From NCBI RefSeq assembly GCF_023701485.1, contig NZ_JAMQBK010000021.1, forward strand, positions 1 through 64,000: 64,000 bases of DNA, read 5' to 3'. Below are positions 1 through 64,000 of the stretch, one piece after another. The stretch comes from Aporhodopirellula aestuarii. GTDB taxonomy: Bacteria; Planctomycetota; Planctomycetia; Pirellulales; Pirellulaceae. Position 1 is the first letter of the stretch, and each line of letters begins with the position of its first letter. The notes under the pieces are model-generated. The model worked only from the letters and a program-made list of their open reading frames with translations, was not told the DNA's origin and ran no database searches. Position numbers and translations under genes: made by a program.

Positions 1-280
1 TGTGTAGATACCAATGCCCATGGGGAGGGTGAAATCTTGTGGATTTGATTTTAACGCATCTTACGAGCCGAACAAACGGCTTCTGAATTGGGGGCCTATC
101 AACTCTGGTGCAGAACAGAGTTCGCAATGTTCTCGCGCGACGGGAAAGACCAATTCAACTTCACCCTCCCTCTGGGAGGGTCGAGCGAAGCGAGGGGAGG
201 GGTCGGCTATCGCTTCCGATCCTCTTCGGTTTTCATTTCTTGTCTCGAATGCTTCGTGTACCGCTTCCTGTCTTCGATTT
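1..280. other. Gene-free left edge with one GC-rich hairpin
   Basis: No convincing gene lies here; the reading frames on the plus strand have no recognisable content. At about 162-202 there is a GC-rich inverted repeat (ACCCTCCC, 3-base loop, GGGAGGGT) followed by a second G-rich run. It sits just past the 3' end of the minus-strand gene that stops at 281, so it could act as a transcript end, or be one more dispersed palindrome of the type common in this window. No U-run is present. Confidence 0.4.
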
Positions 281-1429
281 TCAACCGTCGAGAGCTTTTC
301 GGATTTCCGACTGAAGTGCTGATCGGCTGGGGTACTTGCTCAAGATCTCTTCGGCCTTGGCCCGTGTGAAAACAGGTCCGAGTGCCTCTTGAAGAAGTTT
401 TAAATCGTCAGCGGCTCGTTTGTACGAAACGCGTCGTTTCTCTTCGATCGCCTTGTCAATGCGGCGGAGAATCGGATTGGGGTCTCTCGCGATGGATTGA
501 ATTTGCCTTTCGTGCAACACGTGGGCTAATCGTTCGAGATTGGCTTCGTGCTGAGCCTGTTTTGCCTCGATTGCTTCGCTTCGTCGCCTTCTAACTTCAT
601 CGGCCTGTCGTCGCATTTCCAACAGACTCCTGCGGCTCTGCTGGGGAGCACTATGCGAGAACAATTCGGCCGCGATCTCTCGGAGCAGCCGTTGTGGTTC
701 CTGACTCGGATTGCACAAAACTCGTTGGAGTGTTGACTTCATTTGCTCGCGATCTTGGCTTTGCAGCCATTCATCGATTCGTTTTGAATCGAGCGTTTGG
801 TCCTGCGAGTCAGCCGAAGCCTCTGCAGCCACATCGAGTAGATCACTATCCACTTCGAGGTAGCCGCACAGTCGATCGAGGCCGGGATGGGATTGTTTTA
901 GTCCAGCCGGAACGGGCGGCTCCAAATATTCATCTTCGTCAGCATCGGGATCAAACCAAATGCAGAGAGCCAAGTAGGCCACATACAACGGTCGCATGTC
1001 ACCGCGATTGATCATTTCCCACAGTGGAACGAAATCGGACGCCAGCGTTTCAGGATTCCAAATCTCGTCGTACGTATCGCTTTCCCCTTCCGGTGAAATT
1101 ATCAGGATGCCGCCGCTACCCTGCTCATCCGGTAGCCAGCAGATTTGCTCTTCGTAGCTGTACTGATCGACTAGGTCCGCATACTCAAACCCGTCACGAA
1201 ACCGAAAATAGAGATTTCGGATGCCGAAGTTTGAATAGTGCACATGAAGGTCGTACCCTCGACGGAGCATCTCCTCGGGGTCGCCGCGAAAATTGCCAAA
1301 GGTGTATTCGTTGGTAAACCGCCACTCGTCAATCTCCGCTCGCGAAGACTGCGTGTGCATGAACCCGATGGCTTCTTGATCGAGCGGTGACTCGATCGCC
1401 CTGAATTCGATCCATTGATATTCTGACAT
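281..1429 (-). CDS. Conserved hypothetical protein of the 'MSEYQ' type
   Basis: A 382-residue soluble protein starting MSEYQWIEFRAIESPL. This opening resembles, from memory, hypothetical proteins found beside SWIM zinc-finger genes; no partner gene is inside the window, though one could lie beyond its left edge. There is no signal peptide or membrane segment. The N-terminal half (1-180) is aromatic and acidic. Residues about 270-350 are Arg/Glu/Ala-rich and predicted helical or coiled coil. The C-terminus (FTRAKAEEILSKYPSRSAL) has the look of a small helical end domain. Function is unknown. Confidence 0.8.
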   Translation of the reverse strand: MSEYQWIEFRAIESPLDQEAIGFMHTQSSRAEIDEWRFTNEYTFGNFRGDPEEMLRRGYDLHVHYSNFGIRNLYFRFRDGFEYADLVDQYSYEEQICWLPDEQGSGGILIISPEGESDTYDEIWNPETLASDFVPLWEMINRGDMRPLYVAYLALCIWFDPDADEDEYLEPPVPAGLKQSHPGLDRLCGYLEVDSDLLDVAAEASADSQDQTLDSKRIDEWLQSQDREQMKSTLQRVLCNPSQEPQRLLREIAAELFSHSAPQQSRRSLLEMRRQADEVRRRRSEAIEAKQAQHEANLERLAHVLHERQIQSIARDPNPILRRIDKAIEEKRRVSYKRAADDLKLLQEALGPVFTRAKAEEILSKYPSRSALQSEIRKALDG

Positions 1430-1754
1430 CGGATGCCTGATCCTCCTTTTCTGTAATTTTCAGGTGGTGGTTTTCGGGGAGTGGACGAGGCAGCGATTCC
1501 CAACGCCACACCCTCCACGCAAGGACTCGTTCTCTGGTACACAACGGGCTAAAAGAGTATCACATTCGCGAAACAGCATTGTTTGATTTGGCTCCCCGGA
1601 GGTGAAGGGGCCAAGCAAAAATCTGACCGAGGTCTGGGATCAACCAATTATTTGATCCATGATGATGCGTCCGCGACATCCCCTTTGCCTCCCGACGCGC
1701 AAAAGCTCTTTTGGAGCCTTTGTCACAGGACACGTAGACCAGCAAAAATCTCCC
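1430..1754. other. Intergenic gap between divergent genes
   Basis: This gap must hold promoters for the minus-strand gene at 1429 and the small plus-strand gene at 1755. A short GC palindrome (GGCTCCCC...GGGGCC) lies near 1590-1614. I see no RNA gene, no recognisable binding site and no credible coding frame. Confidence 0.4.
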
Positions 1755-2048
1755 ATGCCCAAGCAAAAACGCAAACTGACGGCTGCAGAAAGGCGAGCCA
1801 AGAAAGAACGTCGAAAGAAATACGAACGGGTATTTATCAACGGCAAACAGGTCTATATCAAACGCCCCCCGACCATTGATGGTCTCTCCGTCGAGGAATA
1901 TATTGCCCGCAACGCCGACCCCATCTGGTTGCACCAAAACGGAATGTGGGAATACATCGAGCCGGAACCGAACTTGTTTCCTGATGAGAACGATGTGAAC
2001 GCGGCATTCGACGCTGCCTGGCAACAGGACAAGACCGAAGAGGGCTGA
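1755..2048 (+). CDS. Small basic conserved hypothetical protein
   Basis: A 97-residue protein beginning MPKQKRKLTAAERRAKKERR. The first 30 residues are almost all Lys/Arg/Ala/Glu, like a nucleic-acid-binding tail. Residues 30-97 are acidic and aromatic (GLSVEEYIARNADPIWLHQ). The frame is open upstream to 1659, but the upstream part is low in sense and the start at 1755 gives a clean basic N-terminus. It has the charge and length of a real small planctomycete protein. No known domain is recognised; a nucleic-acid-associated role is only a guess from the composition. Confidence 0.65.
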   Translation: MPKQKRKLTAAERRAKKERRKKYERVFINGKQVYIKRPPTIDGLSVEEYIARNADPIWLHQNGMWEYIEPEPNLFPDENDVNAAFDAAWQQDKTEEG

Positions 2049-2091
2049 ATGAAGCTAGGGGGAATCCCTCATGGAAAAGGTTCGTTGGGTT

Positions 2092-2244
2092 TGTGGTGGA
2101 TCGCGGGGGACATTGATTGTTTCCGTGCTCATCTTAGCGGAACGGCGCAAGCCGCCCGGTCCCGTGTTACCGGACGGCTTGCGCCGTTCCGCTACTTTTA
2201 GAATCCCGCAGTCATTAAATCGACGCTCCCAGCGATCCCCCACA
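2092..2244. repeat. Palindromic element PE, copy 1
   Basis: An almost complete inverted repeat of about 153 bp. The core is AGCGGAACGGCGCAAGCC and its reverse complement GGCTTGCGCCGTTCCGCT around a short centre (2137-2193). Outside the core, the left arm (GGGACATTGATT, from 2107) pairs with the right arm (AATCGACGCTCCC, to 2230), and pairing continues into TGTGGTGGATCGC / GCGATCCCCCACA at the outer ends. The same core and arms recur at 4072, 7393 and 19435. Small frames inside it on both strands are by-products of the palindrome. Confidence 0.85.
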
Positions 2245-2511
2245 TTCACAACCGCGATGTTGAGGTCCGCTCACCCGATCGAGTATGTCAGATGGTCCCA
2301 GACGTTTGGGTGGCGAACGGTTACCTTGTAATGCTTGATCGTTCCAAGCGTCAGCCAAATCTGCCCGTGAAAGCCGAACGCAAACGACAGGGATTCGTCG
2401 GCGAGAACTGGCATGCGAGTTGCGTTGTGCAAGCTGTGAATTGCCCGCAGACGGAGTGTTTTCTTCTTGATGGGTTACCTATCCCGACCGTTCACGACGG
2501 AGAGATGTTCG
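2245..2511. other. Intergenic segment before the LRR gene
   Basis: No gene is recognised here. It joins palindromic element copy 1 to the LRR gene. A GGAGAG run at about 2499-2504 is a plausible ribosome-binding site for the ATG at 2512. Confidence 0.4.
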
Positions 2512-2913
2512 ATGGACGCCGCTTTAATCGCATTGACCGACCGAGGGGCTCGCTTCACGTTCCTCGGCGAACCTTTTCGCAGTCGTCAGAAGATCCCGAA
2601 CGAGGACATCGTGGATGTCAACTTCAACAACGTGGAGATAGCCGACGCTGACGTCGAAGCGTTGCTGGCGCTTCCGAATCTCGACGGGATCAGCTTTTGG
2701 AAGACCGGCGTTTCCGATCGCGCAATTGAGCTGATTGCAAAACTCCCTCAACTCACTCGACTCAATCTGTGTGGGACGCGGGTGACAGATGCATCGGTTT
2801 CCACCCTCGTCAACATGTCTCTGAACTACATCGACGTCGCGGATACACAGCTCACACCGCAGGGAGTCGAAACGCTTCGTGCGGGACTTCCCAGTGCAGA
2901 GATCCTCTCTTAG
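2512..2913 (+). CDS. Short leucine-rich-repeat protein
   Basis: A 133-residue cytosolic protein with about four leucine-rich repeats of the bacterial/F-box-like type. Their pattern is 'L..L.L..T.V.D', visible as LPNLDGISFWKTGVSD, LPQLTRLNLCGTRVTD and the following LNYIDVADTQLTP. No signal peptide is seen. The start at 2512 is chosen because GGAGAG lies 7-8 bases upstream; the frame is open 15 codons further. Planctomycetes carry many such short LRR proteins, usually of unknown partner. Function is unknown beyond probable protein-protein binding. Confidence 0.7.
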   Translation: MDAALIALTDRGARFTFLGEPFRSRQKIPNEDIVDVNFNNVEIADADVEALLALPNLDGISFWKTGVSDRAIELIAKLPQLTRLNLCGTRVTDASVSTLVNMSLNYIDVADTQLTPQGVETLRAGLPSAEILS

Positions 2914-3503
2914 CAGCCGGTTGTCTGTCAGTGTTGCTTGCGATAATCCTTGAGGCATGTCCAATCTGCGGTAAATACATCGCTTTCGATCGCACTGTAG
3001 AAGTACGTACGCCGTTCTTCATGGCCCTGGGATATCTCAGCCGGCATGTGACACGGCAGTCTCTCCATTTGGCTGTGCCGACAATGACTTTCGTCGCCGC
3101 TCCGCGAGAGGTCTCTTGGGATCTCTAGGGTAGTATGCTATCCGATTGTGGCCGGAACGCTCCGCAGTCCGACTCTGGCCAAGAGAAGCTCGTGGCTCTG
3201 TAGGATGCTGATCTGAAGGTTGTGATCGTGTAGATTGCTTTCGGACGAATATGGTCGTCGGTTCCCGCGTCGCGTTCGAGCAGTCTTAAATGCGATAGGT
3301 GGTGCGAATCAGTCGTAGTGGCTTCTAGCCGCCATCGTTTGTGCATGGGCGGCTGGAAGCCACCACGACTCGATAAATGCAACAGCTATTGACGGGAACT
3401 TGCGATGCAAAACTGTTTTTATGGATTTCGTAAACCTCCACTGGTGTTTGTGATATCCAATCGGTAGTTCACCGCCGCCAACCTTTTCCGAGGTAAGACA
3501 CCT
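2914..3503. other. 590-bp gap with a 58-bp palindrome and possible gene remnant
   Basis: No intact gene is supported. Around 2935-3128 the plus strand reads like a decayed coding piece containing a CPxC pair (ACPICGKYIAF), but no start or partner cysteines are found. At 3313-3370 there is an inverted repeat: CGTAGTGGCTTCTAGCCGCC pairs with GGCGGCTGGAAGCCACCACG across a 16-19 base loop. It is a second palindrome type, different from element PE. Confidence 0.45.
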
Positions 3504-3974
3504 TTGGGTAAAATCGAAATTGTGGAGGGCGACCTTCTCGATCAAGACGTCGACGCAATCGTTAACGCTTGGAACCGAAACATCATCCCGTGGTGGCTGT
3601 TGCTTCCACAGGGAGTCTCGGGCGCGATCAAGCGGCGAGGTGGATATGCTCCGTTTCGCGAGCTTGCCAAGCACGGAGCAATTCCGCTTGGCGGTGCGGT
3701 GATGACCAGTGCAGGCAATCTGCCATTCAAAGCCATCGTCCATGTGGCAGGCATCAACATGTGGTGGCGGGCAAGCGAGCGGTCGATTCGTGAATCGTGC
3801 CGCAACGCGTTGGCATTGGCTGAGGAGAAGGGATTTCAGTCGATTGCGTTGCCACTGATTGGTGCGGGCACCGGTGGCGGATCGACCGGCCGCGTTCTTG
3901 ACATAATGAGGGATGAACTCGCGACGGTTAGCTTCGGAGGACGAATCGTCATCGTTCAATTCAAGAAAGGCTGA
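3504..3974 (+). CDS. Macro-domain protein (ADP-ribose binding or hydrolase)
   Basis: A 156-residue single macro domain. The family's adenine/ribose-binding start is VDAIVNAWN at 16-24 (usual VDAIVNAAN). GVSGAIKRRGG follows at about 37-47, and the phosphate loop is PLIGAGTGGGSTG near 117-129. Such proteins bind ADP-ribose or remove O-acetyl/mono-ADP-ribose. The insert NIIPWWLLLPQ between the first two motifs is longer and more aromatic than usual. The start is TTG at 3504 with GAGG about 12 bases upstream; no in-frame ATG would keep the first strand. A broken second copy seems to follow at 3994. Confidence 0.8.
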   Translation: MGKIEIVEGDLLDQDVDAIVNAWNRNIIPWWLLLPQGVSGAIKRRGGYAPFRELAKHGAIPLGGAVMTSAGNLPFKAIVHVAGINMWWRASERSIRESCRNALALAEEKGFQSIALPLIGAGTGGGSTGRVLDIMRDELATVSFGGRIVIVQFKKG

Positions 3975-3993
3975 ACGCACAGGTTTCATTTTG

Positions 3994-4179
3994 ATGCAGA
4001 TCAAGGTTCAAGTCGACGATGTACCAGAAGTGGCCGCTGATGTGTTGATCAACGCTACATGTCACGTATTTGGAACATTGAAAGTTTTAGTGCACTTGTT
4101 AGCGGAACGGCGCAAGCCGTCCGGTAACGCGGGACCGGACATCTTGCGCCGTTCCGCTATATTTGAAATCCCGCAGTAA
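3994..4179 (+). pseudogene. Macro-domain gene start cut off by palindromic element copy 2
   Basis: Starting 20 bases after the macro-domain gene, the frame reads MQIKVQVDDVPEVAADVLINA. This resembles the first strand and the 'VDAIVNA' motif of a macro domain. After about 26 codons (near 4072) the frame enters palindromic element copy 2 and then stops at 4179 in element sequence. No continuation of a macro domain is seen downstream of 4194. The likeliest reading is a tandem second macro gene truncated by the element. The short match makes the family call tentative. Confidence 0.5.
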
Positions 4180-4194
4180 TCTAATCGACGTCCC
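4072..4194. repeat. Palindromic element PE, copy 2
   Basis: About 123 bp. The core AGCGGAACGGCGCAAGCCGT begins at 4101, with the partner arm TTGCGCCGTTCCGCT ending at 4158. The outer left end is GGAACATTGAAAG-TTTTAGTGC; the outer right end is GAAATCCCGCAGTAATCTAATCGACGTCCC in two parts. The flanking sequence extends the palindrome less than in copies 1, 3 and 4. It forms the 3' boundary of the macro-domain remnant. Confidence 0.85.
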
Positions 4195-4332
4195 TCGTGC
4201 GTTTTAAACTTGGTTTTCTAAAAAAACGAATGTCCTCTTTTCGGTTCGCGATCGTCTAAGCTTTCTTGATGAGGATGTTTGCGGTTTGTTCAAGCGGCAC
4301 GCCGGTCCGCGTTGCGGTGGTTGCTGTACAAA

Positions 4333-4441
4333 GGATTGAAAATTGAGAATTGACAATTCGGAAATGCAAATTGCAATTCGGTTCACACGCTCTCAATTTT
4401 CAATTTTCATTTGTCATTTGTCAATTTAACTTTTTCAAGTC
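4333..4441. repeat. AT-rich inverted repeat (S23-type arm pair), empty copy A
   Basis: Left arm at about 4333-4380 (GATTGAAAATTGAGAATTGA then CAATTCGGAAATGCAAATTG). Right arm at about 4391-4441 (CTCAATTTTCAATTTTCATT then TGTCATTTGTCAATTTAACT). The right arm's reverse complement contains GAAAAAGTTAAATTGACAA, the same sequence that flanks the four-helix gene at 12094-12462. Nothing is carried between the arms. It lies 20 bp past the stop of the sulfatase gene and could also end its transcript. Between 4195 and 4332 the minus strand keeps a short tail-like frame that may be a gene remnant. Confidence 0.65.
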
Positions 4442-4460
4442 TCCTGACTTCAATAGCCTG

Positions 4461-7247
4461 CTATCTTCTCCGTCCCGGCCGGTTCAGCGTTTCGAGCTGT
4501 CCCCAGTATCCTCCGATGATGTGCGGATACTCGCCCGGCGTGACGTGATAGTGCGGTCCACGATCGGCGTCTTCGTGAAGATTGAAGTCGTTGAGTGGAT
4601 TCTTGGTGTCGTCCTTGGCAAGCAGTCCCTTTGACTCGTAAGGCCCGTAGACAGGAAAGCCATCGAAGGCGAATCCGATGACGCTGGAATGTGCTTGGCC
4701 CTCGTCGCTCCACGGTGTTTTGACGCACACGGGGTACTTGTGATAGTGATATTGCTGTTGCGGACTTGGGTGTCCGCAACACCGATCTAATCGCCACACG
4801 GCATCAGTTTCAAAGATGTGGTCGAACGGGTTGAAGAAGATCACACCGTTGGTCGCCACCCCAATCGCGCCCATCGGCAGGGCTTGGTTGGAATTCTTTT
4901 CGTCCATCGCGATTGCGCCGGGATCACGTTTGGGCTCTAGCGGGATATACCACGTATTCGCCTGTTCCTTGATGTACGACGGATTGCTGTCGAGCATCCG
5001 CCAGCGATCGGGGAAGGTTGCGGTCGGGTGATTGGGTAAATTGCGACTCCGCATCACGAGATGTTTGTCGGTGAACGTGATGACGACGGCGTAGGGTTTG
5101 TACTGGTCTTTTTCGACGGAATTGCCATCGAAGTCCAGATAGCCAGCACGCAGCCATGAACTCATGTTGCCGGCAAACGGTGCTTCAAACCGATCCGTCT
5201 TGTAAAGCAATTGATCGGAGTTCGTATAGTCGAACTGTTTTGGAAGCGTTCGCAGGCCATCTTTCGGGTTGAAGTACCAGCGTCCACCGAGAGTAATCAG
5301 CTTCGATTCATCTGGTTGTGGGAAGTGTTGGATGGACGGTTTGGCTGGTTGGAAGTTAGCGGGTGCGTCGATGGGTTTGATGTCCATCGAATTGACCCAA
5401 AACTCCGATTTCGCTCCTTGGGCTTTCCCGTTGGCAAAACCGACACTCAGCTTCACGGTATCGACTTCCGCGAATGGCGTGCGAAAATCCATCGCGTAGG
5501 TTCGCCAAGTCGCGTGGCCGAGGCTCTCGTTGGTGTCTTGATCAAAGAAGTCTTTTCGCTCCTGAAGGACCTGTGAGTAAATTCGTTCTTTGATGAGGTC
5601 GAGTGAATCCGTGCCGCCCCTTTGAAAGAACTCAACTTTCAAATACAGATCGTCTTGATCGACGGCGAAGTTGTCTTGTGCGAGGCCGGAGATGTAGAAC
5701 CGATACCATCGCTGTTGAGGGGAGACTGCGGTGCTAATGAGCGAAGCTTCGCCGGCGAACGTACCGTTGCTGTCGGCGTCTTCACCCGAAAGCAATCGCA
5801 CACCGCGTCCGTTGGATTCAGTTCGCGGATCGCCGAGCACACCGTATTTCGCATCACCTCTGAGCGTGGCCATCGCAAGCGACTCACCCTCTTGCAAGTC
5901 AGCTTCCACGCTTTGGCGAGCGTAGCTACCGTCGCCAGACGGTGGGACGGGGCCATCGGTTTGGACGACGACTTGGTACTGCGCCAGTTTGGACCGCAAC
6001 TGCGAGACGACATTGGCCTTCGAATCTGCCAGGTTTTTTTCCTCAGCGACATCCGACTGAAGGTTGTAGAGTTCCGTTTTTCCGTCGGCGAATTGGATCA
6101 ATTTCCAATCGTCGCGAACGATGGCATGATCGTTCTCGGCAATCACGATGGTTCGCGGGGTTTCCTTGCCAGCTACCAACTGTGACCAGAGGCTCACTCC
6201 GTCGAGTGGCTTGGCCGATGAGATCGAAACTCCGGTGGCCTCCGCGAGCGTGGGGAACAGATCATGAATCGCACTGAGTTGTTGATTTTCGGTTCCGGCT
6301 TTTATCAAGCCAGGAGCGCGGATGACGCAGGGGACGTGAATGCCGCCCTCGTAGACCTCCCGCTTCTGCCCACGAAACGGTTCGTTGGTTCCGGTTCGCA
6401 CTGCACCGTTATCTGAAGTAAACACAACGATGGTATCGTTTTGTAGTTTTTGTTGATCGATCTCGGTCAGAATGCGACCGATTCCTTGGTCCATCGAGTC
6501 GATCATCGCGGCATAAGTCGCTGCACGCTCATTCAATCGACCGCGGTATTTGGCGATCAGTGTCTCGGGTGCCTGGAACGGTGAGTGCGGCGCATTGAAC
6601 GAAACGACCATGCAGAACGGTTTGCGTTTGTCGCGAGCATGGATCTGTCGTACGGCTTCGTTGGCTAACAAGTCCGTCGAATACCCATCTTCGTTGAGTG
6701 TTCGACCGTTGCGCTGCCAATCGACCTGGCCGCGTAGTCCGGTATGCTTGAAATAGTCCACCGAAGCATCCATGAACCCATAAAACTGATCGAAGCCGCG
6801 GCGGGTCGGGTGGGCTTCGGCATTGGTAATTTGTCCGAGATGCCATTTGCCAATCAGGCTGGTTTGATAGCCAGCCATTTGAAACGCTTCCGGAAGCAAC
6901 TGTTCGCTGGTCGGCAAGCCTTCGTCGCGGGGGCGAACGGGACCAGCAATGCCGTAGCGCTGAGGAAAGCGACCGGTCAGCATGGCGGCACGCGCTGGAC
7001 TGCAGGCGGGGTAGGCGTAGAAGCGATTCAGCCGGACGCCGTCGGCTGCCAGGCGGTCGATGTTTGGCGTTTGAGCACTTCCGCCGTGAAAGCCGATGTC
7101 GCCCCATCCAAGATCATCAGCAAGCAAGATGACAATGTTCTTGTGAGCATGAGCGTGTGCGATTGAGGGCACTATCAAAACGGTAGCAGCCAGCAGCACG
7201 AGCGAATAACAGACGAGTCGGCTAGGTCGATAGTTCGGTAGCGGCAT
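4461..7247 (-). CDS. Secreted sulfatase with C-terminal YHYH domain
   Basis: A 928-residue protein counted from the start at 7247, chosen because a signal peptide (about 1-35, ending SIAHAHA) then follows directly; the frame is open to 7310. The type I sulfatase domain spans about 36-450: DDLGWGD metal ligands, YPACSPARAAMLTGR with the formylglycine cysteine near residue 82, GKWHLG, and TSDNGA. A middle beta-rich region follows (about 460-660). The last 270 residues are a YHYH domain, with QQQYHYHKYP and FDGFPVYGPYE. It should cleave sulfate esters from polysaccharide outside the cytoplasm; the YHYH domain's role is unknown. The fusion of the two is unusual. Confidence 0.88.
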   Translation of the reverse strand: MPLPNYRPSRLVCYSLVLLAATVLIVPSIAHAHAHKNIVILLADDLGWGDIGFHGGSAQTPNIDRLAADGVRLNRFYAYPACSPARAAMLTGRFPQRYGIAGPVRPRDEGLPTSEQLLPEAFQMAGYQTSLIGKWHLGQITNAEAHPTRRGFDQFYGFMDASVDYFKHTGLRGQVDWQRNGRTLNEDGYSTDLLANEAVRQIHARDKRKPFCMVVSFNAPHSPFQAPETLIAKYRGRLNERAATYAAMIDSMDQGIGRILTEIDQQKLQNDTIVVFTSDNGAVRTGTNEPFRGQKREVYEGGIHVPCVIRAPGLIKAGTENQQLSAIHDLFPTLAEATGVSISSAKPLDGVSLWSQLVAGKETPRTIVIAENDHAIVRDDWKLIQFADGKTELYNLQSDVAEEKNLADSKANVVSQLRSKLAQYQVVVQTDGPVPPSGDGSYARQSVEADLQEGESLAMATLRGDAKYGVLGDPRTESNGRGVRLLSGEDADSNGTFAGEASLISTAVSPQQRWYRFYISGLAQDNFAVDQDDLYLKVEFFQRGGTDSLDLIKERIYSQVLQERKDFFDQDTNESLGHATWRTYAMDFRTPFAEVDTVKLSVGFANGKAQGAKSEFWVNSMDIKPIDAPANFQPAKPSIQHFPQPDESKLITLGGRWYFNPKDGLRTLPKQFDYTNSDQLLYKTDRFEAPFAGNMSSWLRAGYLDFDGNSVEKDQYKPYAVVITFTDKHLVMRSRNLPNHPTATFPDRWRMLDSNPSYIKEQANTWYIPLEPKRDPGAIAMDEKNSNQALPMGAIGVATNGVIFFNPFDHIFETDAVWRLDRCCGHPSPQQQYHYHKYPVCVKTPWSDEGQAHSSVIGFAFDGFPVYGPYESKGLLAKDDTKNPLNDFNLHEDADRGPHYHVTPGEYPHIIGGYWGQLETLNRPGRRR

Positions 7248-7564
7248 GACGGGATTTCCGATGCGGGTGTGTGAGACAAAGCGGAGCGTGGTTTTGGAAA
7301 CCCGGCGCACTTAAATGATCTACAGGGCGTTTCTCTAAAGCATCGATGTTTTTGCTGTGGCCAACGTCGTCAGGCGGTGGACCACGTTCTGGGGGACGTT
7401 GATTGTTTTAGTGCCTTCTTTAGCGGAACGGCGCAAGCCGTCCGGTTCCGAGTCACCGGACGGCTCGCGCCGTTCCGCTACTATTGAAATCCTTCAGTAA
7501 TACAATCGACGTCGCGGCGAACGTAGATACCTTTCAAAACGATTTCGAAGCGAGACGTAGGCCG
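7248..7564. other. Intergenic gap carrying element PE copy 3
   Basis: This is the gap between two minus-strand genes, the DUF1566 gene upstream and the sulfatase downstream. Nearly half of it is palindromic element copy 3. No gene or clear promoter was recognised; the palindrome probably insulates the two genes, which argues against a shared transcript. Confidence 0.4.
7393..7514. repeat. Palindromic element PE, copy 3
   Basis: About 122 bp. Left end GGGACGTTGATTGTTTTAGT, core TAGCGGAACGGCGCAAGCCG then CGGCTCGCGCCGTTCCGCTA, right end AATCCTTCAGTAATACAATC then GACGTCGC. The inverted pairing extends outward into ACGTTCTGG / GCCGCGAACGT-like flanks, to about 7377-7534. Same family as the copies at 2092, 4072 and 19410. 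Confidence 0.85.
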
Positions 7565-8920
7565 TTACTGAAAACGACGTGGACGGCCGCTCGCGGGGAG
7601 GGTGTGTTGCTCGATCGGTGGTCCGTTCTCGCGCACGGTCACTTCGCCTCCTCGTACCGGGCGGACCAGGTTGTAGATCCCGATCACATCGCCTTGCGGG
7701 CCACGACCATGCGGGAAGCGAGACGGATCGCCGGCCTTCAGATCGCTACGTTGTGCACCGGCACCGTGAACGTCCAACAGGCTCATTCCGCCACGTGGGT
7801 CCCGCATCCATCCTTGAGACCGGCCAAACGAAAGGTAAACCGCAGAATCGCCACGTCCCAATCGCTTGTGTGTCGTTCCGGTCCAGTATGAACCGAAGTC
7901 CGGATTCCCGGCAGGGTTTGCCTGAGGTGTGCAGATGAAGAGCTCCGCGATTGCGGCCGACTGAGTCGTGTCTGGCGAACGGGTGTAGTCGACGATGCTC
8001 TGCAACTCCTTGGCGTTGGGCAAACGCCAGTCGCTATGACCGGCGAATTCGAGGCTCTCAGCCCAAGCAAGAGCCTGCTGCCAATTCAGTTTTCCGTCAT
8101 GATGATCGCCTGCCTTGAGCGTTCCGCTGTCGCCCTGTAGCCAAGTCAGCCCTGTCGCCTGATCGGTTACCGTGCCGTCGCCATTATCATGAAAGTCGTT
8201 GGTCCCGTAGTCCGGATTTCCGCGAACATAGAACACGACATAAGTCTTTTCACCGCGTCGTGGATTGGAGCCGATCGGATAGCCTTTGATGCGTCCATCG
8301 GCGAAGTTCACGCCGAACATGGTCGGGCTTCCATGCATTGTCGTGCTCACGTACTTGGTTGACGTCGCACACTGGCAATCAATGATTCGCTCACCTGTGG
8401 ATGGATCGCCATAAGCAAAGTCGAAATAGTTGGTGTCGATGAACGGATGAAGGCCTGCGGCGGATCGGGCTTGCGGGTCGATATCTTCGCCGCTGAAGTC
8501 AATCAGCGAGTACAGTTCCTTGATGCTCGGCAAACGCCAATCATCGAAGCCGCCGACACGGCAAGCTGCGGCACCTGCGACCGCTTGGTTGAAAGTGACT
8601 TTCTTCCCGGGGGTCTTCTGCCACATCAGACCCGAGACGAGGTCAGAAATGGTGCCATCGCCGTTGTCTCGGTATGTCGGCTGATTGCCTTCGTAGTGTG
8701 CGTCTTGCCCAAACAGCGGTTGGCCTGTCTTGGGGAATATGATTTCGCGAGAGTTGCCGTAACATCGTCGCTGAGCGGTGTCCACGATCGAGTAAGTAGC
8801 GGAGGGGAAGGCTGCTTGGCCCTTGCGACTTGGCAAATCTTCCGCCACCACACCAGCTTTCAGTGTGAGGAAGACTGCGCAAAACATGGATGCGGAACAG
8901 AACGTAAGACTCGGTTTCAT
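7565..8920 (-). CDS. Exported protein with two DUF1566 (Lcl C-terminal-like) repeats
   Basis: About 451 residues from the start at 8920, where a signal peptide begins (MKPSLTFCSASMFCAVFLTL). Two copies of the DUF1566 pattern are visible. The first has DNGDGTISDLVSGLMWQ and WRLPSIKELYSLID. The second has DNGDGTVTDQATGLTWLQ and WRLPNAKELQSIVD. The DxNxDGT loops suggest calcium binding. The family is found in secreted or surface proteins of many bacteria and its function is not known. The frame is open to 8953, but the first 11 residues are unlikely in a signal peptide. It is transcribed divergently from the sigma factor gene. Confidence 0.82.
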   Translation of the reverse strand: MKPSLTFCSASMFCAVFLTLKAGVVAEDLPSRKGQAAFPSATYSIVDTAQRRCYGNSREIIFPKTGQPLFGQDAHYEGNQPTYRDNGDGTISDLVSGLMWQKTPGKKVTFNQAVAGAAACRVGGFDDWRLPSIKELYSLIDFSGEDIDPQARSAAGLHPFIDTNYFDFAYGDPSTGERIIDCQCATSTKYVSTTMHGSPTMFGVNFADGRIKGYPIGSNPRRGEKTYVVFYVRGNPDYGTNDFHDNGDGTVTDQATGLTWLQGDSGTLKAGDHHDGKLNWQQALAWAESLEFAGHSDWRLPNAKELQSIVDYTRSPDTTQSAAIAELFICTPQANPAGNPDFGSYWTGTTHKRLGRGDSAVYLSFGRSQGWMRDPRGGMSLLDVHGAGAQRSDLKAGDPSRFPHGRGPQGDVIGIYNLVRPVRGGEVTVRENGPPIEQHTLPASGRPRRFQ

Positions 8921-9014
8921 CGAGATCAGCCTTGGATACAATGGAGTTCGCAATCACCTCACGATTAGAAACCCCAGCGATTGCAGTCATCTACAAGCAC
9001 AGCCAAACTTTTTT

Positions 9015-9623
9015 GTGAATACCGACATCGGAGAGATCGAGCGGCAGCTTAAACAGGGTGATTTATCGCTGTTTGCCCAGGCGTTTTCTCGCCATCTCCC
9101 CCGATTGTGGCAGATCGTCCATTTCCGGCTGAGTGATCAAATTCGAGCACGTGTTGATGCTGATGATGTATTGCAGGAAGTCTACTTGGATGCGGAAAAA
9201 CGCCTGAGCCACTACGTCGAGGGGAATTTTCCGTCGCTGTTTCTCTGGCTAAGGCTGGTTACCGGGCAAACGCTTAGCCGGGTTCATCGGCGGCATCTGA
9301 CCACTGAATCTCGTTCGACGTTGCGTGAATCTAGCCCGAATGGCGAAAATCCGTGGGGCAACACGTCGCTGTGTCTTTCGCAGCGTTTCATTGCTCATCT
9401 GACTTCGCCCAGCCAAGCAGCGGTAAAGACTGAGTTGATTGCGGAGGTGCGATCGGCACTGAGTGAGATGAGTGACATGGACCGCGAAGTGGTCGCGCTG
9501 CGTCACTTTGAAGAACTGACCAACCAGGAAGTCGCCATGGAACTTGGCATCACGCCAAAAGCCGCCAGCATTCGGTATGTGAGAGCGTTGGAGCGGTTGC
9601 GGTCGGTGCTGGAGAAACTGTGA
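9015..9623 (+). CDS. ECF-type RNA polymerase sigma factor
   Basis: About 202 residues from a GTG start at 9015; the frame is open to 8823 but would overlap the divergent DUF1566 start. Region 2 is visible as DADDVLQEVYLDAEKRL (core binding and -10 recognition). Region 4 is MSDMDREVVALRHFEELTNQ followed by a helix-turn-helix (EVAMELGITPKAASIRYVRA). The linker between them is long. This fits the planctomycete ECF class that often sits beside Ser/Thr kinases, and a kinase gene lies 3 kb downstream. No anti-sigma gene is adjacent. Its regulon is unknown. Confidence 0.88.
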   Translation: MNTDIGEIERQLKQGDLSLFAQAFSRHLPRLWQIVHFRLSDQIRARVDADDVLQEVYLDAEKRLSHYVEGNFPSLFLWLRLVTGQTLSRVHRRHLTTESRSTLRESSPNGENPWGNTSLCLSQRFIAHLTSPSQAAVKTELIAEVRSALSEMSDMDREVVALRHFEELTNQEVAMELGITPKAASIRYVRALERLRSVLEKL

Positions 9624-9654
9624 GTGTTGGTTCCGCGGACGAAGGATGAGGCGG

Positions 9655-9760
9655 AAGATTGAGAAGGTTAAATTGACAATTGAAAAATGCAAATTGATCA
9701 GTGGCAAGATCGTTCGCAATCATTTTTCACTGTCCAGTTGTCAATTTACAAGTTTTAATC
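9655..9760. repeat. AT-rich inverted repeat (S23-type arm pair), empty copy B
   Basis: Left arm at 9655-9700 contains AAGGTTAAATTGACAATTGA and AAAATGCAAATTGATC. Right arm at about 9715-9760 contains CAATCATTTTTCACTGTCCA and GTTGTCAATTTACAAGTTTT. The two arms are reverse complements over about 40 bases with mismatches. This is the same arm sequence that flanks the four-helix gene at 12094, but here the interior is only about 15 bases. It lies just after the sigma factor stop codon and may double as its terminator. Confidence 0.7.
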
Positions 9761-9866
9761 TGTGTCCATGTTTTTCATGAATCTTGCTGAGTTTCCGGTA
9801 GATGTTCCCTCACGGTGGGGTTTTAGGCAGTGAACCTTCCTCACTGAAACTTCCACGGGACTCATC

Positions 9867-10601
9867 ATGAAGCGTCTGTCGTTGCTCACTGTATTTTGTG
9901 CGTTGGCTCTGTTACTAAGCGAATCAATTGTCAATGCGCAACCTCCGGGCGGTCGCCCCGGCCAAGGAGGCGGACGGCAAGGAGGCGGATCTGGCGGTGA
10001 ACGAGGTCCTGGCGGTAGACAAGGGATGGGGGGCGCTGGCGTTCAACAAACACCCCCGCTGCTTCGCATCTTTGATGCAAACGGTGATGGGGAACTTTCG
10101 TCGAATGAAATCGACACTGCGGCAGTTGCATTGCGAAAGCTCGATCAAAACCGCGATGGAAAACTAACAGCCGAAGAATTGCGCCCCGCTGGTCCCGGGG
10201 GACAGCAGGGCCGGCAAGGTGGGGCCGGAATGCAAGGAGGCCCAGGTCAGCGTGGCGGGCGTCAAGGAACGGGCGGTCGACCTTCTGGTGGTGGAACCCA
10301 GGAAGGAGGACGCCCCGGTGGTGGTGGCGGTGGAGGGGGTGATCGAGGCGGCGATCCTGCCCAGGCCGATGCCGCCTTTGCGAAAGACATGATGTCGTTT
10401 GACGAAAACAGGGACGGGGCACTTGGTGAAGCCGAATTGCCCGAACACATGCACAAAGCATTTGCAATCGCCGACGCCAACAAAGACGGCTTGTTGGACG
10501 AAGAAGAGCGACTTGTGTTGGCGTCGCAGTTTCGGCGTAACAAATTGAATCCGACTGGCGACGCTCCCGTGAACACGCCAACTCAAGGCCGACGCCCGTG
10601 A
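9867..10601 (+). CDS. Exported Gly-rich EF-hand protein
   Basis: 244 residues with a clear signal peptide (MKRLSLLTVFCALALLLSES, cleaved near 24). Four EF-hand calcium loops are visible: DANGDGELSSNE and DQNRDGKLTAEE in the first half, DENRDGALGEAE and DANKDGLLDEEE in the second. Between and before the pairs are long Gly/Gln/Arg-rich low-complexity linkers. Planctomycetes have many such secreted EF-hand proteins, probably calcium-dependent structural or binding proteins at the cell surface. The next gene also begins with a signal peptide and a Gly/Gln/Arg-rich linker, 68 bases away, so the two are probably co-transcribed. Confidence 0.85.
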   Translation: MKRLSLLTVFCALALLLSESIVNAQPPGGRPGQGGGRQGGGSGGERGPGGRQGMGGAGVQQTPPLLRIFDANGDGELSSNEIDTAAVALRKLDQNRDGKLTAEELRPAGPGGQQGRQGGAGMQGGPGQRGGRQGTGGRPSGGGTQEGGRPGGGGGGGGDRGGDPAQADAAFAKDMMSFDENRDGALGEAELPEHMHKAFAIADANKDGLLDEEERLVLASQFRRNKLNPTGDAPVNTPTQGRRP

Positions 10602-10669
10602 TCGAGAAGCTCGACTCCGCATTCGCAGACACGCAAAGACTCAACCTCACACAAACTACGAGATTATCG

Positions 10670-12031
10670 ATGAAACTTTCCAACCTTCCAATCCTGTACC
10701 GCTTCGCGGCCTTGATAGTCATGGTGCTGATGAGCGGCACGTTGCAGGCACAATCTCCACGGGGCCAACGGCAAGACGGCCAAGGGTTCGGGCAAGGCCC
10801 ACGCAGCGGTGGTCAGCGTGGTGCTGGGCAAGGTCGTCCGGGTCAGGGCCGTGCGGGGCAGGGGCGTGGACAAGGCGGGGGCCAGCGTGGTGGTCAAGCG
10901 TCACAGGGCGGCCGGCCTCGCGATCGCGTTCGTCCGCGTGACACTCAATTCAACGAGAGGTTTCCTCTCGGTGCCGAACTGCCTGAGGATCTTCAAGTCT
11001 ACGATGTCGATCGGGAATTGGTGCCCGTGAACAGCATCTTCCAGTCGAAGTACACGGTCATCGTCGGTGGCTGTTTGACATGTCCCGAATTCCGAAATTC
11101 GTACCCTGAGATCGAGGCGGTTGCTCGCGACTTCAAGGATCGAGACGTTGACTTCTACTTCCTGTACCAATCGTTGACGCATCCTGAGAATTGGGGATTC
11201 GTGCAGCCGTCTTCGATCGAGGATCGATTTGCTCAGGTCGACCATGCGAAGGAGCTCTTGCAAACCCAAATTCCGTGGTTGACGGATCCGATTGACAACC
11301 AGTTAAAGACCTATTTCCTCCTGACTCCGAATTCTCAGTTCGTGTTTGATCAAGCGGGCAAAGTGGTTCATCGTAATTCATGGGGACACGGCGCAAACCT
11401 TCGCGAGTCGCTGGAGACTTTGGTCGGCAAGCCGGAAACACTGACCACGGTCGAAGACTTGAACCTTCCTCGTTTCGAACGTCACCTCACGCCCAAGAGT
11501 GAAATGCTCGTGGAACGAGTCAGCGTGGAAGGGAAAGCTGTCCCGTTGCGGGTCGAGTCAGGTGGAGAAAGCAATCCTGTGTCTGCCTTGCTGTCAAGCG
11601 ATTTCAATCAGTCCAACCGTTATGTCAAGCTTCGGCCCGAGGCAGACCAACAATTGATCGAAACCGGAACGGGGACGCTGTACCTTGGCTTTCGCCAAGA
11701 CCCGGTGTTGGGAGCCAGTTGGAATAACCTCGCCAGTCCACCGGAGTACAAGATCGTTGCCGAAGGTGCAACGGTCTCACCCGCAATGGGGCAATCAACG
11801 CGTTTGGAAGTCGAATCCGACAATGAGCCACGCGAGTTCTTAATCGAAGTGAAGAACTGGGACGCCGATAAACCGATTGCGGTAAAAATTCAGTACTTTG
11901 CGTGCAACAAGGAAAAGGGTTGGTGCAAGTCGGTACAACAGGAATTCACGGTCTGGTTAGACGAAGATAAATCGGCGGGGATGGTGAATGGACGCAGTCA
12001 CTTTCCGGGTGGTGGGAGGAGGCGGAATTGA
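10670..12031 (+). CDS. Exported thioredoxin-fold protein, iodothyronine-deiodinase-like
   Basis: 453 residues from the start at 10670, where a signal peptide begins (MKLSNLPILYRFAALIVMVL); the frame is open to 10598. A Gly/Gln/Arg-rich linker covers about 30-90. Residues about 125-260 look like the deiodinase branch of the thioredoxin fold: VGGCLTCPEF (Cys135, Cys138), then DVDFYFLYQSLTHPENWGF, which resembles the deiodinase 'YxxEAHPxDGW' segment. Cys138 takes the place of the deiodinase selenocysteine. The remaining 190 residues resemble a beta-rich C-terminal domain. A redox role in the periplasm is likely; substrate is unknown. It probably shares a transcript with the EF-hand gene. Confidence 0.7.
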   Translation: MKLSNLPILYRFAALIVMVLMSGTLQAQSPRGQRQDGQGFGQGPRSGGQRGAGQGRPGQGRAGQGRGQGGGQRGGQASQGGRPRDRVRPRDTQFNERFPLGAELPEDLQVYDVDRELVPVNSIFQSKYTVIVGGCLTCPEFRNSYPEIEAVARDFKDRDVDFYFLYQSLTHPENWGFVQPSSIEDRFAQVDHAKELLQTQIPWLTDPIDNQLKTYFLLTPNSQFVFDQAGKVVHRNSWGHGANLRESLETLVGKPETLTTVEDLNLPRFERHLTPKSEMLVERVSVEGKAVPLRVESGGESNPVSALLSSDFNQSNRYVKLRPEADQQLIETGTGTLYLGFRQDPVLGASWNNLASPPEYKIVAEGATVSPAMGQSTRLEVESDNEPREFLIEVKNWDADKPIAVKIQYFACNKEKGWCKSVQQEFTVWLDEDKSAGMVNGRSHFPGGGRRRN

Positions 12032-12039
12032 AGGGAAGG

Positions 12040-12085
12040 TATTGAAAAAGTTAAATTGACAACTGAAAAAGGTCAATTTGAACAA
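12040..12085. repeat. Left inverted-repeat arm flanking the four-helix gene
   Basis: Reads TATTGAAAAAGTTAAATTGA then CAACTGAAAAAGGTCAATTTGAA. Its reverse complement matches the right arm at about 12477-12520 on the other side of the four-helix gene. The same arm is found in the empty copies at 4333-4441 and 9655-9760. It begins right after the stop codon of the deiodinase-like gene and overlaps nothing coding. Confidence 0.7.
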
Positions 12086-12093
12086 GTTCGTCT

Positions 12094-12462
12094 TCAACCC
12101 TTCCGTAGATTCGATTTCGCTGTGAGCACTGATTTGCCAATGATGTTGCATAGTTGATTCGCTTCGTCGAGCAGATCAGACATTCGTTTGTTTGGTAGCA
12201 ATTCAGATTTAAGTATCATTTTGATCCATGTGCGGGACTCGCGAAGTTCTTTCAACGCAATTCCCAGTTTATGAATGAAATCCTTTTTGCTTTCAGCGGC
12301 ACATGCCTCGGCGTAATTGGGAGCGGGCGATGTTCCGCTGCGCACAAGCTGACCAGCAATGTGTCTTCCGAGCCTAGAGTCAGGCAATGCGTCTACCACC
12401 TTTCCGACACGGCACGCAAAATCCAGCAGACGATCTTCCAATTCATCTCCACGTTTATCCAC
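12094..12462 (-). CDS. Four-helix bundle protein, S23 / 23S rRNA intervening-sequence family
   Basis: 122 residues from a GTG start at 12462, with the family pattern clear. An N-terminal helix (LEDRLLDFACRVGKVVDALP) is followed by the signature HIAGQLVRSGTSPAPNYAEA, then ESKKDFIHKLGIALKELRES and a last helix. Relatives are encoded in 23S rRNA intervening sequences and free-standing in many genomes; the related Avd protein serves diversity-generating retroelements. Here no rRNA or reverse transcriptase is near. The gene is bounded by inverted AT-rich arms (12040-12085 and 12477-12520), so it looks like cargo of a small mobile or REP-like unit. The molecular role is unknown. Confidence 0.85.
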   Translation of the reverse strand: MDKRGDELEDRLLDFACRVGKVVDALPDSRLGRHIAGQLVRSGTSPAPNYAEACAAESKKDFIHKLGIALKELRESRTWIKMILKSELLPNKRMSDLLDEANQLCNIIGKSVLTAKSNLRKG

Positions 12463-12476
12463 AGAATCACCTTTCC

Positions 12477-12520
12477 CTCAATTTCAAAGTGTCAATCGTC
12501 AATCTAACCTTTTCAATTGC
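12477..12520. repeat. Right inverted-repeat arm flanking the four-helix gene
   Basis: Reads CTCAATTTCAAAGTGTCAAT then CGTCAATCTAACCTTTTCAATT. It is the reverse complement, with mismatches, of the arm at 12040-12085. Further single arms of this type (CAATTTCAAATTTCCAATTG, TCAATTTAACTTT) recur at about 12597-12636 and 12716-12755 as part of the 119-bp tandem repeat. The four-helix gene's promoter must lie in or beside this arm. Confidence 0.7.
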
Positions 12521-12527
12521 CAGCGAC

Positions 12528-12765
12528 ATTAACTCCCTCGATCTGGACGACACGTCAAGCTCATCTCCACGCTTATCCACGACATTGCCTTTTCCCCAAT
12601 TTCAAATTTCCAATTGTCAATTTAACTTTCTCAATCTCTATCCCGTATGAACTCTCTCGACATGGACGACATGTCAAGTTCATCTCCACGCTTATCCAAG
12701 ACATTGCCTTTCACTCAATTTCAAATTTCCAATTGTCAATTTAGCTTTTTCAATTTTTGTCGCGT
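12528..12765. repeat. Two extra tandem copies of a 119-bp divergent start region
   Basis: Each 119-bp unit (12528-12646 and 12647-12765) contains, in order: a copy of the kinase's first codons (ATG or ATT, AACTCcCTCGAyvTGGACGA); eight junction bases; a reversed copy of the four-helix gene's start (TCATCTCCACGCTTATCCAC, which on the minus strand still reads GTG-D-K-R-G-D-E); and the AT-rich arm. The genuine four-helix start (12442-12462) and kinase start (12766) lie at the two ends. Spacing from AAC at 12531 to 12650 to 12769 is exactly 119 each time. The array therefore multiplies the divergent promoter and both start codons. Confidence 0.85.
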
Positions 12766-15288
12766 ATGAACTCTCTCGACCTCGACGACACCTATTCAAC
12801 GGTCGATATCCTCGCTAGCGATTTCGTGGCACGCTATCGCAATGGCGATCGACCAACGGTAGAGGAATACGCGAATCGCCATCCCGAATTGAGCGAGCCG
12901 ATCCGTCGCGTCTTTCCGTTGGTACTTTCGGTGGAAAAGGTCAAGATCGACCAGCAATCCGAAAGCGATGGAAGTGCAACGCTTGCGGGGCGAGTATTGG
13001 AACGACTCGGTGATTTTCGACTCGTGCGAGAAATCGGGCGAGGTGGAATGGGAATCGTGTACGAAGCCGAACAGGAGTCGCTTGGACGACGTGTCGCGAT
13101 CAAGGTTCTGCCAAAACAATCTTTGCTGAACGACGATGCGTTACAAAGTTTCAGACGCGAAGCCAGCACGGCGGCGGCGATGCATCATTCCAATATCGTG
13201 CCAATCTTCGGGACAGGCCAGTGCGAGGGAACGCATTTTCTGGTGATGCAACTCATTCGAGGCGAGTCGCTGGATAAACGCGTCACCACAGAGCAACCGT
13301 CGTTCGATTGTCGCACGGCAGCTGAAATCGCCGCCCAGATTTCAGACGGACTTGCTTATGCTCATGGTAACGGCGTACTTCATCGCGACGTGAAACCGGC
13401 CAATATCCTTATTGATGAAGATGGCGTCGCGCAACTAACCGACTTCGGACTTGCGCGGAACACGCGAGATGATCCGACCATGACGCAAGCTCTCAGCGGA
13501 AGTCCTCGCTATATGGCGCCGGAGCGTTTTCAAGGACAATCGGATGAGCGGTCAGACGTTTACGGGGTTGGTTTGACACTCTATGAAATGCTGGCAGGCA
13601 CTCCTGCTTTTAAAGGCCTGACGCCGCATCAATTGCCGGAGGCCGTGAAGCTTCATCTCATCAAGCCACTGACCGAGTTTCGCAGCGACATTCCCACCGA
13701 CTTGCAAACGATTGTTGCCAAAGCGATCAATCCTGAGCCGGCACATCGGTATCAATCCGCGACCGATCTGCGAGATGATCTGAATCGTTTCTTAAAAGAC
13801 GAGCCGATCCTCGCTCGACGCACAACGACATTGCAGAGACTTGTTCGCTGGTGTCGTCGCAACCCGAAACTCGCTACCGTCACCGGCATTGCAATCGTGT
13901 CGATGCTGGCCGCGACCGTCGCGTCGTCGGTCGGGTTTGCGATGACATCGGCTGCCAACAAGCGGTCCAGTGAGGCACTCGCGCAATCCGAACAAACCGT
14001 CGATCTCGCACTTCATTCGCTCGATGGTGTCGTGGACGTCATTTCTATCCCCGCATCGGCGATGGGGGACATGGATATGGGAGAAATGGATTCGGGACAA
14101 TTTCTGCTAAACCCATCCCCCCACGCGGCAAAGGTTCTTGAGAATATCCAACCACTGTACGAACGGCTTGCTAACCAGTCTCCCACTCGGCCTGACATTC
14201 TTCGGCAAATGATCGAAGCGAGCCTTCGGCTTTCCCTGATTCAACAACAACTCGGACAGATCGACGCTGCGATCGGCACGCTCAACCAAAGCGTTGAACT
14301 CTTGGAGACACGCGGTAACCTAGCCGGTTTGCCAATTAATGAGAAACGAATTCTCGATGCGCGTTTGCATAACGAGCTCGGAAAAGTTTACGCACTGAAC
14401 TTGGACTATGCGAAATCGGATGAAGCTTTCGAAATGGCTATCCAGTCCGGTGAAGCTGTCACCGATCCCGACGATCGGCTGAAACTGCAGTTAGCGTATG
14501 CTTTGGTTGCACTCGGTGATCCGCCCGCCCAGCGGCGCAGGGACCAAGCCGAAATGCCGGGTGAATCCCGAACCGCTCGTGAGCGTCTATCGGCAGCCCG
14601 GGCGATTCTAAGCGAATTGAATCCCGCAGCGCATGATGCAAGTGAGGTGTCCGTGCTGCGAGCGCGGATTCATCTTGCCGATTCACGTCGAGCAAAGCGG
14701 CCAGCGGTTCGACAGTCTGAGTTTTTGTCAGCCATCGAAATCCTGCGTGAACGATTGACTCAAACACCGGACGATTCCCGTGTTCGATTTGCCTTGGTCG
14801 AAGTACTCGCCAGCGTGAATCTGCGAAGACAATTCGGGTCGGAACGATTGACCGACGAAGCGGAAAAACGCCTTCACGAAGCGCTCGCCGAATTGCAACC
14901 GCTCCGGTCGATCAATCCCAAGACACAACTGTTCGCAGTCTCCGAAGTTCATATCCTGCACAAACTATCGAACCTCGCTCGTTCGAACGGAGACTTCGCC
15001 CTGGCACTAGATCGCCTCGAAAAGGCAATTGCCATCCAGTCGTCTTTGGTCGATGCATCGCCCGACAGCATGCCCCACCGATGCTGGCGAGCGTTGCTAT
15101 ACCGAAGTCTCGCCGAAGTTCACCGACGCCAAGGCGACGACGACGCCGAGCGGGAAGCAATCACGGCTGCTGTTGCCGACTTAGACGCGATCTCCCCCGA
15201 GTCACGGGAACATCCGTTTGCAGTTCAGACTCAACAGATCATCCAAAAACTCGCCGCTGACGCAGCCTCTGAACCTGACGCTTTGTAG
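12766..15288 (+). CDS. Membrane-anchored Ser/Thr protein kinase with TPR-like C-terminal half
   Basis: 840 residues from ATG at 12766; a TTG three codons upstream is in frame but less likely. The kinase domain spans about 84-345: GRGGMGIVYEA glycine loop (91-101), AIK with Lys113, HRDVKPAN with Asp208, DFG at 226-228, and SPRYMAPE activation segment end. One transmembrane helix follows (about 366-390). The remaining 450 residues are helical, TPR-like repeats, predicted on the far side of the membrane. This is the standard planctomycete kinase architecture, often linked to ECF sigma factors; one lies 3 kb upstream. Its start codon region is the source of the 119-bp tandem array. Confidence 0.9.
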   Translation: MNSLDLDDTYSTVDILASDFVARYRNGDRPTVEEYANRHPELSEPIRRVFPLVLSVEKVKIDQQSESDGSATLAGRVLERLGDFRLVREIGRGGMGIVYEAEQESLGRRVAIKVLPKQSLLNDDALQSFRREASTAAAMHHSNIVPIFGTGQCEGTHFLVMQLIRGESLDKRVTTEQPSFDCRTAAEIAAQISDGLAYAHGNGVLHRDVKPANILIDEDGVAQLTDFGLARNTRDDPTMTQALSGSPRYMAPERFQGQSDERSDVYGVGLTLYEMLAGTPAFKGLTPHQLPEAVKLHLIKPLTEFRSDIPTDLQTIVAKAINPEPAHRYQSATDLRDDLNRFLKDEPILARRTTTLQRLVRWCRRNPKLATVTGIAIVSMLAATVASSVGFAMTSAANKRSSEALAQSEQTVDLALHSLDGVVDVISIPASAMGDMDMGEMDSGQFLLNPSPHAAKVLENIQPLYERLANQSPTRPDILRQMIEASLRLSLIQQQLGQIDAAIGTLNQSVELLETRGNLAGLPINEKRILDARLHNELGKVYALNLDYAKSDEAFEMAIQSGEAVTDPDDRLKLQLAYALVALGDPPAQRRRDQAEMPGESRTARERLSAARAILSELNPAAHDASEVSVLRARIHLADSRRAKRPAVRQSEFLSAIEILRERLTQTPDDSRVRFALVEVLASVNLRRQFGSERLTDEAEKRLHEALAELQPLRSINPKTQLFAVSEVHILHKLSNLARSNGDFALALDRLEKAIAIQSSLVDASPDSMPHRCWRALLYRSLAEVHRRQGDDDAEREAITAAVADLDAISPESREHPFAVQTQQIIQKLAADAASEPDAL

Positions 15289-15520
15289 TGAAAGGATGAT
15301 TGCAACGGCTCTGGATCTGCCAACGGTTTCGTCGATCTCGATGGCGCGACATTGGCCCGGTCGCGGTCGTCCGAATCGCGGCGCCGTCAAACTAGTATGT
15401 CGTCTAAGCTAAGATCTTGGATTACTCGAACCGAAGGTCTCGCGACCAATGCCATCTACTTTGTTAGCGGTGCGGCGCAATCCGTTCGGTTATACGCCAA
15501 TTTTGAATGCTGACGAAGCA
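15289..15520. other. Gap between convergent genes with a degenerate PE core
   Basis: The gap separates the kinase (plus) from the porin (minus). At about 15463-15491 the sequence TTAGCGGTGCGGCGCAATCC then GTTCGGTTA matches one half of the palindromic element core with several changes; the second half is missing. No gene or clear terminator hairpin is recognised. Confidence 0.35.
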
Positions 15521-17002
15521 TTAGAATCGCAGCGACGATTGGATGTATGTGAATTCACCGTTATTGCCACTCGCTCCGTTGGGGGCAATTCCAGCGGGGC
15601 CACCTTGGATGACGGGGCTGTCAAAGTAGTCGCCTGCCCACAGGTAGCTGTATCCGACCAGGAAGTGTGCGCGCGGCGAGATGCTCCAACGCAACTGCAA
15701 ATCCAGCTCGTGGCCAATCTCGTTGCCCGCGGCCCCGGTGGGATCCTGGAACGACGCCGCTCCGCCGTTGGTGTACAGCGCGTCTCGGCTGTCGGCGAGC
15801 CAGAAGTTGTGGAAATGAATGCGGCATTCCAAGTCGTCACTAACCGCGAGCGACGTTTGCAAATTCAAGTCCTGAATATTTTGACGACCGGTCAGGTCGG
15901 CTAGCCCCAGGTAAAAGTGTCCTCGAGGCTCAAGTTGGTAGAACGTACCGTGAACATCGTCGGTCAAATCGCCGTCGCCTGATGCCCAGTCGTAGTACAG
16001 CCAAGTGGTCGGTTTGAATGGCAATTTTTCAAAGGTGTGCCCGAGTCCGACGGTTGCGAAGCCGGCCGATTGACGGGAAGTCGAAAAACTTCCGAATTGG
16101 TAGCCACCTTCGAGTTCAAACCGTATCTCGCCTTCGTTGCGAATAACGCGACCGCCGATGGTGTGGACATCGAAACCGCCTGGAACACCGGCAAAGGTTT
16201 GCACCAGATCATCATCTTCGGTCATCCCAAAGTAATAAAGGTCGTGTCTCGCCGCGTCGGTTTTGGCTGTACCGAAGACCCCGTAGAACTGTCGGCTTTG
16301 GTCCGGATTGTCAAAGTTGTGATCGTCGGGCCGATGCTGTCTCGGATCGATCGGCCGCACCCAGAAGGCGTCGACCTGTGCCGAATCGGACTTCCACCAA
16401 CTCCGCACGCCGTCGTGGGTCAGTGGCGTGTTTCGCCACGGACGGCTGGCGACGAGACGTTGCGATCCATAGTACATTTCTTGGCGTCCGAAGCGCAGCC
16501 ACCATTCTTGATCGTCGCCACGGCTCAACAGTAACGCATCAACGGCGAGCATCTGCATATCGAAACGATTGACTTCGCTGCCACGTGGGGGCAGATCTTC
16601 GCCGTCGCTGGTCGCATCAATCGCCTGCCCAAAAACACGCAGATTGTCACCGATATGGACGTCCGCGAACAAGAGTGTCTGCGAAAGCAAGAATTCATCG
16701 CTGGCGCCCGTTAATCGGCGACCGCCGCGGAGATTATTTTCGTTGTGATACCGAGAACGGAATCGACCGCCTAAGTCGATCGTGATGTCGCTGCAGGGAC
16801 GAAGTCGCTTCAGTTGCTCGCCCAGGAAGTGTCCTTGGTACTCCGGATCGTCAAGGTAGCTGAAATCGTTATTGATGAAGCTTTGTTTGTAGGCGGCTCT
16901 GGCGACCGCGGCATCGTCGGCACGCGTTGGTGAGCTCACCAACGTTGTGATGGTGATCGCGAAGAACAACGCACGGAATTGGGGATATGGATTGGCACTC
17001 AT
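15521..17002 (-). CDS. Alginate-export-type outer membrane porin
   Basis: 493 residues from the start at 17002, which places a signal peptide ([17 protein letters not shown]) at the N-terminus; the frame is open to 17116 but overlaps the divergent promoter. The body is an alternating beta-strand barrel rich in aromatic/Asp/Gly pairs, with the alginate-export family opening ([20 protein letters not shown]), then [17 protein letters not shown] and [10 protein letters not shown]. It ends in a beta-strand with a terminal Phe (YIQSSLRF), as outer-membrane barrels do. It probably allows passage of oligosaccharides or hydrophobic solutes; the substrate cannot be read from the sequence. Confidence 0.8.
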
Positions 17003-17149
17003 ATCGCCAGAGATCGGAGCGCCACCAGCCTTAACGACAAGGAAAACACGCGTTTGGGGGCCCTGACGATCCGTTCGACGAGGCGGTTGAATTACAATCG
17101 GAGTAATCAAAATCATTTAACGGCGGGATTTTCCTTAGGGTATACGACC
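17003..17149. promoter_or_regulatory. Divergent promoter region, porin / chemoreceptor
   Basis: A 147-base gap separates the divergent starts of the porin gene (17002, minus) and the chemoreceptor gene (17150, plus). Promoters for both must lie here or just inside. No strong -35/-10 or sigma-54 pair was found by eye. The arrangement suggests shared control of uptake and chemotaxis, but that is inference. Confidence 0.35.
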
Positions 17150-19357
17150 ATGCGTATCGTCCATCAATTGCTGATTGCAACGATTTTGCCGACGATTTTG
17201 ATTTGGTTGGTGGGAATCTACGCGACCAGTGTCAGCGAAACCAACTTGCGCCGCGCCATCGAAGCCAACTCGGTCACCCGAGCTCAAGAGGTCATGGACG
17301 AGGTCGATTGGATCATTCAAACCCGCGCCACGACATGGCAGGCGTATTTGCAAACCGACTTGGTACGCGACGCGTTGCGGCAATCCAATCAAGAGATGGT
17401 GCAGATAGATGATCCGGCGAGTTTGATTGAGCAACGTGATCAGCAGTGGCGGTCCACGCCGGCCAACGAAACGATCCCGTTGATGCAGCAGGTCATGAGC
17501 AATGATCTGGCCCGCGATTTCAATGTTTGGCTGCGGCAATTGGAAAAATCAGCAGGGCATGCTGTTTTCGGCGAGGTGTTCATCACCAACCGCTTTGGTG
17601 CGAACGTTGCCCAAACCAACCGTACCTCGGACTACCGCCAAGACGACGAATCATGGTGGCAACAGGCGTTGGAGAACGGATTGCATATTGAAGACGTCAG
17701 TTTCGACGACAGCGCGGGCATCTATTCGATCGACATCTGTCTGAAGGCGGTCGACGAGGACGGAGAATTCCTGGGCGTGATGAAGGCCGTGTTGAATATT
17801 CAGGAACTGATTGACATTGTCGACAAGTACAAGCGAAACAGCCAAACCGACGGCTTTCTGTTGCTCTTCGATCGAGATCACAACGTGATTCGCGAAGCGG
17901 GGGAAGAATCAACAGGACTCCGAGACGGCAGTGAGTACTTTCGAGACGTTGACTTTGATAAAAACGAGAACGCGTTTGTTGCCAATCTCACCAATGTTCG
18001 AGATGGTGAAGAGTTGTTAGGCGCGTTCGCGGTGTCACGTGGACACGGTGACTTTGCGGGGATGGGGTGGATCGTTCTAGAAGCGAGAAAAACATCGGTG
18101 GTTTTCGCGCCGATCAATCGACTGCGCAACCAGATTATCTTGCTGGCGATTGTCGCGACACTGCTCGTCATCGCGGCTGGATGGCTGATTGCCCGTTCGG
18201 TAACCCGCCCCATCGATGTCTTACTCCGAGGCGCTCTTCGTATCGGTCAAGGAGAACTCGAATACCGAATTCCTGCTGCCGGTCAGAGTGAAGTCGCCAA
18301 GCTAAGCGACGGATTTAACCAGATGGCGTCAAACTTGCAATCGATGGTCGACGATCTGAAGACCAAAGAGGAAAAGCTGACTGAGCAAAACGAGCGATTG
18401 GAATCACAACGTTTGACGCTCGCGTCGCAAGAAGAAATGTTGAAGGCACAACACGAGCGGAATACGCTTTTTGAAGCGATCGCGGATACAGTCGGGCGTC
18501 TCAACTCAACCAGTGATGACATCCGATCGACGACTTCCAAACAGGCTCGCGGATCGCATGACCAAGCCGCTGCCGTTTCTCAAGTCGCAAGTACGATGAA
18601 CGAGATAACCAGCATCGCTCATGACACCGCAGGACGAGCCAATGGAATGGTCGAAGAAGCTCAGCATGTCGAAGCGACCGCGGAAACAGGTCGCGAAGCC
18701 ATGGGGAAATCGATCGAAGCGTTGGAGTCGGTCAGACGGCAAGTTGAAGAAACCGCCACTCATGTGATCTCGCTTGCCGAACGGGCACAGGCGATCGGCG
18801 AAATCACCTCGACGGTTGACGACATTGCCGAACAAACCAACGTCCTGGCACTCAACGCCGCTGTGGAAGCCGCACGAACTGGCGAACACGGAAAAGGATT
18901 TGCTGTCGTGGCGGCCGAGATCAAACGCCTGGCTCAACAATCGATGCAGTCGACACGCGAGGTGCGTGGCATTCTATCGGAGATTGTTCATGCCATCCGA
19001 AAAGCCGTGGAATCGTCTGAGCAAGAAACGGTGGTCGTGAACGAAGCCAGACAGATCGCTCACCAAACCAGCGATCTGGTTCAAACGTTGTTGGAGACGA
19101 TCTCGGCGTCCGCATTAACCGCAAAGCAGATCGCTTCGGCAGCAACAAGGCAGGCAACCGGTACGGTCGAACTCGATAAAACCATGCAGGACATGGAACG
19201 GATGACGTCCGACCATGCAACGGCGCTGCAAGAAATCGAACAATCGGCAATGAACTTGACCGAATTGAGTACGGAACTTGCGGAGCTTACGTCCGAATCC
19301 GCCAACGGGAAAGCTTCAACAAACGACGGCGTTTCGCGTTCGCAGGGGTGGGACTAA
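17150..19357 (+). CDS. Methyl-accepting chemotaxis protein
   Basis: 735 residues from ATG at 17150, where the first transmembrane helix ([20 protein letters not shown]) follows at once. A periplasmic dCache-like sensor domain fills about 35-315, with WWQQALENG and [10 protein letters not shown] typical of that fold. A second transmembrane helix ([20 protein letters not shown]) is followed by a HAMP domain with a [12 protein letters not shown] opening, a coiled coil, and the signalling domain with the hairpin tip [20 protein letters not shown]. It should pass ligand binding to CheA/CheW; no che genes are in the window. The ligand is unknown. Confidence 0.9.
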
Positions 19358-19409
19358 GGAACTATTTAGCTGCACAGCGACGTTTTTTGGGCAGACGTAT
19401 TGGAGTCTT

Positions 19410-19582
19410 CACTTTTTACGTAGCTGAGGCTCTCGGGATGTCGATTGAATTGCCGCGGGATTTTTAATTTAGCGGAACGGCGCGAACTGTCCGGTAACCT
19501 GGGACCCGACGACTTGCGCAGTTCCGCTAGAAAGTGCACTAAAACTTTCGACGTCCCGAGCGGCCGGGCTACGTGAAATGTG
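19410..19582. repeat. Palindromic element PE, copy 4 (inverted, longest)
   Basis: The best-preserved copy and in the opposite orientation to copies 1-3. The core is at about 19471-19529 (AGCGGAACGGCGCGAACTGT and GACTTGCGCAGTTCCGCT). The arms TCTCGGGATGTCGATT (left) and CGACGTCCCGAG (right) pair. Pairing continues outward through TACGTAGCTGAGGC / GGCCGGGCTACGT to CACTTTTT / AAATGTG, so almost 173 bp form one imperfect palindrome. The remainder of the gap up to 19813 has no recognisable gene. Confidence 0.85.
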
Positions 19583-19813
19583 ACGCTGTTCCCGTTAGAA
19601 CGCCTTCTGAAGTGCTCTTCCTTCGCTCGACCTTTCTTGAGGGAGGATGGCTTCGATTGCAAGATTCAGTTTAAAGACAGTGAAACAATGAGGTGGGTAA
19701 CCCCGTCAGGGCCAACCCCGTTTGTCAGCTCCAGGTCGAGCATGAACCGGAGGCGTTTTTACATTTCAGCTGCCTCCACTATTTTCACATGAGCGAGATC
19801 GTAGTCGCAGTCG

Positions 19814-20197
19814 TTAATTGCCGCCCCGCTGAAATCCAAGCAGACCGAGTGGTGACAAAATCGCGGCGATTGTGATGCCGAACGCCGCCCCGTAAAGTCC
19901 GCCTTTCCACATCCAGTCGATGCTTCCAGGCGGCAGTAACTCAGCCGTTGCGATGGCACCATAACACGCCACCGCCGCTCCTAACCCGCTGGCAAAGATC
20001 GAGACGGGCCAGTCGGATTTCCATCGCAACCACGATGCAACCAGTACGCCGACGAACATGCCGATCGCGATACCGGGAACTCCTTTTACCAACGACCAGG
20101 AAACCAGCCCGAGCAGTAGTGTCGTGCTCAAACCACAAATGGTCGCGAGAACCGGGCCAAGTGGAACTTGCCAATATGGATTCGTTGATTGGGTCAT
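19814..20197 (-). CDS. Small hypothetical membrane protein, four helices
   Basis: 127 residues from an ATG at 20197 (MTQSTNPYWQVPLGPVLATI); the frame is open to 20275 but that part lacks hydrophobic sense. Four membrane-spanning stretches are visible: LATICGLSTTLLLGLVSWSL, GIAIGMFVGVLVASWL, FASGLGAAVACYGAIATAEL, and GLYGAAFGITIAAILSPLGL. No family is recognised. It is on the same strand as, and about 240 bases downstream of, the phospholipid operon, so it could be the operon's distal gene, but the gap is large. Confidence 0.6.
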   Translation of the reverse strand: MTQSTNPYWQVPLGPVLATICGLSTTLLLGLVSWSLVKGVPGIAIGMFVGVLVASWLRWKSDWPVSIFASGLGAAVACYGAIATAELLPPGSIDWMWKGGLYGAAFGITIAAILSPLGLLGFQRGGN

Positions 20198-20436
20198 ATG
20201 GCTATAGTGCCCAACACTGGCGGAATACTTCGAACATTTTTTTTCAACTATGCGAAAACTCATCGACACGTCCACCGTTGGGATATCACTCGACGAATCG
20301 ATAGCCGTTTGACGCTAACGACGGTTCCTACATTCGACCAGGAATATCGTTGTACTGCTAATGATTTGTCATAGACAAGTCGGATGGCGCGGCGTTGGCG
20401 GTGTGCTTCCTCGCCTTAGACGGTACGGTGGGCTGC

Positions 20437-20985
20437 CTAACGCGGTAGATGAAAGATCGATTTTAAGTCGCTGACCGGACTTTCAAGCCAGTGAGTTAGC
20501 AGACCGCTTTCCGCGTTGGCGAGCATGACCGATGCCATTGCCACGCGCAGCGGCCATGCCGGACCGCCGACCAAAAGCGATGCCGCGGCGATCGCGACGA
20601 GCAACCATGCCGTCTTGGCCGATCGCGTGTGATAGCTGGGCAGTTTGCCGAACTTGGCGACCGCATAACACCCAGCGACGATGTAACTGAAAATCGCGAG
20701 CACGATCCAGATGACTTCATCGGCAAGTAGCTCGCCGCGCAAGAACACCAACGACAACGCGAGACAACCATACATGATAGCGTCGGAAAAACTGTCCAGT
20801 CGTGGTCCGATCTCGGTTCGCTGATCGAGCCATCTGGCCAGTTTGCCGTCGACAAAATCCGAAAGCGTCAACAACAGAAACAGAATCAATGTCTCTCGAC
20901 CGTACCCGTTCCAAGCCAGCACGACGAGCAGTGGCGACAGCATGCCACGGGCGATGCAAATCATGTTGGGTATCGTCCACTTCAT
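20437..20985 (-). CDS. CDP-alcohol phosphatidyltransferase
   Basis: 182 residues, integral membrane, with the complete family signature D-x2-D-G-x2-A-R-x8-G-x3-D-x3-D read as SDFVDGKLARWL then EIGPRLDSFSD (about 42-68). About five further hydrophobic stretches follow. It should transfer a phosphatidyl group from CDP-diacylglycerol to an alcohol (glycerol phosphate, inositol phosphate or similar); the alcohol cannot be decided. Its ATG overlaps the stop of the CdsA gene by four bases, so the two enzymes of consecutive steps are translated together. Confidence 0.85.
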   Translation of the reverse strand: MKWTIPNMICIARGMLSPLLVVLAWNGYGRETLILFLLLTLSDFVDGKLARWLDQRTEIGPRLDSFSDAIMYGCLALSLVFLRGELLADEVIWIVLAIFSYIVAGCYAVAKFGKLPSYHTRSAKTAWLLVAIAAASLLVGGPAWPLRVAMASVMLANAESGLLTHWLESPVSDLKSIFHLPR

Positions 20986-21962
20986 CTCGTCAGCTCCAGT
21001 ATCAACAAAGTCACAGGGGCGGAAAATGTCAACGAATCAATGCGATCGAGAATGCCACCCTGGCCGGGCAATAATGCACCGCTGTCCTTGACGCCCGCCG
21101 CCCTTTTGATGGCAGACATGTTCAGATCGCCGAGAGTTCCCGCCAGAGCAATGGCGAAACCGATCGAGACGGAAGTCGTCATATTAAACGACGTCAACCA
21201 TGGTCCGAGAAATGCGGCTGTGGCAACCGTTCCGACGACACCGCCGACAAAGCCTTCGACCGTCTTGTTGGGGGAGATCACGGGAGCCAGTTTGGTTTTG
21301 CCAATCACTCGCCCAACCCAAGCAGCGAGTATGTCATTCCACTCGGTCAATCCGATAACCATTAAAAACAGACCGGTAAATGTTGCGTCAACCGGGTCGC
21401 TAAGCAGCAAACTGCACGCGGGCAAGCTACATGTCAATAACACACCATAGACCACTTGGCTGGCCCGGTGCGTGAAATTTGCCAGTTCGGTTTTTTCAGC
21501 AAACAGCACGCACGAGAACAGCACGACGGCGAGAGGTATCGAGGCCAACCAAAGTCCTCCCAAACCTATCGCGAGTCCCGCGTATGAGGCGGTAATGGCG
21601 AGGTAGCCGACGGTTTGCAGCAATCCGAAGCCACAGGCAGCACCAGTGCTTCCTCCGGTGTAGCCTTGTGTTTCATCAGATCCTCGACGAAGCCCGTTTT
21701 CCTTCAAAGACGCCAACGAAGCGTATTCTCGAAACGCCAGACTACTGACAATCGCAAATAGGACGGACGCGATGACACGACCTCCCATCGCTGCCAATAA
21801 CACCCAAGCTGCAACGATCCACCACGACAGCAGGCTGGCGATCCGCTTTCGCGAGACCGGCGAGGTACGGTCTTGAAGTGTGCTGAGGCGAACGATGGTT
21901 CCGGCGATCAGCAATCCGATCACCGAGTACGCGACTCCGGCGGTAGGCGAAGTCGGACTCAT
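20982..21962 (-). CDS. cdsA: Phosphatidate cytidylyltransferase
   Basis: 326 residues with about eight membrane segments. The C-terminal CdsA signature is nearly intact (SAIKRAAGVKDSGALLPGQG then GILDRIDSL); the usual His of 'PGHGG' is Gln here. SPNKTVEGFVGG, an upstream conserved loop, is also present. It makes CDP-diacylglycerol from phosphatidic acid and CTP in the inner membrane. It overlaps by four bases with genes on both sides (VTT upstream, CDP-alcohol transferase downstream), so it is in a strict operon. The Q for H change may be a lineage variant and does not by itself argue for loss of activity. Confidence 0.85.
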   Translation of the reverse strand: MSPTSPTAGVAYSVIGLLIAGTIVRLSTLQDRTSPVSRKRIASLLSWWIVAAWVLLAAMGGRVIASVLFAIVSSLAFREYASLASLKENGLRRGSDETQGYTGGSTGAACGFGLLQTVGYLAITASYAGLAIGLGGLWLASIPLAVVLFSCVLFAEKTELANFTHRASQVVYGVLLTCSLPACSLLLSDPVDATFTGLFLMVIGLTEWNDILAAWVGRVIGKTKLAPVISPNKTVEGFVGGVVGTVATAAFLGPWLTSFNMTTSVSIGFAIALAGTLGDLNMSAIKRAAGVKDSGALLPGQGGILDRIDSLTFSAPVTLLILELTR

Positions 21963-22660
21963 GAGACGCCGCCCTGTTCGCAGTTCTCCTTAGCCGAGTT
22001 ATCACCAATTAACCGTTTGACCACCAAGGGAATCGCGATGGCTAAGGTGCTGCCGAGAAGCAGTTGCCAACTAACGATGTCCCATAGTTTAATTTCATCG
22101 AACCGTTCGAGGCTGGGCAATCGAGAGCCGGCGAGCACGAAAACCATGTTGCTGGGCAACATTCCGAGCAACGTCGTCCAAGCAAACGTGGAGACTCGTA
22201 CTCGCGTCGCACCGGCCGAATAGTTGATCCCGGTGTAGGGTGCGTGCACCAACCTCAACGTCATCAGGCAAGTCGCTTCGCCGCCGCGTCGCAAGGCCCT
22301 GTCAATATTCTCGACGATTCTTGGTGCCCGACGAACGGCCCAGTCTCGAAAGAATCGCCGCACCGTTAACATTGCGAGAACGGCCGCAGTAGCCAGTGAA
22401 AAACTCACGATGGCAAGTCCGATCCAAAATCCAAACAGCCATCCAAACACAATCGACTTGCCCGTTGTTCCAGGAATCAACGAAGTCAGTACATAGATAA
22501 TGACTCCGACGCCAACGCTGACTACCGGGTGGTCCGCAACGACGCTCCGTAGCCATCGCTCGTTTTCGGCGGCGGCGGTGAATTGCATGGACGCCCCGGC
22601 GAAGTACCACACGGCGACGACGATCAACACGCCAATCAAGAGGGCTATCCACCGTTTCAT
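21959..22660 (-). CDS. VTT-domain (TVP38/TMEM64/DedA-like) membrane protein
   Basis: 233 residues with about five membrane segments. The VTT-type core is visible: LTSLIPGTTGKSIVFGWLFG, then a basic loop ending in RALRRGGEATCLMTLRLVHA, and the re-entrant GINYSAGATRVRVSTFAW with LGMLPSNMVFVLAGS. VTT/DedA proteins are linked to lipid scrambling or transport of lipid carriers and to membrane homeostasis. It overlaps CdsA by four bases on one side and the zinc-finger gene by four on the other. Its place between lipid enzymes suggests it moves a lipid or intermediate across the membrane; that is inference. Confidence 0.82.
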   Translation of the reverse strand: MKRWIALLIGVLIVVAVWYFAGASMQFTAAAENERWLRSVVADHPVVSVGVGVIIYVLTSLIPGTTGKSIVFGWLFGFWIGLAIVSFSLATAAVLAMLTVRRFFRDWAVRRAPRIVENIDRALRRGGEATCLMTLRLVHAPYTGINYSAGATRVRVSTFAWTTLLGMLPSNMVFVLAGSRLPSLERFDEIKLWDIVSWQLLLGSTLAIAIPLVVKRLIGDNSAKENCEQGGVS

Positions 22661-23022
22661 GCCGCCAACAACCTTCCACTCTCAAGCGTTTCTTGACACC
22701 TGATGCAACGGGCGGCGTGGGGGATCGCACGTAATCGGTTCACGGGAATTGGCTTGCCGCAATCGAGGCAGTCCCCAAAGTGGCCGTCGTGTAATCGCTG
22801 CAACGCATCCTCAATCTCGGCCAATTCGCGACTTTCGGATTCGGCTAATTTGCCAACCAATTCGCTGGCGTGAGCTTCGATTCCGCGATCGCCGAAGTCT
22901 CCGACGGATTGATCGTGAAGACTTTGTAGTTCGTCCATTTCGACGCGGAGCGATCCGCGGGTCTGCTCACCTCGGCGTTCGAGTTGGCTTGTTAGGGATT
23001 GAATAAATTGCACTCTTGTCAT
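22657..23022 (-). CDS. DksA/TraR-type C4 zinc-finger protein
   Basis: 121 residues from ATG at 23022, where GAGGTG lies 5 bases upstream; the frame is open to 23151 but that extension would overlap the DAG-kinase gene. The N-terminal two-thirds form a helical coiled-coil-like hairpin (ESESRELAEIEDALQRLHDG). The zinc site is CLDCGKPIPVNRLRAIPHAA followed by RCIRC, that is C-x2-C-x17-C-x2-C. DksA relatives bind RNA polymerase through the secondary channel. Its position inside a phospholipid operon is odd; it may adjust transcription of the operon or of stringent-response targets. Confidence 0.82.
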   Translation of the reverse strand: MTRVQFIQSLTSQLERRGEQTRGSLRVEMDELQSLHDQSVGDFGDRGIEAHASELVGKLAESESRELAEIEDALQRLHDGHFGDCLDCGKPIPVNRLRAIPHAARCIRCQETLESGRLLAA

Positions 23023-23137
23023 CGTATCACCTCGTGAATTTGTGGTGCGATAGAACTGAGCAACCGCTGCGCCAAACCACAACGTCGCGGTAAGACTTGA
23101 TCCCCCGCCTCGCCAACGTAATTCTTGACGTGTTTTG

Positions 23138-24070
23138 TCACGTGACAGCATGACGCTTTCGAGACTTCCAGACGCCGGTCGCCTGAGGATGACAGGTCAC
23201 GTTGACAGCGGCGGGGCGAATGGCGAATTCGGCATGTTCGCTTTGCTGCGACTCACCATCGAGGCTATAGGGTAGACGTGGTGTCGCGGTCACATGCACC
23301 GATCGTGTTTTGAATGTTACGATGCGTCTCGGTTCGCTGTTTCGATTAAGCGTGAAATCCACTCCCGCTGCCAACAACTCGCCGACAGGCATGACTGGAA
23401 TCACGGTCACATTCAACAATCCATCGTTCACGATCGCGTCCGGCGATACGGGAAACCCACCGCCGACGTATCGGCCAGACGTGATCGCCAATCCGAACAC
23501 ATCAAAATTTCCGCCTCGGCCGTCGTCTAGGTTCAATTCGATGGAGTACTGAGGTAGCGACGTCAGGTGCGTGAATGCGGCGACCCAATACGCCATCGCT
23601 CCCCAACGCCGTTTGTCTGCCTCGGTCACATCGCCCGAAACCAAACCACCAAATCCAGCGGTGGCCGCGTTGACGATCAGCCGCGATGTTCCATTGAGGA
23701 CGTCAATCAAATCAACGGGTACGGCATCGGCACTGGTTGCGTACCGGTAGGCTTCGGCCAACGACAAACCATGCAGACCGATCGAGCGAGCAAAATCGTT
23801 TCCGGTTCCCCCCGGAATTAACCCCAACTCGAACCTCCCGAGCAGATCCTCCCGTTCGAGTTGAGCGATAACGCTCGACAGGGTCCCGTCGCCGCCATAG
23901 ATGCACAGGCGAGGTGTATCGAGCGATGAAAGTCGCATGAGCCAGCGACCTTCTGAATCCAGTTTGATCAACTGGTCACCGCTCGCTCTCGCAAGTCGTT
24001 CCAGATCGGTACGCTGCATCCCCCACCCAGAGGCGTTCGGATTTGCGAGAATGGCGACAGGGGCGTTCAT
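23138..24070 (-). CDS. Diacylglycerol-kinase-type lipid kinase (YegS/DAGK family)
   Basis: 310 residues from ATG at 24070 (MNAPVAILANPNASG); the frame is open to 24121. The kinase fold shows NPNASG, the nucleotide loop YGGDGTLSSVI near 73, and the LGLIPGGTGNDFARSIGL block, which define the DAGK catalytic family. It should phosphorylate diacylglycerol or another lipid with ATP. It lies 115 bases upstream of the DksA-like gene on the same strand, heading the cluster with CdsA and the phosphatidyltransferase. Together they could take DAG to phosphatidic acid, then CDP-DAG, then a phospholipid. Confidence 0.82.
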   Translation of the reverse strand: MNAPVAILANPNASGWGMQRTDLERLARASGDQLIKLDSEGRWLMRLSSLDTPRLCIYGGDGTLSSVIAQLEREDLLGRFELGLIPGGTGNDFARSIGLHGLSLAEAYRYATSADAVPVDLIDVLNGTSRLIVNAATAGFGGLVSGDVTEADKRRWGAMAYWVAAFTHLTSLPQYSIELNLDDGRGGNFDVFGLAITSGRYVGGGFPVSPDAIVNDGLLNVTVIPVMPVGELLAAGVDFTLNRNSEPRRIVTFKTRSVHVTATPRLPYSLDGESQQSEHAEFAIRPAAVNVTCHPQATGVWKSRKRHAVT

Positions 24071-24188
24071 GGTATGAGGCTTGCAGTTGATTCGTATTGG
24101 GCGGCAGGCTGAAGTCGACACAATTCAATTTGTTTCGCCGACATCTGCACTCCGCCGTTGAATGACCTATAAGAGCAAACGGTGTTCC

Positions 24189-25109
24189 ATGAAAATTCTC
24201 CACGTATCCGACCTGCATTTCGGACCGCCCTTCCTGCCCCAAGTTGGTGATGCGGTTGTTGAGTCGGCGCAAGCCATTGAACCGGACGTGGTCGTCGTCA
24301 GCGGCGATCTGACACAGCGGGCGAAGCCGGAACAATTCGAGGCGGCAGCAGGTTTTATTGAGCGTTTACCGGACGTCCCACGGGTGATCGTTCCCGGCAA
24401 CCATGACGTGCCCCTTTACCGGATCGTCGAGCGGTTGGCTGATCCGCATCGTTACTATCAACAGTTCATTAGCAAAGAGTTGAACACGGTGCTACGAACG
24501 CCCGAGTCGATCATCGTCGGCCTCGATTCCACGGCACCGCGATCAGCCATTAGCAACGGTCGTATTCATCCATCCAAACTTGATTATTGCCGCCGCGTGT
24601 TCGATACACCGTCCACTGATCTGGCACGGATCATCGTCGCGCACCATCACTTCGCACCGGCCCCTGATTACTTGCGTGATCAGACCATGCCGCGGGCAAA
24701 GCGGGCGATTAAATTATTCGTGGAGCTGGGCGTCGAGTTAATCCTTGGCGGGCATTTACATCGAGCGTTCATTGGCAACACGCTCGATTTCTATCCGGCG
24801 GCAGGACGCGAGCACGGCATCGTAATCGTCCAGTGTGGCACGACGACCTCACGACGAGGCCGCGGACGCGAGCGAGAGAAAAATTCCTTCAACGAAATCG
24901 ACCTGACCGAAAAGTCGATCGTTGTCACGCATCACATTTTCGACGATCAAACCGGTGAGTTTGCACCACTGAGCCGCCACGAATTCGCGCGGGGCGGGCG
25001 ACGTCTCAACATCAGCCCCGTCGGTAACAGGGGCGATCAAAAGGTTGGAGCATCGGGCGAGCGTTCCTCCAACCTTTTGACGAATTCAACGACAAGTCGT
25101 TCTCACTGA
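24189..25109 (+). CDS. Calcineurin-type metallophosphoesterase
   Basis: 306 residues from ATG at 24189 (MKILHVSDLHFG), giving the metallophosphatase motifs at once: DLHF, SGDLTQ, PGNHDVPL, HHHF and GGHLH. The frame begins 9 codons earlier at 24162. These residues bind the two catalytic metals. The substrate may be a phosphodiester or lipid such as UDP-diacylglucosamine, but this cannot be read from the sequence. It is divergent from the DAG-kinase operon, 118 bases apart. Near its end (25040-25079) a 12-bp stem hairpin lies inside the coding sequence, so the last 20 residues may be a recent extension. Confidence 0.82.
   Translation: MKILHVSDLHFGPPFLPQVGDAVVESAQAIEPDVVVVSGDLTQRAKPEQFEAAAGFIERLPDVPRVIVPGNHDVPLYRIVERLADPHRYYQQFISKELNTVLRTPESIIVGLDSTAPRSAISNGRIHPSKLDYCRRVFDTPSTDLARIIVAHHHFAPAPDYLRDQTMPRAKRAIKLFVELGVELILGGHLHRAFIGNTLDFYPAAGREHGIVIVQCGTTTSRRGRGREREKNSFNEIDLTEKSIVVTHHIFDDQTGEFAPLSRHEFARGGRRLNISPVGNRGDQKVGASGERSSNLLTNSTTSRSH
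25040..25079. terminator. Perfect 12-bp stem hairpin inside the 3' coding end
   Basis: AAAAGGTTGGAG (25040-25051) is the exact reverse complement of CTCCAACCTTTT (25068-25079), with a 16-base loop. It has the A-stem-U layout of a bidirectional terminator, but it lies within the metallophosphoesterase frame, which stops at 25109. It may end the transcript together with the gene, or be inserted material. Confidence 0.5.
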
Positions 25110-25410
25110 CTCGTGAGTTTCGACGCCGTGTAAGTTTCGCCTCGATTCTTCGTCGTGATCGCGACGGCAGTCGTTCATCTCAGACGCCCGTCCGGGTTCG
25201 ACCTCGCTCCCTCTCGCCTCGCCACTCCCGGAGGCTGAGTGACTTCATTTCAAAGACACGTTCTCAGAGCGATGCGCGATTGGTACAGCCGTTGCAATTT
25301 TGTGGGAACGGACGGACAGAACTGCCAAAAAGGCAGAGTCAGTCGATCAAACCAAACAACCAACTTGAAACCACCATTCTTTTGAATCCGTTTGAAAGGA
25401 GGGTACACAC
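25110..25410. other. Leader region of the hsp20 operon
   Basis: A gene-free 301 bp upstream of the first hsp20 gene. It contains a sigma-54-like promoter (see 25280-25297), an untranslated stretch of about 105 bases, and a strong ribosome-binding site (AAGGAGGG, about 25396-25403) before ATG 25411. No other feature is evident. Confidence 0.5.
25280..25297 (+). promoter_or_regulatory. Sigma-54 (-24/-12) type promoter for hsp20 operon
   Basis: TTGGTACAGCCGTTGCAA matches the sigma-54 consensus TGGCACg-N4-TTGCa with GG at 25282-25283 and GC at 25294-25295, exactly ten bases between. The only change in the -24 box is T for C in GGCAC. It points toward the hsp20 genes and would start transcription near 25306. 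No upstream activator site was identified. Confidence 0.55.
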
Positions 25411-25839
25411 ATGTTAGCGACTCGATGGGAACCTTGGACTGAGCTCAATCGACTCAGCCGTGAGATGGATCGCCTGTTTTGCCGTGGCGGCATCGGGGGT
25501 GCGTTAAGCGTCGGTAGCTTCCCAGCACTCAACGTCTGGGGCGATGACGACAACGTGTACGCCGAAGCCGAATTGCCTGGCTTCTGCATGGACGACGTCG
25601 AAATCTACGTCACCGGAAATCAGTTGACTATCAAAGGCGAACGCAAGCCGCCTCAACGCGAAGGCGGGACGTGGCATCGCCAAGAACGTGGCTATGGCAA
25701 ATTCAGCCGCATGGTCGAATTGCCGGGCGACATCGACAGCGACAGCGTATCGGCCGAGTTCAAGGACGGCGTGCTGCATGTCACGCTTCCAAAGAGCGAA
25801 GCCGTCAAGCCGCGACGTATCGAAGTCAAGGCAAGCTGA
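25411..25839 (+). CDS. Small heat-shock protein, Hsp20 family (first of three)
   Basis: 142 residues: a short N-terminal arm (MLATRWEPWTELNRLSREMD) and an alpha-crystallin domain (about 38-135). Visible landmarks are AEAELPGFCMDDVEIYVTGN, the LTIKGERK strand, and the ending GVLHVTLPKSEAVKPRRIEV, in which the usual IPV-type tail is replaced by RRIEVKAS. It holds unfolded proteins for refolding in the cytosol. AAGGAGGG precedes the start. Its C-terminus resembles those of the other two genes (RRIEVKAN, KRIEVKAA), so the three arose by tandem duplication. Confidence 0.92.
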   Translation: MLATRWEPWTELNRLSREMDRLFCRGGIGGALSVGSFPALNVWGDDDNVYAEAELPGFCMDDVEIYVTGNQLTIKGERKPPQREGGTWHRQERGYGKFSRMVELPGDIDSDSVSAEFKDGVLHVTLPKSEAVKPRRIEVKAS

Positions 25840-25889
25840 TGCATTTCGTTTGATGTTCAGAAACAAACTACCCATTGAATTGGAGGTGA

Positions 25890-26321
25890 ATGATGAGAAC
25901 CACAATGACTGCACATAATCAACAGGAACGTACAGGTCAAAGCAACGAAAATCGACTTAGCCAATACCAACATGGAAACGGTCAACCAACTCAATCGACC
26001 TATCAACCTCGGTTTGACATTTGGGAAGGCGACGAAGAATTGATCCTGTACGGAGATCTGCCTGGCGTCAGTAGCGACGATCTGGAAATCCATTTCGAGA
26101 ACCGACAACTGACAATTCACGGCAAAGTCTCCCGCTGCCATGACGGCGAAGGCTGTCTTTACAGCGAATACGGTGTAGGCGACTTCCAACGGACGTTCAC
26201 GATCGGTGAAGCGATCAATGGTGACGCCATCTCGGCTGAACTACACGATGGCGTGCTGACGCTGCACCTTCCGAAGTCCGACCATGCGAAGCCGCGACGC
26301 ATCGAAGTGAAAGCCAACTGA
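25890..26321 (+). CDS. Small heat-shock protein, Hsp20 family (second of three)
   Basis: 143 residues. The first 40 are Gln/Asn/Ser/His-rich and probably disordered (TAHNQQERTGQSNENRLSQY). The alpha-crystallin domain follows (about 41-140): LYGDLPGVSSDDLEIHFENR, LTIHGKV, and GVLTLHLPKSDHAKPRRIEV. It is preceded by GGAGGTGA and follows the first gene by 50 bases, so both are on one transcript. Compared with the first copy, the domain has extra Cys residues (RCHDGEGC). It may form mixed oligomers with its neighbours. Confidence 0.9.
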   Translation: MMRTTMTAHNQQERTGQSNENRLSQYQHGNGQPTQSTYQPRFDIWEGDEELILYGDLPGVSSDDLEIHFENRQLTIHGKVSRCHDGEGCLYSEYGVGDFQRTFTIGEAINGDAISAELHDGVLTLHLPKSDHAKPRRIEVKAN

Positions 26322-26403
26322 TCCGTTGGCCCGATGTTCTCCCGCCGCGTGATCGCGGTGGGATGTTTCGAAAACCACCTTATTTTCGAAAGGAGGCATT
26401 CCC

Positions 26404-26862
26404 ATGTTTGACAAATTGATCCCCTGGAAACGAAAATCTCATGACGGTGGACATTCACTGAGTGTCCAGCACGACGACGATCCGATCACCACCCTGCGGC
26501 GAAACTTCGATAACTTGCTGACGCGATTCTGGGACGAAGGCAATTTCTCGCCTTCGTTGGCCCGTTTCGATGAAAACGAGAACGAGTATTGGGTGTCAGC
26601 GGAAATGCCCGGCTTTGAACCTGACGAGATCGATGTCAAAGTCAGCGGCAACGTGTTGACCGTGAAGGCGGAACATAAGGAAGAGTCGAAAAACAATAAC
26701 GAACGCTCGTATCGGTACGGCAGCTATCAGCAATCCTTCATGCTGCCAGCAGGTGTGAAGGACGACCAGATTGATGCCAACTACCATAGCGGCGTTCTCA
26801 AAATTCGTCTGCCAAAAGACGAGTCGACTCCGTCGAAGCGGATCGAAGTCAAAGCGGCGTGA
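26404..26862 (+). CDS. Small heat-shock protein, Hsp20 family (third of three)
   Basis: 152 residues with a basic start (MFDKLIPWKRKSHDGG), a helical arm (DPITTLRRNFDNLLTRFWDE), and an alpha-crystallin domain from about 50. Landmarks are VSAEMPGFEPDEIDVKVSGN, VLTVKAEHKEE and GVLKIRLPKDESTPSKRIEV. It is the most conventional of the three. GAAAGGAGG lies 9-10 bases before the ATG. It is 82 bases after the second gene, and a hairpin at about 26919-26953 may end the operon. Confidence 0.92.
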   Translation: MFDKLIPWKRKSHDGGHSLSVQHDDDPITTLRRNFDNLLTRFWDEGNFSPSLARFDENENEYWVSAEMPGFEPDEIDVKVSGNVLTVKAEHKEESKNNNERSYRYGSYQQSFMLPAGVKDDQIDANYHSGVLKIRLPKDESTPSKRIEVKAA

Positions 26863-26918
26863 TCGTCTTAACCGCAGAACAGGTCCGGAAGAGTCTTGCC
26901 GGGTATCAACCGATTTGT

Positions 26919-26953
26919 TTTAGCCCCGGTTCCCCAACGCAACTGGGGCTAAC
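26919..26953. terminator. Hairpin after the hsp20 operon
   Basis: TTAGCCCCGGTT pairs with AACTGGGGCTAA with one mismatch and a loop of about 10 bases, 57 bases past the last hsp20 stop. No U-run follows. A second, longer hairpin (GGCCAACCGACGGCGATG...CATCGCC...GGCTGGCC) lies at about 26977-27029. Either could end transcription from both sides; both could also be dispersed palindromes. Confidence 0.4.
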
Positions 26954-27051
26954 GACCTGCGTGTAGAAAATCGACGGACGGCCAACCGACGGCGATGATG
27001 CACCATCGCCGACGCCTTCGGCTGGCCGTTTGACGATCTGGTTTGTGGGGC

Positions 27052-27198
27052 TCAATTCCTTCTGAAGAATGCGACATAGCCCACGAGCGAGACCAGTCCC
27101 GCGACAGTTAACAAGCCAAGGACACAAAACAGATACACCAGGATGCTGCTCGGATTGTCGATCACCGCGGCTCGGCCTCCCTCGTCAGGAAAATCCAA
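27052..27198 (-). CDS. Possible small single-helix membrane protein
   Basis: A 48-residue frame from a TTG at 27198 (or 51 residues from a TTG at 27207) to TGA at 27052. Residues 1-16 are acidic and polar (DFPDEGGRAAVIDNPSS). They are followed by one strong transmembrane helix (ILVYLFCVLGLLTVAGLVSL) and a basic end (FFRRN). No ATG start or ribosome-binding site was found. The charge pattern fits a real inner-membrane micro-protein, but it is short and could be chance. Confidence 0.4.
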   Translation of the reverse strand: MDFPDEGGRAAVIDNPSSILVYLFCVLGLLTVAGLVSLVGYVAFFRRN

Positions 27199-27610
27199 AA
27201 CATTCAAAGTCGATTTGCATGACTAGTTTTCAGAGCAATCGCAGTGCCAACCGCACGTCAGCCGATTCGGAATATCTGGACATCATCACTTGCTGACAGA
27301 CGTATCGGAGCTTTTCGGAGGCTCCGAAAACGCCTGCAATTTTCGGTCTCGGGGGACGTCGATTTAATTACTGCGGGATTCCATAATTAGCGGAATGGCG
27401 TGAGCCGTCCGGTCCCACGCCGCGTCACATCCGCTTGATTCGCGTCTTCGCAGGACCGTCGACGTCGGCAATCTCCATTCGGCACGTTCGCTAAGGTGGG
27501 CTCGTCATGGCGTGCCCGATGGCGTTTTGATTCATGACGCTGGCCGTTTTGCGTCTTACCGTTCCGAGGTTTTTGAACGAGTATCAGGCATGCTTCCGTC
27601 TGTGTGACTC
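27199..27610. other. Gap with a 9-bp palindrome and partial PE element
   Basis: At 27312-27330, TTTTCGGAG and CTCCGAAAA are reverse complements around one base. At 27353-27419 there is about half of palindromic element PE (GGGGACGTCGATTTAATTAC ... AGCGGAATGGCGTGAGCCGT), in the same orientation as copy 4, with the second half replaced by unrelated sequence. No gene is recognised in the remainder. Confidence 0.45.
27353..27419. repeat. Palindromic element PE, copy 5 (half)
   Basis: Contains the end GGGGACGTCGATTTAATTAC, the TGCGGGATT block, and one core arm TTAGCGGAATGGCGTGAGCC. The opposite arm is absent. It shares orientation with copy 4 and is probably a deletion derivative. Confidence 0.65.
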
Positions 27611-28873
27611 TCACGGGACCGGTTGCTGGATCATGCGAGCCATTGCCTCGGCAAATCCGTTACCGATTTGTGCCATGATGCCTGCAGAACCCATGTAATG
27701 GAACTCAAAGTTGGAGGTGCTCGTTCGGAGGATTTGAAGTTCGCGTTCATCAAACGCACCCGCGTAGATCATTTCGATTTTTGCCTCCCCTTCGTCACGC
27801 CTAATTAGATTCTGTTTCATAGCGGCTTTGACCTTGTCGACGTTTGGTTTGATCGACTTTTCGCGACGGCGTAAGTCAGCCGCTTCGGCGTCCCAGTACT
27901 CCTCTGTCAGGACAGCAACAACGCTGCCTGCTGGCTTGGCCGTTTTCACGGGTGCTGCCATCGCATCGCGAAAATTCTGGTGAACGGCTTTGTAACGCTG
28001 CTGTTCGGGTCCGTATTGCGACGTGGCGCCATTGACACCCATCACGCCAATCACAAACGGAAGCTCGGGGGCATCGAAATCACTTCGGACATCGCGGATA
28101 AACTGCGACAGCAAATGGCTATACTCGTCGTACCCACCTGGCCGATTCCGATCGGGATACGCACCACCATCAACCATGTCGTTCCATCCTTGAAACCAAA
28201 CGAAGCCGGCGAGTTCGTATCCGCGTTCCGCGTCGTAGTCTGGATGCACACGCGAGATGTTCGCCAGAACCGATTTCACATGGTCTCGCATCAGACGGTA
28301 GTAGTAACCGGTGGCGGAAGCTTTCTCTGTCTTGATCTGTTCAATGTCCTTGCCTTGCTTTTTGATCGTTGCAAGCTGTGCGTCGTTAAACTCATACGCA
28401 CCAGCACTCGGTGGTCGAAAATCGGTATGCAAGCTCTTGCCACCCCAGGCGGTTTTGATGATCAAGATGGGTTCGTCGAGCATCGATTCCATCGCCAGCC
28501 CAAACATGAATTCGGGGCCGATTTTGGGACCATTGGCACTCGCCCCAAAGCCCACCGTGAGGCGTCCCGTTTTTTCCTCATTGGACGATCCGATGGACGA
28601 GATCCAAGTCTTCTCGCAAGTTCGGTACCTACCGTCGGCGTTGAGCATCCTATCGAGCAGCGGGGCCGCTTTCGCGTTCAAACGCATGGCCTCAATTGTC
28701 CGGACGTGTGCGTGCCCCTGCATGTTCGACTGCCCCGCGAGAATGAACACCTTCAAAGGTTTGTTGTCTGAATCACGCGGCTCTTGTGCAGTGCAGTTCA
28801 TTGCGGCGAACGAGATGACCAGCAGCAGCGTGGCAAACCAACATGGCAATCCGCGGTAAGTCAAAACAGTCAT
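27611..28873 (-). CDS. Exported sialate-O-acetylesterase-type carbohydrate esterase
   Basis: 420 residues from ATG at 28873; a signal peptide (GLPCWFATLLLVISFAAMNC) follows. The SGNH-type block I is KVFILAGQSNMQGH, with the catalytic Ser in GQSN. GYELAGFVWFQGWND is block-III-like, and a C-terminal block with a His (FHYMGS) is present. This is the SASA/DUF303 carbohydrate esterase family, which removes acetyl groups from sugars. It fits a genome rich in polysaccharide sulfatases. The frame is open to 28921, but the ATG at 28873 places the signal peptide correctly. Confidence 0.8.
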   Translation of the reverse strand: MTVLTYRGLPCWFATLLLVISFAAMNCTAQEPRDSDNKPLKVFILAGQSNMQGHAHVRTIEAMRLNAKAAPLLDRMLNADGRYRTCEKTWISSIGSSNEEKTGRLTVGFGASANGPKIGPEFMFGLAMESMLDEPILIIKTAWGGKSLHTDFRPPSAGAYEFNDAQLATIKKQGKDIEQIKTEKASATGYYYRLMRDHVKSVLANISRVHPDYDAERGYELAGFVWFQGWNDMVDGGAYPDRNRPGGYDEYSHLLSQFIRDVRSDFDAPELPFVIGVMGVNGATSQYGPEQQRYKAVHQNFRDAMAAPVKTAKPAGSVVAVLTEEYWDAEAADLRRREKSIKPNVDKVKAAMKQNLIRRDEGEAKIEMIYAGAFDERELQILRTSTSNFEFHYMGSAGIMAQIGNGFAEAMARMIQQPVP

Positions 28874-29220
28874 TGTCTGGCCTTCAATAGTTGATTCGAT
28901 TAAACAGCGTTTCAGTCTCATCCACGCGGAGTCACTGTCCCGCTACCTGGGTTTCTTTCCGACACAACGAACGGACACCGGTTACTTGTCGTCTGCTGGT
29001 CGCGCAATCCGCATTCATCAGAAAGCTGCGACGCGCATCTGGGCAGAGAGCTGAAAAGAAACACGCGTCTCCAATTATCAGCGCCGGGAACAAGTATAGC
29101 AGCCTCACGCGGTGATACCCGTTCGATGTTTTGTCGAAGAATCGTATCGAGGGGGCGTGTTGCCATCGAAAACTCAAGCGAGGGAAAGGGCTACACACCA
29201 AAAGGAGGACCATTCACGCT
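28874..29220. other. Intergenic gap
   Basis: Upstream of the esterase gene and downstream of the AlkD-like gene, both minus strand. Frames exist on both strands but show no domain and have poor codon sense. I see no RNA gene. The esterase promoter should be in the first 100-150 bases. Confidence 0.35.
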
Positions 29221-29943
29221 TCACTTCATCCATTTTGCTCGATCTTCCCGCGGCAATTTCTCGATCGAGTAGCGGAGCATTGTTCGCGGCATTGACTTCG
29301 AGTTCCGCTTCAAGAATTTCTCCAATTGGCATGAATCGCGTTTACCCATCTCGCGAAGCATCCATCCGATCGCCTTGTGCATCAGGTCGTGTCCGTCACT
29401 CAACAGACGTTCGGCAAGTCCCATGATCTCATCGAACTCGTCGTTTCTGATGAGCGAATAAGTTGCCACAATCGCCACGCGTCGATCCCAAAGCACATCG
29501 CTTGCGGCAAGCCGATCGAGAACACTTCGCTCATCAGGGTGTTCGACCAGCCACGGACCGAGGATTTTTGGAGCGGTCGAATCAACAATGTCCCAATTGT
29601 TCGCGGCATTCAGATTCGCCAAGTAGAACTCAACGATCTCGCGACATTCAAAATCGCGGTGAGGATTCTTCGGCTTTGCTGCTAACTCAAACTGGCCGAC
29701 CAAAATCAACATTCCGGTCAGCCGACACTCATGCCATGGCGAAGCGAACAGTTTGACCAATTCCTCACGCGACAGATCACGAAACTGCTGGGCCACCTTG
29801 CGTTGGTCCGGGACCACGCAACCGAGGAATTGATCACCTTCACCATACCCACCAGGAATCGCTTGAAAGAATTTAGGCAAGAACAACGCCTTGTCCTCGC
29901 GAGCGACCTTGCGAAGTGCTAACAGAACCTGCTTTGCCGTCAT
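29221..29943 (-). CDS. DNA alkylation repair protein, AlkD family
   Basis: 240 residues made of helical HEAT-like repeats. The opening (LRKVAREDKALFLPKFFQAI then GGYGEGDQFLGCVVPDQRKV) and the segment NNWDIVDSTAPKILGPWL are characteristic of AlkD, as are RRVAIVATYSLIR and DLMHKAIGWMLREMGKRD. AlkD removes 3-methyladenine and 7-methylguanine without base flipping. No membrane or export signal. It stands alone between intergenic gaps. Confidence 0.88.
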   Translation of the reverse strand: MTAKQVLLALRKVAREDKALFLPKFFQAIPGGYGEGDQFLGCVVPDQRKVAQQFRDLSREELVKLFASPWHECRLTGMLILVGQFELAAKPKNPHRDFECREIVEFYLANLNAANNWDIVDSTAPKILGPWLVEHPDERSVLDRLAASDVLWDRRVAIVATYSLIRNDEFDEIMGLAERLLSDGHDLMHKAIGWMLREMGKRDSCQLEKFLKRNSKSMPRTMLRYSIEKLPREDRAKWMK

Positions 29944-30161
29944 GCTTCACTCTTTGAATGGAACTCAAGACGCAAGTGATTCTATCCTCGCTACCAAGGT
30001 GACGCAGCAGTCGAGGCGATCAGGGTAATCGCATTTGGCGAACCGAGCAGACGACGGGGTCTGAGGGTGGGAATCGCGAAATTATCATCGAGGTCTTTCC
30101 AAATTCGGCTTCGCTGGATTTTTGCGACCGAGAAAACCGCCAATCGTAAGCTGATACTCAA
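29944..30161. other. Intergenic gap
   Basis: Gene-free 218 bases between the histidine-phosphatase remnant and the AlkD gene, both minus strand. No hairpin, repeat or gene is recognised. Confidence 0.35.
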
Positions 30162-30726
30162 TCAACTGTTCCACTTTTCGATCACGCGCATGTTTTCATG
30201 ATCGGCTTGGCTAGTCAGCACGCTTAGCGAAGCTGTGCTGAGAATCAGATGCTGCCCGAGTTGAACCGGTGCTCCAATCCATCGTGCGCCCAGCACGCGA
30301 CCGAAATGGCTGTGGGAGAACAACGCGACGTTTCCTTCGAGGGAATTCAATCGCTCGATCAGGCCGTCGGCTCGACGGGCAATTTGATCAGGCATTTCGC
30401 CACCTGGACTCCCGTCGACAAAGAGATTCCAACCGGGGCGCTCGTTGAATACTTCCGCGTGCGTTCGACCTTCGTATTCACCGTTATCCCACTCGATCAG
30501 ATCTGGCTCGATTATCGCGTGCGCGCCGCAGCCAGCGAGTTCGCATGTTTTTCGAGCACGTTGCAACGGGCTGACTAGGACGTGGTCAAACCGAATCGCA
30601 CGAAGGCGTTCGCCGAGCTTCGTCCTCGCCATGGGACGTCAGAGGGAGATCGACACGGCCGGTATGCTGACCCGATCTTGACCACTCGGTCTCGCCGTGT
30701 CGCATCAGATACAGTCGGACGGTCAT
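30162..30726 (-). pseudogene. Histidine phosphatase (phosphoglycerate-mutase-like) with internal frameshift
   Basis: From ATG at 30726 the minus strand reads [20 protein letters not shown] then [17 protein letters not shown], the catalytic N-terminus of the histidine-phosphatase family (RHG motif). Near 30615-30630 the frame breaks. The rest ([43 protein letters not shown] with the second catalytic His) continues in another frame to 30162. Neither frame alone is a full enzyme: the 156-residue piece starting at 30632 lacks the RHG. It is probably a pseudogene, or one base is wrong in the assembly. Confidence 0.72.
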
Positions 30727-30880
30727 GAAACGCTCCGTTGCCGCGCACGTGTTCTGTCATTGTCTTGGAATGGTTTGGCGGGGCGTTGCGCGAACTCGCT
30801 CCGGTTGTCAGTGACGGTGAAATTTCGTCGGAGCCCAATTCGAGCACATCGGCTTGCTTCCAGAAACAGTGGCAGACGGA

Positions 30881-33508
30881 TCACCGTTGCCACCGAATCA
30901 AATCAAGTTCCAACGGCACGGCGACTTTGTCTTGCTTAGGAACGATTCGTGGAGTGAAGTCGCTCGCCGGTCGTGTCGCGGCAACGGACGCAAAATAGGT
31001 CGCCCAATTCTCACCGGGGCTTAAGTCGCTAGGAATGTCTTTTTGCGACATGGGGAGTTGGATGCTAGGTTCGTCATCCGATGCTTCAGCATACAATTCG
31101 ACGCTGACGTAGTGAGGATCGAGTCCATCCAAGTACACATCGGTTTCAAAAGAGTGCTGATCCTCTCGAGTTTCCACTCGCACTTCGCCAAATTCTAACG
31201 AAGGCCACTTTTCGCGAAGTGAGTGTTCCCAATTAACGATGCTGGTACCGCGTGCCCCATTGTAGGCGACACGTTCTCGGTAAGCGGTCGCGGCTGGCAG
31301 ATAGTACTGTTCGGTGTACTGGCGGACCGAGCGGATCGCCGAAAACTGCGGTGTCAACTGAGACATGCTGGCTCGCATTCGAGCCAACCAGCGTGTCGGC
31401 AATCCTCGTTCGTTGCGTTCATAGAACTCGGGAACGACTTCATTTTCCAACACGTGATAAAGTTGCTCCGCTTCGATTGCGTCCCAACCGGGATCGTAGC
31501 GGTGTTCTTGTCCGTCGCCGATCGCCCAACCGACCTCGGGAGTGTATGCCTCCGCCCACCAACCGTCCAATTCCGAGAGATTGATGCCACCGTTGACGAG
31601 TACTTTCATCCCACTCGTTCCGCTTGCTTCCCACGGTCGCTGGGGTGTGTTCACCCAAACGTCGACGCCTTGAACCAACTGCTCGGCCAGCAGCATGTCG
31701 TAGTCGCTGAGGAAGATCACATGTTGTCGGGCCAAGGGATCGCGGATGAATTCGATCCACCTGCGGATTAAGTCTTGTCCCGCCTGATCAGCCGGGTGTG
31801 CCTTGCCTGCGATCACGAGTTGCACCGGGCGTTCCGAATCGGCCAACAATCGCAGCAGTCGATCGGGATCATGAAGCAATAGGTTCGGCCGTTTGTAGGT
31901 GGCAAATCGGCGGGCAAATCCGAGCGTCAATGTGTTCGGGTCAAACAAGTGCTTGGCGGCTTCGACGTCTTCGGGCGAAACTCCCGACGCTGCCAATTCG
32001 CGAGACAGTCGACGGCGAGAATATTCGACCAGCGAGTGTGTTGCATCGACACGAAACTGCCACAATTCCTCATCCGAGACACGGCAGATATCGCAGGGCA
32101 GCGAGTCACTCGTTCCGAGCCACCGGTCTTTGCCGCACGAACGAGTCCACAATTTGTCGGCCGCCTCCGAATCCCAGCTCGGCATATGGACTCCATTTGT
32201 CACGTGTCCGATCGGAACATCGTCTTCGGGCCAATGCCGAAACAGTGGCTCGAACATTCGACGGCTGACTTGGCCGTGCAGACGACTGACTCCATTGACC
32301 GCCCCGCTGCCGCGAATCGCCAAGTACGCCATATTGAAGGGCTCTGAGTGGTCATGGGGATTTTGGCGACCGAGCGCCAACAGATCGTCAGTTGAAATCC
32401 CGAGCCGCACTTGTGCATATCGACCAAGATACTGTTCGATTAAGTCTGGAGAAAACCGATCGAAACCTGCCGGTACCGCGGTGTGCGTTGTGAACAAGTT
32501 TCCGGCACGTGTCACCGCCAATGCCACTTCGAATGGCTGCCCCGATTGTTCCATGAAAACGCGTGCCCGCTCTAAGACTGCGAATGCGGCATGCCCTTCG
32601 TTGAGATGGCATACCTCTGGCGTGAGGCCGAGTTCGCACAGTAGTCGCCAACCGCCGATACCGAGAACCAGTTCTTGCTTCAATCGCAGGTCATGATCGC
32701 CGCCATACAGTTCGCTTGTAATACCTCGGTGCACGGGGAAATTCGCCGCGTCGTTGCTGTCTAGCAAATAGAGCTTCACTCGCCCCACTTGGACCTCCCA
32801 TGCGCGAAGCCATACCGCATAGCCGGGCAGGTCAATCCGCAGTCGCAACCACTCCCCGTTAGAATGCCGGAGCGGCGTGATCGGCAATTGGCCAGGATCG
32901 TTGTAAGGATACAACGCCTGTTGCCCGCCATCGGTATCGATCGATTGACGAAAATACCCTTGTTGGTACAGCAGTCCCACCGCGACGACTGGCACGCCGA
33001 GATCACTCGCCGCTTTGAGCTGATCTCCCGCCACGTTACCAAGACCACCGGAATAGATCGGCAACGCTTCGCTCAGCATAAATTCCATGCTGAAATACGC
33101 AGCACACGTCAGCGGGCAGTCACCTTCGGTCTCATTCGCCACCGCGGCTCGGCGCGTGTCAATCTTTGGATCACTCGCACTGCGATCCGACGCACTGAAT
33201 GTTTGCTGGAACCAAGCCGGTTGCTCCGCCGTCCGCCTGCGATTCGAAACGAGTCGATCCAGATCTTTCCGGAAGCCCGCATCGCTGAGAACATCGATGA
33301 TCCGCTGCCGCGACACCGTTTGCAAAACCACCCAAGGATTGTGCGTGATGTCCCACAGTTCGGCATCCAATCGCCCCCACACTTCATCCGTCGCGTGGTT
33401 CCAGGACGAGCGAAGATCGAGAGCCAACTCGGCGAGGGCATCAAAGCCTTCGATGTCGAACGGTCGCAGGCAATTGGTGAGATAAACTTCGGGGGAATTT
33501 TCGCTCAT
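30881..33508 (-). CDS. glgP: Alpha-glucan (glycogen/maltodextrin) phosphorylase
   Basis: 875 residues from ATG at 33508 (MSENSPEVYLT); the frame is open to 33619. The protein has the short form of the family. It begins with a DUF3417-like segment (LDLRSSWNHATDEVWGRLDA) and contains AYFSMEFMLSEALPIYSGGL, CHLNEGHAAF and GFARRFATYKRPNLLLHD. The pyridoxal-phosphate block near the end is PWEASGTSGMKVLVNGGINL, with the PLP lysine in SGMK. It releases glucose-1-phosphate from glycogen in the cytosol. No other glycogen gene lies next to it. Confidence 0.93.
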   Translation of the reverse strand: MSENSPEVYLTNCLRPFDIEGFDALAELALDLRSSWNHATDEVWGRLDAELWDITHNPWVVLQTVSRQRIIDVLSDAGFRKDLDRLVSNRRRTAEQPAWFQQTFSASDRSASDPKIDTRRAAVANETEGDCPLTCAAYFSMEFMLSEALPIYSGGLGNVAGDQLKAASDLGVPVVAVGLLYQQGYFRQSIDTDGGQQALYPYNDPGQLPITPLRHSNGEWLRLRIDLPGYAVWLRAWEVQVGRVKLYLLDSNDAANFPVHRGITSELYGGDHDLRLKQELVLGIGGWRLLCELGLTPEVCHLNEGHAAFAVLERARVFMEQSGQPFEVALAVTRAGNLFTTHTAVPAGFDRFSPDLIEQYLGRYAQVRLGISTDDLLALGRQNPHDHSEPFNMAYLAIRGSGAVNGVSRLHGQVSRRMFEPLFRHWPEDDVPIGHVTNGVHMPSWDSEAADKLWTRSCGKDRWLGTSDSLPCDICRVSDEELWQFRVDATHSLVEYSRRRLSRELAASGVSPEDVEAAKHLFDPNTLTLGFARRFATYKRPNLLLHDPDRLLRLLADSERPVQLVIAGKAHPADQAGQDLIRRWIEFIRDPLARQHVIFLSDYDMLLAEQLVQGVDVWVNTPQRPWEASGTSGMKVLVNGGINLSELDGWWAEAYTPEVGWAIGDGQEHRYDPGWDAIEAEQLYHVLENEVVPEFYERNERGLPTRWLARMRASMSQLTPQFSAIRSVRQYTEQYYLPAATAYRERVAYNGARGTSIVNWEHSLREKWPSLEFGEVRVETREDQHSFETDVYLDGLDPHYVSVELYAEASDDEPSIQLPMSQKDIPSDLSPGENWATYFASVAATRPASDFTPRIVPKQDKVAVPLELDLIRWQR

Positions 33509-34081
33509 TGCAATATTGACCGATCGACAGACATTGTCCGTTCCTTCCGTCCTGTTGTTTTTCATTTGATCGCGTTCGGTTGAACGGACGTCGCCAACCT
33601 TCCGCAAGTGTAATGCCAAAGGCTCGCGGGGGCCGTTGACGACCGGATGCCATTGGATTTCGAAGCGTTTTGATGCCTACAGTGAGGTCGCCCTGTTACC
33701 AGTGAGTCATTGCACGCACAGTACTGCGCACCTATCGCACACCCACTGCGCGCCGGATGCTAATCGGAAGAATCGATACCCCAGAGGGGCCGGCCACGTC
33801 CGCTCGCACGACCTCAAACGCTTGGCCCAGCAACACACTCGCCGTGTGGACGGTACGGCACACATCATAAATAGCATTCAAGTTGTCGATTGTTCTCGGC
33901 TCGAAAGCCGGCGGTCGAGAGAATCGTCGCCACCCCAGGTGATGGACTTGCGGGCTCAATCCGTCGTGGTTCTCGCCGCATCAGCAGGCTATTGAACATT
34001 CATCGGCGATCAGTGAGATTGGTCACGCCAAAGGCGTTTCTGCTGAACGGCTCGCCTCTTCCAAACTGCCATCACCTGCGA
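33509..34081. other. 573-bp gap without a supported gene
   Basis: It lies between the phosphorylase start (minus) and the YdeI-CsaA start (plus), so both promoters should be here. Open frames on both strands (for example 33732-33959 minus) show no domain. No repeat or RNA gene is recognised. Confidence 0.35.
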
Positions 34082-34885
34082 ATGACGTCACTCATGAGCG
34101 ACTATCCCTACAACTTTGAGGCCACAATTGACGGGACGCTTGTCTATCTCCCCAAGAACATCGTGTTGCAATTGGGCCTTGGGAAATCGAAGCGAATACG
34201 GATTGACGGCGAGATCAATGGGATTCGTATCGAGTGCGGATTAATGCCCGAAAAGGGTAAGTGGTTCTTCATGTTTTCCAAGAAGCTTCAAAAGCTCTGC
34301 GGCGTCTCGGTGGGTGATACGGTTTCGGTGAGCTTCGACATCGCGGACTCTGAAGCAGTGGTCGTGCCAACGGAATTGCAGTTCGCACTTGATGCAAACG
34401 ATGACGCGATGGCGGTTTGGCGGAAATGGACGGCGGGCAAACGTCGCGCTCAATGTCTACGCGTGGCATCGGCAAAGATGGCCGAAACTCGCGAACGCCG
34501 CACCGAAGAGGTGATCGTGTTGCTGATGGCGGAACTCCAACTGCAAACCGGTGTCACGACATGGCACGATTTTGAAAAGGTGGACATGCGTGCGGGAACG
34601 ATCACGGCGGTCGAAGACTTCCCAAAGGCACGCAAACCGGCCTACAAAATCACGGTCGACTTCGGGCCGAAATTGGGCACGAAACGAACCAGTGCTCAGA
34701 TCACGGTGAATTACACCAAAGAAGAATTGGTCGGCCGGCAGATCATCGGTGTCGTAAGCTTTGCTCCCAAACAGATCGGCCCATTCCTATCCGAGTTTTT
34801 GATCCTCGGATTCTATCGTGAAGACGGGTCGGTGATCTTGGCGGTTCCGGATCGGTCCGTACCCAACGGCGCCAAACTGGCGTAG
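34082..34885 (+). CDS. Fusion of DUF1905/YdeI-type domain with CsaA-type tRNA-binding domain
   Basis: About 267 residues from ATG at 34082 (or 263 from 34094). Residues about 5-95 match DUF1905 ([34 protein letters not shown]). About 96-150 are the YdeI/OmpD-associated tail ([36 protein letters not shown]). The last 110 residues are a CsaA-like OB fold ([58 protein letters not shown]). CsaA is a chaperone/tRNA-binding protein. These parts are usually separate genes. No export signal is seen, and the frame runs through without a stop. Confidence 0.8.
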
Positions 34886-35225
34886 GTCGTGGCGGTGATC
34901 CAGGTCGCAGGCATCCGCTCGCATGGTCGGTCAGACCGGATCAGCCTCGTCCACCTTCGAGGCGTGATCTGGCACGCCGAATGCATCGCTGGACATAATC
35001 ACAGCCGTTTCGCAATGGTTTCTGCGGTACGCCCACGACGCCCGCTTTCACCGCATCAGGGCCACCATGATGGCGAAGGTGATCGTTCCAGCGAGGCGGC
35101 GATACGCATCACGACTGACTGGCGGGCGACCGCGACTGCTCGATCAGCAACCAGTGTTTGCGGTTCCAAAGAATGTTGCGTGGATGGCTAGAATCTGAAT
35201 TTACGCTTCGAACCACAATGGTGAG
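34886..35225. other. Gap upstream of the diadenylate cyclase gene
   Basis: No gene is supported. A possible sigma-54-type site, CTGGCACGCCGAATGCAT, lies at about 34969-34986 with GG and GC ten bases apart (one mismatch in the -12 box), but it is about 240 bases from the next start. Nothing else is recognised. Confidence 0.3.
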
Positions 35226-36401
35226 ATGATGCGATCGTTGGCCTTCGATGTCCTCAACCATGTTCGCATTGCCGACTTGATCGATATTGGCATCGTCTCG
35301 GTATTGCTGTACCTGACCTTCGTTTGGCTTCGTGACCGCGCATCGCGATCGCTTGGGATCGTCGCGGTCGCGATGGGGGTGATCTTTTTGCTCGCCCGCT
35401 GGCTCGATCTTTACCTGACGACGATGGCGTTTCAGTACGGTTCGATCGGGATCCTCATCGCGATGGTGGTCGTGTTTCAAAACGACATTCGCCACGGATT
35501 TGAACGGCTGGCAACGTCACGGTGGTTTCGCCACAGTTCGGCTGGGCAACCGGGCAACCGCATCGTCGACACGATCACGTTTGCGGTCGCGGAAATGTCC
35601 GAGCAAAGGATTGGAGCCCTCTTCGTGTTCCCCGGACGCGAACCCCTCGATCGACATCTGCGAGGTGGAGTGGAAGTGGATGGCCGGATCAGCGAACAGT
35701 TAATACTGAGTATCTTCCATCCGAAATCACCGGGGCACGATGGCGCCGTTTTGATCCACCACGACCGGATTGTGCAGCTCGGTCTCCACTTGCCGCTGAC
35801 CACTCAGGTATCCAAGGTTCACGATGGAGGAACACGTCACGCGGCGGCGTTGGGACTCGCCGAATGCTGTGACGCGATGGCATTGGTCGTGTCGGAGGAG
35901 CGGGGCACCATCACGCTGGCCCGGGACGGCAACTTGACCGAAATCGAACCCACCGAAGTTGCCGAAGAACTCCGTCGTTACTTTGCTGATCAAACCAGCA
36001 CCGGTCAGCGAAAGCTGAAATCTCGCTGGATCGGCTGGACCACGAAGGTTGCCGCGGTCGCGGCCGCGGTGACGCTATGGTTTTTGTTTGCGTATAACAC
36101 CGACACGATCCAGCGGACTTTTGTCGTGCCGATCGAATACCGCAACTTGCCATCTCACCTGGAGATCGAGGATCCCAAACCAACCTATGCGGAGGTGACG
36201 CTATCAGGAACCTCGCCCACGTTTGCGTTACTCAAACCGGCCGAGCTTGCGGTCTCGCTTAATGTGAAGGACGTTGGCGGGCGGCGTGTATTGAGCTGGA
36301 AGACGGAACCCAACATCGCGAACGTCCCGAAAGATCTCCGCGTTCAGAAGACGGTTCCCGACACGGTGTTCGTGACCCTACGAGAGAATGCGAATCAATA
36401 A
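35226..36401 (+). CDS. Diadenylate cyclase fused to a YbbR-like domain
   Basis: 391 residues. Three N-terminal membrane helices (about 15-85) lead into a DisA_N/DAC domain (about 100-235) with the family's HDGA motif (171-174) and GGTRHAAALGLAE (201-213); the usual RHR is RHA here. A fourth membrane helix (about 272-291) follows, then a YbbR domain (about 298-385: VPIEYRNLPSHLEI, VTLSGTSPTFALL, VPDTVFVTL). CdaA makes cyclic di-AMP, and CdaR (YbbR) regulates it from the far side of the membrane. Elsewhere these are two adjacent genes; here they are one chain. Confidence 0.82.
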   Translation: MMRSLAFDVLNHVRIADLIDIGIVSVLLYLTFVWLRDRASRSLGIVAVAMGVIFLLARWLDLYLTTMAFQYGSIGILIAMVVVFQNDIRHGFERLATSRWFRHSSAGQPGNRIVDTITFAVAEMSEQRIGALFVFPGREPLDRHLRGGVEVDGRISEQLILSIFHPKSPGHDGAVLIHHDRIVQLGLHLPLTTQVSKVHDGGTRHAAALGLAECCDAMALVVSEERGTITLARDGNLTEIEPTEVAEELRRYFADQTSTGQRKLKSRWIGWTTKVAAVAAAVTLWFLFAYNTDTIQRTFVVPIEYRNLPSHLEIEDPKPTYAEVTLSGTSPTFALLKPAELAVSLNVKDVGGRRVLSWKTEPNIANVPKDLRVQKTVPDTVFVTLRENANQ

Positions 36402-36443
36402 GAGTTACCTGAACGACGTTGTTGGTGTGCAGCACCAACGCGA

Positions 36444-37349
36444 TCAAACGATGCACTGGGCGACCGCGTTTCGCAGTCCGGTTAATGGATCGCCGACGGC
36501 AATGAATTCGTGTGCGAAGTATCCATCGAAACCGGTGTCTGCGATGGCACGCGCGATCGGTGGGTAGAACAACTCCTGGGTGTCGTCGAGTTCGTGACGC
36601 CCCGGGTTACCCGCGGTGTGATAGTGACCGTAGTACGCGTGATTCTTTTCGATCGTGCGAATGATGTCACCCTCCATGATTTGCATGTGGTAGATGTCAT
36701 AGAGCAATTTGAAATTATCACTGCCGACCTGTTTGACGAGTTCAACGCCCCACTCACTGTTGTCGCACATGTAGTCGGCATGGTTGACTTTGCTGTTGAG
36801 CAATTCCATCTGCAACGTCACACCGGCGGCCTCGGCAGCGGGCACTACTTTCTTCAACGCGTCGACGCAATTTTTCATGCCGACTTTGCGATCGATACCA
36901 CGTGCGTTGCCGCTGAAACAGATCACGTTCTTCCATCCTTCGGCGGCCGTCGCTTCAATCGCGGAGTTAATTTTCTCGAGAGACTCAGCGTGAAATTGGG
37001 GGTCGCACAATCCGTTGGCGAGCGAGTGCGAGCCGACCATCGTGCATACCAAGCCGTGCTTTTTCAATGTGGGGAAATCGCCCGGGCTGAGCAAATCGAT
37101 ACCGACCAGGCCGATCGATGCGGCTTCGACACAGAGTTCTTCAAGACTGAGACTCTTGTAACACCATTTACAAACCGATTGGTTCAATCGCCCCTGTTTG
37201 GCATCCACAGGCTGAGCCGCCGGTGCGGCAACTTCCGCATCCTGCGCCAACGCGGTCCGCGTTGATGCGAGCGTCGTGGCGCCTGCGGCCGTTGCCAGCG
37301 TACGTGAAATGAGATTGCGGCGAGATACCAATTCGTCGGGGCGAGTCAT
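36444..37349 (-). CDS. Tat-exported hydroxypyruvate-isomerase-like TIM barrel protein
   Basis: 301 residues from ATG at 37349, which starts a twin-arginine signal (VSRRNLISRTLATAAG, ending at about 36). The frame is open to 37442. The xylose-isomerase-like TIM barrel has a metal site (MELLNSKVNHADYM; YDIYHMQIMEGD; GHYHTAGNPGRHEL; FAHEFIAVGDP). It is a paralog of the cytosolic protein at 50115, which lacks the signal. Hydroxypyruvate isomerase converts hydroxypyruvate to tartronate semialdehyde; export suggests a different sugar substrate. It is convergent with the diadenylate cyclase gene. Confidence 0.8.
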   Translation of the reverse strand: MTRPDELVSRRNLISRTLATAAGATTLASTRTALAQDAEVAAPAAQPVDAKQGRLNQSVCKWCYKSLSLEELCVEAASIGLVGIDLLSPGDFPTLKKHGLVCTMVGSHSLANGLCDPQFHAESLEKINSAIEATAAEGWKNVICFSGNARGIDRKVGMKNCVDALKKVVPAAEAAGVTLQMELLNSKVNHADYMCDNSEWGVELVKQVGSDNFKLLYDIYHMQIMEGDIIRTIEKNHAYYGHYHTAGNPGRHELDDTQELFYPPIARAIADTGFDGYFAHEFIAVGDPLTGLRNAVAQCIV

Positions 37350-37542
37350 TGTGAGCACTTCGAGATCGGAGGGGAGGAAAGGGGCAGCGAGCGGGCACGA
37401 TTCGAAAATCGGATAGGCACCATTGTACACAAACGCTGACATGCATCAGCGACCCGGTGTGTGCCGTTCTCGCCTGGATGCGTCACCTCGTCGAGGTGGA
37501 ATCGACCGAATTGAGAAACGCTCCCGCGGGGAGCAAGACGGG

Positions 37543-38265
37543 TCAAGAACGTTTGGACTGCAATCGAAACACGGTCCAACCGGAACGGACCGCTTCGCGG
37601 AAATCCAGTTTGCTGTCGCCGACGGTACGCTCGGTGAACGTGATGGGGACTTCCTTGAAGGTTGCCCCATGTTGGTGGAGCTTGAGCAAGACTTCTTGCA
37701 AGAACGAGTAGCCTTCGGACGGTTGGTTGTCGAGGTCGAGTTCAGCGAGCTTACTAACCCGATAGCAGCGAAACGAACCACTGGCGTCTTTGACGGGCAA
37801 CCCGAGCCGTCGCCGGGCGATGAGATTGATCCACCGGCTCATCCATTTCCGACGGAGAGGCCAGCCAACGATTTCTCCGTCAGCCACATACCTTGAACCG
37901 ACCGCCACGTCGCACCCATGCTCGACCGCCGCGACGAGGCGTGGCAAGTCCGCGGGATCATGAGAAAGGTCCGCGTCGAGATTGCAAAACAGGTCATAAC
38001 GTCCGTCGATGGCCGCCATCATCGCGGCCCGGATCGCACCACCGAGTCCACGTTGCTCACGGATGAGGCACCTGATCGAGTCTGCACGCCCCTTCGCTTG
38101 TGCGAATTGGTCTACCTGATTGGCTGTGCCGTCGGGGGAATTGTCGTCGACGACGAGAATGTCGGCGGTCGGAAGGGCATCCGAAATGCGAGTCAGCAAG
38201 GACTCGATGTTGCCCGCTTCGTTATACGTGCAGACACCGACGAGAATGCGGGGATTCGGTGGCAT
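37543..38265 (-). CDS. Polyprenol-phosphate mannosyltransferase-like GT2 glycosyltransferase
   Basis: 240 residues with the GT2 fold: VCTYNEAGNIESLL, ILVVDDNSPDGTANQ, the DxD metal site NLDADLSHDP, and DVAVGSRYVADGEIVGWPLR. The end (DNQPSEGYSFLQEVLLKLHQ then ITFTERTVGDSKLD) is the dolichol-phosphate-mannose-synthase type. It should move mannose or glucose from a nucleotide sugar to polyprenyl phosphate. It has no membrane helix itself. It lies 212 bases past the E2 gene on the same strand and may not share its transcript. Confidence 0.85.
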   Translation of the reverse strand: MPPNPRILVGVCTYNEAGNIESLLTRISDALPTADILVVDDNSPDGTANQVDQFAQAKGRADSIRCLIREQRGLGGAIRAAMMAAIDGRYDLFCNLDADLSHDPADLPRLVAAVEHGCDVAVGSRYVADGEIVGWPLRRKWMSRWINLIARRRLGLPVKDASGSFRCYRVSKLAELDLDNQPSEGYSFLQEVLLKLHQHGATFKEVPITFTERTVGDSKLDFREAVRSGWTVFRLQSKRS

Positions 38266-38477
38266 GGAATTCGTCGTGTCTTTTTGTCGAGAGTCGAGTC
38301 CGTTCTGCCGCGGTGCGGGAGCGGGCTAAATCTCATTGAAGGCATATCGGAACCGTTCTTCCGATTACGAGCGGGCATTCCCTTGGCGGTCACGCATGAC
38401 ACGCCACAAAGAACGCCCGGCTCCATTTGCCAACGTTTTGATTCAACCGACCGCGAAGTCGGCGGATTACAAAATCC

Positions 38478-39887
38478 TCAGAGCGCGAGTAACAGACGAC
38501 TCGGTGCTTGCAGGTAGCTGATCACGTCGTTGAGGAACCTCGCAGCCGTTCCGCCGTCTACAAGACGGTGGTCGTACGACAGGCTCAGAGGCATCATCAA
38601 ACGCGGTTGGATGGAGTCGTCGGGCATCACGACCGGCAACTTCCGGCTGCGTCCAACGAGCAGGATCGCCACCTCGGGAATGTTTACGATCGGGGTGCTG
38701 TATTGGCCGCCGATGGCACCAAGATTACTGATCGTAAACGAACCGCCCTTCAGATCGCTGACGGCAAATTGCCCACCACGAACCTTGCCCGCGGTTTCCG
38801 CGAGCGCCCGGGCGATATCGGGGATTCCCATGCGATCGACATCGGGGAGAACCGGAACGACGAGACCACGTTCGGTGTCCACGGCGATGCCGATGTTGAC
38901 GTAATCCTTGTAGATGATCTGCTCATTAGCCGAATCGATCACCGCGTTGATGGCGGGATGATGACGAAGTGCCGTGGCGACAGCCTTGATCAAGAACGGC
39001 ATCGTGGTGAGCTTCAGTCCTTGGGCGGCGTAGTCGTCTTTGCTCGACTTACGCAGACGCTCGAGGTCAGTGATGTCGGCGTCATCGAAATTGGTCACGC
39101 GGGGAACGTTGGACCACGATGCGTGCATTTGAGCGGCGATCGTTTTCCGGATCTTGCTCATCCGCTCGACGCGAACCGGACCGAATTCGTCCTGTCCGAC
39201 CGTGCCCGGCAAATCGCTGCCGCCGGGAGTGGCGGGGCGAGCAGGTCGTGCTGCGGCAGCAGGTGCAGCGGCTTTGGTTTGCGAAGCCGAGCGAACGGCG
39301 GCGAGAACGTCGTCACGCGTAATCCGTCCGCCGGGGCCGGTCCCCTTCACGTTGGCAAGATCGACGCTGGTCTCGCGGGCGAGTCGGCGAATCGCAGGTC
39401 CAGCGGGAATCGCACCGGCATCCACAGCAGGCTGGGACATGGCCGGTTCGATCGTCGCGGGAGCAACGGGTGCCGCCGGCTGTGCGACTGGCGCCGCGGG
39501 TTGAGGGGTTGGCGGAGCAGGTGCGGGGGCGGCAGGAGCCGCTTCCGCTTTGGGCTGTGGTGCGGGTTCGGGTTTCGCTTCCGCCTGCGGTTCGGGCTTG
39601 GCGGCTTCCGGTTTGGCGGGCTCGGGTTTGGCTGGTTCCGCGGCAGCACCTTCGGCGGCTTCGACTTCGATCAGATCGCCACCGATGGGAACGGTGTCCC
39701 CTTCACTGACAGAAATTTTGGTCACCTTGCCACCGATGCTCGACGGCACGGGTACGGTGGCTTTGTCGGTTTCCATCTCGACGATGTCGTCACCGGCGCT
39801 GATTACATCGCCGACAGAAACGAAGATTTCGAGGACGTCGCCGGATTCGATACCGTCGCCGAGTTCAGGAAGTTTGACTGAGGGCAT
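38478..39887 (-). CDS. aceF: Pyruvate dehydrogenase E2, dihydrolipoamide acetyltransferase
   Basis: 469 residues: one lipoyl domain (1-75) with the lipoylated Lys42 in VEMETDKATV; an Ala/Pro-rich linker (about 78-150); the peripheral-subunit-binding domain (IPAGPAIRRLARETSVDLAN; KGTGPGGRITRDDV); and the catalytic domain ending with SYDHRLVDGGTAARFL (His440). It transfers the acetyl group to CoA in the pyruvate dehydrogenase complex. It is 111 bases downstream of the E1 gene on the same strand. The E3 gene is not in the window. The single lipoyl domain is fewer than the three of E. coli. Confidence 0.92.
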   Translation of the reverse strand: MPSVKLPELGDGIESGDVLEIFVSVGDVISAGDDIVEMETDKATVPVPSSIGGKVTKISVSEGDTVPIGGDLIEVEAAEGAAAEPAKPEPAKPEAAKPEPQAEAKPEPAPQPKAEAAPAAPAPAPPTPQPAAPVAQPAAPVAPATIEPAMSQPAVDAGAIPAGPAIRRLARETSVDLANVKGTGPGGRITRDDVLAAVRSASQTKAAAPAAAARPARPATPGGSDLPGTVGQDEFGPVRVERMSKIRKTIAAQMHASWSNVPRVTNFDDADITDLERLRKSSKDDYAAQGLKLTTMPFLIKAVATALRHHPAINAVIDSANEQIIYKDYVNIGIAVDTERGLVVPVLPDVDRMGIPDIARALAETAGKVRGGQFAVSDLKGGSFTISNLGAIGGQYSTPIVNIPEVAILLVGRSRKLPVVMPDDSIQPRLMMPLSLSYDHRLVDGGTAARFLNDVISYLQAPSRLLLAL

Positions 39888-39998
39888 GGGAAAAAGAGGT
39901 TAAGGGTGAAAAATCAGCGGGTAACAAGCGATAGCATAAGGTAACAGACAAGCGTTTCAGGTCAGTTGATGACCTTGACGTTGGCTCCGTTCGCCTGA

Positions 39999-42743
39999 TT
40001 AGGCGAAGTAAGGATCCACTTTGTCGGCGTCGTAATCGAGATCCTTGATCGCCTGGGCGACGTCGGTCATTTCGAATTCACCGGCCTTGGCCAATCGGTA
40101 CAACGTGGCAATGACGATCGATTCGGCATCGACTTCGAAGTGGCGACGGAGGGCTTCGCGGGTTTCGCTGCGTCCCATTCCGTCGGTTCCCAGGACGTAG
40201 TAGTCGCCTGGGATCCAAGGCGACAATTGTTCTCCGAGGGCCCGCACGTAGTCGCTGGCCGAAATGAACGGACCTTCGACGCCTTCGAGCGTTTCCTCGA
40301 GGTAACTCTTGCGTGGTGTTTCGGTGGGGTGCAAGCGGTTCCAGCGTTCGCAAGCGCCGGCTTCGCGGCGAAGCTGCGTGTAGCTGGTGACGCTCCAAAC
40401 ATCCGAGGCAACTGAGTATTTCTCGGCGAGGATTTCCTGAGCCTTCAAGACGGAGTTGAGGATCGCACCGCTGCCGAACAGTTGGACGCGTTTCTTCGAA
40501 CCGTCGACTTCAACGCTCTTGTATTTGTACATCCCCTTCACGATGCCCTCTTCGCATCCTTCGGGCATCACCGGGTGCATGTACTCTTCGTTCTCGGCGG
40601 TGATGTAGTAGATACATTGTTCACCGTCGGCGAACATGCGTTGCAATCCTTCTTGGATGATCACAACGACTTCGTATGCGAATGCCGGGTCGTAGGCACG
40701 TACGGTTGGGTATGCGATCGCGTTGAGCAGGCTGTGCCCGTCTTGGTGTTGCAAACCTTCGCCGTTGAGCGTGGTGCGTCCTGCCGTACCGCCGACGAGG
40801 AAACCTTTGGCACGCATGTCAGCGGCTGCCCAGATCGAATCACCGATCCGTTGGAAGCCGAACATGCTGTAGTAGATATAGAACGGAATCATGTTCACGC
40901 CGTGGCAGCTATACGCTGTGCCGGCGGCGTTGAAGCTGCTCATCGAGCCGCATTCGGTGATGCCTTCTTCCAAGATTTGACCGTCTTGGGCTTCTTTGTA
41001 GAACGCGATTTGGTCCGAGTCAGCGGGCTCGTAAAGCTGTCCGGCGTGGGCGTAGATCCCGAACTGGCGGAACATCCCTTCCATCCCGAAGGTGCGTGAT
41101 TCGTCAGGCACGATCGGCACGACGTTCTTGCCGATTTTCTTATCGCGGCACATGGCGATCAGGGTTTGAACGACAGCAAACGTGGTGCTGATGCTCTTGT
41201 TCTCGAGCTTGCTGATGAGTTTGGCGAAGTCCTGCATGGAAGGGACTTCCATCGTAGGGTGCGTCACCGGACGACTCGGAACAGGGCCACCCAATTGTTT
41301 GCGGCGATCCTGCAGATACTTCATTTCCGCACTGCTGGCCGGTGGCTTGTAGAACGGTGCGCTGCCGACTTCTTCGTCGCTGATCGGAATCCCGAACCGG
41401 GTGCGGAACTCGAGCAGTTCCGTCTCATTCATTTTCTTTTGGTTGTGGGCGACGTTACGTCCTTCGCCCGCTTCCCCGAGGCCGTAACCCTTGACCGTCT
41501 TGGCAAGGATGACGGTCGGTTTGCCGTTGTTCATTTCCGTGGCTTGTTTGTAAGCCGCGTAAACTTTCTCCGGATCGTGACCGCCGCGGCGGATTTTCTC
41601 GATTTTTTCGTCGGAGAGGTGTTTGACCAAATCGAGCAATTCGGGGTATTTGCCGAAGAAGTGCTCGCGAATGTAGCTGCCCGGCATCGACGTGTATTTT
41701 TGATATTGGCCGTCGACGACTTCGTTCATGCGTTTGGCGAGCAGGCCGGTCTTATCACGGGCGAGCAACTCGTCCCATTCGCTGCCCCAGATAACTTTGA
41801 TGACATTCCATCCGGCACCGTGGAAGATCGATTCGAGCTCTTGAATGATCTTGCCGTTACCGCGAACAGGTCCGTCGAGACGTTGCAAGTTGCAGTTGAT
41901 GACGAAAATCAGATTGTCGAGTTTTTCACGCGACGCCAACCCGATCGCACCGAGCGTTTCCGGTTCATCGCATTCGCCGTCGCCGAGGAACGCCCAGACT
42001 TTTTGGCCCTTGGTGTTTTTGAGGCCGCGGTCGTTGAGGTATTCGTTAAAGCGGGCCTGGTAGATCGCCATGATCGGGCCGAGGCCCATCGAGACGGTGG
42101 GATATTCCCAAAATTCGGGCATCAACCAAGGGTGCGGATAACTGCTCAGGCCGCCGCCTTCGGCGAGTTCGCGACGGAAGTTTTCCAGCTTGGCTTCGTC
42201 GAGCCGTCCTTCGACGAAAGCCCGCGAATACATTCCCGGCGAAGCGTGACCTTGGAAATAAACGGAGTCGCCCGAGTAACCGTCGGCCCCGCGGCCTTTG
42301 AAGAAGTGGTTGAAGGCGACCTCGTACAGGGTCGCGCTGCTGGCGAAGGTGCTGATGTGGCCGCCGACTCCGCCGCCTCGTTTGTTAGCCCGCACGACCA
42401 TCGCCATCGCGTTCCAGCGAATGATCGACTTGATGCGGCGTTCGAGTTCACGATTGCCGGGGTAGGCGGGCTGTTTGTGCGGCGGGATCGTGTTGACGTA
42501 GGGCGTCGATGTGTCCGCTGTCAAAGGCACACCGTGTTCGGCGGCACGATCGCGAAGTTGATCGATCAGGAATTTGACGCGTTCGGGCCCTTGGCTATCG
42601 AGCACGTATTCGAGTGAGCTGAGCCACTCCTGTGTTTCGTAAGTATTGATGTCAATATCGGCTGATTTCTGCAATTCACCGAGGTTATTGGCGAGTTCGT
42701 TTTGGGCAACTTCGACTTCGGCTACGTTATTGGAATCGGTCAT
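39999..42743 (-). CDS. aceE: Pyruvate dehydrogenase E1, homodimeric type
   Basis: 914 residues from ATG at 42743 (MTDSNNVAEV); the frame is open to 42770. It is a single-chain E1 like E. coli AceE (887 residues). Landmarks are RANKRGGGVGGHISTFASSA, the thiamine-diphosphate motif LGDGECDEPETLGAIGLASR (near residue 255) with INCNLQRLDGPVRGNGKIIQ after it, and PDESRTFGMEGMFRQFGIYA. It decarboxylates pyruvate and passes the acetyl group to the lipoyl domain of E2, the next gene. An upstream promoter should lie between 42743 and 42908. Confidence 0.94.
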   Translation of the reverse strand: MTDSNNVAEVEVAQNELANNLGELQKSADIDINTYETQEWLSSLEYVLDSQGPERVKFLIDQLRDRAAEHGVPLTADTSTPYVNTIPPHKQPAYPGNRELERRIKSIIRWNAMAMVVRANKRGGGVGGHISTFASSATLYEVAFNHFFKGRGADGYSGDSVYFQGHASPGMYSRAFVEGRLDEAKLENFRRELAEGGGLSSYPHPWLMPEFWEYPTVSMGLGPIMAIYQARFNEYLNDRGLKNTKGQKVWAFLGDGECDEPETLGAIGLASREKLDNLIFVINCNLQRLDGPVRGNGKIIQELESIFHGAGWNVIKVIWGSEWDELLARDKTGLLAKRMNEVVDGQYQKYTSMPGSYIREHFFGKYPELLDLVKHLSDEKIEKIRRGGHDPEKVYAAYKQATEMNNGKPTVILAKTVKGYGLGEAGEGRNVAHNQKKMNETELLEFRTRFGIPISDEEVGSAPFYKPPASSAEMKYLQDRRKQLGGPVPSRPVTHPTMEVPSMQDFAKLISKLENKSISTTFAVVQTLIAMCRDKKIGKNVVPIVPDESRTFGMEGMFRQFGIYAHAGQLYEPADSDQIAFYKEAQDGQILEEGITECGSMSSFNAAGTAYSCHGVNMIPFYIYYSMFGFQRIGDSIWAAADMRAKGFLVGGTAGRTTLNGEGLQHQDGHSLLNAIAYPTVRAYDPAFAYEVVVIIQEGLQRMFADGEQCIYYITAENEEYMHPVMPEGCEEGIVKGMYKYKSVEVDGSKKRVQLFGSGAILNSVLKAQEILAEKYSVASDVWSVTSYTQLRREAGACERWNRLHPTETPRKSYLEETLEGVEGPFISASDYVRALGEQLSPWIPGDYYVLGTDGMGRSETREALRRHFEVDAESIVIATLYRLAKAGEFEMTDVAQAIKDLDYDADKVDPYFA

Positions 42744-42908
42744 CAAAAACGGGAAAAATCCCGGCCTCACGGAACGTGTTCAAAACAGCGGGCGGTGCAA
42801 AAACTCTTTGGAGCCCTACACTTTAGTCAGACAACCGGCAATCCAACAAGGTATGCTTCGATGCCGGATTTTTGTCGACGCGTACGACTTCCGGCCGAAT
42901 CCGCTGGC

Positions 42909-43355
42909 TTATTGAGCGAAGTCGACGTCGATGATGATTTGGTTCTCAGTCGGTTCCACTTCCAGCGTGATCCCGGAGGTGTCGAAACTGCGGTAGCGGG
43001 GATGCAGTTCGCTTTCGGGGATCATTCCGGGGCGTTCGGCACCGGTGCCGATCGTGTATCGATGGATCACGGCGACCCGGTGTTTTCCCGCAAGCGCCCC
43101 ATCGTCAGCGGCAAACGTGCCGAGCGTAAATGTACCATCGGGCCGGATCTGCCCGGTGGCTGTGACCGCTGGTTGACGGCCGATGATCTCAAATTCGACC
43201 GACCCGTCCCGCAAGACGGTCCCGTCAGCGAATTTCACGAGCCCCGAAACCGGATAGGTGTCTCGGCCGGGATCGGAACAGCCGGCGACAGCCAGCACCA
43301 GCAGAACCAGAATCGACGGGCGCCATCTGGACTGCCGAGCGTGAAGCGTTGTCAT
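42909..43355 (-). CDS. Predicted lipoprotein with carboxypeptidase-regulatory-like fold
   Basis: 148 residues from ATG at 43355: a signal peptide ending in the lipobox LAVAGC (SILVLLVLAVAGCSDPGRDT), so the Cys should be lipidated. The body is a beta-sandwich with YPVSGLVKFADGTVL and DGTFTLGTFAADDGALAGKH, the pattern of the small planctomycete lipoproteins related to carboxypeptidase regulatory domains. No enzyme residues are visible. It lies 77 bases downstream of the 522-residue hypothetical gene on the same strand and may be co-expressed with it. Confidence 0.75.
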   Translation of the reverse strand: MTTLHARQSRWRPSILVLLVLAVAGCSDPGRDTYPVSGLVKFADGTVLRDGSVEFEIIGRQPAVTATGQIRPDGTFTLGTFAADDGALAGKHRVAVIHRYTIGTGAERPGMIPESELHPRYRSFDTSGITLEVEPTENQIIIDVDFAQ

Positions 43356-43431
43356 GAAAGGGTTCTTCAAAAAGTACGACCAGCCACGTGAAATCAGCGA
43401 GCGCAACTGTTCGCGACCGCAAGCAATGACG

Positions 43432-45000
43432 TCAAGAGGATTGGTTGACCGACTGCAAGGCGATTTCTCGCAAAACGCTTGTCGCATCCGCCGGCGATCC
43501 GTAGAGAATCGTCATCCCGTCGGCACCGATCGCGATATCAAACGCTTGCTCAACCTCTTCGTCGGTAAGTAGTCCGACGTGGCCCAGGTAGCGGATCTCG
43601 GCGAGTTTGCGCAGGATCGACAGCGACGAATCCGCTAGTAAACCGGTGACGCGTTTGCGGGCGATCTCGGCCGTCAGCTTCGGAAACTCGGTGACGTTTA
43701 TTTTGCTATCCAAAACGCTCCAGAACTTATCGAGGCCTTCCGCGATATGGCTTTCGGCGGTCCCGCGATTGGCCTGCACGATCCGCTGGACTTCGCGGCT
43801 GTCCATGGCGCCGGAGAGAACGACCGTCTTACCGCTCTTGCAATCGACCACTTTGACTCGCGTGAGGTTTTGTGGCGGGCCACCACGAAATTCTTTCAAC
43901 GCGACGTCGAAATGCAGCAGCAATTCGATGTTCTCTTTGGCCGCAGTTTTCGTCATTTCCAGGACGCCGCCTTCGCCTAGGTAGACGATCCCCGGAACCC
44001 ACATGCGAGGCTGGCCGGGTGTGACCACTTCTCCGCCGACCAGATGTCCCTGATCGGTTGCCTCCGGGGCGACGTCAATGAGGGCCGGGCCGAACTGCCC
44101 GTTTTTGAACCGCGTTTCCAAGCCTTCGGCGACCGTCGTGGCCACCGAACCCATCAACTCGTCGAACCGCTCGCTGATTTGCGGATCGGTCATTTCGGGA
44201 TCGGGGATCGCGATCTCGAGTGTTTCGCGGCCGTCACCGGGTCGGTCGAAATCATCCATTTCCTCATAGAACTCTTCCATGTCGTCTTCCGGTGGCCGAC
44301 CGCCGCGAGAACGGCCTCGGTCGCCGAAGTCGTCGAAATCGTTAGGGCCGCCGAAATCATCCATTCCACCCCCGTCATCTCCAGAGCGGCCATCGGCCCG
44401 AATCGGCGAGTAGTCCGTAACATCCGTATCCCCGTGCAACCCCAGCGACACGGCCCAGCGGAGAGTCCAAACGGGACGTCGGAAGTACGGACTAAACTTC
44501 AGTTTTTCCAAATCCGGGATCGCCGCTTTCCCCGCTCCTGTGAGGTGAGCGAAGAACAACTCGTGTGCGAGCCTCAGGTTCCCATACCGAAACGCAATGT
44601 GAGCCTCGTTGCGTAGTGCCGGACCCACGATGAGCGGTGGTTTGGGCATTTTCGAAAACTCAGCGAGCTGTTCGACCTCTCGCCGAAGTGGTTGGAAGTC
44701 TGGCTCAGCCAATTGCCAAATCGCGATCGGTGTTGGCCCGGTGGTCAGGTTTGCCGGCGGAAGGCGGTCTTCGGCGGGCGCCGACTGACCGTCTTCGCCC
44801 GAAAGATCGCCGTCGTCATAGAAATCATCGGGGGCTTGCGCGGACGCGAGCAAGGTCATCAGGCACAGAAATAGCCCTGCGCATAGTGTGGCGATGATTT
44901 GGGGCGTGATGCTCTGGGACGCGACGGTCAGAGTCGCGAAGGTCTGGCGCGGCAAGAGGTCGGGAATCGGCTTGGATTTCATCTCAGGAATGATTTTCAA
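43432..45000 (-). CDS. Exported planctomycete hypothetical protein with acidic linker
   Basis: 522 residues. A hydrophobic stretch near 35-52 (IIATLCAGLFLCLMTLLASA) may be a signal peptide after an unusually long leader; the first Met may be one of two (45000 or 44982). Residues about 75-200 (PIAIWQLAEPDFQPLRREVE ... FRRPVWTLRWAVSLGLHGDT) form a helical domain. An Asp/Gly/Arg-rich low-complexity stretch follows (about 205-255). About 290-520 is a domain with PRMWVPGIVYLGEGGVLEMT and KTVVLSGAMDSREVQRI. No family is recognised. Confidence 0.75.
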   Translation of the reverse strand: MKIIPEMKSKPIPDLLPRQTFATLTVASQSITPQIIATLCAGLFLCLMTLLASAQAPDDFYDDGDLSGEDGQSAPAEDRLPPANLTTGPTPIAIWQLAEPDFQPLRREVEQLAEFSKMPKPPLIVGPALRNEAHIAFRYGNLRLAHELFFAHLTGAGKAAIPDLEKLKFSPYFRRPVWTLRWAVSLGLHGDTDVTDYSPIRADGRSGDDGGGMDDFGGPNDFDDFGDRGRSRGGRPPEDDMEEFYEEMDDFDRPGDGRETLEIAIPDPEMTDPQISERFDELMGSVATTVAEGLETRFKNGQFGPALIDVAPEATDQGHLVGGEVVTPGQPRMWVPGIVYLGEGGVLEMTKTAAKENIELLLHFDVALKEFRGGPPQNLTRVKVVDCKSGKTVVLSGAMDSREVQRIVQANRGTAESHIAEGLDKFWSVLDSKINVTEFPKLTAEIARKRVTGLLADSSLSILRKLAEIRYLGHVGLLTDEEVEQAFDIAIGADGMTILYGSPADATSVLREIALQSVNQSS

Positions 45001-45293
45001 CGGGGGGGATGGGATTTCTTGCCAGCACGCAGATTGGTGGCGGAAAAAAAATGGCTTCGATTCAGAAAGAATGATCCTAAGAAGAATTGGGCGAATTCCG
45101 TTAGGTTTTGCAGTGACTCATCGCACGTAGCAGAGTTTATAATAAGCCAAACCGATCTGCGGCGGCGACGATTTTCGATTCCGATTTTTTTACCCGAGAT
45201 GGGGAACTTCTACCCCTTCTCGAGCGTCGCACTCAGCAGCAAAGTGTGTTCGTCGCTAGACCGATGCGGGCCGGCCCCCACCGATGACGCGTA
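45001..45293. other. Divergent gap upstream of the dockerin gene
   Basis: A possible vegetative promoter for the plus-strand gene: TATAAT at 45138-45143, with only a weak -35 (GTGACT about 19 bases upstream). If real, the leader is about 150-200 bases. No gene is supported in the gap. Confidence 0.3.
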
Positions 45294-48200
45294 ATGAGTT
45301 GGCAAAAGACGGCTCATTTCGAATATTTCCCCCAGAAACCTATCCCCATGCCACGTCACTCGCGACGCACCCACCGCAGGCTGTCACTTCAGGTGCTTGA
45401 CGACCGCCGAGTGCTAGCGGCGATCGTCGGGAGTGTTTTCCACGATGCCAACGATTCGATTCGAAGAGATCACGACGAGCTGGGGCTGAGCGGGCGGTTG
45501 GTTTACGTCGACCAGAACGACAATGCACGCCTGGACCAGGGCGAACGTTATGCCCTGTCGGATTCCGAGGGCGAGTTCTCGATCGACGATATGCCCAACG
45601 GTGAATATGCCGTGCGGCTGTTCAACGCGACTAAGAGCCAGGTCCAAACGTCTCCGCATTCGGCGGTGCCTCTGCACGAGGCAATTTTGCGAGACGATCT
45701 CACGGCCGCTCTCGCCGCTGTCAAAGTCGATGCCGGCACACCGACCGAATATATCGCGTCGGGGGTCCTCGCCAGTGGCAGCGAATTGCAAACGATTGCT
45801 GCCGACGGAACCCGCGGAGCACCGGTCAGTTTCGACGGTGACATCACTCAAATCTCACGGCTGGCCGACGGCGCCATTCTGGTCGTGAGCGAAGACGTCG
45901 ATGGCACTTCATTGACAATCATCGACGACTCGCTGTCTCAAACCGACTCATTTAACGTTCCTGATGTTGGCGTCACGCTTGACTCGGTTGGCAGTGACGA
46001 TGTCGGACGTGGTGTTGCCGTCGCGGCACCCGCTGGCGATGGTGAATTGAGCGAATTGTGGATGGTCGACCGTACCGACCTTTCACTTTCGCCGACCGGG
46101 GTTATGGTCCAGCCGGGGACCGTGGTGACCTCCGACACGACCCAACGCGTCAACGACGGTCCTACCCGCAGCGTGCTCAGCCATTTGTCGCTCGCCGACG
46201 ACGGTAACGGCGGAACGACCCAATCACTGGCGATTAGTTTCTGGAGCAACACCGACGGATCGACGTTGACCGACCCGATCATCGTTAGCGGCGCCAGCGA
46301 AGTGGTGGCGTTCCACGATGAAGCGGGCCTGCTGGTTCTGCGTTCGGGCGACCACCTTTCAGTTCACGACGTGGATTCAGGAAGCCTCGCCACGCTGTAC
46401 ACGATCGACGACACGCCGCCCGTCGCCGGAATTGACGCCGCCCGCGGCCTGATCGTGACGCTCTCGCCGCGTTCGCTCGGCAGCGAAGCATCGCCCAGCG
46501 AATCAGGGTTGCGGTTGCTCGACAGTGAAACCGGCTCGGTCGTGGCTGACCTAGCCATTGACCTTTCCGCCCTCGGCGACATCGCCGCGATTTCCTTGGA
46601 CACGAACCTGCACAGCGTCGCGTTGGCAGGCGCTGCGGGCATGACGCAGGTTTCATTGCGCCGGCCTGCGGCCGCACGCGCATCGATCGCAGACGCAGAT
46701 GCGGCCCCGCTGTCGTTCGGAGTCCGGCTGATCGGTGACAATTCGGCTCCTGATTTTGCGACACCACCGGTAATATCGGTTACCGAAGACGAGCCATACG
46801 TTTCGCCAGCACCGGGGCTGCTTGCCAGCGTGACGGACAAAGAGGGCGATGAAGGCTATGTCATTTTGCCTTCGGAATCACCCAGCTCCGGAATCGCGTC
46901 GCTGGGGCTCAACGGCCAGTTCGCGTACACGCCTTTTGATGATTTCGAGGGCATCGATACTTTTACCGTGATCCTGCACGATGGGCGTGACGCGACCGAA
47001 GCGGTCGTGACGATCAACGTAATTTCCGTGCCCGATGCCCCGGTAAGCGTCGAAGCGATCATCGCGCCGGTACCCGAAAACATTCTGCCAGCAGACCTTG
47101 GTGGCGAGTTCGACCCGATCGGCGTCATCACCATCATCGACCCTGACCAAGTCAACCAGTTCGACATCCACATTTTGGATGAAAATCGGGTCCCTGACCC
47201 ACGATTCCAAGTGTTCGACGGAGAAATCGTCTTCATCGGTCCGGGCCGACTCGATTTCGAGAACGAGTGGGCGATCCCATTGATCTTCACGGTGACCGAC
47301 CCTGACTCTGAAACGACGATTGAGTACGCCACCACGATCTCGGTCACCGATGCCGATGATCCGATCTCCGACATCATTCCTGACAACGCTAGGGTGCGAG
47401 AAAACACCCCCGGCGAGATCATCAAGTCGATCACGGTCATCGACGAAGACTTCGACCAAATCCATTCGCTCGATGTCGATGATGATCGGTTTGAAGTCGT
47501 TAATGGCGAGCTCAAACTCAAAGACGACAGATCGCTCGACCGCGAAGCTGATTTGATTGTCACGATCAACATCACCGCTTCGTTCGGCGATGACTCCTTT
47601 ACGAAGCCGTTTCAGTTAACTGTTCTCGATGTCCCTGAAGTTCCCGAGAACTTTGTGTTGAGCGACGACACGGTGCTCGAACTCGAACCCGGTGATGTTG
47701 TCGGCGACCTCACGATCGCGGGGAACCCCGCCGCGAACGGGCACTCCCTGACGGTCAACGACCCGCGGTTTATTTTCGAAGGTTCGACGCTCCGACTCGC
47801 CGACGACAAATTCATCGAACGCACTCCCAACATTGACGACGAAATTATCTTGGAAGTGACGGCAACGCCGGACTCCGGTGGAGTGGAATCCGTGACAACG
47901 CCTTTCACGATTTTAGTCGTCGAGAACGACAAGCCGTTCCACAACGATGAGCTGCCAGAAGACGTCAACGGGAACGGCGAAGTGAGCGCGCGTGACGCAT
48001 TGGCGATCATCAACTACCTCAACACCTATGGACCGGGGCCTGTCGGCGAAGGTGATCCTGCCTACGGATATGACGTCAATAATGACGGCATCGTCACGTC
48101 CCTCGATGCGTTGCTCGTCATCAACTTGCTCAACGTGACATCCACCAGCGGTGGCGGAACGGTTGGTAATGAGCCTGGCGGAGAACCGATCGACGAAAAC

Positions 48201-48491
48201 GACGGCTCCGGCGCAGAGGATGGTATCGCTTCAGCATCTGACGCTGATGAAGTCGTGCCCGCGGCTCCGTTGAATCGCTCCGCCAGTCCACGCAGCGGGC
48301 GCGTGTCGTCACGCGACATCGCCATTTCAGAAGAGACGGCTCCCGAACCACTCAAGACGGTTGGGGAAGCGGACTCGGCAACGATGGAGCAAATGCTCGA
48401 GATGCTTTCGGCCGATGAGCCGGTTGACCCGAGCGATGAATCGCCGACCGATCAAGTCTTCGGCGAACCAGAAATCGACCTGCTCGGCTGA
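45294..48491 (+). CDS. Large surface protein: SdrD_B-like, cadherin-like repeats and a dockerin type I pair
   Basis: 1065 residues from 45294, or 1047 from an ATG at 45348. The N-terminus has no usual signal peptide, but RRLSLQVLDDRRVLAA matches the planctomycete LEPR/LEP-type surface-protein start. It is followed by an SdrD-B-like module (VGSVFHDANDSIRRDHDELG). A long beta-propeller-like part comes next, then cadherin-like repeats (FAYTPFDDFEGIDTFTVILH and LTVLDVPEVPEN). Near 885-945 a dockerin type I pair is seen (DVNGNGEVSARDALAIINYL; DVNNDGIVTSLDALLVINLL), calcium-binding and used for cell-surface assembly. The tail is acidic. It was probably built by domain shuffling. Confidence 0.8.
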   Translation: MSWQKTAHFEYFPQKPIPMPRHSRRTHRRLSLQVLDDRRVLAAIVGSVFHDANDSIRRDHDELGLSGRLVYVDQNDNARLDQGERYALSDSEGEFSIDDMPNGEYAVRLFNATKSQVQTSPHSAVPLHEAILRDDLTAALAAVKVDAGTPTEYIASGVLASGSELQTIAADGTRGAPVSFDGDITQISRLADGAILVVSEDVDGTSLTIIDDSLSQTDSFNVPDVGVTLDSVGSDDVGRGVAVAAPAGDGELSELWMVDRTDLSLSPTGVMVQPGTVVTSDTTQRVNDGPTRSVLSHLSLADDGNGGTTQSLAISFWSNTDGSTLTDPIIVSGASEVVAFHDEAGLLVLRSGDHLSVHDVDSGSLATLYTIDDTPPVAGIDAARGLIVTLSPRSLGSEASPSESGLRLLDSETGSVVADLAIDLSALGDIAAISLDTNLHSVALAGAAGMTQVSLRRPAAARASIADADAAPLSFGVRLIGDNSAPDFATPPVISVTEDEPYVSPAPGLLASVTDKEGDEGYVILPSESPSSGIASLGLNGQFAYTPFDDFEGIDTFTVILHDGRDATEAVVTINVISVPDAPVSVEAIIAPVPENILPADLGGEFDPIGVITIIDPDQVNQFDIHILDENRVPDPRFQVFDGEIVFIGPGRLDFENEWAIPLIFTVTDPDSETTIEYATTISVTDADDPISDIIPDNARVRENTPGEIIKSITVIDEDFDQIHSLDVDDDRFEVVNGELKLKDDRSLDREADLIVTINITASFGDDSFTKPFQLTVLDVPEVPENFVLSDDTVLELEPGDVVGDLTIAGNPAANGHSLTVNDPRFIFEGSTLRLADDKFIERTPNIDDEIILEVTATPDSGGVESVTTPFTILVVENDKPFHNDELPEDVNGNGEVSARDALAIINYLNTYGPGPVGEGDPAYGYDVNNDGIVTSLDALLVINLLNVTSTSGGGTVGNEPGGEPIDENDGSGAEDGIASASDADEVVPAAPLNRSASPRSGRVSSRDIAISEETAPEPLKTVGEADSATMEQMLEMLSADEPVDPSDESPTDQVFGEPEIDLLG

Positions 48492-48743
48492 GCCCAGCCC
48501 AGGTATCCGATCTGCGACATGGGTGCGCGTCGCCGTCTTTTTTTGCCGACCTAGCAGCTTCTTGGGCAGGCCGCCAACAAATAGCTCAAGCCAAAGCTTG
48601 ACCACGACGCGCGGAATCTGTACTTTTTGGTGTATGTTTTCGGGTTGGGCGATTAACCGCGTTGCTGCCGCGTTTGCGTTCGGCCAAACGGAACCATTTG
48701 AGCGAGAACGCATCCGCCTTCTATATCAACTTGCAGGGTTGCC

Positions 48744-50027
48744 ATGAACGTCACACGTCAATCCAACAACAGGTGGCCCTTGCTCGTCATCGCGGGATGG
48801 CTGATCTGCGGAACCGTGGCATCAGGCCAATACAGCGTGGACATCAACCTCGAAGAGGCGCCGTTTGACTACATCGAAACTCAAGATGACAACCGAGTGA
48901 CGCGGTTGGTCAAACGAATCGAATCGAAAGAGATCACCCTCGAGTTTACCTCGGAACGCGGGCATCTCGAGTCGCTGCTCGCCGCGCTCGAGATCCCTGC
49001 CTCGTCCCAAACACTCGTGTTTTCCAAAACCAGCATGCAGGTTCGTTACATCTCGCGTCGCAACCCGCGGGCGATCTACTTCAACGACGACACCTATGTC
49101 GGCTGGGTCAACGGCAGTTCCCTGGTGGAGATCTCGACGTTTGATCCGTTACTCGGCGCAGCGTTCTACACAGTGGAGATGAAACCTTGGAGCCCCAATA
49201 TCGAACGGGCCGGTTACGATTGCCTGGGGTGTCACGCAACTTCGATGACCGGCGGCGTTCCCGGACACACGATACGGAGCGTCTTGCCGCAATTTGATGG
49301 CAGCGTTGATTCGCAAAAGCCGTCATATATCTCGAGCGACACGAGCCCGTTTTCGCAGCGGTGGGGCGGATGGTACGTCACGGGGCTGCATGGCGAGATG
49401 AGGCATATGGGCAACGCGATCTTGCGTGGCGGCGTCCTCGACACGTCAAACAGTTCCAACCGAATGAGCGTTCGCGACGAACTCGACTCCGCCAGTTACC
49501 TTTCGTCGCAAAGTGATATCGTCGCATTGATGGTGCTCGAACACCAAACTCAGATGCAAAACGAGATGGTCAAAGCGGACTTTTTCACCCGCAAGTTGAT
49601 CCACGACGATGCGGACGTTGTGCTCACCGAAGAGCGGGCTGCCGAGCGAACCGAAATCTTGCGTCAGATCGCGCACGAGGTCGTGAAGCGAATGCTGTTC
49701 TGCGACGAAGCGACGCTAACCGATCCGGTGAAAGGTTCGGTGGTGTTCGCATACGAATTCAAAAAACGCGGGCCGAAAGATGCGCAAGGACGCTCGCTAC
49801 GTGATTTTGACCTGAAGAAACGTTTGTTTCGTTATCCGTGTAGCTACCTGATCCACTCGGCATGCTTCGACGCATTGACTCCCTGTCTCAAAACAGAGAT
49901 CTGTCGCCAGTTAATGGATGTTCTCAGTGGCAATGACACATCGGAAACGTTTGATCACCTGGATGCGGACGCGAAATCGGCCACCCTCTCGATCTTGCGA
50001 GAAACGAACCCGGAATTCCGCTCGTAA
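48744..50027 (+). CDS. Exported hypothetical protein with one CxxCH site
   Basis: 427 residues. The signal-like start is RWPLLVIAGWLICGTVASGQ. A heme-c-type motif lies near residue 158-165 (YDCLGCHATSM). Around it are VRYISRRNPRAIYFNDDTYV and GWVNGSSLVEIST, then RWGGWYVTGLHGEMRHMGNA, which look like conserved ligand or structural blocks. The C-terminal third (LIHDDADVVLTEERAAERTE onward) is helical. No named family is certain; a mono-heme cytochrome-like protein is the best guess. It lies 250 bases past the dockerin gene on the same strand. Confidence 0.68.
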   Translation: MNVTRQSNNRWPLLVIAGWLICGTVASGQYSVDINLEEAPFDYIETQDDNRVTRLVKRIESKEITLEFTSERGHLESLLAALEIPASSQTLVFSKTSMQVRYISRRNPRAIYFNDDTYVGWVNGSSLVEISTFDPLLGAAFYTVEMKPWSPNIERAGYDCLGCHATSMTGGVPGHTIRSVLPQFDGSVDSQKPSYISSDTSPFSQRWGGWYVTGLHGEMRHMGNAILRGGVLDTSNSSNRMSVRDELDSASYLSSQSDIVALMVLEHQTQMQNEMVKADFFTRKLIHDDADVVLTEERAAERTEILRQIAHEVVKRMLFCDEATLTDPVKGSVVFAYEFKKRGPKDAQGRSLRDFDLKKRLFRYPCSYLIHSACFDALTPCLKTEICRQLMDVLSGNDTSETFDHLDADAKSATLSILRETNPEFRS

Positions 50028-50114
50028 GTCGACTTCGGCACAACCAGCGTCACGCCGCAGACGGACGTGTCTCTATCTCTGTCCTTTGTCGTTTCTCTTA
50101 ATTTCGCTATCGGC

Positions 50115-50927
50115 TTAGCCTGCCGCACGGCACAACTCTGCGGCTTGACGCAACCCCTCGTCGGGATCGCCAACCGGCCAATATTCCAAGCCGACAAAAC
50201 CTTGATACTTCGTGCGCCGGATCGCGGCAAAGATCTCGGCGTAATTCAGTTCACCGACGGTGAGTTCATGTCGTCCTGGATTTCCCGCCGCATGGAAGTG
50301 GGCGATGTTGTCGATGTTACGTGTCAATCGATCGATCACGTGGCCTTCGCTGATCTGTTGATGATAAATATCGAATACGACTTTGACATAATCGCTGGCA
50401 ACTTGATCGACAATCTCAAACGCTTCGTCGCTGCGTACCAAATAGTATCCAACATGGTCGACGAGTTCATTGAGCGGTTCGATTACCAAAGTGACGCCAG
50501 CTTGTTCTAGCATCGGCGCCGCTTGGCGCAGCCCGTCAACGAGCGACTGGTGCTGGTCCTGGCGAGGCACGCCGGGGAGAAAATCGCCGACTTGGGAAAT
50601 CAGCGTTTTGCAATCGAGTCGCTCGGCCGCCTCGATCGACTCGGCGAGTCCCTGCAAATATTGCTCACGCAGACTCGGGTCGACCAACGAAATGAACTTG
50701 GTGCAACAGGACGCGATGGTCATGCCGTGCTTGTCACGATCCCGAATGATCTGGTCGAGATCCTTTTCCCACCAGCACCAGAATTCGAACGCATCAATCC
50801 CGGCGTCCGCAACGCGAGCGATCGCGTCTGATTCGTCAACGCCTTCGAAAACGGCATCAATGCAAACCGACAGTTTTGGATATTGAGACACGGGAGAGGT
50901 TCCGATTGTGGGAGTCACGGCGGGCAA
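50115..50927 (-). CDS. Hydroxypyruvate isomerase-like TIM barrel protein (cytosolic)
   Basis: 270 residues without export signal: LSVCIDAVFEGVDESDAIAR, FEFWCWWEKDLDQIIRDRDK, a metal-site Glu in VIEPLNELVDHVGYYL, then FDIYHQQISEGHVID and HFHAAGNPGRHELTVGELNY, with EYWPVGDPDEGLRQ. This is the Hyi branch of the xylose-isomerase-like TIM barrels, and it matches the Tat-exported paralog at 36444. It would isomerise hydroxypyruvate and tartronate semialdehyde in glyoxylate metabolism; other sugars are possible. It is divergent from the sulfatase at 51201. Confidence 0.82.
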   Translation of the reverse strand: MPAVTPTIGTSPVSQYPKLSVCIDAVFEGVDESDAIARVADAGIDAFEFWCWWEKDLDQIIRDRDKHGMTIASCCTKFISLVDPSLREQYLQGLAESIEAAERLDCKTLISQVGDFLPGVPRQDQHQSLVDGLRQAAPMLEQAGVTLVIEPLNELVDHVGYYLVRSDEAFEIVDQVASDYVKVVFDIYHQQISEGHVIDRLTRNIDNIAHFHAAGNPGRHELTVGELNYAEIFAAIRRTKYQGFVGLEYWPVGDPDEGLRQAAELCRAAG

Positions 50928-51200
50928 GTGGCATGAGAGAAAATAGACGTCATGCCCATTGTTTTGAAGCCCTCGCGGGCGGTCGACACGCCCGCAGACG
51001 GTCTAAAACTCTCTCAAAACTCGAGTCCCGATCTGGCGGCGACCACTTCCCCGCGGACCAACGCACTGAGTTACAATTGCTCACCGGGCTGCCATTGCTC
51101 AGGGGTGCCATTGCTCTCCGATAAATAGCAATGAGCAAATAAGCCGCAACCCCTATCGACATTCGATACTTCCCACCAGCGATCCCCACCGAGAACACGA

Positions 51201-53138
51201 ATGAAAGTCCCCCACCTATTATCGTTTTCCATCATTCTTGCCGGCCTTGGCTGTCTCGTCACTTGCGGACAATCTGTCGCTGCGGAAGCAACCGCAACGA
51301 CGCCTGCACGGCCGAACATTTTATGGCTGACGAGCGAAGACAACGGTCCCGAGCTCGGCTGCTACGGCGACACCTACGCAGACACTCCCCATATCGACAA
51401 CCTCGCCTCACGTTCGCTTCGATATCGAATGTGTTGGTCGAACGCACCGGTCTGTGCCCCCGCCCGCACCACGCTCATTAGCGGCATGTATGCGACGAGT
51501 CTTGGCGGGCAACACATGCGAAGCGCAGTTGCTCTTCCCGAGGGGATGAAGTTGTATCCCCACGTTCTGCGCGAGGCCGGATACTACTGCACCAATCACA
51601 CTAAGACCGACTACAACTTCAGGCCGGCGGACAGTAAGGCGGGGTGGCACGACAGCGGAAAAACCGCGCACTGGAAAAATCGTCCCGATCCGTCCATGCC
51701 GTTTTTCAGTGTGTTCAACTACACGATCAGCCACGAGAGCAAGATCCGAAACAAACCCCACACGCTGGTTCATGATCCCGCCAAAGCGGTCTTGCCTGTT
51801 TACCATCCCGATACACCGGAGGTGCGCCGAGATTGGGCGCAGTATTACGACCGTTTGACCGAGATGGACAAAATGGTCGGTGCCGCGATCGCCGAACTCA
51901 ATGACGCGGGACTCGCCGACTCGACGATCATTTTCTACTACGGTGACCACGGCAGTGGCATGCCCCGCAGCAAACGATGGCCGTTCAACTCGGGGCTGCA
52001 GGTTCCGTTGGTGGTCCACATTCCCGACGCCTATCGCGATCTCGCCCCGGCAGACTATTTGCCGGGTGGTGTCTCGGACCGATTGGTCAGCTTTGTTGAC
52101 TTCGCACCCACCGCGATCAGTTTGGCCGGTGCCGAACCGCCGGCGAACATGCAAGGTGTCCCTTTCATGGGCAAGTACGCCGGCCAAGCGAAGAAGCATC
52201 TGTTCGGGTACCGTGGCCGGATGGACGAACGGATCGACATGGTTCGCAGTTGCACCGATGGGCGTTTCGTTTACATGCGTCACTTCTACCCCGACCGTCC
52301 GTACCTCAAGCACGTCGATTACATGTTCCAGACTCCGACCACTCGGATTTGGAAAGAACTTTACGAGGCGGGGCAACTCACCGATGCGCAGGCGAAATTT
52401 TGGCAGATCAAGCCAACTGAAGAATTATTCGACTTGCAGTCCGACCCGGACGAGGTTGATAACGTCGCGTCGCTGCCCGAGCACGAGGAAAAACTGGCGG
52501 AGCTGCGTGAGGCGACTCAGCAGTGGATGCGGTCGACCCGTGACTTGGGGCTGTTGACGGAGGCCGAGATGCACCGGCGGTCCGCCACCGTCGCACCGCG
52601 CACGCTCGGTTTGTCGGACCAATTCGATGTAGACGCATTAGTGGATGCCGCATGGGCAGCGGGAGATGCGTGGCAGGCCTGCGACGGGCAGACGATCGTG
52701 GCGATGCAAGAGCTTTGCCAAAGCGAGGACCCCGGCGTTCGCTATTGGGGATGCCGCGGGTTAGCGTTGGGGCTGGGGTCGCACGGGACCGTCCTGTCCG
52801 AAGACGAGATCTCGGCGGCAACGGGAACGCTGATGGAAAAACTCGAAGACGCCAATCCGAGCGTTCGTTTGGCGGCCTGCGACCTGCTGATTCGGCTCAA
52901 CGACGAGGGGGCGCAAAGAGCGGCCGCTGAAGAATTGATGAATTTGGCGGATCTGCCTCGGGGCGGATACTACGTGGGAATCGCCGCGTTGAACGTGATC
53001 GATTACAACCGAAACGCGGTGCTGAGGCATTCGGGACGGGGATTTGATTCGATCCGGAAGGACCGCGAGGACGAACCGTCGCGGGGCAACGATTACATCG
53101 AACGCTTGCTCATCACGCTCGGACAACCGCAGAGCTGA
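51201..53138 (+). CDS. Secreted sulfatase with C-terminal HEAT-like repeats
   Basis: 645 residues. A signal peptide (FSIILAGLGCLVTCGQSVAA) is followed by the sulfatase domain: NILWLTSEDNGPELGCYGD (metal ligands), CAPARTTLISGMYATSLGGQ with the formylglycine Cys85 in a C-A-P-A-R variant of the usual C-S-P-S/A-R, and FYYGDHGSGMPRSKRWPFNS. The substrate class resembles N-sulfoglucosamine/heparan-type sulfatases. The last 150 residues are short helical repeats (VRYWGCRGLALGLG; DANPSVRLAACDLLIRL), like HEAT repeats. It is a separate subfamily from the 4461-7247 sulfatase. Confidence 0.88.
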   Translation: MKVPHLLSFSIILAGLGCLVTCGQSVAAEATATTPARPNILWLTSEDNGPELGCYGDTYADTPHIDNLASRSLRYRMCWSNAPVCAPARTTLISGMYATSLGGQHMRSAVALPEGMKLYPHVLREAGYYCTNHTKTDYNFRPADSKAGWHDSGKTAHWKNRPDPSMPFFSVFNYTISHESKIRNKPHTLVHDPAKAVLPVYHPDTPEVRRDWAQYYDRLTEMDKMVGAAIAELNDAGLADSTIIFYYGDHGSGMPRSKRWPFNSGLQVPLVVHIPDAYRDLAPADYLPGGVSDRLVSFVDFAPTAISLAGAEPPANMQGVPFMGKYAGQAKKHLFGYRGRMDERIDMVRSCTDGRFVYMRHFYPDRPYLKHVDYMFQTPTTRIWKELYEAGQLTDAQAKFWQIKPTEELFDLQSDPDEVDNVASLPEHEEKLAELREATQQWMRSTRDLGLLTEAEMHRRSATVAPRTLGLSDQFDVDALVDAAWAAGDAWQACDGQTIVAMQELCQSEDPGVRYWGCRGLALGLGSHGTVLSEDEISAATGTLMEKLEDANPSVRLAACDLLIRLNDEGAQRAAAEELMNLADLPRGGYYVGIAALNVIDYNRNAVLRHSGRGFDSIRKDREDEPSRGNDYIERLLITLGQPQS

Positions 53139-53315
53139 GTCCATCGATTTGCGTTTGCGCCGCCTTACGCTCCCCAGCACTCTGCCCTCTTTCCCGATGG
53201 GGCTCGGGTGGCTAGGCTTTTGCGGGCCCGAAATCCAAGCCAAAACGCGTATTCGCCGCGTTTTCGGGCCCCTCTCAAGCTCAAATTTCCATCCTCTGAC
53301 CCCTCGGCACGGTTC

Positions 53316-55364
53316 ATGACAGCGACCACGACAGACCTACAAACACTGGCGATTGACACGATTCGCACGCTCAGCATGGATGCGGTCCAGACGGCCAATA
53401 GTGGTCACCCAGGAACGCCGATGGCGCTTGCGCCGATCGCGTATCAGTTGTTCCAAAACACCATGAACTATGATCCCGAACGGCCCCATTGGCCCGGACG
53501 CGATCGTTTCGTGTTGTCGTGTGGGCATGCATCGATGTTGCTATACAGCACCTTGCACCTGATCGGCACCAAAGCAACCGACAAGCACGGCAATCCGACC
53601 GGTGGCGAGTCGATCAAACTGGAAGACATCAAGAATTTCCGGCAACTCGGCTCCGTCTGCGCCGGCCACCCCGAATACGCGGAAGCGGCAGGAATCGAAA
53701 CGACGACCGGTCCGTTGGGAGCGGGGGTCAGCAACAGCGTCGGGATGGCGATGGCCGAAAAATGGCTGGCTGAAAACTACAACACCGACGATTTGTCGCT
53801 GTTCAATTACAACATCTACGCGGTGTGCAGTGACGGCGACATGATGGAAGGTATCGCTTGTGAAGCAGCCTCGGTCGCCGGGCACCTGAAGCTCGACAAC
53901 CTGTGCTGGATCTACGACGACAATCACATCACGATCGAAGGCGAAACGGATCTGGCGTTCAGCGAAGACGTCGGCAAGAAGTTTGAAGGTCTGGGTTGGA
54001 ACGTGCTCCACGTCGACGATGCTAATGACATCGAGGCGCTCGGAAAGGCACTCGCGGCATTCGAAGCCTGCCATGACAAGCCAACCCTCATCGTTGTCAA
54101 GAGTATCATCGGCTACGGTGCACCGAACAAACAGAACACGCACGGAGCCCACGGCGCACCGCTGGGTTGGGACGAAATTGCACTCGCGAAAAAGAGCTAT
54201 GGCTTCCCCGAAGACAAGAAGTTCTTCATCCCCGACGGCGTCAAAGAGCACTTCGCCGATGGCGTTGGGGCACGTGGCGCGGAGGCCTCCTCGGCTTGGG
54301 ACGCCGCCTGGGAAAAGTACCAAACCGCTGAACCGAAAAAAGCTGCCGAACTGAAGGCAATTTTTGAAGGCAAGTTGCCCGAAGGTTGGGACAAAGACAT
54401 CCCCGTCTTCGAGGCGAGCGAAAAGGGCGACGCGACCCGAAACAGCTCGGGCAAAGTTCTCAACGCGATCGCCGCGAATCTGCCATTCATGATCGGGGGT
54501 TCCGCCGACCTTGCGCCGAGCAACAAGTCGGACCTGACGTTTGCCGGTGCGGGTGAGTTTCTGCCTGGACAATACGGTGGTCGCAATCTGCACTTCGGCA
54601 TCCGCGAACACGCGATGGCCGGGATCGTTAACGGATTGTGCCTCTCGGGGCTCCGCGGTTACGCAGCGACGTTCTTTGTGTTCACCGATTACATGCGTGG
54701 CGCGATGCGACTTAGCAGCATCATGCACCTGCCAACGCTGTATATCTTGACCCACGATTCGATCGGTGTTGGTGAGGACGGTCCGACCCACCAACCCGTC
54801 GAACACCTGACCGCGTGCCGTGCAATTCCTGGCCTGAACGTTTATCGCCCCGGCGATTCAAACGAGGTCGCTGAGTGTTACCGCACCGCGTTGCTCGACG
54901 CCAACCACCCTGCCGCGATGGTTCTGTCCCGTCAAAACATGCCGACACTTGATCGCACCGTCTATGCTCCCGCATCGGGATGCAGTCGCGGCGGCTACGT
55001 GCTAAGTGATTGCGAGGGGACTCCAGACGTGATCCTGATGTCCAGCGGTAGCGAGTTGTTCATGGCCGTTGACGCTGCCAAAACGCTCACCGAAGCGGGC
55101 AAGAAGGTTCGCGTCGTTAGCATGCCTTGCATGGACCTGTTCGCGCAACAGGATCAATCCTACATCGACGAAGTCCTTCCTCCCGCGGTTACCAACCGAG
55201 TGGCGATCGAAGCCGGCATTCGCATGTCATGGGATCGCTGGATCGGATCGGCGGGCAAGTTCATCGGTATGAGCGGCTTTGGAGCGAGTGCTCCTTACAA
55301 CGTGGTCTACGAGCACTTCAACATCAACGCGGCCGCTGTCGTGGAAGCCGCGTCGGCGAGCTAG
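53316..55364 (+). CDS. tkt: Transketolase
   Basis: 682 residues from ATG at 53316 (MTATTTDLQTLAIDTIRTLS); the frame is open to 53208. Landmarks are DAVQTANSGHPGTPMALAPI, the thiamine-diphosphate site SDGDMMEGIACEAASVAGHL with the closing WIYDDNHITIEG, and FGIREHAMAGIVNGLCLSGL. It exchanges two-carbon units between pentose phosphates in the cytosol. A bulged hairpin followed by T5 lies at 55385-55416, before the purA gene, so the two may be separately ended. Confidence 0.95.
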   Translation: MTATTTDLQTLAIDTIRTLSMDAVQTANSGHPGTPMALAPIAYQLFQNTMNYDPERPHWPGRDRFVLSCGHASMLLYSTLHLIGTKATDKHGNPTGGESIKLEDIKNFRQLGSVCAGHPEYAEAAGIETTTGPLGAGVSNSVGMAMAEKWLAENYNTDDLSLFNYNIYAVCSDGDMMEGIACEAASVAGHLKLDNLCWIYDDNHITIEGETDLAFSEDVGKKFEGLGWNVLHVDDANDIEALGKALAAFEACHDKPTLIVVKSIIGYGAPNKQNTHGAHGAPLGWDEIALAKKSYGFPEDKKFFIPDGVKEHFADGVGARGAEASSAWDAAWEKYQTAEPKKAAELKAIFEGKLPEGWDKDIPVFEASEKGDATRNSSGKVLNAIAANLPFMIGGSADLAPSNKSDLTFAGAGEFLPGQYGGRNLHFGIREHAMAGIVNGLCLSGLRGYAATFFVFTDYMRGAMRLSSIMHLPTLYILTHDSIGVGEDGPTHQPVEHLTACRAIPGLNVYRPGDSNEVAECYRTALLDANHPAAMVLSRQNMPTLDRTVYAPASGCSRGGYVLSDCEGTPDVILMSSGSELFMAVDAAKTLTEAGKKVRVVSMPCMDLFAQQDQSYIDEVLPPAVTNRVAIEAGIRMSWDRWIGSAGKFIGMSGFGASAPYNVVYEHFNINAAAVVEAASAS

Positions 55365-55384
55365 TCGACGAGGTCAACGCTTTG

Positions 55385-55416
55385 GGTCACAGGCCACCGC
55401 GTCTGTGATCCTTTTT
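55385..55416 (+). terminator. Likely intrinsic terminator after tkt
   Basis: GGTCACAG pairs with CTGTGATCC (one bulged A) over a 10-base loop, followed directly by TTTTT. It lies 20 bases after the tkt stop and about 35 bases before the purA start, which leaves little room for a separate promoter for purA. Confidence 0.5.
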
Positions 55417-55450
55417 CTGTTACGTCATATTTCATCCGAAGGAAGTTCTT

Positions 55451-56767
55451 TTGTCCGGTACATGTGTCATTGGTCTGCAGTGGGGAGACGAAGCGAAAGG
55501 CAAACTCGTCGATCTGTTAGCGCCTCGTTTTGATTGTGTGATCCGTTATCAAGGCGGTGCCAACGCCGGGCACACCGTCGTTGCCGGCGATGAGGTCTAC
55601 AAACTGCACCACATCCCGTCGGGGATCCTTCACAGTGACGTGCAAAACTTCATCACCCCGGGTGTCGTGATTAACCCGACCACGATGCTTGAAGAGATCG
55701 ACGGCTTGTCCGCTCGCGGCATCAATGTCGTCGAGAACCTCAAAGTGAGCGAGCGTGCTCACTTGGTTATGCCGTGGCACATGATCGAGGATGCGACCAT
55801 CAACAAGGTCAGCGTTCGCGGTGAATCGATCGGTACCACCAACCGCGGGATCGGTCCCTGCTATCGCGACAAAGTGGGCCGGACGCACGCGATCCGTATG
55901 ATCGATTTGATCGAAGCTTCGCGTGACGAGCGGATCGCAACGGTATCCGAGCAAAAAACCGTTTTGCTGCGGCAACTCGGGGCAACCGACGAAGAGCTCG
56001 CGTCGATCGCACCGGAAAAAATGGTCGCGCTTGCGGCGTCTTGGGCCGAGCGATTGGCACCGATGATCTCCGACACCACCGATTTGATTCTCGATGCGGC
56101 TGAAGCAAATCAAACTTTGCTTTTCGAAGGTGCTCAAGGGGCATTGCTCGATATCGATCACGGCACCTACCCCTTTGTGACCAGCAGCAACAGCAGTGGT
56201 GTCGGCGTTTGTGCCGGTGCCGGCGTCCCACCGAAATGGATCGACCACGTCCTCGGTGTCTGCAAAGCGTACAGCACACGAGTAGGTGGCGGTCCTTTCC
56301 CAAGCGAACTCAACGACGAAACCGGAGACAAAATTCGCAAGCTCGGTAACGAGTTCGGCACGACGACCGGACGCCCGCGGCGTTGTGGTTGGTTCGACGC
56401 GGTGGCGGTGCGGTACACCGCTCGGCTGTCAGGCGTGACCCGATTGGCCCTGATGATGATGGACGTCCTCGCTCACTTCGAGGAACTCAAAGTTTGCGTC
56501 GCGTATGAACTCGATGGCAAAGAGATCCATCACGTCCCCGCGCACGCGGATCAACTCCGACGCTGCAAGCCGATCCTGGAAACGATTCCTGGCTGGAACA
56601 GCCCCGTCGACGATGCCCGCAGCATGTCCGATTTCCCTGCCGGTGCGTTGGCATATGTCAAACGGATCGAAGAGCTCGTCGGCGTGCCCGTCGGGATTCT
56701 TTCGGTCGGTCCTGATCGCAGCCAAACCATTTTCACGGATAAAGCCGCCGCGATGGGCTTGGCATAG
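55451..56767 (+). CDS. purA: Adenylosuccinate synthase
   Basis: 438 residues from a TTG start at 55451, preceded by GAAGGAAG. The first block is [20 protein letters not shown], in which the P-loop Gly of GDEGKGK is Ala. Later motifs are [40 protein letters not shown] and [12 protein letters not shown]. It makes adenylosuccinate from IMP, aspartate and GTP, in purine synthesis. Other residues are intact, so the Ala change is probably tolerated. It is on the same strand as tkt. Confidence 0.94.
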
Positions 56768-57313
56768 AACCGAGCGTTCGCGAAAACGCGTGATCCACGC
56801 ATGGTTGGGGCGCTGCGCAGGTAGGCGGGAGTCTCTTTCGGTGTTTGCGACGGTTCCGACGCCCAACCAGGTGCAACGCTGGACGGTCAAAGCTTCGTCA
56901 AGACGTGACGGCACGCATTCGTCACGGACACGCGTCCGTGTTGCGGGAAAGAAAAGCGGAGCAAGTCGCAACGCGCCGACGAACAGAAGGATATCTCTTG
57001 CGCAGTCTGCCTTTCCACGTCGTAGCAAGGATTTGGCTGTCTAGCGCCTCGTCCAACCTGAACTTGGACGGGGCCTGAGCCGGATCGCTCGCTAAAAGAC
57101 TTAGCGGAACGGCGGAAGCCCTTCGGTCTCACCCTCGTTCTCAATGCTGCGAAATCGCGAGGCTAACGTAGCGACAGATTGAAAGCCCACATCATTATAA
57201 AAAATGCACTAAACTGAGTTCCCAGTCGAAGCCGCCGAATCGCCCACGGCAGTTTTCAAATTCATTCGAGCATTGGTGGACGCACCCAGGCCGCGGCCGC
57301 AAGGAACTTCGAA
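56768..57313. other. 546-bp gap with hairpin and decayed PE copy
   Basis: No gene is supported; the frames on both strands are rich in Arg/Ser and lack domains. At 56923-56940 there is a perfect hairpin, CACGGAC-ACGC-GTCCGTG. At about 57101-57223 a decayed palindromic element PE is visible (TTAGCGGAACGGCGGAAGCC ... AATGCACTAAACTGAGTTCCC). The upstream region of the next gene contains AAGGAAC before its GTG start. Confidence 0.4.
57101..57223. repeat. Palindromic element PE, copy 6 (decayed)
   Basis: Left core arm TTAGCGGAACGGCGGAAGCC then CTTCGGTCTCACC; the right-hand end keeps AATGCACTAAACTGAGTTCCC, which corresponds to AGTGCACTAAAACTTTCGAC then GTCCC of copy 4. The middle is unrelated. Orientation is as copy 4. 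The call is based on the order of these two pieces only. Confidence 0.4.
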
Positions 57314-58816
57314 GTGCTGTTCTTTCCGTATTCCACCGACGCGCCGGTCTATCACTACCCGATCGCAACGGGCACGATCATCGCGCTCAATGTGGCCGCC
57401 TTTGCGGTAACGGCGGTCCAGGTGGCAACAGGGAGTCTTGACCTCCAGGATCTCCGATGGCTGGCACTGACGTTCGATGGCATTCATCCGCTGCAATGGA
57501 TCACGCATTCTTTCTTGCATATCCACCCGTTTCAATTGATCGTCAACATGTTGTTCCTCTGGAGCTTCGGGTTGGTGATCGAAGGCAAGGTGGGCGGACT
57601 GCTATTCAGTGCGATCTATTTCGGGATTCACATTTTTTGCGGCGCGCTGGCGCAGTGCATCCTTTTCTCCCTTTCCTTTGCTGTGCCAGCAATCGCTGAC
57701 ATGTTTGCCGTCGGGTCGGACAACGGCATCTATGTGATGATGGCGATGGCGCTGATCTGGGCCCCTGAGAATGAGATGAACTGTGTGTTCATGGTCTTGG
57801 TGCCGCGACTTGGAAAGATGGGTGGCGGCCTGATGACTGAGTTGAGGATCTCGACGTTGGCAACGGCGTATATCTTCATCGAAATGCTGATGTTCTTTTT
57901 CTTAGGCTTCGTGCTTTGGGAGGCCGGGTTCCATTTGCTATCGCTGCTGATTGGTGTGTTGATCGCGATGATCATGCTGAGGATGGAGTGGGTCGATTGC
58001 GAAGACTGGGATATCATCTCGCGCAACGAATGGTTGCACGGTTACCCGATACTCTGTAGTGAAGAACGTCGCGTGCGGCTCAATCAAAAAGTCGAAGTGC
58101 GGCACGATGCCGTTAGCATGGCCCTGGCCACCTCATCGACCGCTTCGACGAGCAACGCGTCGTACATGGGAGCGAGATCGGCAACGCTGGCGAGCTCCGC
58201 CTCGGGAGAGAAGACGGCAATCACGCCTCGTGCAACCAGCGGTTTGGTTCCGAACACCACATCGGCTCCGGTCGTCAACGACAAGAAAAAACGTCGCGGT
58301 CTGCTGGGCATGAAAGGAAAGAGTGCGGGGCCTCCGCCACCCACGCCTCAAGAAATCGCCCAGCAGCATCCGGACTTCAATCGCATCGCGATGCTGCTTC
58401 GGCAAGCGATCGCGAGCCGCAGTCTGATGATCGCCGAGCAACACTTTGACAAACTACAACAGCTCGGGCTGGTCAAGGGATTGGCGGACAAGACCCTATT
58501 CGATTTCGCTTCGCTGCTCTTTGCTCAAAAGAAATACCTACCCGCCCTGGCTCCCCTGCAGCTGATCGTTGCACACGGAGGGCCTTTGACATGGGACGCA
58601 ATGATCCGGATCTCGCAGATTCAATTGAAAGTCATGCATCTCCCAAATGAGGCGGCCAAGACGCTACAAAAAATCCGTTTTCCGGGAGAGGTTTCCGAAT
58701 CTCCCGCCGGGCTGAGCGAAGTCCAACAAAAGATCATCGTGCGGCGAAACACGTTACTCGAACAATGTGGCGTTCAGCCACCGCCACTTATCGCCAAACG
58801 CGATGGTCCGAAGTAG
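57314..58816 (+). CDS. Rhomboid-like membrane protein, catalytic Ser apparently replaced
   Basis: 500 residues from a GTG start at 57314. Residues about 15-240 are rhomboid-like with six to seven membrane helices: [20 protein letters not shown] (His/Asn site), then the loop [16 protein letters not shown] in place of the usual GxSGAIFG, so the catalytic Ser position appears to be Asn, and [17 protein letters not shown] with the His helix. A Ser/Thr/Ala-rich linker (about 270-330) leads to a helical C-terminal domain (about 360-480) with TPR-like helices. If the Ser is really absent, this is an iRhom-like pseudoprotease acting by binding rather than cutting. The next gene starts 43 bases after its stop. 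Confidence 0.7.
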
Positions 58817-58859
58817 AATCGTGACTCATCCTCCCTCCCTCCACGTTGAGCGAACGACA

Positions 58860-59813
58860 ATGAAAATCCCCGCCTTGCCTCGCCGCCGTTTCCTGCAAAC
58901 TCTCGCCGCCACCGCAGCCGTGGGGGCGATCGCTCCCCGTTTCGCCGTCGCTCACGAAGGTGACCATGGAGAATCTGGGGAGTCCGTTCCGTTCAAAATT
59001 TCGTTGGCCGAGTGGTCACTGCACCGCACACTCCGTGACCCATCCAAGGGGATCACCAACCTCGATTTCCCACAAATCACCAAGGAAGAATTTGGAATCG
59101 ACGGGGTCGAATACGTTAACCAGTTCTTCAAGGACAAAGCCCGCGACGAAGCGTATCTCACCGACCTGAAAAAACGGTGCGACGACCACGGCGTGAAGAG
59201 CCTCCTGATCATGGTCGATGGCGAGGGCAACCTCGGCGACCCCAATACGGACAAACGCAAGAAAGCGGTCGAGAACCATCACCAATGGGTCGAGGCGGCG
59301 AAGTTCTTGGGTTGCCATTCGATTCGAGTGAACGCGGCGAGCGGTGGCACGTACCTCGAACAGATCCAGTACGCGTCTGATGGGCTGCGTCAGCTTTGCG
59401 AATACGCGGCGCCTCACGACATCGATGTGATCGTTGAAAACCACGGCGGCTTGAGCAGCAACGCGGCATGGTTGGCTGTGGTGATGGAACGGGTGGGAAT
59501 GGAGAACTGCGGGACGTTGCCCGACTTCGGTAATTTCTACATCCGTCGCGGCAAGGACCCGTTGCAGTTCGACCGCTACCTCGGCGTGCAAGCGTTAATG
59601 CCGTACGCGAAAGCGGTCAGCGCCAAAACGCACGATTTCAATGACGATGGCGATGAAACCAATACCGATTATTTCAAAATGATGCAAATCGTGATGGACT
59701 TCGGGTACCACGGCTACGTCGGAATCGAATACGAAGGTAGCGGCCTGGACGAATACGCCGGCATCCGCGCAACGAAGGCTCTGCTCGAGCGGGTGCGGGC
59801 AAAACTGGCATGA
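58860..59813 (+). CDS. Tat-exported TIM-barrel sugar-isomerase/epimerase-like protein
   Basis: 317 residues with a twin-arginine signal ([20 protein letters not shown]) ending near 32, followed by His/Gly-rich residues. TIM-barrel landmarks are [90 protein letters not shown] and [12 protein letters not shown], ending in [20 protein letters not shown]. The last blocks give the metal ligands of the xylose-isomerase-like family. Start ATG at 58860; its stop overlaps the next gene's ATG by four bases. The substrate is unknown. Confidence 0.8.
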
Positions 59814-60370
59814 TGAAAGCACCTAAGCGGATATTGTTAGGCGTTGCGGGCGGCATCGCCGCTTACAAAGCAGCCGATCTCTGCAGTAAACTTGCCCAGG
59901 CCGGTCATCACGTTCAAGTCGTCATGACGGCGGGGGCCTCCGAGTTCATTGGGGAGACGACCATGGCGGCTTTGTCGGGCCGGCCCGTGGCAACCCAATC
60001 GTTTGACTCGCGATATCCGCTCGGGGCCCACATCGAACTGGCGGTCGATTTGGATGCGATGGTGATCGCGCCGGCGACCGCGTCGGTTCTCGCTCGCCTG
60101 GCGCATGGTCAGGCTGACGATTTACTCAGTACATTGTATCTGCAAAATACCGCCCCGGTGCTGCTCGCCCCTGCGATGAGTGATCCGATGTGGAATCAAC
60201 CGAGTGTCCAACGTAACATCGACATCCTCCGCGCCGATGGCTGCCAATTCGTCGGCCCGGAAAAAGGTTGGCTAAGTTGTCGGGTTCAGGGTGTTGGACG
60301 GATGAGCGAACCAACTAAGATTGTCGACGAAATCCATACACTTCTCTCTGCAACGACGAAACGCTCATGA
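59810..60370 (+). CDS. coaC: Flavoprotein of the CoaC (phosphopantothenoylcysteine decarboxylase) family
   Basis: 186 residues: [20 protein letters not shown] (FMN phosphate loop), [32 protein letters not shown], and [20 protein letters not shown] with the family's active-site PAMxxxMW block. It decarboxylates 4-phosphopantothenoylcysteine in CoA synthesis. It lacks the CoaB ligase half found in E. coli. Its ATG overlaps the previous stop and its stop overlaps the next ATG, four bases each, so it sits in a tight three-gene operon with unrelated enzymes. Confidence 0.85.
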
Positions 60371-62022
60371 CCGTCCATGTTTTCGGACACCGCAATCCTG
60401 ACACCGATGCCATCTGCAGCGCCCTGGCTTACGCAGATTTCCTGCGGCAGACGACACGCCCTGATGCCGTCGCCGCCTGCTGCGGGGCTCCCAATGAGCG
60501 GACCGAATTTGCCCTCCGCCAAGCGAAAGTCACGATGCCGCGGATCATCATGGATGTCCGTCCGGAGCTAGACGACATCTGCAACCGCGAAGTTATTTTC
60601 GCGAGACCCACGGACGTCTTCTACGACGTCTACAAATTGATGAACATGCACGGGCTCCGTTCGATTCCCATTCTCGATGACGACGATTGTCTCATCGGGT
60701 TGGCCACCTTGCTCGACCTGCTCGAGCTGGTCTTTCGTGGTGGGGTCGACGCGGGGCAGGCACGCGGGGTCCGGTCAACACTTCGCAGCATTGTCTCGGT
60801 GCTAGGAGGCCATTTTCAACACGCGATCAGTCCCGATGAGACCGAGGACATGATCGTGACGGTCGGTGCGATGAGCGCGAGCGGTTTTACCGAACGTCTC
60901 AGTCAATATCCTGCCGATCGTTTGCTCGTGGTCAGCGGTGACCGACCGACGATTCAGTTACCCGCACTCGAAATGGGGGTTCGGGCGCTCGTCGTCACGG
61001 GTGGCTTCGAATTGTCGAGCGGACTGCTCGAGCTGGCACGCAACCGGGGCGTCGCAGTCATCACCAGCGACCTCGACACCGCAACGACAACCATGCGGAT
61101 CAAAGCGGCCCAAATCATCGAAGACGCGATCAACCGGGACTTCGAAGCCTTGCCCGCAAAGATGCCGGTCACGACGGCGAAACAGCAGATCTTTCGGTCT
61201 TCGCAGCCGGTGTTCCCTGTCACCGACGGGAAGAAACTGGTGGGTGTGTTGAGCAAGAGCGACCTTGTAACCCCGCCCCGCCCGCAACTCGTTCTCGTTG
61301 ACCACAACGAAATGGGCCAAGCGGTGGAGGGTGCCGATGAAGCGGACATCATCGAGGTCCTCGACCACCACCGTCTTGGCGGCTCGCTGAAATCAACGGG
61401 GCCGATCAAGTTCACGATGGACCCGGTGGGATCGACGTGCACGCTCGTGGCACGACAATTCCGCCAGGCAGACCTCTCCCCGAGTTCCGGCATCGCATTG
61501 TGCATGGCCTCGGGAATCATCAGCGATACGCTGTACCTCCGATCGCCGACGACCACCGATGTTGACCGCGAGATGTTGGAGTGGCTGCAAACGTTCTGCA
61601 ATGTTTCCCTCGAACAGTTCGCCAAAGACTTTTTTCAAGTCGGGTCGGCACTGCGGTCTTGCCCGCCGGACAAAGTCGTCCGCGAAGACTGCAAACAGTT
61701 CGAAGAGGGTGGCACACGATTCTCGATCTCTCAAATCGAAGAAATCGGTCTCGATCTGTTCTGGCAGCGGCAAAGCGAGCTCGCCAAGGCACTCAGTGGA
61801 TTGGCGGCCGAGCACCAACTGGACTTTTCCGCTCTGCTGATTACCGACATTTCCAGCAACGGCAGTTTGTTGTTGATGAGCAGGGAACCCGACGGGTGGG
61901 ACGAAATTAACTACCCACAACTCGAAGACAATCTGTACAAGCTCGACAACGTTGTCAGCCGGAAGAAACAGTTGTTGCCCCTGATCAGCAGCCTGCTCGA
62001 ATCGGCGACGATCCCGTCCTGA
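60367..62022 (+). CDS. Manganese-dependent inorganic pyrophosphatase with CBS pair and DRTGG domain
   Basis: 551 residues, family II. The DHH-type start is VFGHRNPDTDAICSALAYAD. CBS domains lie at about 72-120 (GLRSIPILDDDDCLIGLATL) and about 252-300 (FPVTDGKKLVGVLSKSDLVT), with a DRTGG-type domain between. Then VLVDHNEMGQAV, EVLDHHRLGG and LCMASGIISDTLYLRSPTTT complete the metal sites, followed by the DHHA2 part. It hydrolyses pyrophosphate. The CBS-DRTGG regulatory unit, which senses adenine nucleotides, is present, so activity is probably nucleotide-controlled. Its start overlaps the CoaC gene. Confidence 0.9.
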   Translation: MTVHVFGHRNPDTDAICSALAYADFLRQTTRPDAVAACCGAPNERTEFALRQAKVTMPRIIMDVRPELDDICNREVIFARPTDVFYDVYKLMNMHGLRSIPILDDDDCLIGLATLLDLLELVFRGGVDAGQARGVRSTLRSIVSVLGGHFQHAISPDETEDMIVTVGAMSASGFTERLSQYPADRLLVVSGDRPTIQLPALEMGVRALVVTGGFELSSGLLELARNRGVAVITSDLDTATTTMRIKAAQIIEDAINRDFEALPAKMPVTTAKQQIFRSSQPVFPVTDGKKLVGVLSKSDLVTPPRPQLVLVDHNEMGQAVEGADEADIIEVLDHHRLGGSLKSTGPIKFTMDPVGSTCTLVARQFRQADLSPSSGIALCMASGIISDTLYLRSPTTTDVDREMLEWLQTFCNVSLEQFAKDFFQVGSALRSCPPDKVVREDCKQFEEGGTRFSISQIEEIGLDLFWQRQSELAKALSGLAAEHQLDFSALLITDISSNGSLLLMSREPDGWDEINYPQLEDNLYKLDNVVSRKKQLLPLISSLLESATIPS

Positions 62023-62155
62023 GCGTGGACGGAATGCACCTCGCGGAAGTCACCGACGGAGTCGGGGGCTTCCTGGGTCGATATAGTTGTCATGCCCACC
62101 GGATGAAGACCATCCGAATCATCCCACCCCGATCTTGCTTACCGGTAATGAAACC

Positions 62156-63436
62156 ATGAGAGCGTCCTATGACTGTGTGGTCGTCGGCGGAGGACCTGCC
62201 GGCGGCACCGCGGCCGCCATCGTTGCCTCCGCTGGCCACAGCACCCTACTGATCGAACGCGAGCCGGTCCCCCGATTCCACGTCGGTGAATCATTGATGC
62301 CGGAAGTTTACTGGCCGCTCGAACGTCTCGGCCTAATCGACCGGGTGAAACAATCGGGATGGCAGCAGAAAAAAAGCGTCCAATTCGTGACGCATACCGG
62401 TAAAGAGTCCCAGCCGTTCTTTTTCCGCGAGCACGATGAACGCGAGTGCAGCACGACGTGGCAAGTCGAACGCAGCGAATTCGATAAAATGCTGTTTGAC
62501 CGCGCGGCGGAACTCGGCGCCGATTGCTATGACCGCACCCGACTCATCGATGTCAAATTTGACGCCCCGGATTCACCCGATGACACCCCGCGAGCGACCG
62601 GGGTCGTGATCCGTGACGCCGACGGCAACGAGCACTCCATCAACGCCCGCGTGGTCATCGATGCCACCGGGCAACAGAGCTTCATCGCCTGCAAGCTGGG
62701 CTTGAGGGAGGTTAATCCGGACCTCAAGAAAGCGGCGATCTGGACCTATTACAAAGACGCGGTGCGTGGGGAGGGAGACAACGAAGGGGCCACGATCATT
62801 CTCAACACCGAGGACCAAAATGCGTGGTTCTGGTTCATTCCCCAATCCCGCGGAATTACCAGTATCGGCTGCGTCGCCGATCATGAGTACTTACTCAAAG
62901 GCCGCGGCAAACCGGAAGAAATCTTCGCCGAAGAACTCGCCAACTGCCCTGGGCTGATTCCACGACTGAGCAACGCGACGCGAGTCGGTAAGTTCACAAC
63001 GGCAAAAGAATTCTCATACATGACGCGCAAACACGCCGGTAAGGGTTGGGTCCTGATCGGTGACGCGTTCGGGTTTATCGACCCGGTGTATTCGTCCGGT
63101 GTCTACTTCGCCCTCGAGATGGGAGTTCGGGCGGGTGACGCCGTCATCGAAGGTCTCGCCAACGATGACCTGTCGGGGGAGCAACTCGGTAAGTGGGCAG
63201 GCGAATTTAAAGAGGGTGCCGACCGGATTCGCAAACTCGTCCATGCGTTCTACGATAGAGACTTCAGTATCGGGCGGTTCATGCGTGAATTCCCACAATA
63301 CCGAGGCAACGTCACCGACTTATTAATCGGACGGGTTTTCACCGAAGATGCCGGACGCATGTTCCCGGACCTGCAACGCAGCATCGAGAACACTCGCCAA
63401 GAGAAACTCGCATCCATGAAAGAGATGAACGCTTGA
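62156..63436 (+). CDS. FAD-dependent oxidoreductase, halogenase/geranylgeranyl-reductase-like
   Basis: 426 residues from ATG at 62156 (MRASYDCVVVGGGPAGGTAA, the FAD-binding GxGxxG); the frame is open to 62087. Other blocks are PRFHVGESLMPEVYWPLERL, a Cys/Trp-rich ERECSTTWQVERSEFD, and the second FAD motif GWVLIGDAFGFIDPVYSSGV with YFALEMG. This is the tryptophan-halogenase-like / geranylgeranyl-reductase branch; the halogenase WxWxIP signature appears as WFWFIP. A Lys for halogenation was not clearly placed. The substrate is unknown; its stop overlaps the HAD start. Confidence 0.78.
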   Translation: MRASYDCVVVGGGPAGGTAAAIVASAGHSTLLIEREPVPRFHVGESLMPEVYWPLERLGLIDRVKQSGWQQKKSVQFVTHTGKESQPFFFREHDERECSTTWQVERSEFDKMLFDRAAELGADCYDRTRLIDVKFDAPDSPDDTPRATGVVIRDADGNEHSINARVVIDATGQQSFIACKLGLREVNPDLKKAAIWTYYKDAVRGEGDNEGATIILNTEDQNAWFWFIPQSRGITSIGCVADHEYLLKGRGKPEEIFAEELANCPGLIPRLSNATRVGKFTTAKEFSYMTRKHAGKGWVLIGDAFGFIDPVYSSGVYFALEMGVRAGDAVIEGLANDDLSGEQLGKWAGEFKEGADRIRKLVHAFYDRDFSIGRFMREFPQYRGNVTDLLIGRVFTEDAGRMFPDLQRSIENTRQEKLASMKEMNA

Positions 63437-64000
63437 ACGAATTGAAAGAGCTGCGTTGGTGGCAAGACGATCTCTCCGAACGTTTTGACGGCCTGATCTT
63501 TGATTGCGACGGAACCCTGACGAACTCGATGCCGCTGCACTTTCGCGCCTGGCGCGAAGCGATGTCGGTCCGAGGTGTCGAATTCCCCGAACCGCGTTTC
63601 TATTCCATGGGCGGCATGCCGACGGAAAAGATCATCGCGGTGCTATCGCAGGAACAAAACGTTGACGTCGATGTCGACTCCGCGGCGCAAGCCAAGGAAG
63701 ACGCTTTCGCAGCGTTGATGGATGAACTCGAACCACTCCAAATCGTCTGTGATTGCGCCGCAAGGTATCGCGGAATACTGCCCCTGGCGGTCGCCAGCGG
63801 CGGGAACCGGCCGATCATCGAGCGTCAGCTCAAACAAATTGAGCTGTTCGACTGGTTCGATGCGATCGTCACAAGCGAAGACACCGAACTGCACAAGCCC
63901 GAGCCGGATGCGTTCCTGCTAGCCGCTCGTCTGCTCGGTGTGGAACCGACACGGTGTCTTGTTTTTGAAGATTCACCGCTCGGATTCGATGCCGCGTGCC
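63433..64000 (+). CDS. HAD-family phosphatase/phosphoglucomutase, cut by the window edge
   Basis: A frame from TTG at 63433 (overlapping the previous TGA by 3 bases) runs past the window end, at least 189 residues. HAD motifs appear in order: FDCDGTLTNS (motif I), then an all-helical cap, VASGG (motif II), a motif III Lys in HKPEPD, and motif IV FEDSPLGFDAA. This fits the beta-phosphoglucomutase-like subgroup. It acts on a small phosphorylated sugar or related compound in the cytosol. The start is TTG, with no ATG near the overlap. Confidence 0.8.
   Translation, partial: MNELKELRWWQDDLSERFDGLIFDCDGTLTNSMPLHFRAWREAMSVRGVEFPEPRFYSMGGMPTEKIIAVLSQEQNVDVDVDSAAQAKEDAFAALMDELEPLQIVCDCAARYRGILPLAVASGGNRPIIERQLKQIELFDWFDAIVTSEDTELHKPEPDAFLLAARLLGVEPTRCLVFEDSPLGFDAAC

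What the first reader, a model, noticed from the sequence alone, without database searches (positions are those of the whole stretch)
12040..12520. Four-helix (S23) gene flanked by inverted repeats that also occur as empty hairpins
Seen in sequence: the four-helix gene 12094-12462 lies between arms at 12040-12085 and 12477-12520 that are reverse complements of each other. The same arm (…AAAAGTTAAATTGACAA…) makes empty hairpins at 4333-4441 and 9655-9760. Established: this protein family (S23, also called 23S rRNA IVP; Avd is a relative) occurs in rRNA intervening sequences bounded by inverted repeats. Inference: here the protein and its repeats may form a free, REP- or MITE-like unit in which the protein serves the hairpin, in the way RAYT serves REPs. 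No rRNA or reverse transcriptase is near.
Basis: partly seen in the sequence, partly recalled or inferred. Interest (0 to 1): 0.72.

Follow-up and report, generated by a model that had tools for sequence, protein, structure and literature searches.

The report
Tiny mobile gene in repeat hairpins
A small protein gene of unknown function sits between mirror-image runs of a seven-letter DNA repeat; the same kind of packaging surrounds most of its relatives examined here, and the packages, with or without the gene, turn up at different places in related bacterial genomes.

Summary
The window gene is an S23/PF05635 four-helix protein between inverted arms, with two gene-free hairpins of the same arm nearby. 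In its 9.07 Mb genome this arm occurs only in this 8.4-kb stretch, but six sister genomes have 4-30 arm hits each (112 hits in 13 genomes; reversed control 1). Arms frame intact, decayed, internally deleted or no S23 gene at different sites. The three window sites lack arms in the five relatives with matching genes. A sister species has nine 97-100% identical copies of another S23 element.

The arms are degenerate arrays of 7-nt units, and that generalises. Of 73 testable S23 loci from over a dozen phylum-level groups, 57 have flanking arms that pair with each other (control placements 4 of 263). Period 7 dominates; the unit differs between loci and tends to be shared by related S23 proteins. 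Viral contigs (25 of 28) and the window's family (24 of 27) agree.

I read it as a tiny two-part mobile unit: S23 protein plus cognate array hairpin, gene-free copies being derivatives. The mover is not shown; S23 resembles Avd, the reverse-transcriptase partner of DGRs, so a borrowed RT is my leading guess.

The parts
12094..12462 (-). S23 / 23S_rRNA_IVP four-helix-bundle gene, 122 aa, intact
   Evidence: PF05635 61.8 bits; TIGR02436 89.1 bits; AlphaFold2 model pLDDT 96.4, best PDB matches S23 structures 2rld and 2gsc
12041..12082 (+). left arm of the S23 element (degenerate 7-nt units TTGAAAA/AGTTAAA/TTGACAA...)
   Evidence: reverse complement of the right arm
12478..12517 (+). right arm of the S23 element; element ends ATTG...CAAT, 477 bp in all (12041-12517)
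12437..12765 (+). tandem repeat of period 118/119: S23 5' end + right arm, and by eye a piece like the kinase-gene 5' end; extra right arms at 12596-12634 and 12715-12753
   Evidence: the repeat finder D1, D2, D3; sequence
9656..9761 (+). gene-free hairpin of the same arm (arms 9656-9698 / 9719-9761) between a sigma-70-like gene and an EF-hand gene
   Evidence: I6; neighbours by Pfam; no arm between the matching genes in 5 of 5 relatives
4334..4438 (+). gene-free hairpin of the same arm (arms 4336-4376 / 4398-4438) beside the sulfatase gene end
   Evidence: I7; no arm beyond the sulfatase end in 5 of 5 relatives; the far side of this site was not checked for gene order
10598..12031 (+). host gene on the left of the insertion (no Pfam match)
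   Evidence: orthologues in 6 sister genomes; in 5 of them followed by the kinase gene
12757..15288 (+). host gene on the right of the insertion, protein kinase with TPRs (PF00069)
   Evidence: orthologues follow in 5 sister genomes with no S23 gene or arm between

Best explanation
The feature is one copy of a very small two-part mobile element: a single S23 four-helix-bundle gene between inverted arrays of a short (mostly 7-nt) repeat, the arrays being the mobile ends. Shown: arms of one locus match each other, the array sequence is locus-specific and shared by close S23 relatives, elements sit at sites that are empty in relatives, and gene-free and internally deleted copies with the same ends exist. 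Inferred: the S23 oligomer binds its own array, folded as a hairpin in RNA or single-stranded DNA, and hands it to an enzyme supplied in trans. My best guess is a host or mobile-element reverse transcriptase, as its structural relative Avd works with the DGR reverse transcriptase; gene-free hairpins then ride on the protein from intact copies. Confidence by step: mobile S23+array unit about 0.8; S23 specifically recognises its array about 0.6; reverse transcriptase as mover about 0.3. The number below is for the statement without the choice of enzyme.
For: Arms pair within a locus: 57 of 73 S23 loci above the 95th percentile of mismatched pairs, mean score 19.6 vs 8.4, 0 of 10,000 permutations, inverted better than direct 61 to 11; control placements 4 of 263. 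Repeats of the test: window's family 24 of 27, viral contigs 25 of 28 distinct, cut-off carried over, cyanobacterial plasmid loci by eye 7 of 9 clear, 1 weak, 1 without. Period 7: lag-7 self-match 0.394 beside the gene vs 0.265 far away, lag 14 0.358 vs 0.256. Array similarity follows protein similarity: r = 0.50, 0 of 5,000 permutations, 55 loci. Arm hits per genome: G002 30, G009 28, G007 19, G005 17, G004 8, G000 5, G001 4, G008 1, five others 0; reversed control 1 in all. The S23 protein at 80-81% identity is in G002, G005, G007, G009 and decayed in G001. Insertion: no arm at sites A, B, C in 5 of 5 relatives, nor anywhere in the six fetched stretches at up to 2 mismatches. Same arms frame the gene at another site in G002, G005, G007, G009. 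Deletion derivative L259 keeps positions 1-110 and 458-493 of a 493-bp element. Nine full copies 97-100% identical in G006, 8 different right flanks. Protein maintained: dN 0-0.004, dS 0.06-0.18 among four sisters. Fold like Avd 4dwl and Avd chains of DGR RT complexes.
Against: No enzyme in the element, and no binding or movement measured. No target-site duplication in 27 end pairs. The mismatch test for RNA-level pairing was negative: G.U 59, A.C 75. Between phyla the array-protein correlation is weak (r = 0.175; 0.129 without one cluster). A second array family (TTAGCNN) is in 13 of 13 genomes and does not follow its S23 subfamily cleanly. G004 has 8 arm hits but no S23 of this subfamily. 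Several arm-rich genomes are close relatives, so the count correlation is not independent. [quoted passage not shown] RT (12 of 13 genomes) and Y1 transposase (13 of 13) are too common to discriminate.
Confidence: 0.6

Rival explanations
1. Repeat first: heptamer hairpins are independent repeats spread by some other enzyme, and S23 genes are cargo that keeps landing between the arms of hairpins.
For: In G002 only 2 of 30 arm hits flank the intact gene; G004 has arms without this S23; TTAGCNN arrays are common in genomes without the matching S23, e.g. G001 and G003; Y1 transposases are in 13 of 13 genomes.
Against: Array sequence follows S23 protein similarity; element length constant at 493 bp in four species, though these share one site; L259 is a deletion of the gene-bearing form, not an empty precursor; the gene is under purifying selection.
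Confidence: 0.15
2. Regulatory reading: S23 is an RNA-binding regulator; the arrays are binding sites in its own mRNA (autoregulation) and in other transcripts, and mobility is a side issue. MacGregor 2015 proposed translational control for TAACTGA heptamers.
For: Arms close a long stem around the ORF: RNA fold -144 kcal/mol, z -2.3; strong conservation of the protein; MacGregor's abstract places most TAACTGA repeats of one genome just upstream of start codons; Xanthomonas heptamer sites are conserved between two species.
Against: No excess of G.U over A.C mismatches in the arms; the window's sites are not shared by relatives; many gene-free copies are full inverted pairs rather than single operators.
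Confidence: 0.15
3. Plain rRNA-IVS remnant: an S23 intervening sequence that escaped an rRNA gene once; arrays and hairpins are unrelated slippage products.
For: Same protein family and same plan (ORF in the loop of a terminal stem) as the Coxiella IVS (Warrier 2016, passages).
Against: No rRNA match in the window or around 80 S23 loci (rRNA could be masked there); arrays pair with each other locus by locus across phyla.
Confidence: 0.07
4. A conserved host gene with local low-complexity flanks; apparent movement comes from rearrangement and tandem duplication.
For: Tandem duplications of arm-bearing segments occur in the window and in G002; some G006 copies share flanks, so segmental duplication contributes.
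Against: Arm-free orthologous sites with kept gene order; near-identical copies with 8 different right flanks; paired arms in most loci tested.
Confidence: 0.03

Closest known systems
23S rRNA intervening sequences (IVS) with an S23 ORF, e.g. Coxiella burnetii
   Same: Same protein family; single ORF in the loop of a stem of terminal inverted repeats; thought selfish or formerly mobile
   Different: Not in an rRNA gene; ends are mostly 7-nt arrays; many gene-free copies; sites differ between species
REP sequences with RAYT (TnpA-REP) proteins (features recalled)
   Same: A dedicated protein family paired with dispersed palindromes, copy number roughly following presence of the protein (in this arm family); no target duplication seen
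   Different: S23 is not a Y1/HUH transposase; arms are short tandem arrays; the gene lies between the arms
MITEs (features recalled)
   Same: Gene-free and internally deleted derivatives sharing terminal inverted repeats with a gene-bearing element
   Different: No target-site duplication seen; parent encodes no known transposase
Heptanucleotide repeats in bacteria: cyanobacterial STRRs (recalled), TAACTGA in Beggiatoaceae (MacGregor 2015), GGGAATC in Xanthomonas and GGGGA(C/T)T in Nostoc (Rehm 2015)
   Same: 7-nt tandem arrays, mostly intergenic; inverted pairs common in Xanthomonas; spread over distant phyla
   Different: The terms S23 and helix bundle do not occur in the held main text of those two papers; here the arrays are tied to S23 genes. 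Whether those very repeats flank S23 genes was not tested
Avd of diversity-generating retroelements
   Same: Same fold; Avd chains in DGR reverse-transcriptase complexes match the window model
   Different: No RT hit on this contig; window protein does not hit the Avd equivalog model

Membership tests
S23 / 23S_rRNA_IVP protein family (PF05635, TIGR02436) | Profile match above the curated cut-off; four-helix bundle | tested here: met
   61.8 vs 33.8 bits; 89.1 vs 24 bits; model matches 2rld and 2gsc
23S rRNA intervening sequence | Lies inside an rRNA gene | tested here: not met
   No Rfam match in the window
23S rRNA intervening sequence | Terminal inverted repeats closing a stem around the ORF | tested here: met
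REP/RAYT | Cognate protein is a Y1/HUH transposase (PF01797) | tested here: not met
   Only PF05635 hit at E <= 0.001
REP/RAYT | Dispersed palindromes whose number follows presence of the cognate gene | tested here: inconclusive
   Roughly met for the TTGACAA arm with G004 as exception; not clean for TTAGCNN
MITE | Terminal inverted repeats and internal-deletion derivatives | tested here: met
   L259, L263 and others
MITE | Target-site duplication | tested here: not met
   0 of 27 end pairs, rows partly redundant; GTT stands at both ends of 9 of 9 G006 copies, TSD or part of the element not resolved
Diversity-generating retroelement | Reverse transcriptase gene nearby | tested here: not met
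   RT hits of G000 are on other contigs
Diversity-generating retroelement | Template and variable repeats (TR/VR) | not tested
   -
Diversity-generating retroelement | Avd equivalog (NF033474) | tested here: not met
   no hit for the window protein; 21.7 bits vs cut-off 80 for a typical S23
Heptanucleotide tandem repeats (STRR-like) | Head-to-tail 7-nt units | tested here: met
   As a class; in the window arm itself the units are degenerate

The most novel reading that the evidence does not exclude
S23 proteins are the dedicated partner proteins of a large, unrecognised class of transposase-less mobile elements, present in many bacterial phyla and perhaps archaea, whose mobile ends are inverted short arrays (mostly 7 nt, also 6, 8 and 9). 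Each S23 lineage reads its own repeat. Many puzzling heptamer repeats of bacteria (cyanobacterial STRRs, TAACTGA, GGGAATC) would be the gene-free form, rRNA IVSs one site-specific offshoot, and Avd a relative of these proteins recruited by an RT.
Probability: 0.4. Interest if true: 0.92.

Novelty: new variant of a known kind. Interest (0 to 1): 0.8.

Why it matters
S23/'four helix bundle' genes are common (75 of 100 genomes of the window's family) and have no established function outside rRNA, and 7-nt repeats of bacteria have lacked an origin. A tight link between the two gives each a testable explanation: a protein whose nucleic-acid partner can be read from its own flanks, and a repeat with a predicted binding protein. 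It offers many natural protein/repeat pairs for binding tests, a possible origin for rRNA intervening sequences and Avd, and a caution that PF05635 alone is a poor marker of DGRs.

Tried and rejected
RNA-level pairing test (G.U against A.C mismatches in arms): no signal. Strand polarity of arms: 5' arms G>C in 52, C>G in 2, tied in 4, but an inverted pair has the same polarity on both strands, so this says nothing about gene strand. Period 8/9 arrays forming protein clades: 6 of 17 nearest neighbours agree, 540 of 10,000 permutations reach it, not significant. Second array family TTAGCNN as a replicate of the copy-number coupling: not clean; overlapping hits within one array are counted several times there. 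RT and Y1 transposase presence as a discriminator: present almost everywhere. RT beside S23 fragments on G006 contig 50: an RT reading frame is there, taken as chance. RT-like motif near viral-contig S23 loci: none by a simple motif scan. S23 in phage records: no match with one query. Exact insertion point in the window: relatives too diverged in the intergenic region. dS between the window copy and its relatives: no finite value. Site of the bare palindrome L263: no arm in the 250 bases shown in G007, G009, G011 and G001, a half arm in G004, another arm pair nearby in G005.

Rows dropped: 80 loci to 73 (short flank or N); (near contig ends), L002 not entered because it overlaps L001; (6 with identical S23 DNA, 1 short flank), 55 of 80 loci with a clear 7-nt array. 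One search is by eye on 9 of 10 fetched loci out of 39 plasmid records, two of the nine being near-identical relatives. The 80 loci are the best matches to one query alignment, not a random sample. Of the 21 far-control arrays, 18 also have period 7 or 14, so such arrays are common in these genomes.

Full report
OBSERVATION. The gene at 12094-12462 (-) is a bona fide S23/23S_rRNA_IVP protein. It lies between arms 12041-12082 and about 12478-12517 that are reverse complements. Gene-free hairpins of the same arm sit at 4334-4438 and 9656-9761. Nothing in the 9.07 Mb genome outside window positions 4418-12748 carries this arm: five hits at up to one mismatch, reversed control zero. The right arm is present twice more at 12596-12634 and 12715-12753, inside a 118/119-bp tandem repeat that carries the start of the S23 gene and the arm and, by eye, a piece like the start of the neighbouring kinase gene.

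ANATOMY. The arm is a degenerate array of 7-nt units (TTGAAAA AGTTAAA TTGACAA ...). The other five S23 genes of this genome sit beside arrays of different units: TTAGCNN for the pair inside a tRNA cluster, GGGAGCT/ACTCCCA, GAGAAGC (weak; its arms do not pass the pairing test), TTAGCTG with GATTAAG.

GENERALITY. One scan of GTDB genome contigs with an alignment of ten S23 proteins gave the best 80 of at least 583 loci. Going by record titles they come from Verrucomicrobia, Planctomycetes, Bacteroidota, Proteobacteria, Clostridia, Omnitrophota, Nitrospirales, Acidobacteria, Gemmatimonadota, Chloroflexi, Cyanobacteria, Patescibacteria, Caldiserica, KSB1 and one archaeal bin; the archaeal and cyanobacterial loci had too short a flank for the pairing test. 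Of 157 flanks of up to 320 bases, 76 hold a tandem array at a fixed threshold, 58 of them with period 7 or 14, 8 with 8 and 7 with 9; one of the 76 is a run of N in L156. Far stretches of the same loci: 21 of 320; shuffles: 2 of 157. In 73 loci with enough flank, upstream and downstream arms pair with each other far better than with arms of other loci (mean 19.6 vs 8.4; 57 of 73 above the 95th percentile of mismatched pairs; 0 of 10,000 permutations), and inverted rather than direct (61 to 11). Gene-sized control placements in the same loci pass in 4 of 263. Of nine cyanobacterial plasmid loci read by eye, seven are clear, L307 is weak and L305 has none; units are such as GGGTGTA, GGGAACA and AGGGAAG.

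PROTEIN AND ARRAY. Array similarity rises with protein similarity (Mantel r = 0.50, 0 of 5,000; 55 loci). Much of this is within clades: between phyla r is 0.175 (2 of 5,000), and 0.129 without the Planctomycete-Verrucomicrobia AGTTGAG pairs. Near the window gene, S23 relatives at 80-81% identity share the TTGACAA arm, while relatives at 63-76% have, by eye, ATTGCAA or AATGGGT-like arrays.

MOBILITY. (a) Upstream gene and kinase gene are neighbours in five relatives with no S23 gene between them, and the sequence beside the two hairpin sites also lacks the arm. A script finds no arm, at up to two mismatches, anywhere in the six fetched stretches of 10.9-19.9 kb. The sixth relative, G008, keeps the upstream gene but not the kinase beside it. 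At site C only the sulfatase side was compared. At one of these places G001, and at another G010, holds a different hairpin family. (b) The same arms frame the S23 gene at another site, with flanks alike among the four, in G002, G005, G007 and G009. (c) Arm hits per genome: 30, 28, 19, 17, 8, 5, 4, 1 and five zeros; reversed control 1 in total. The four genomes with the most hits have the intact gene, G001 a decayed one, G004 none. (d) Twelve gene-free copies share with the 493-bp gene-bearing element only terminal stretches of 29-55 bp at E <= 0.01; L259 is an internal deletion of it (75% identity over the first 110 bases, 94% over the last 36); L263 is a bare 44-bp palindrome. (e) G006 holds nine full copies at 97-100% identity of a different S23 element, 612 bp with the adjoining hairpin, terminal repeats GTTCTGGC/GCCAGAAC, array period 6; by eye eight right flanks and about five left-flank types, so some copies arose by segmental duplication or beside related repeats. 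(f) No target-site duplication in 27 end pairs, partly redundant.

SELECTION. Among four sister species the S23 gene has dN 0-0.004 against dS 0.06-0.18, so the protein is kept. The four share one site, so this is vertical maintenance after insertion.

FOLD. AlphaFold2 gives a confident four-helix bundle (pLDDT 96.4). Best PDB matches are S23 proteins 2rld and 2gsc; then, with E-values above 0.01 but TM about 0.7, Avd of the Bordetella phage DGR (4dwl) and chains of DGR reverse-transcriptase complexes (8ub7, 8ube, 8ub8), with unrelated four-helix proteins among and above them. As RNA the window element closes a long stem around the ORF (z -2.3).

MECHANISM. Shown: a unit with specific ends, at sites that vary, with gene-bearing, decayed, deleted and gene-free forms. 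Inferred: S23 binds its own array as a hairpin and brings a borrowed enzyme. The Avd likeness favours a reverse transcriptase. RT genes are in 12 of 13 genomes of the genus and Y1 transposases in 13 of 13, so presence alone does not decide. The RNA-specific mismatch test was negative.

LITERATURE. MacGregor 2015 (PMC4679880: abstract and term passages) describes TAACTGA heptamers in Beggiatoaceae, Cyanobacteria and Bacteroidetes, notes that no transfer mechanism is evident and suggests translational control; the terms S23 and helix bundle are absent. Rehm 2015 (PMC4692102: passages; one section) reports 186 GGGAATC arrays in X. [quoted passage not shown] Warrier 2016 (PMC4990558: passages) describes the Coxiella IVS, older ideas of mobility and the pentameric S23 structure. 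A 2023 DGR paper (PMC10053308: passages) treats PF05635 as Avd-like. A 2023 CRISPR survey (PMC10910872: one figure legend) lists IVP among its domains; in Anabaena sp. 90 an S23 gene lies between cas6 and cas4, with arrays. I found no paper joining S23 to heptamer arrays in the open library (listings); subscription papers and preprints are not in it.

VERDICT. The finding is real, the REP/MITE-like reading is largely right for the unit, and the general rule (S23 gene plus own short-repeat arrays) is the larger result. The mover is unknown.

Noticed in passing
window 2137-2192, 4100-4159, 7421-7480, about 19472-19527: A different REP-like hairpin (TAGCGGAACGGCGCAAGCCGTCCGGT...) in four places; the copies at 4100 and 7421 have arms 92% and 96% complementary.
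   Followed up: no
window 12437-12765: Tandem repeat around the right arm that carries the start of the S23 gene and, by eye, of the kinase gene; similar arm-bearing tandem repeats (186, 268, 324 bp) occur in G002.
   Followed up: partly
L001/L002 (G000 contig 83, 41497-45319): Two adjacent S23 genes among tRNA-like sequences with TTAGCNN repeats between them (tRNAs judged by eye).
   Followed up: no
L302 (Anabaena sp. 90 plasmid pANA02): S23 gene with arrays between cas6 and cas4 of a type I-D CRISPR locus; may explain why this family shows up in a CRISPR survey.
   Followed up: no
L222 12660-12960 and L225 8420-8690: Another hairpin family (CACGAAT units) occupies the orthologous places of the window hairpins in G001 (site B) and G010 (site C).
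   Followed up: no
G002 contig 1 and G009, query part 319-433 of L263:500-1750: A 115-bp repeat with about 30 copies in each of G002 and G009, beside the bare palindrome.
   Followed up: no
L183 3486-3531 and 4059-4104: Two Acido-Lenti-1 RNA matches within 1.3 kb of an S23 gene in a KSB1 genome.
   Followed up: no
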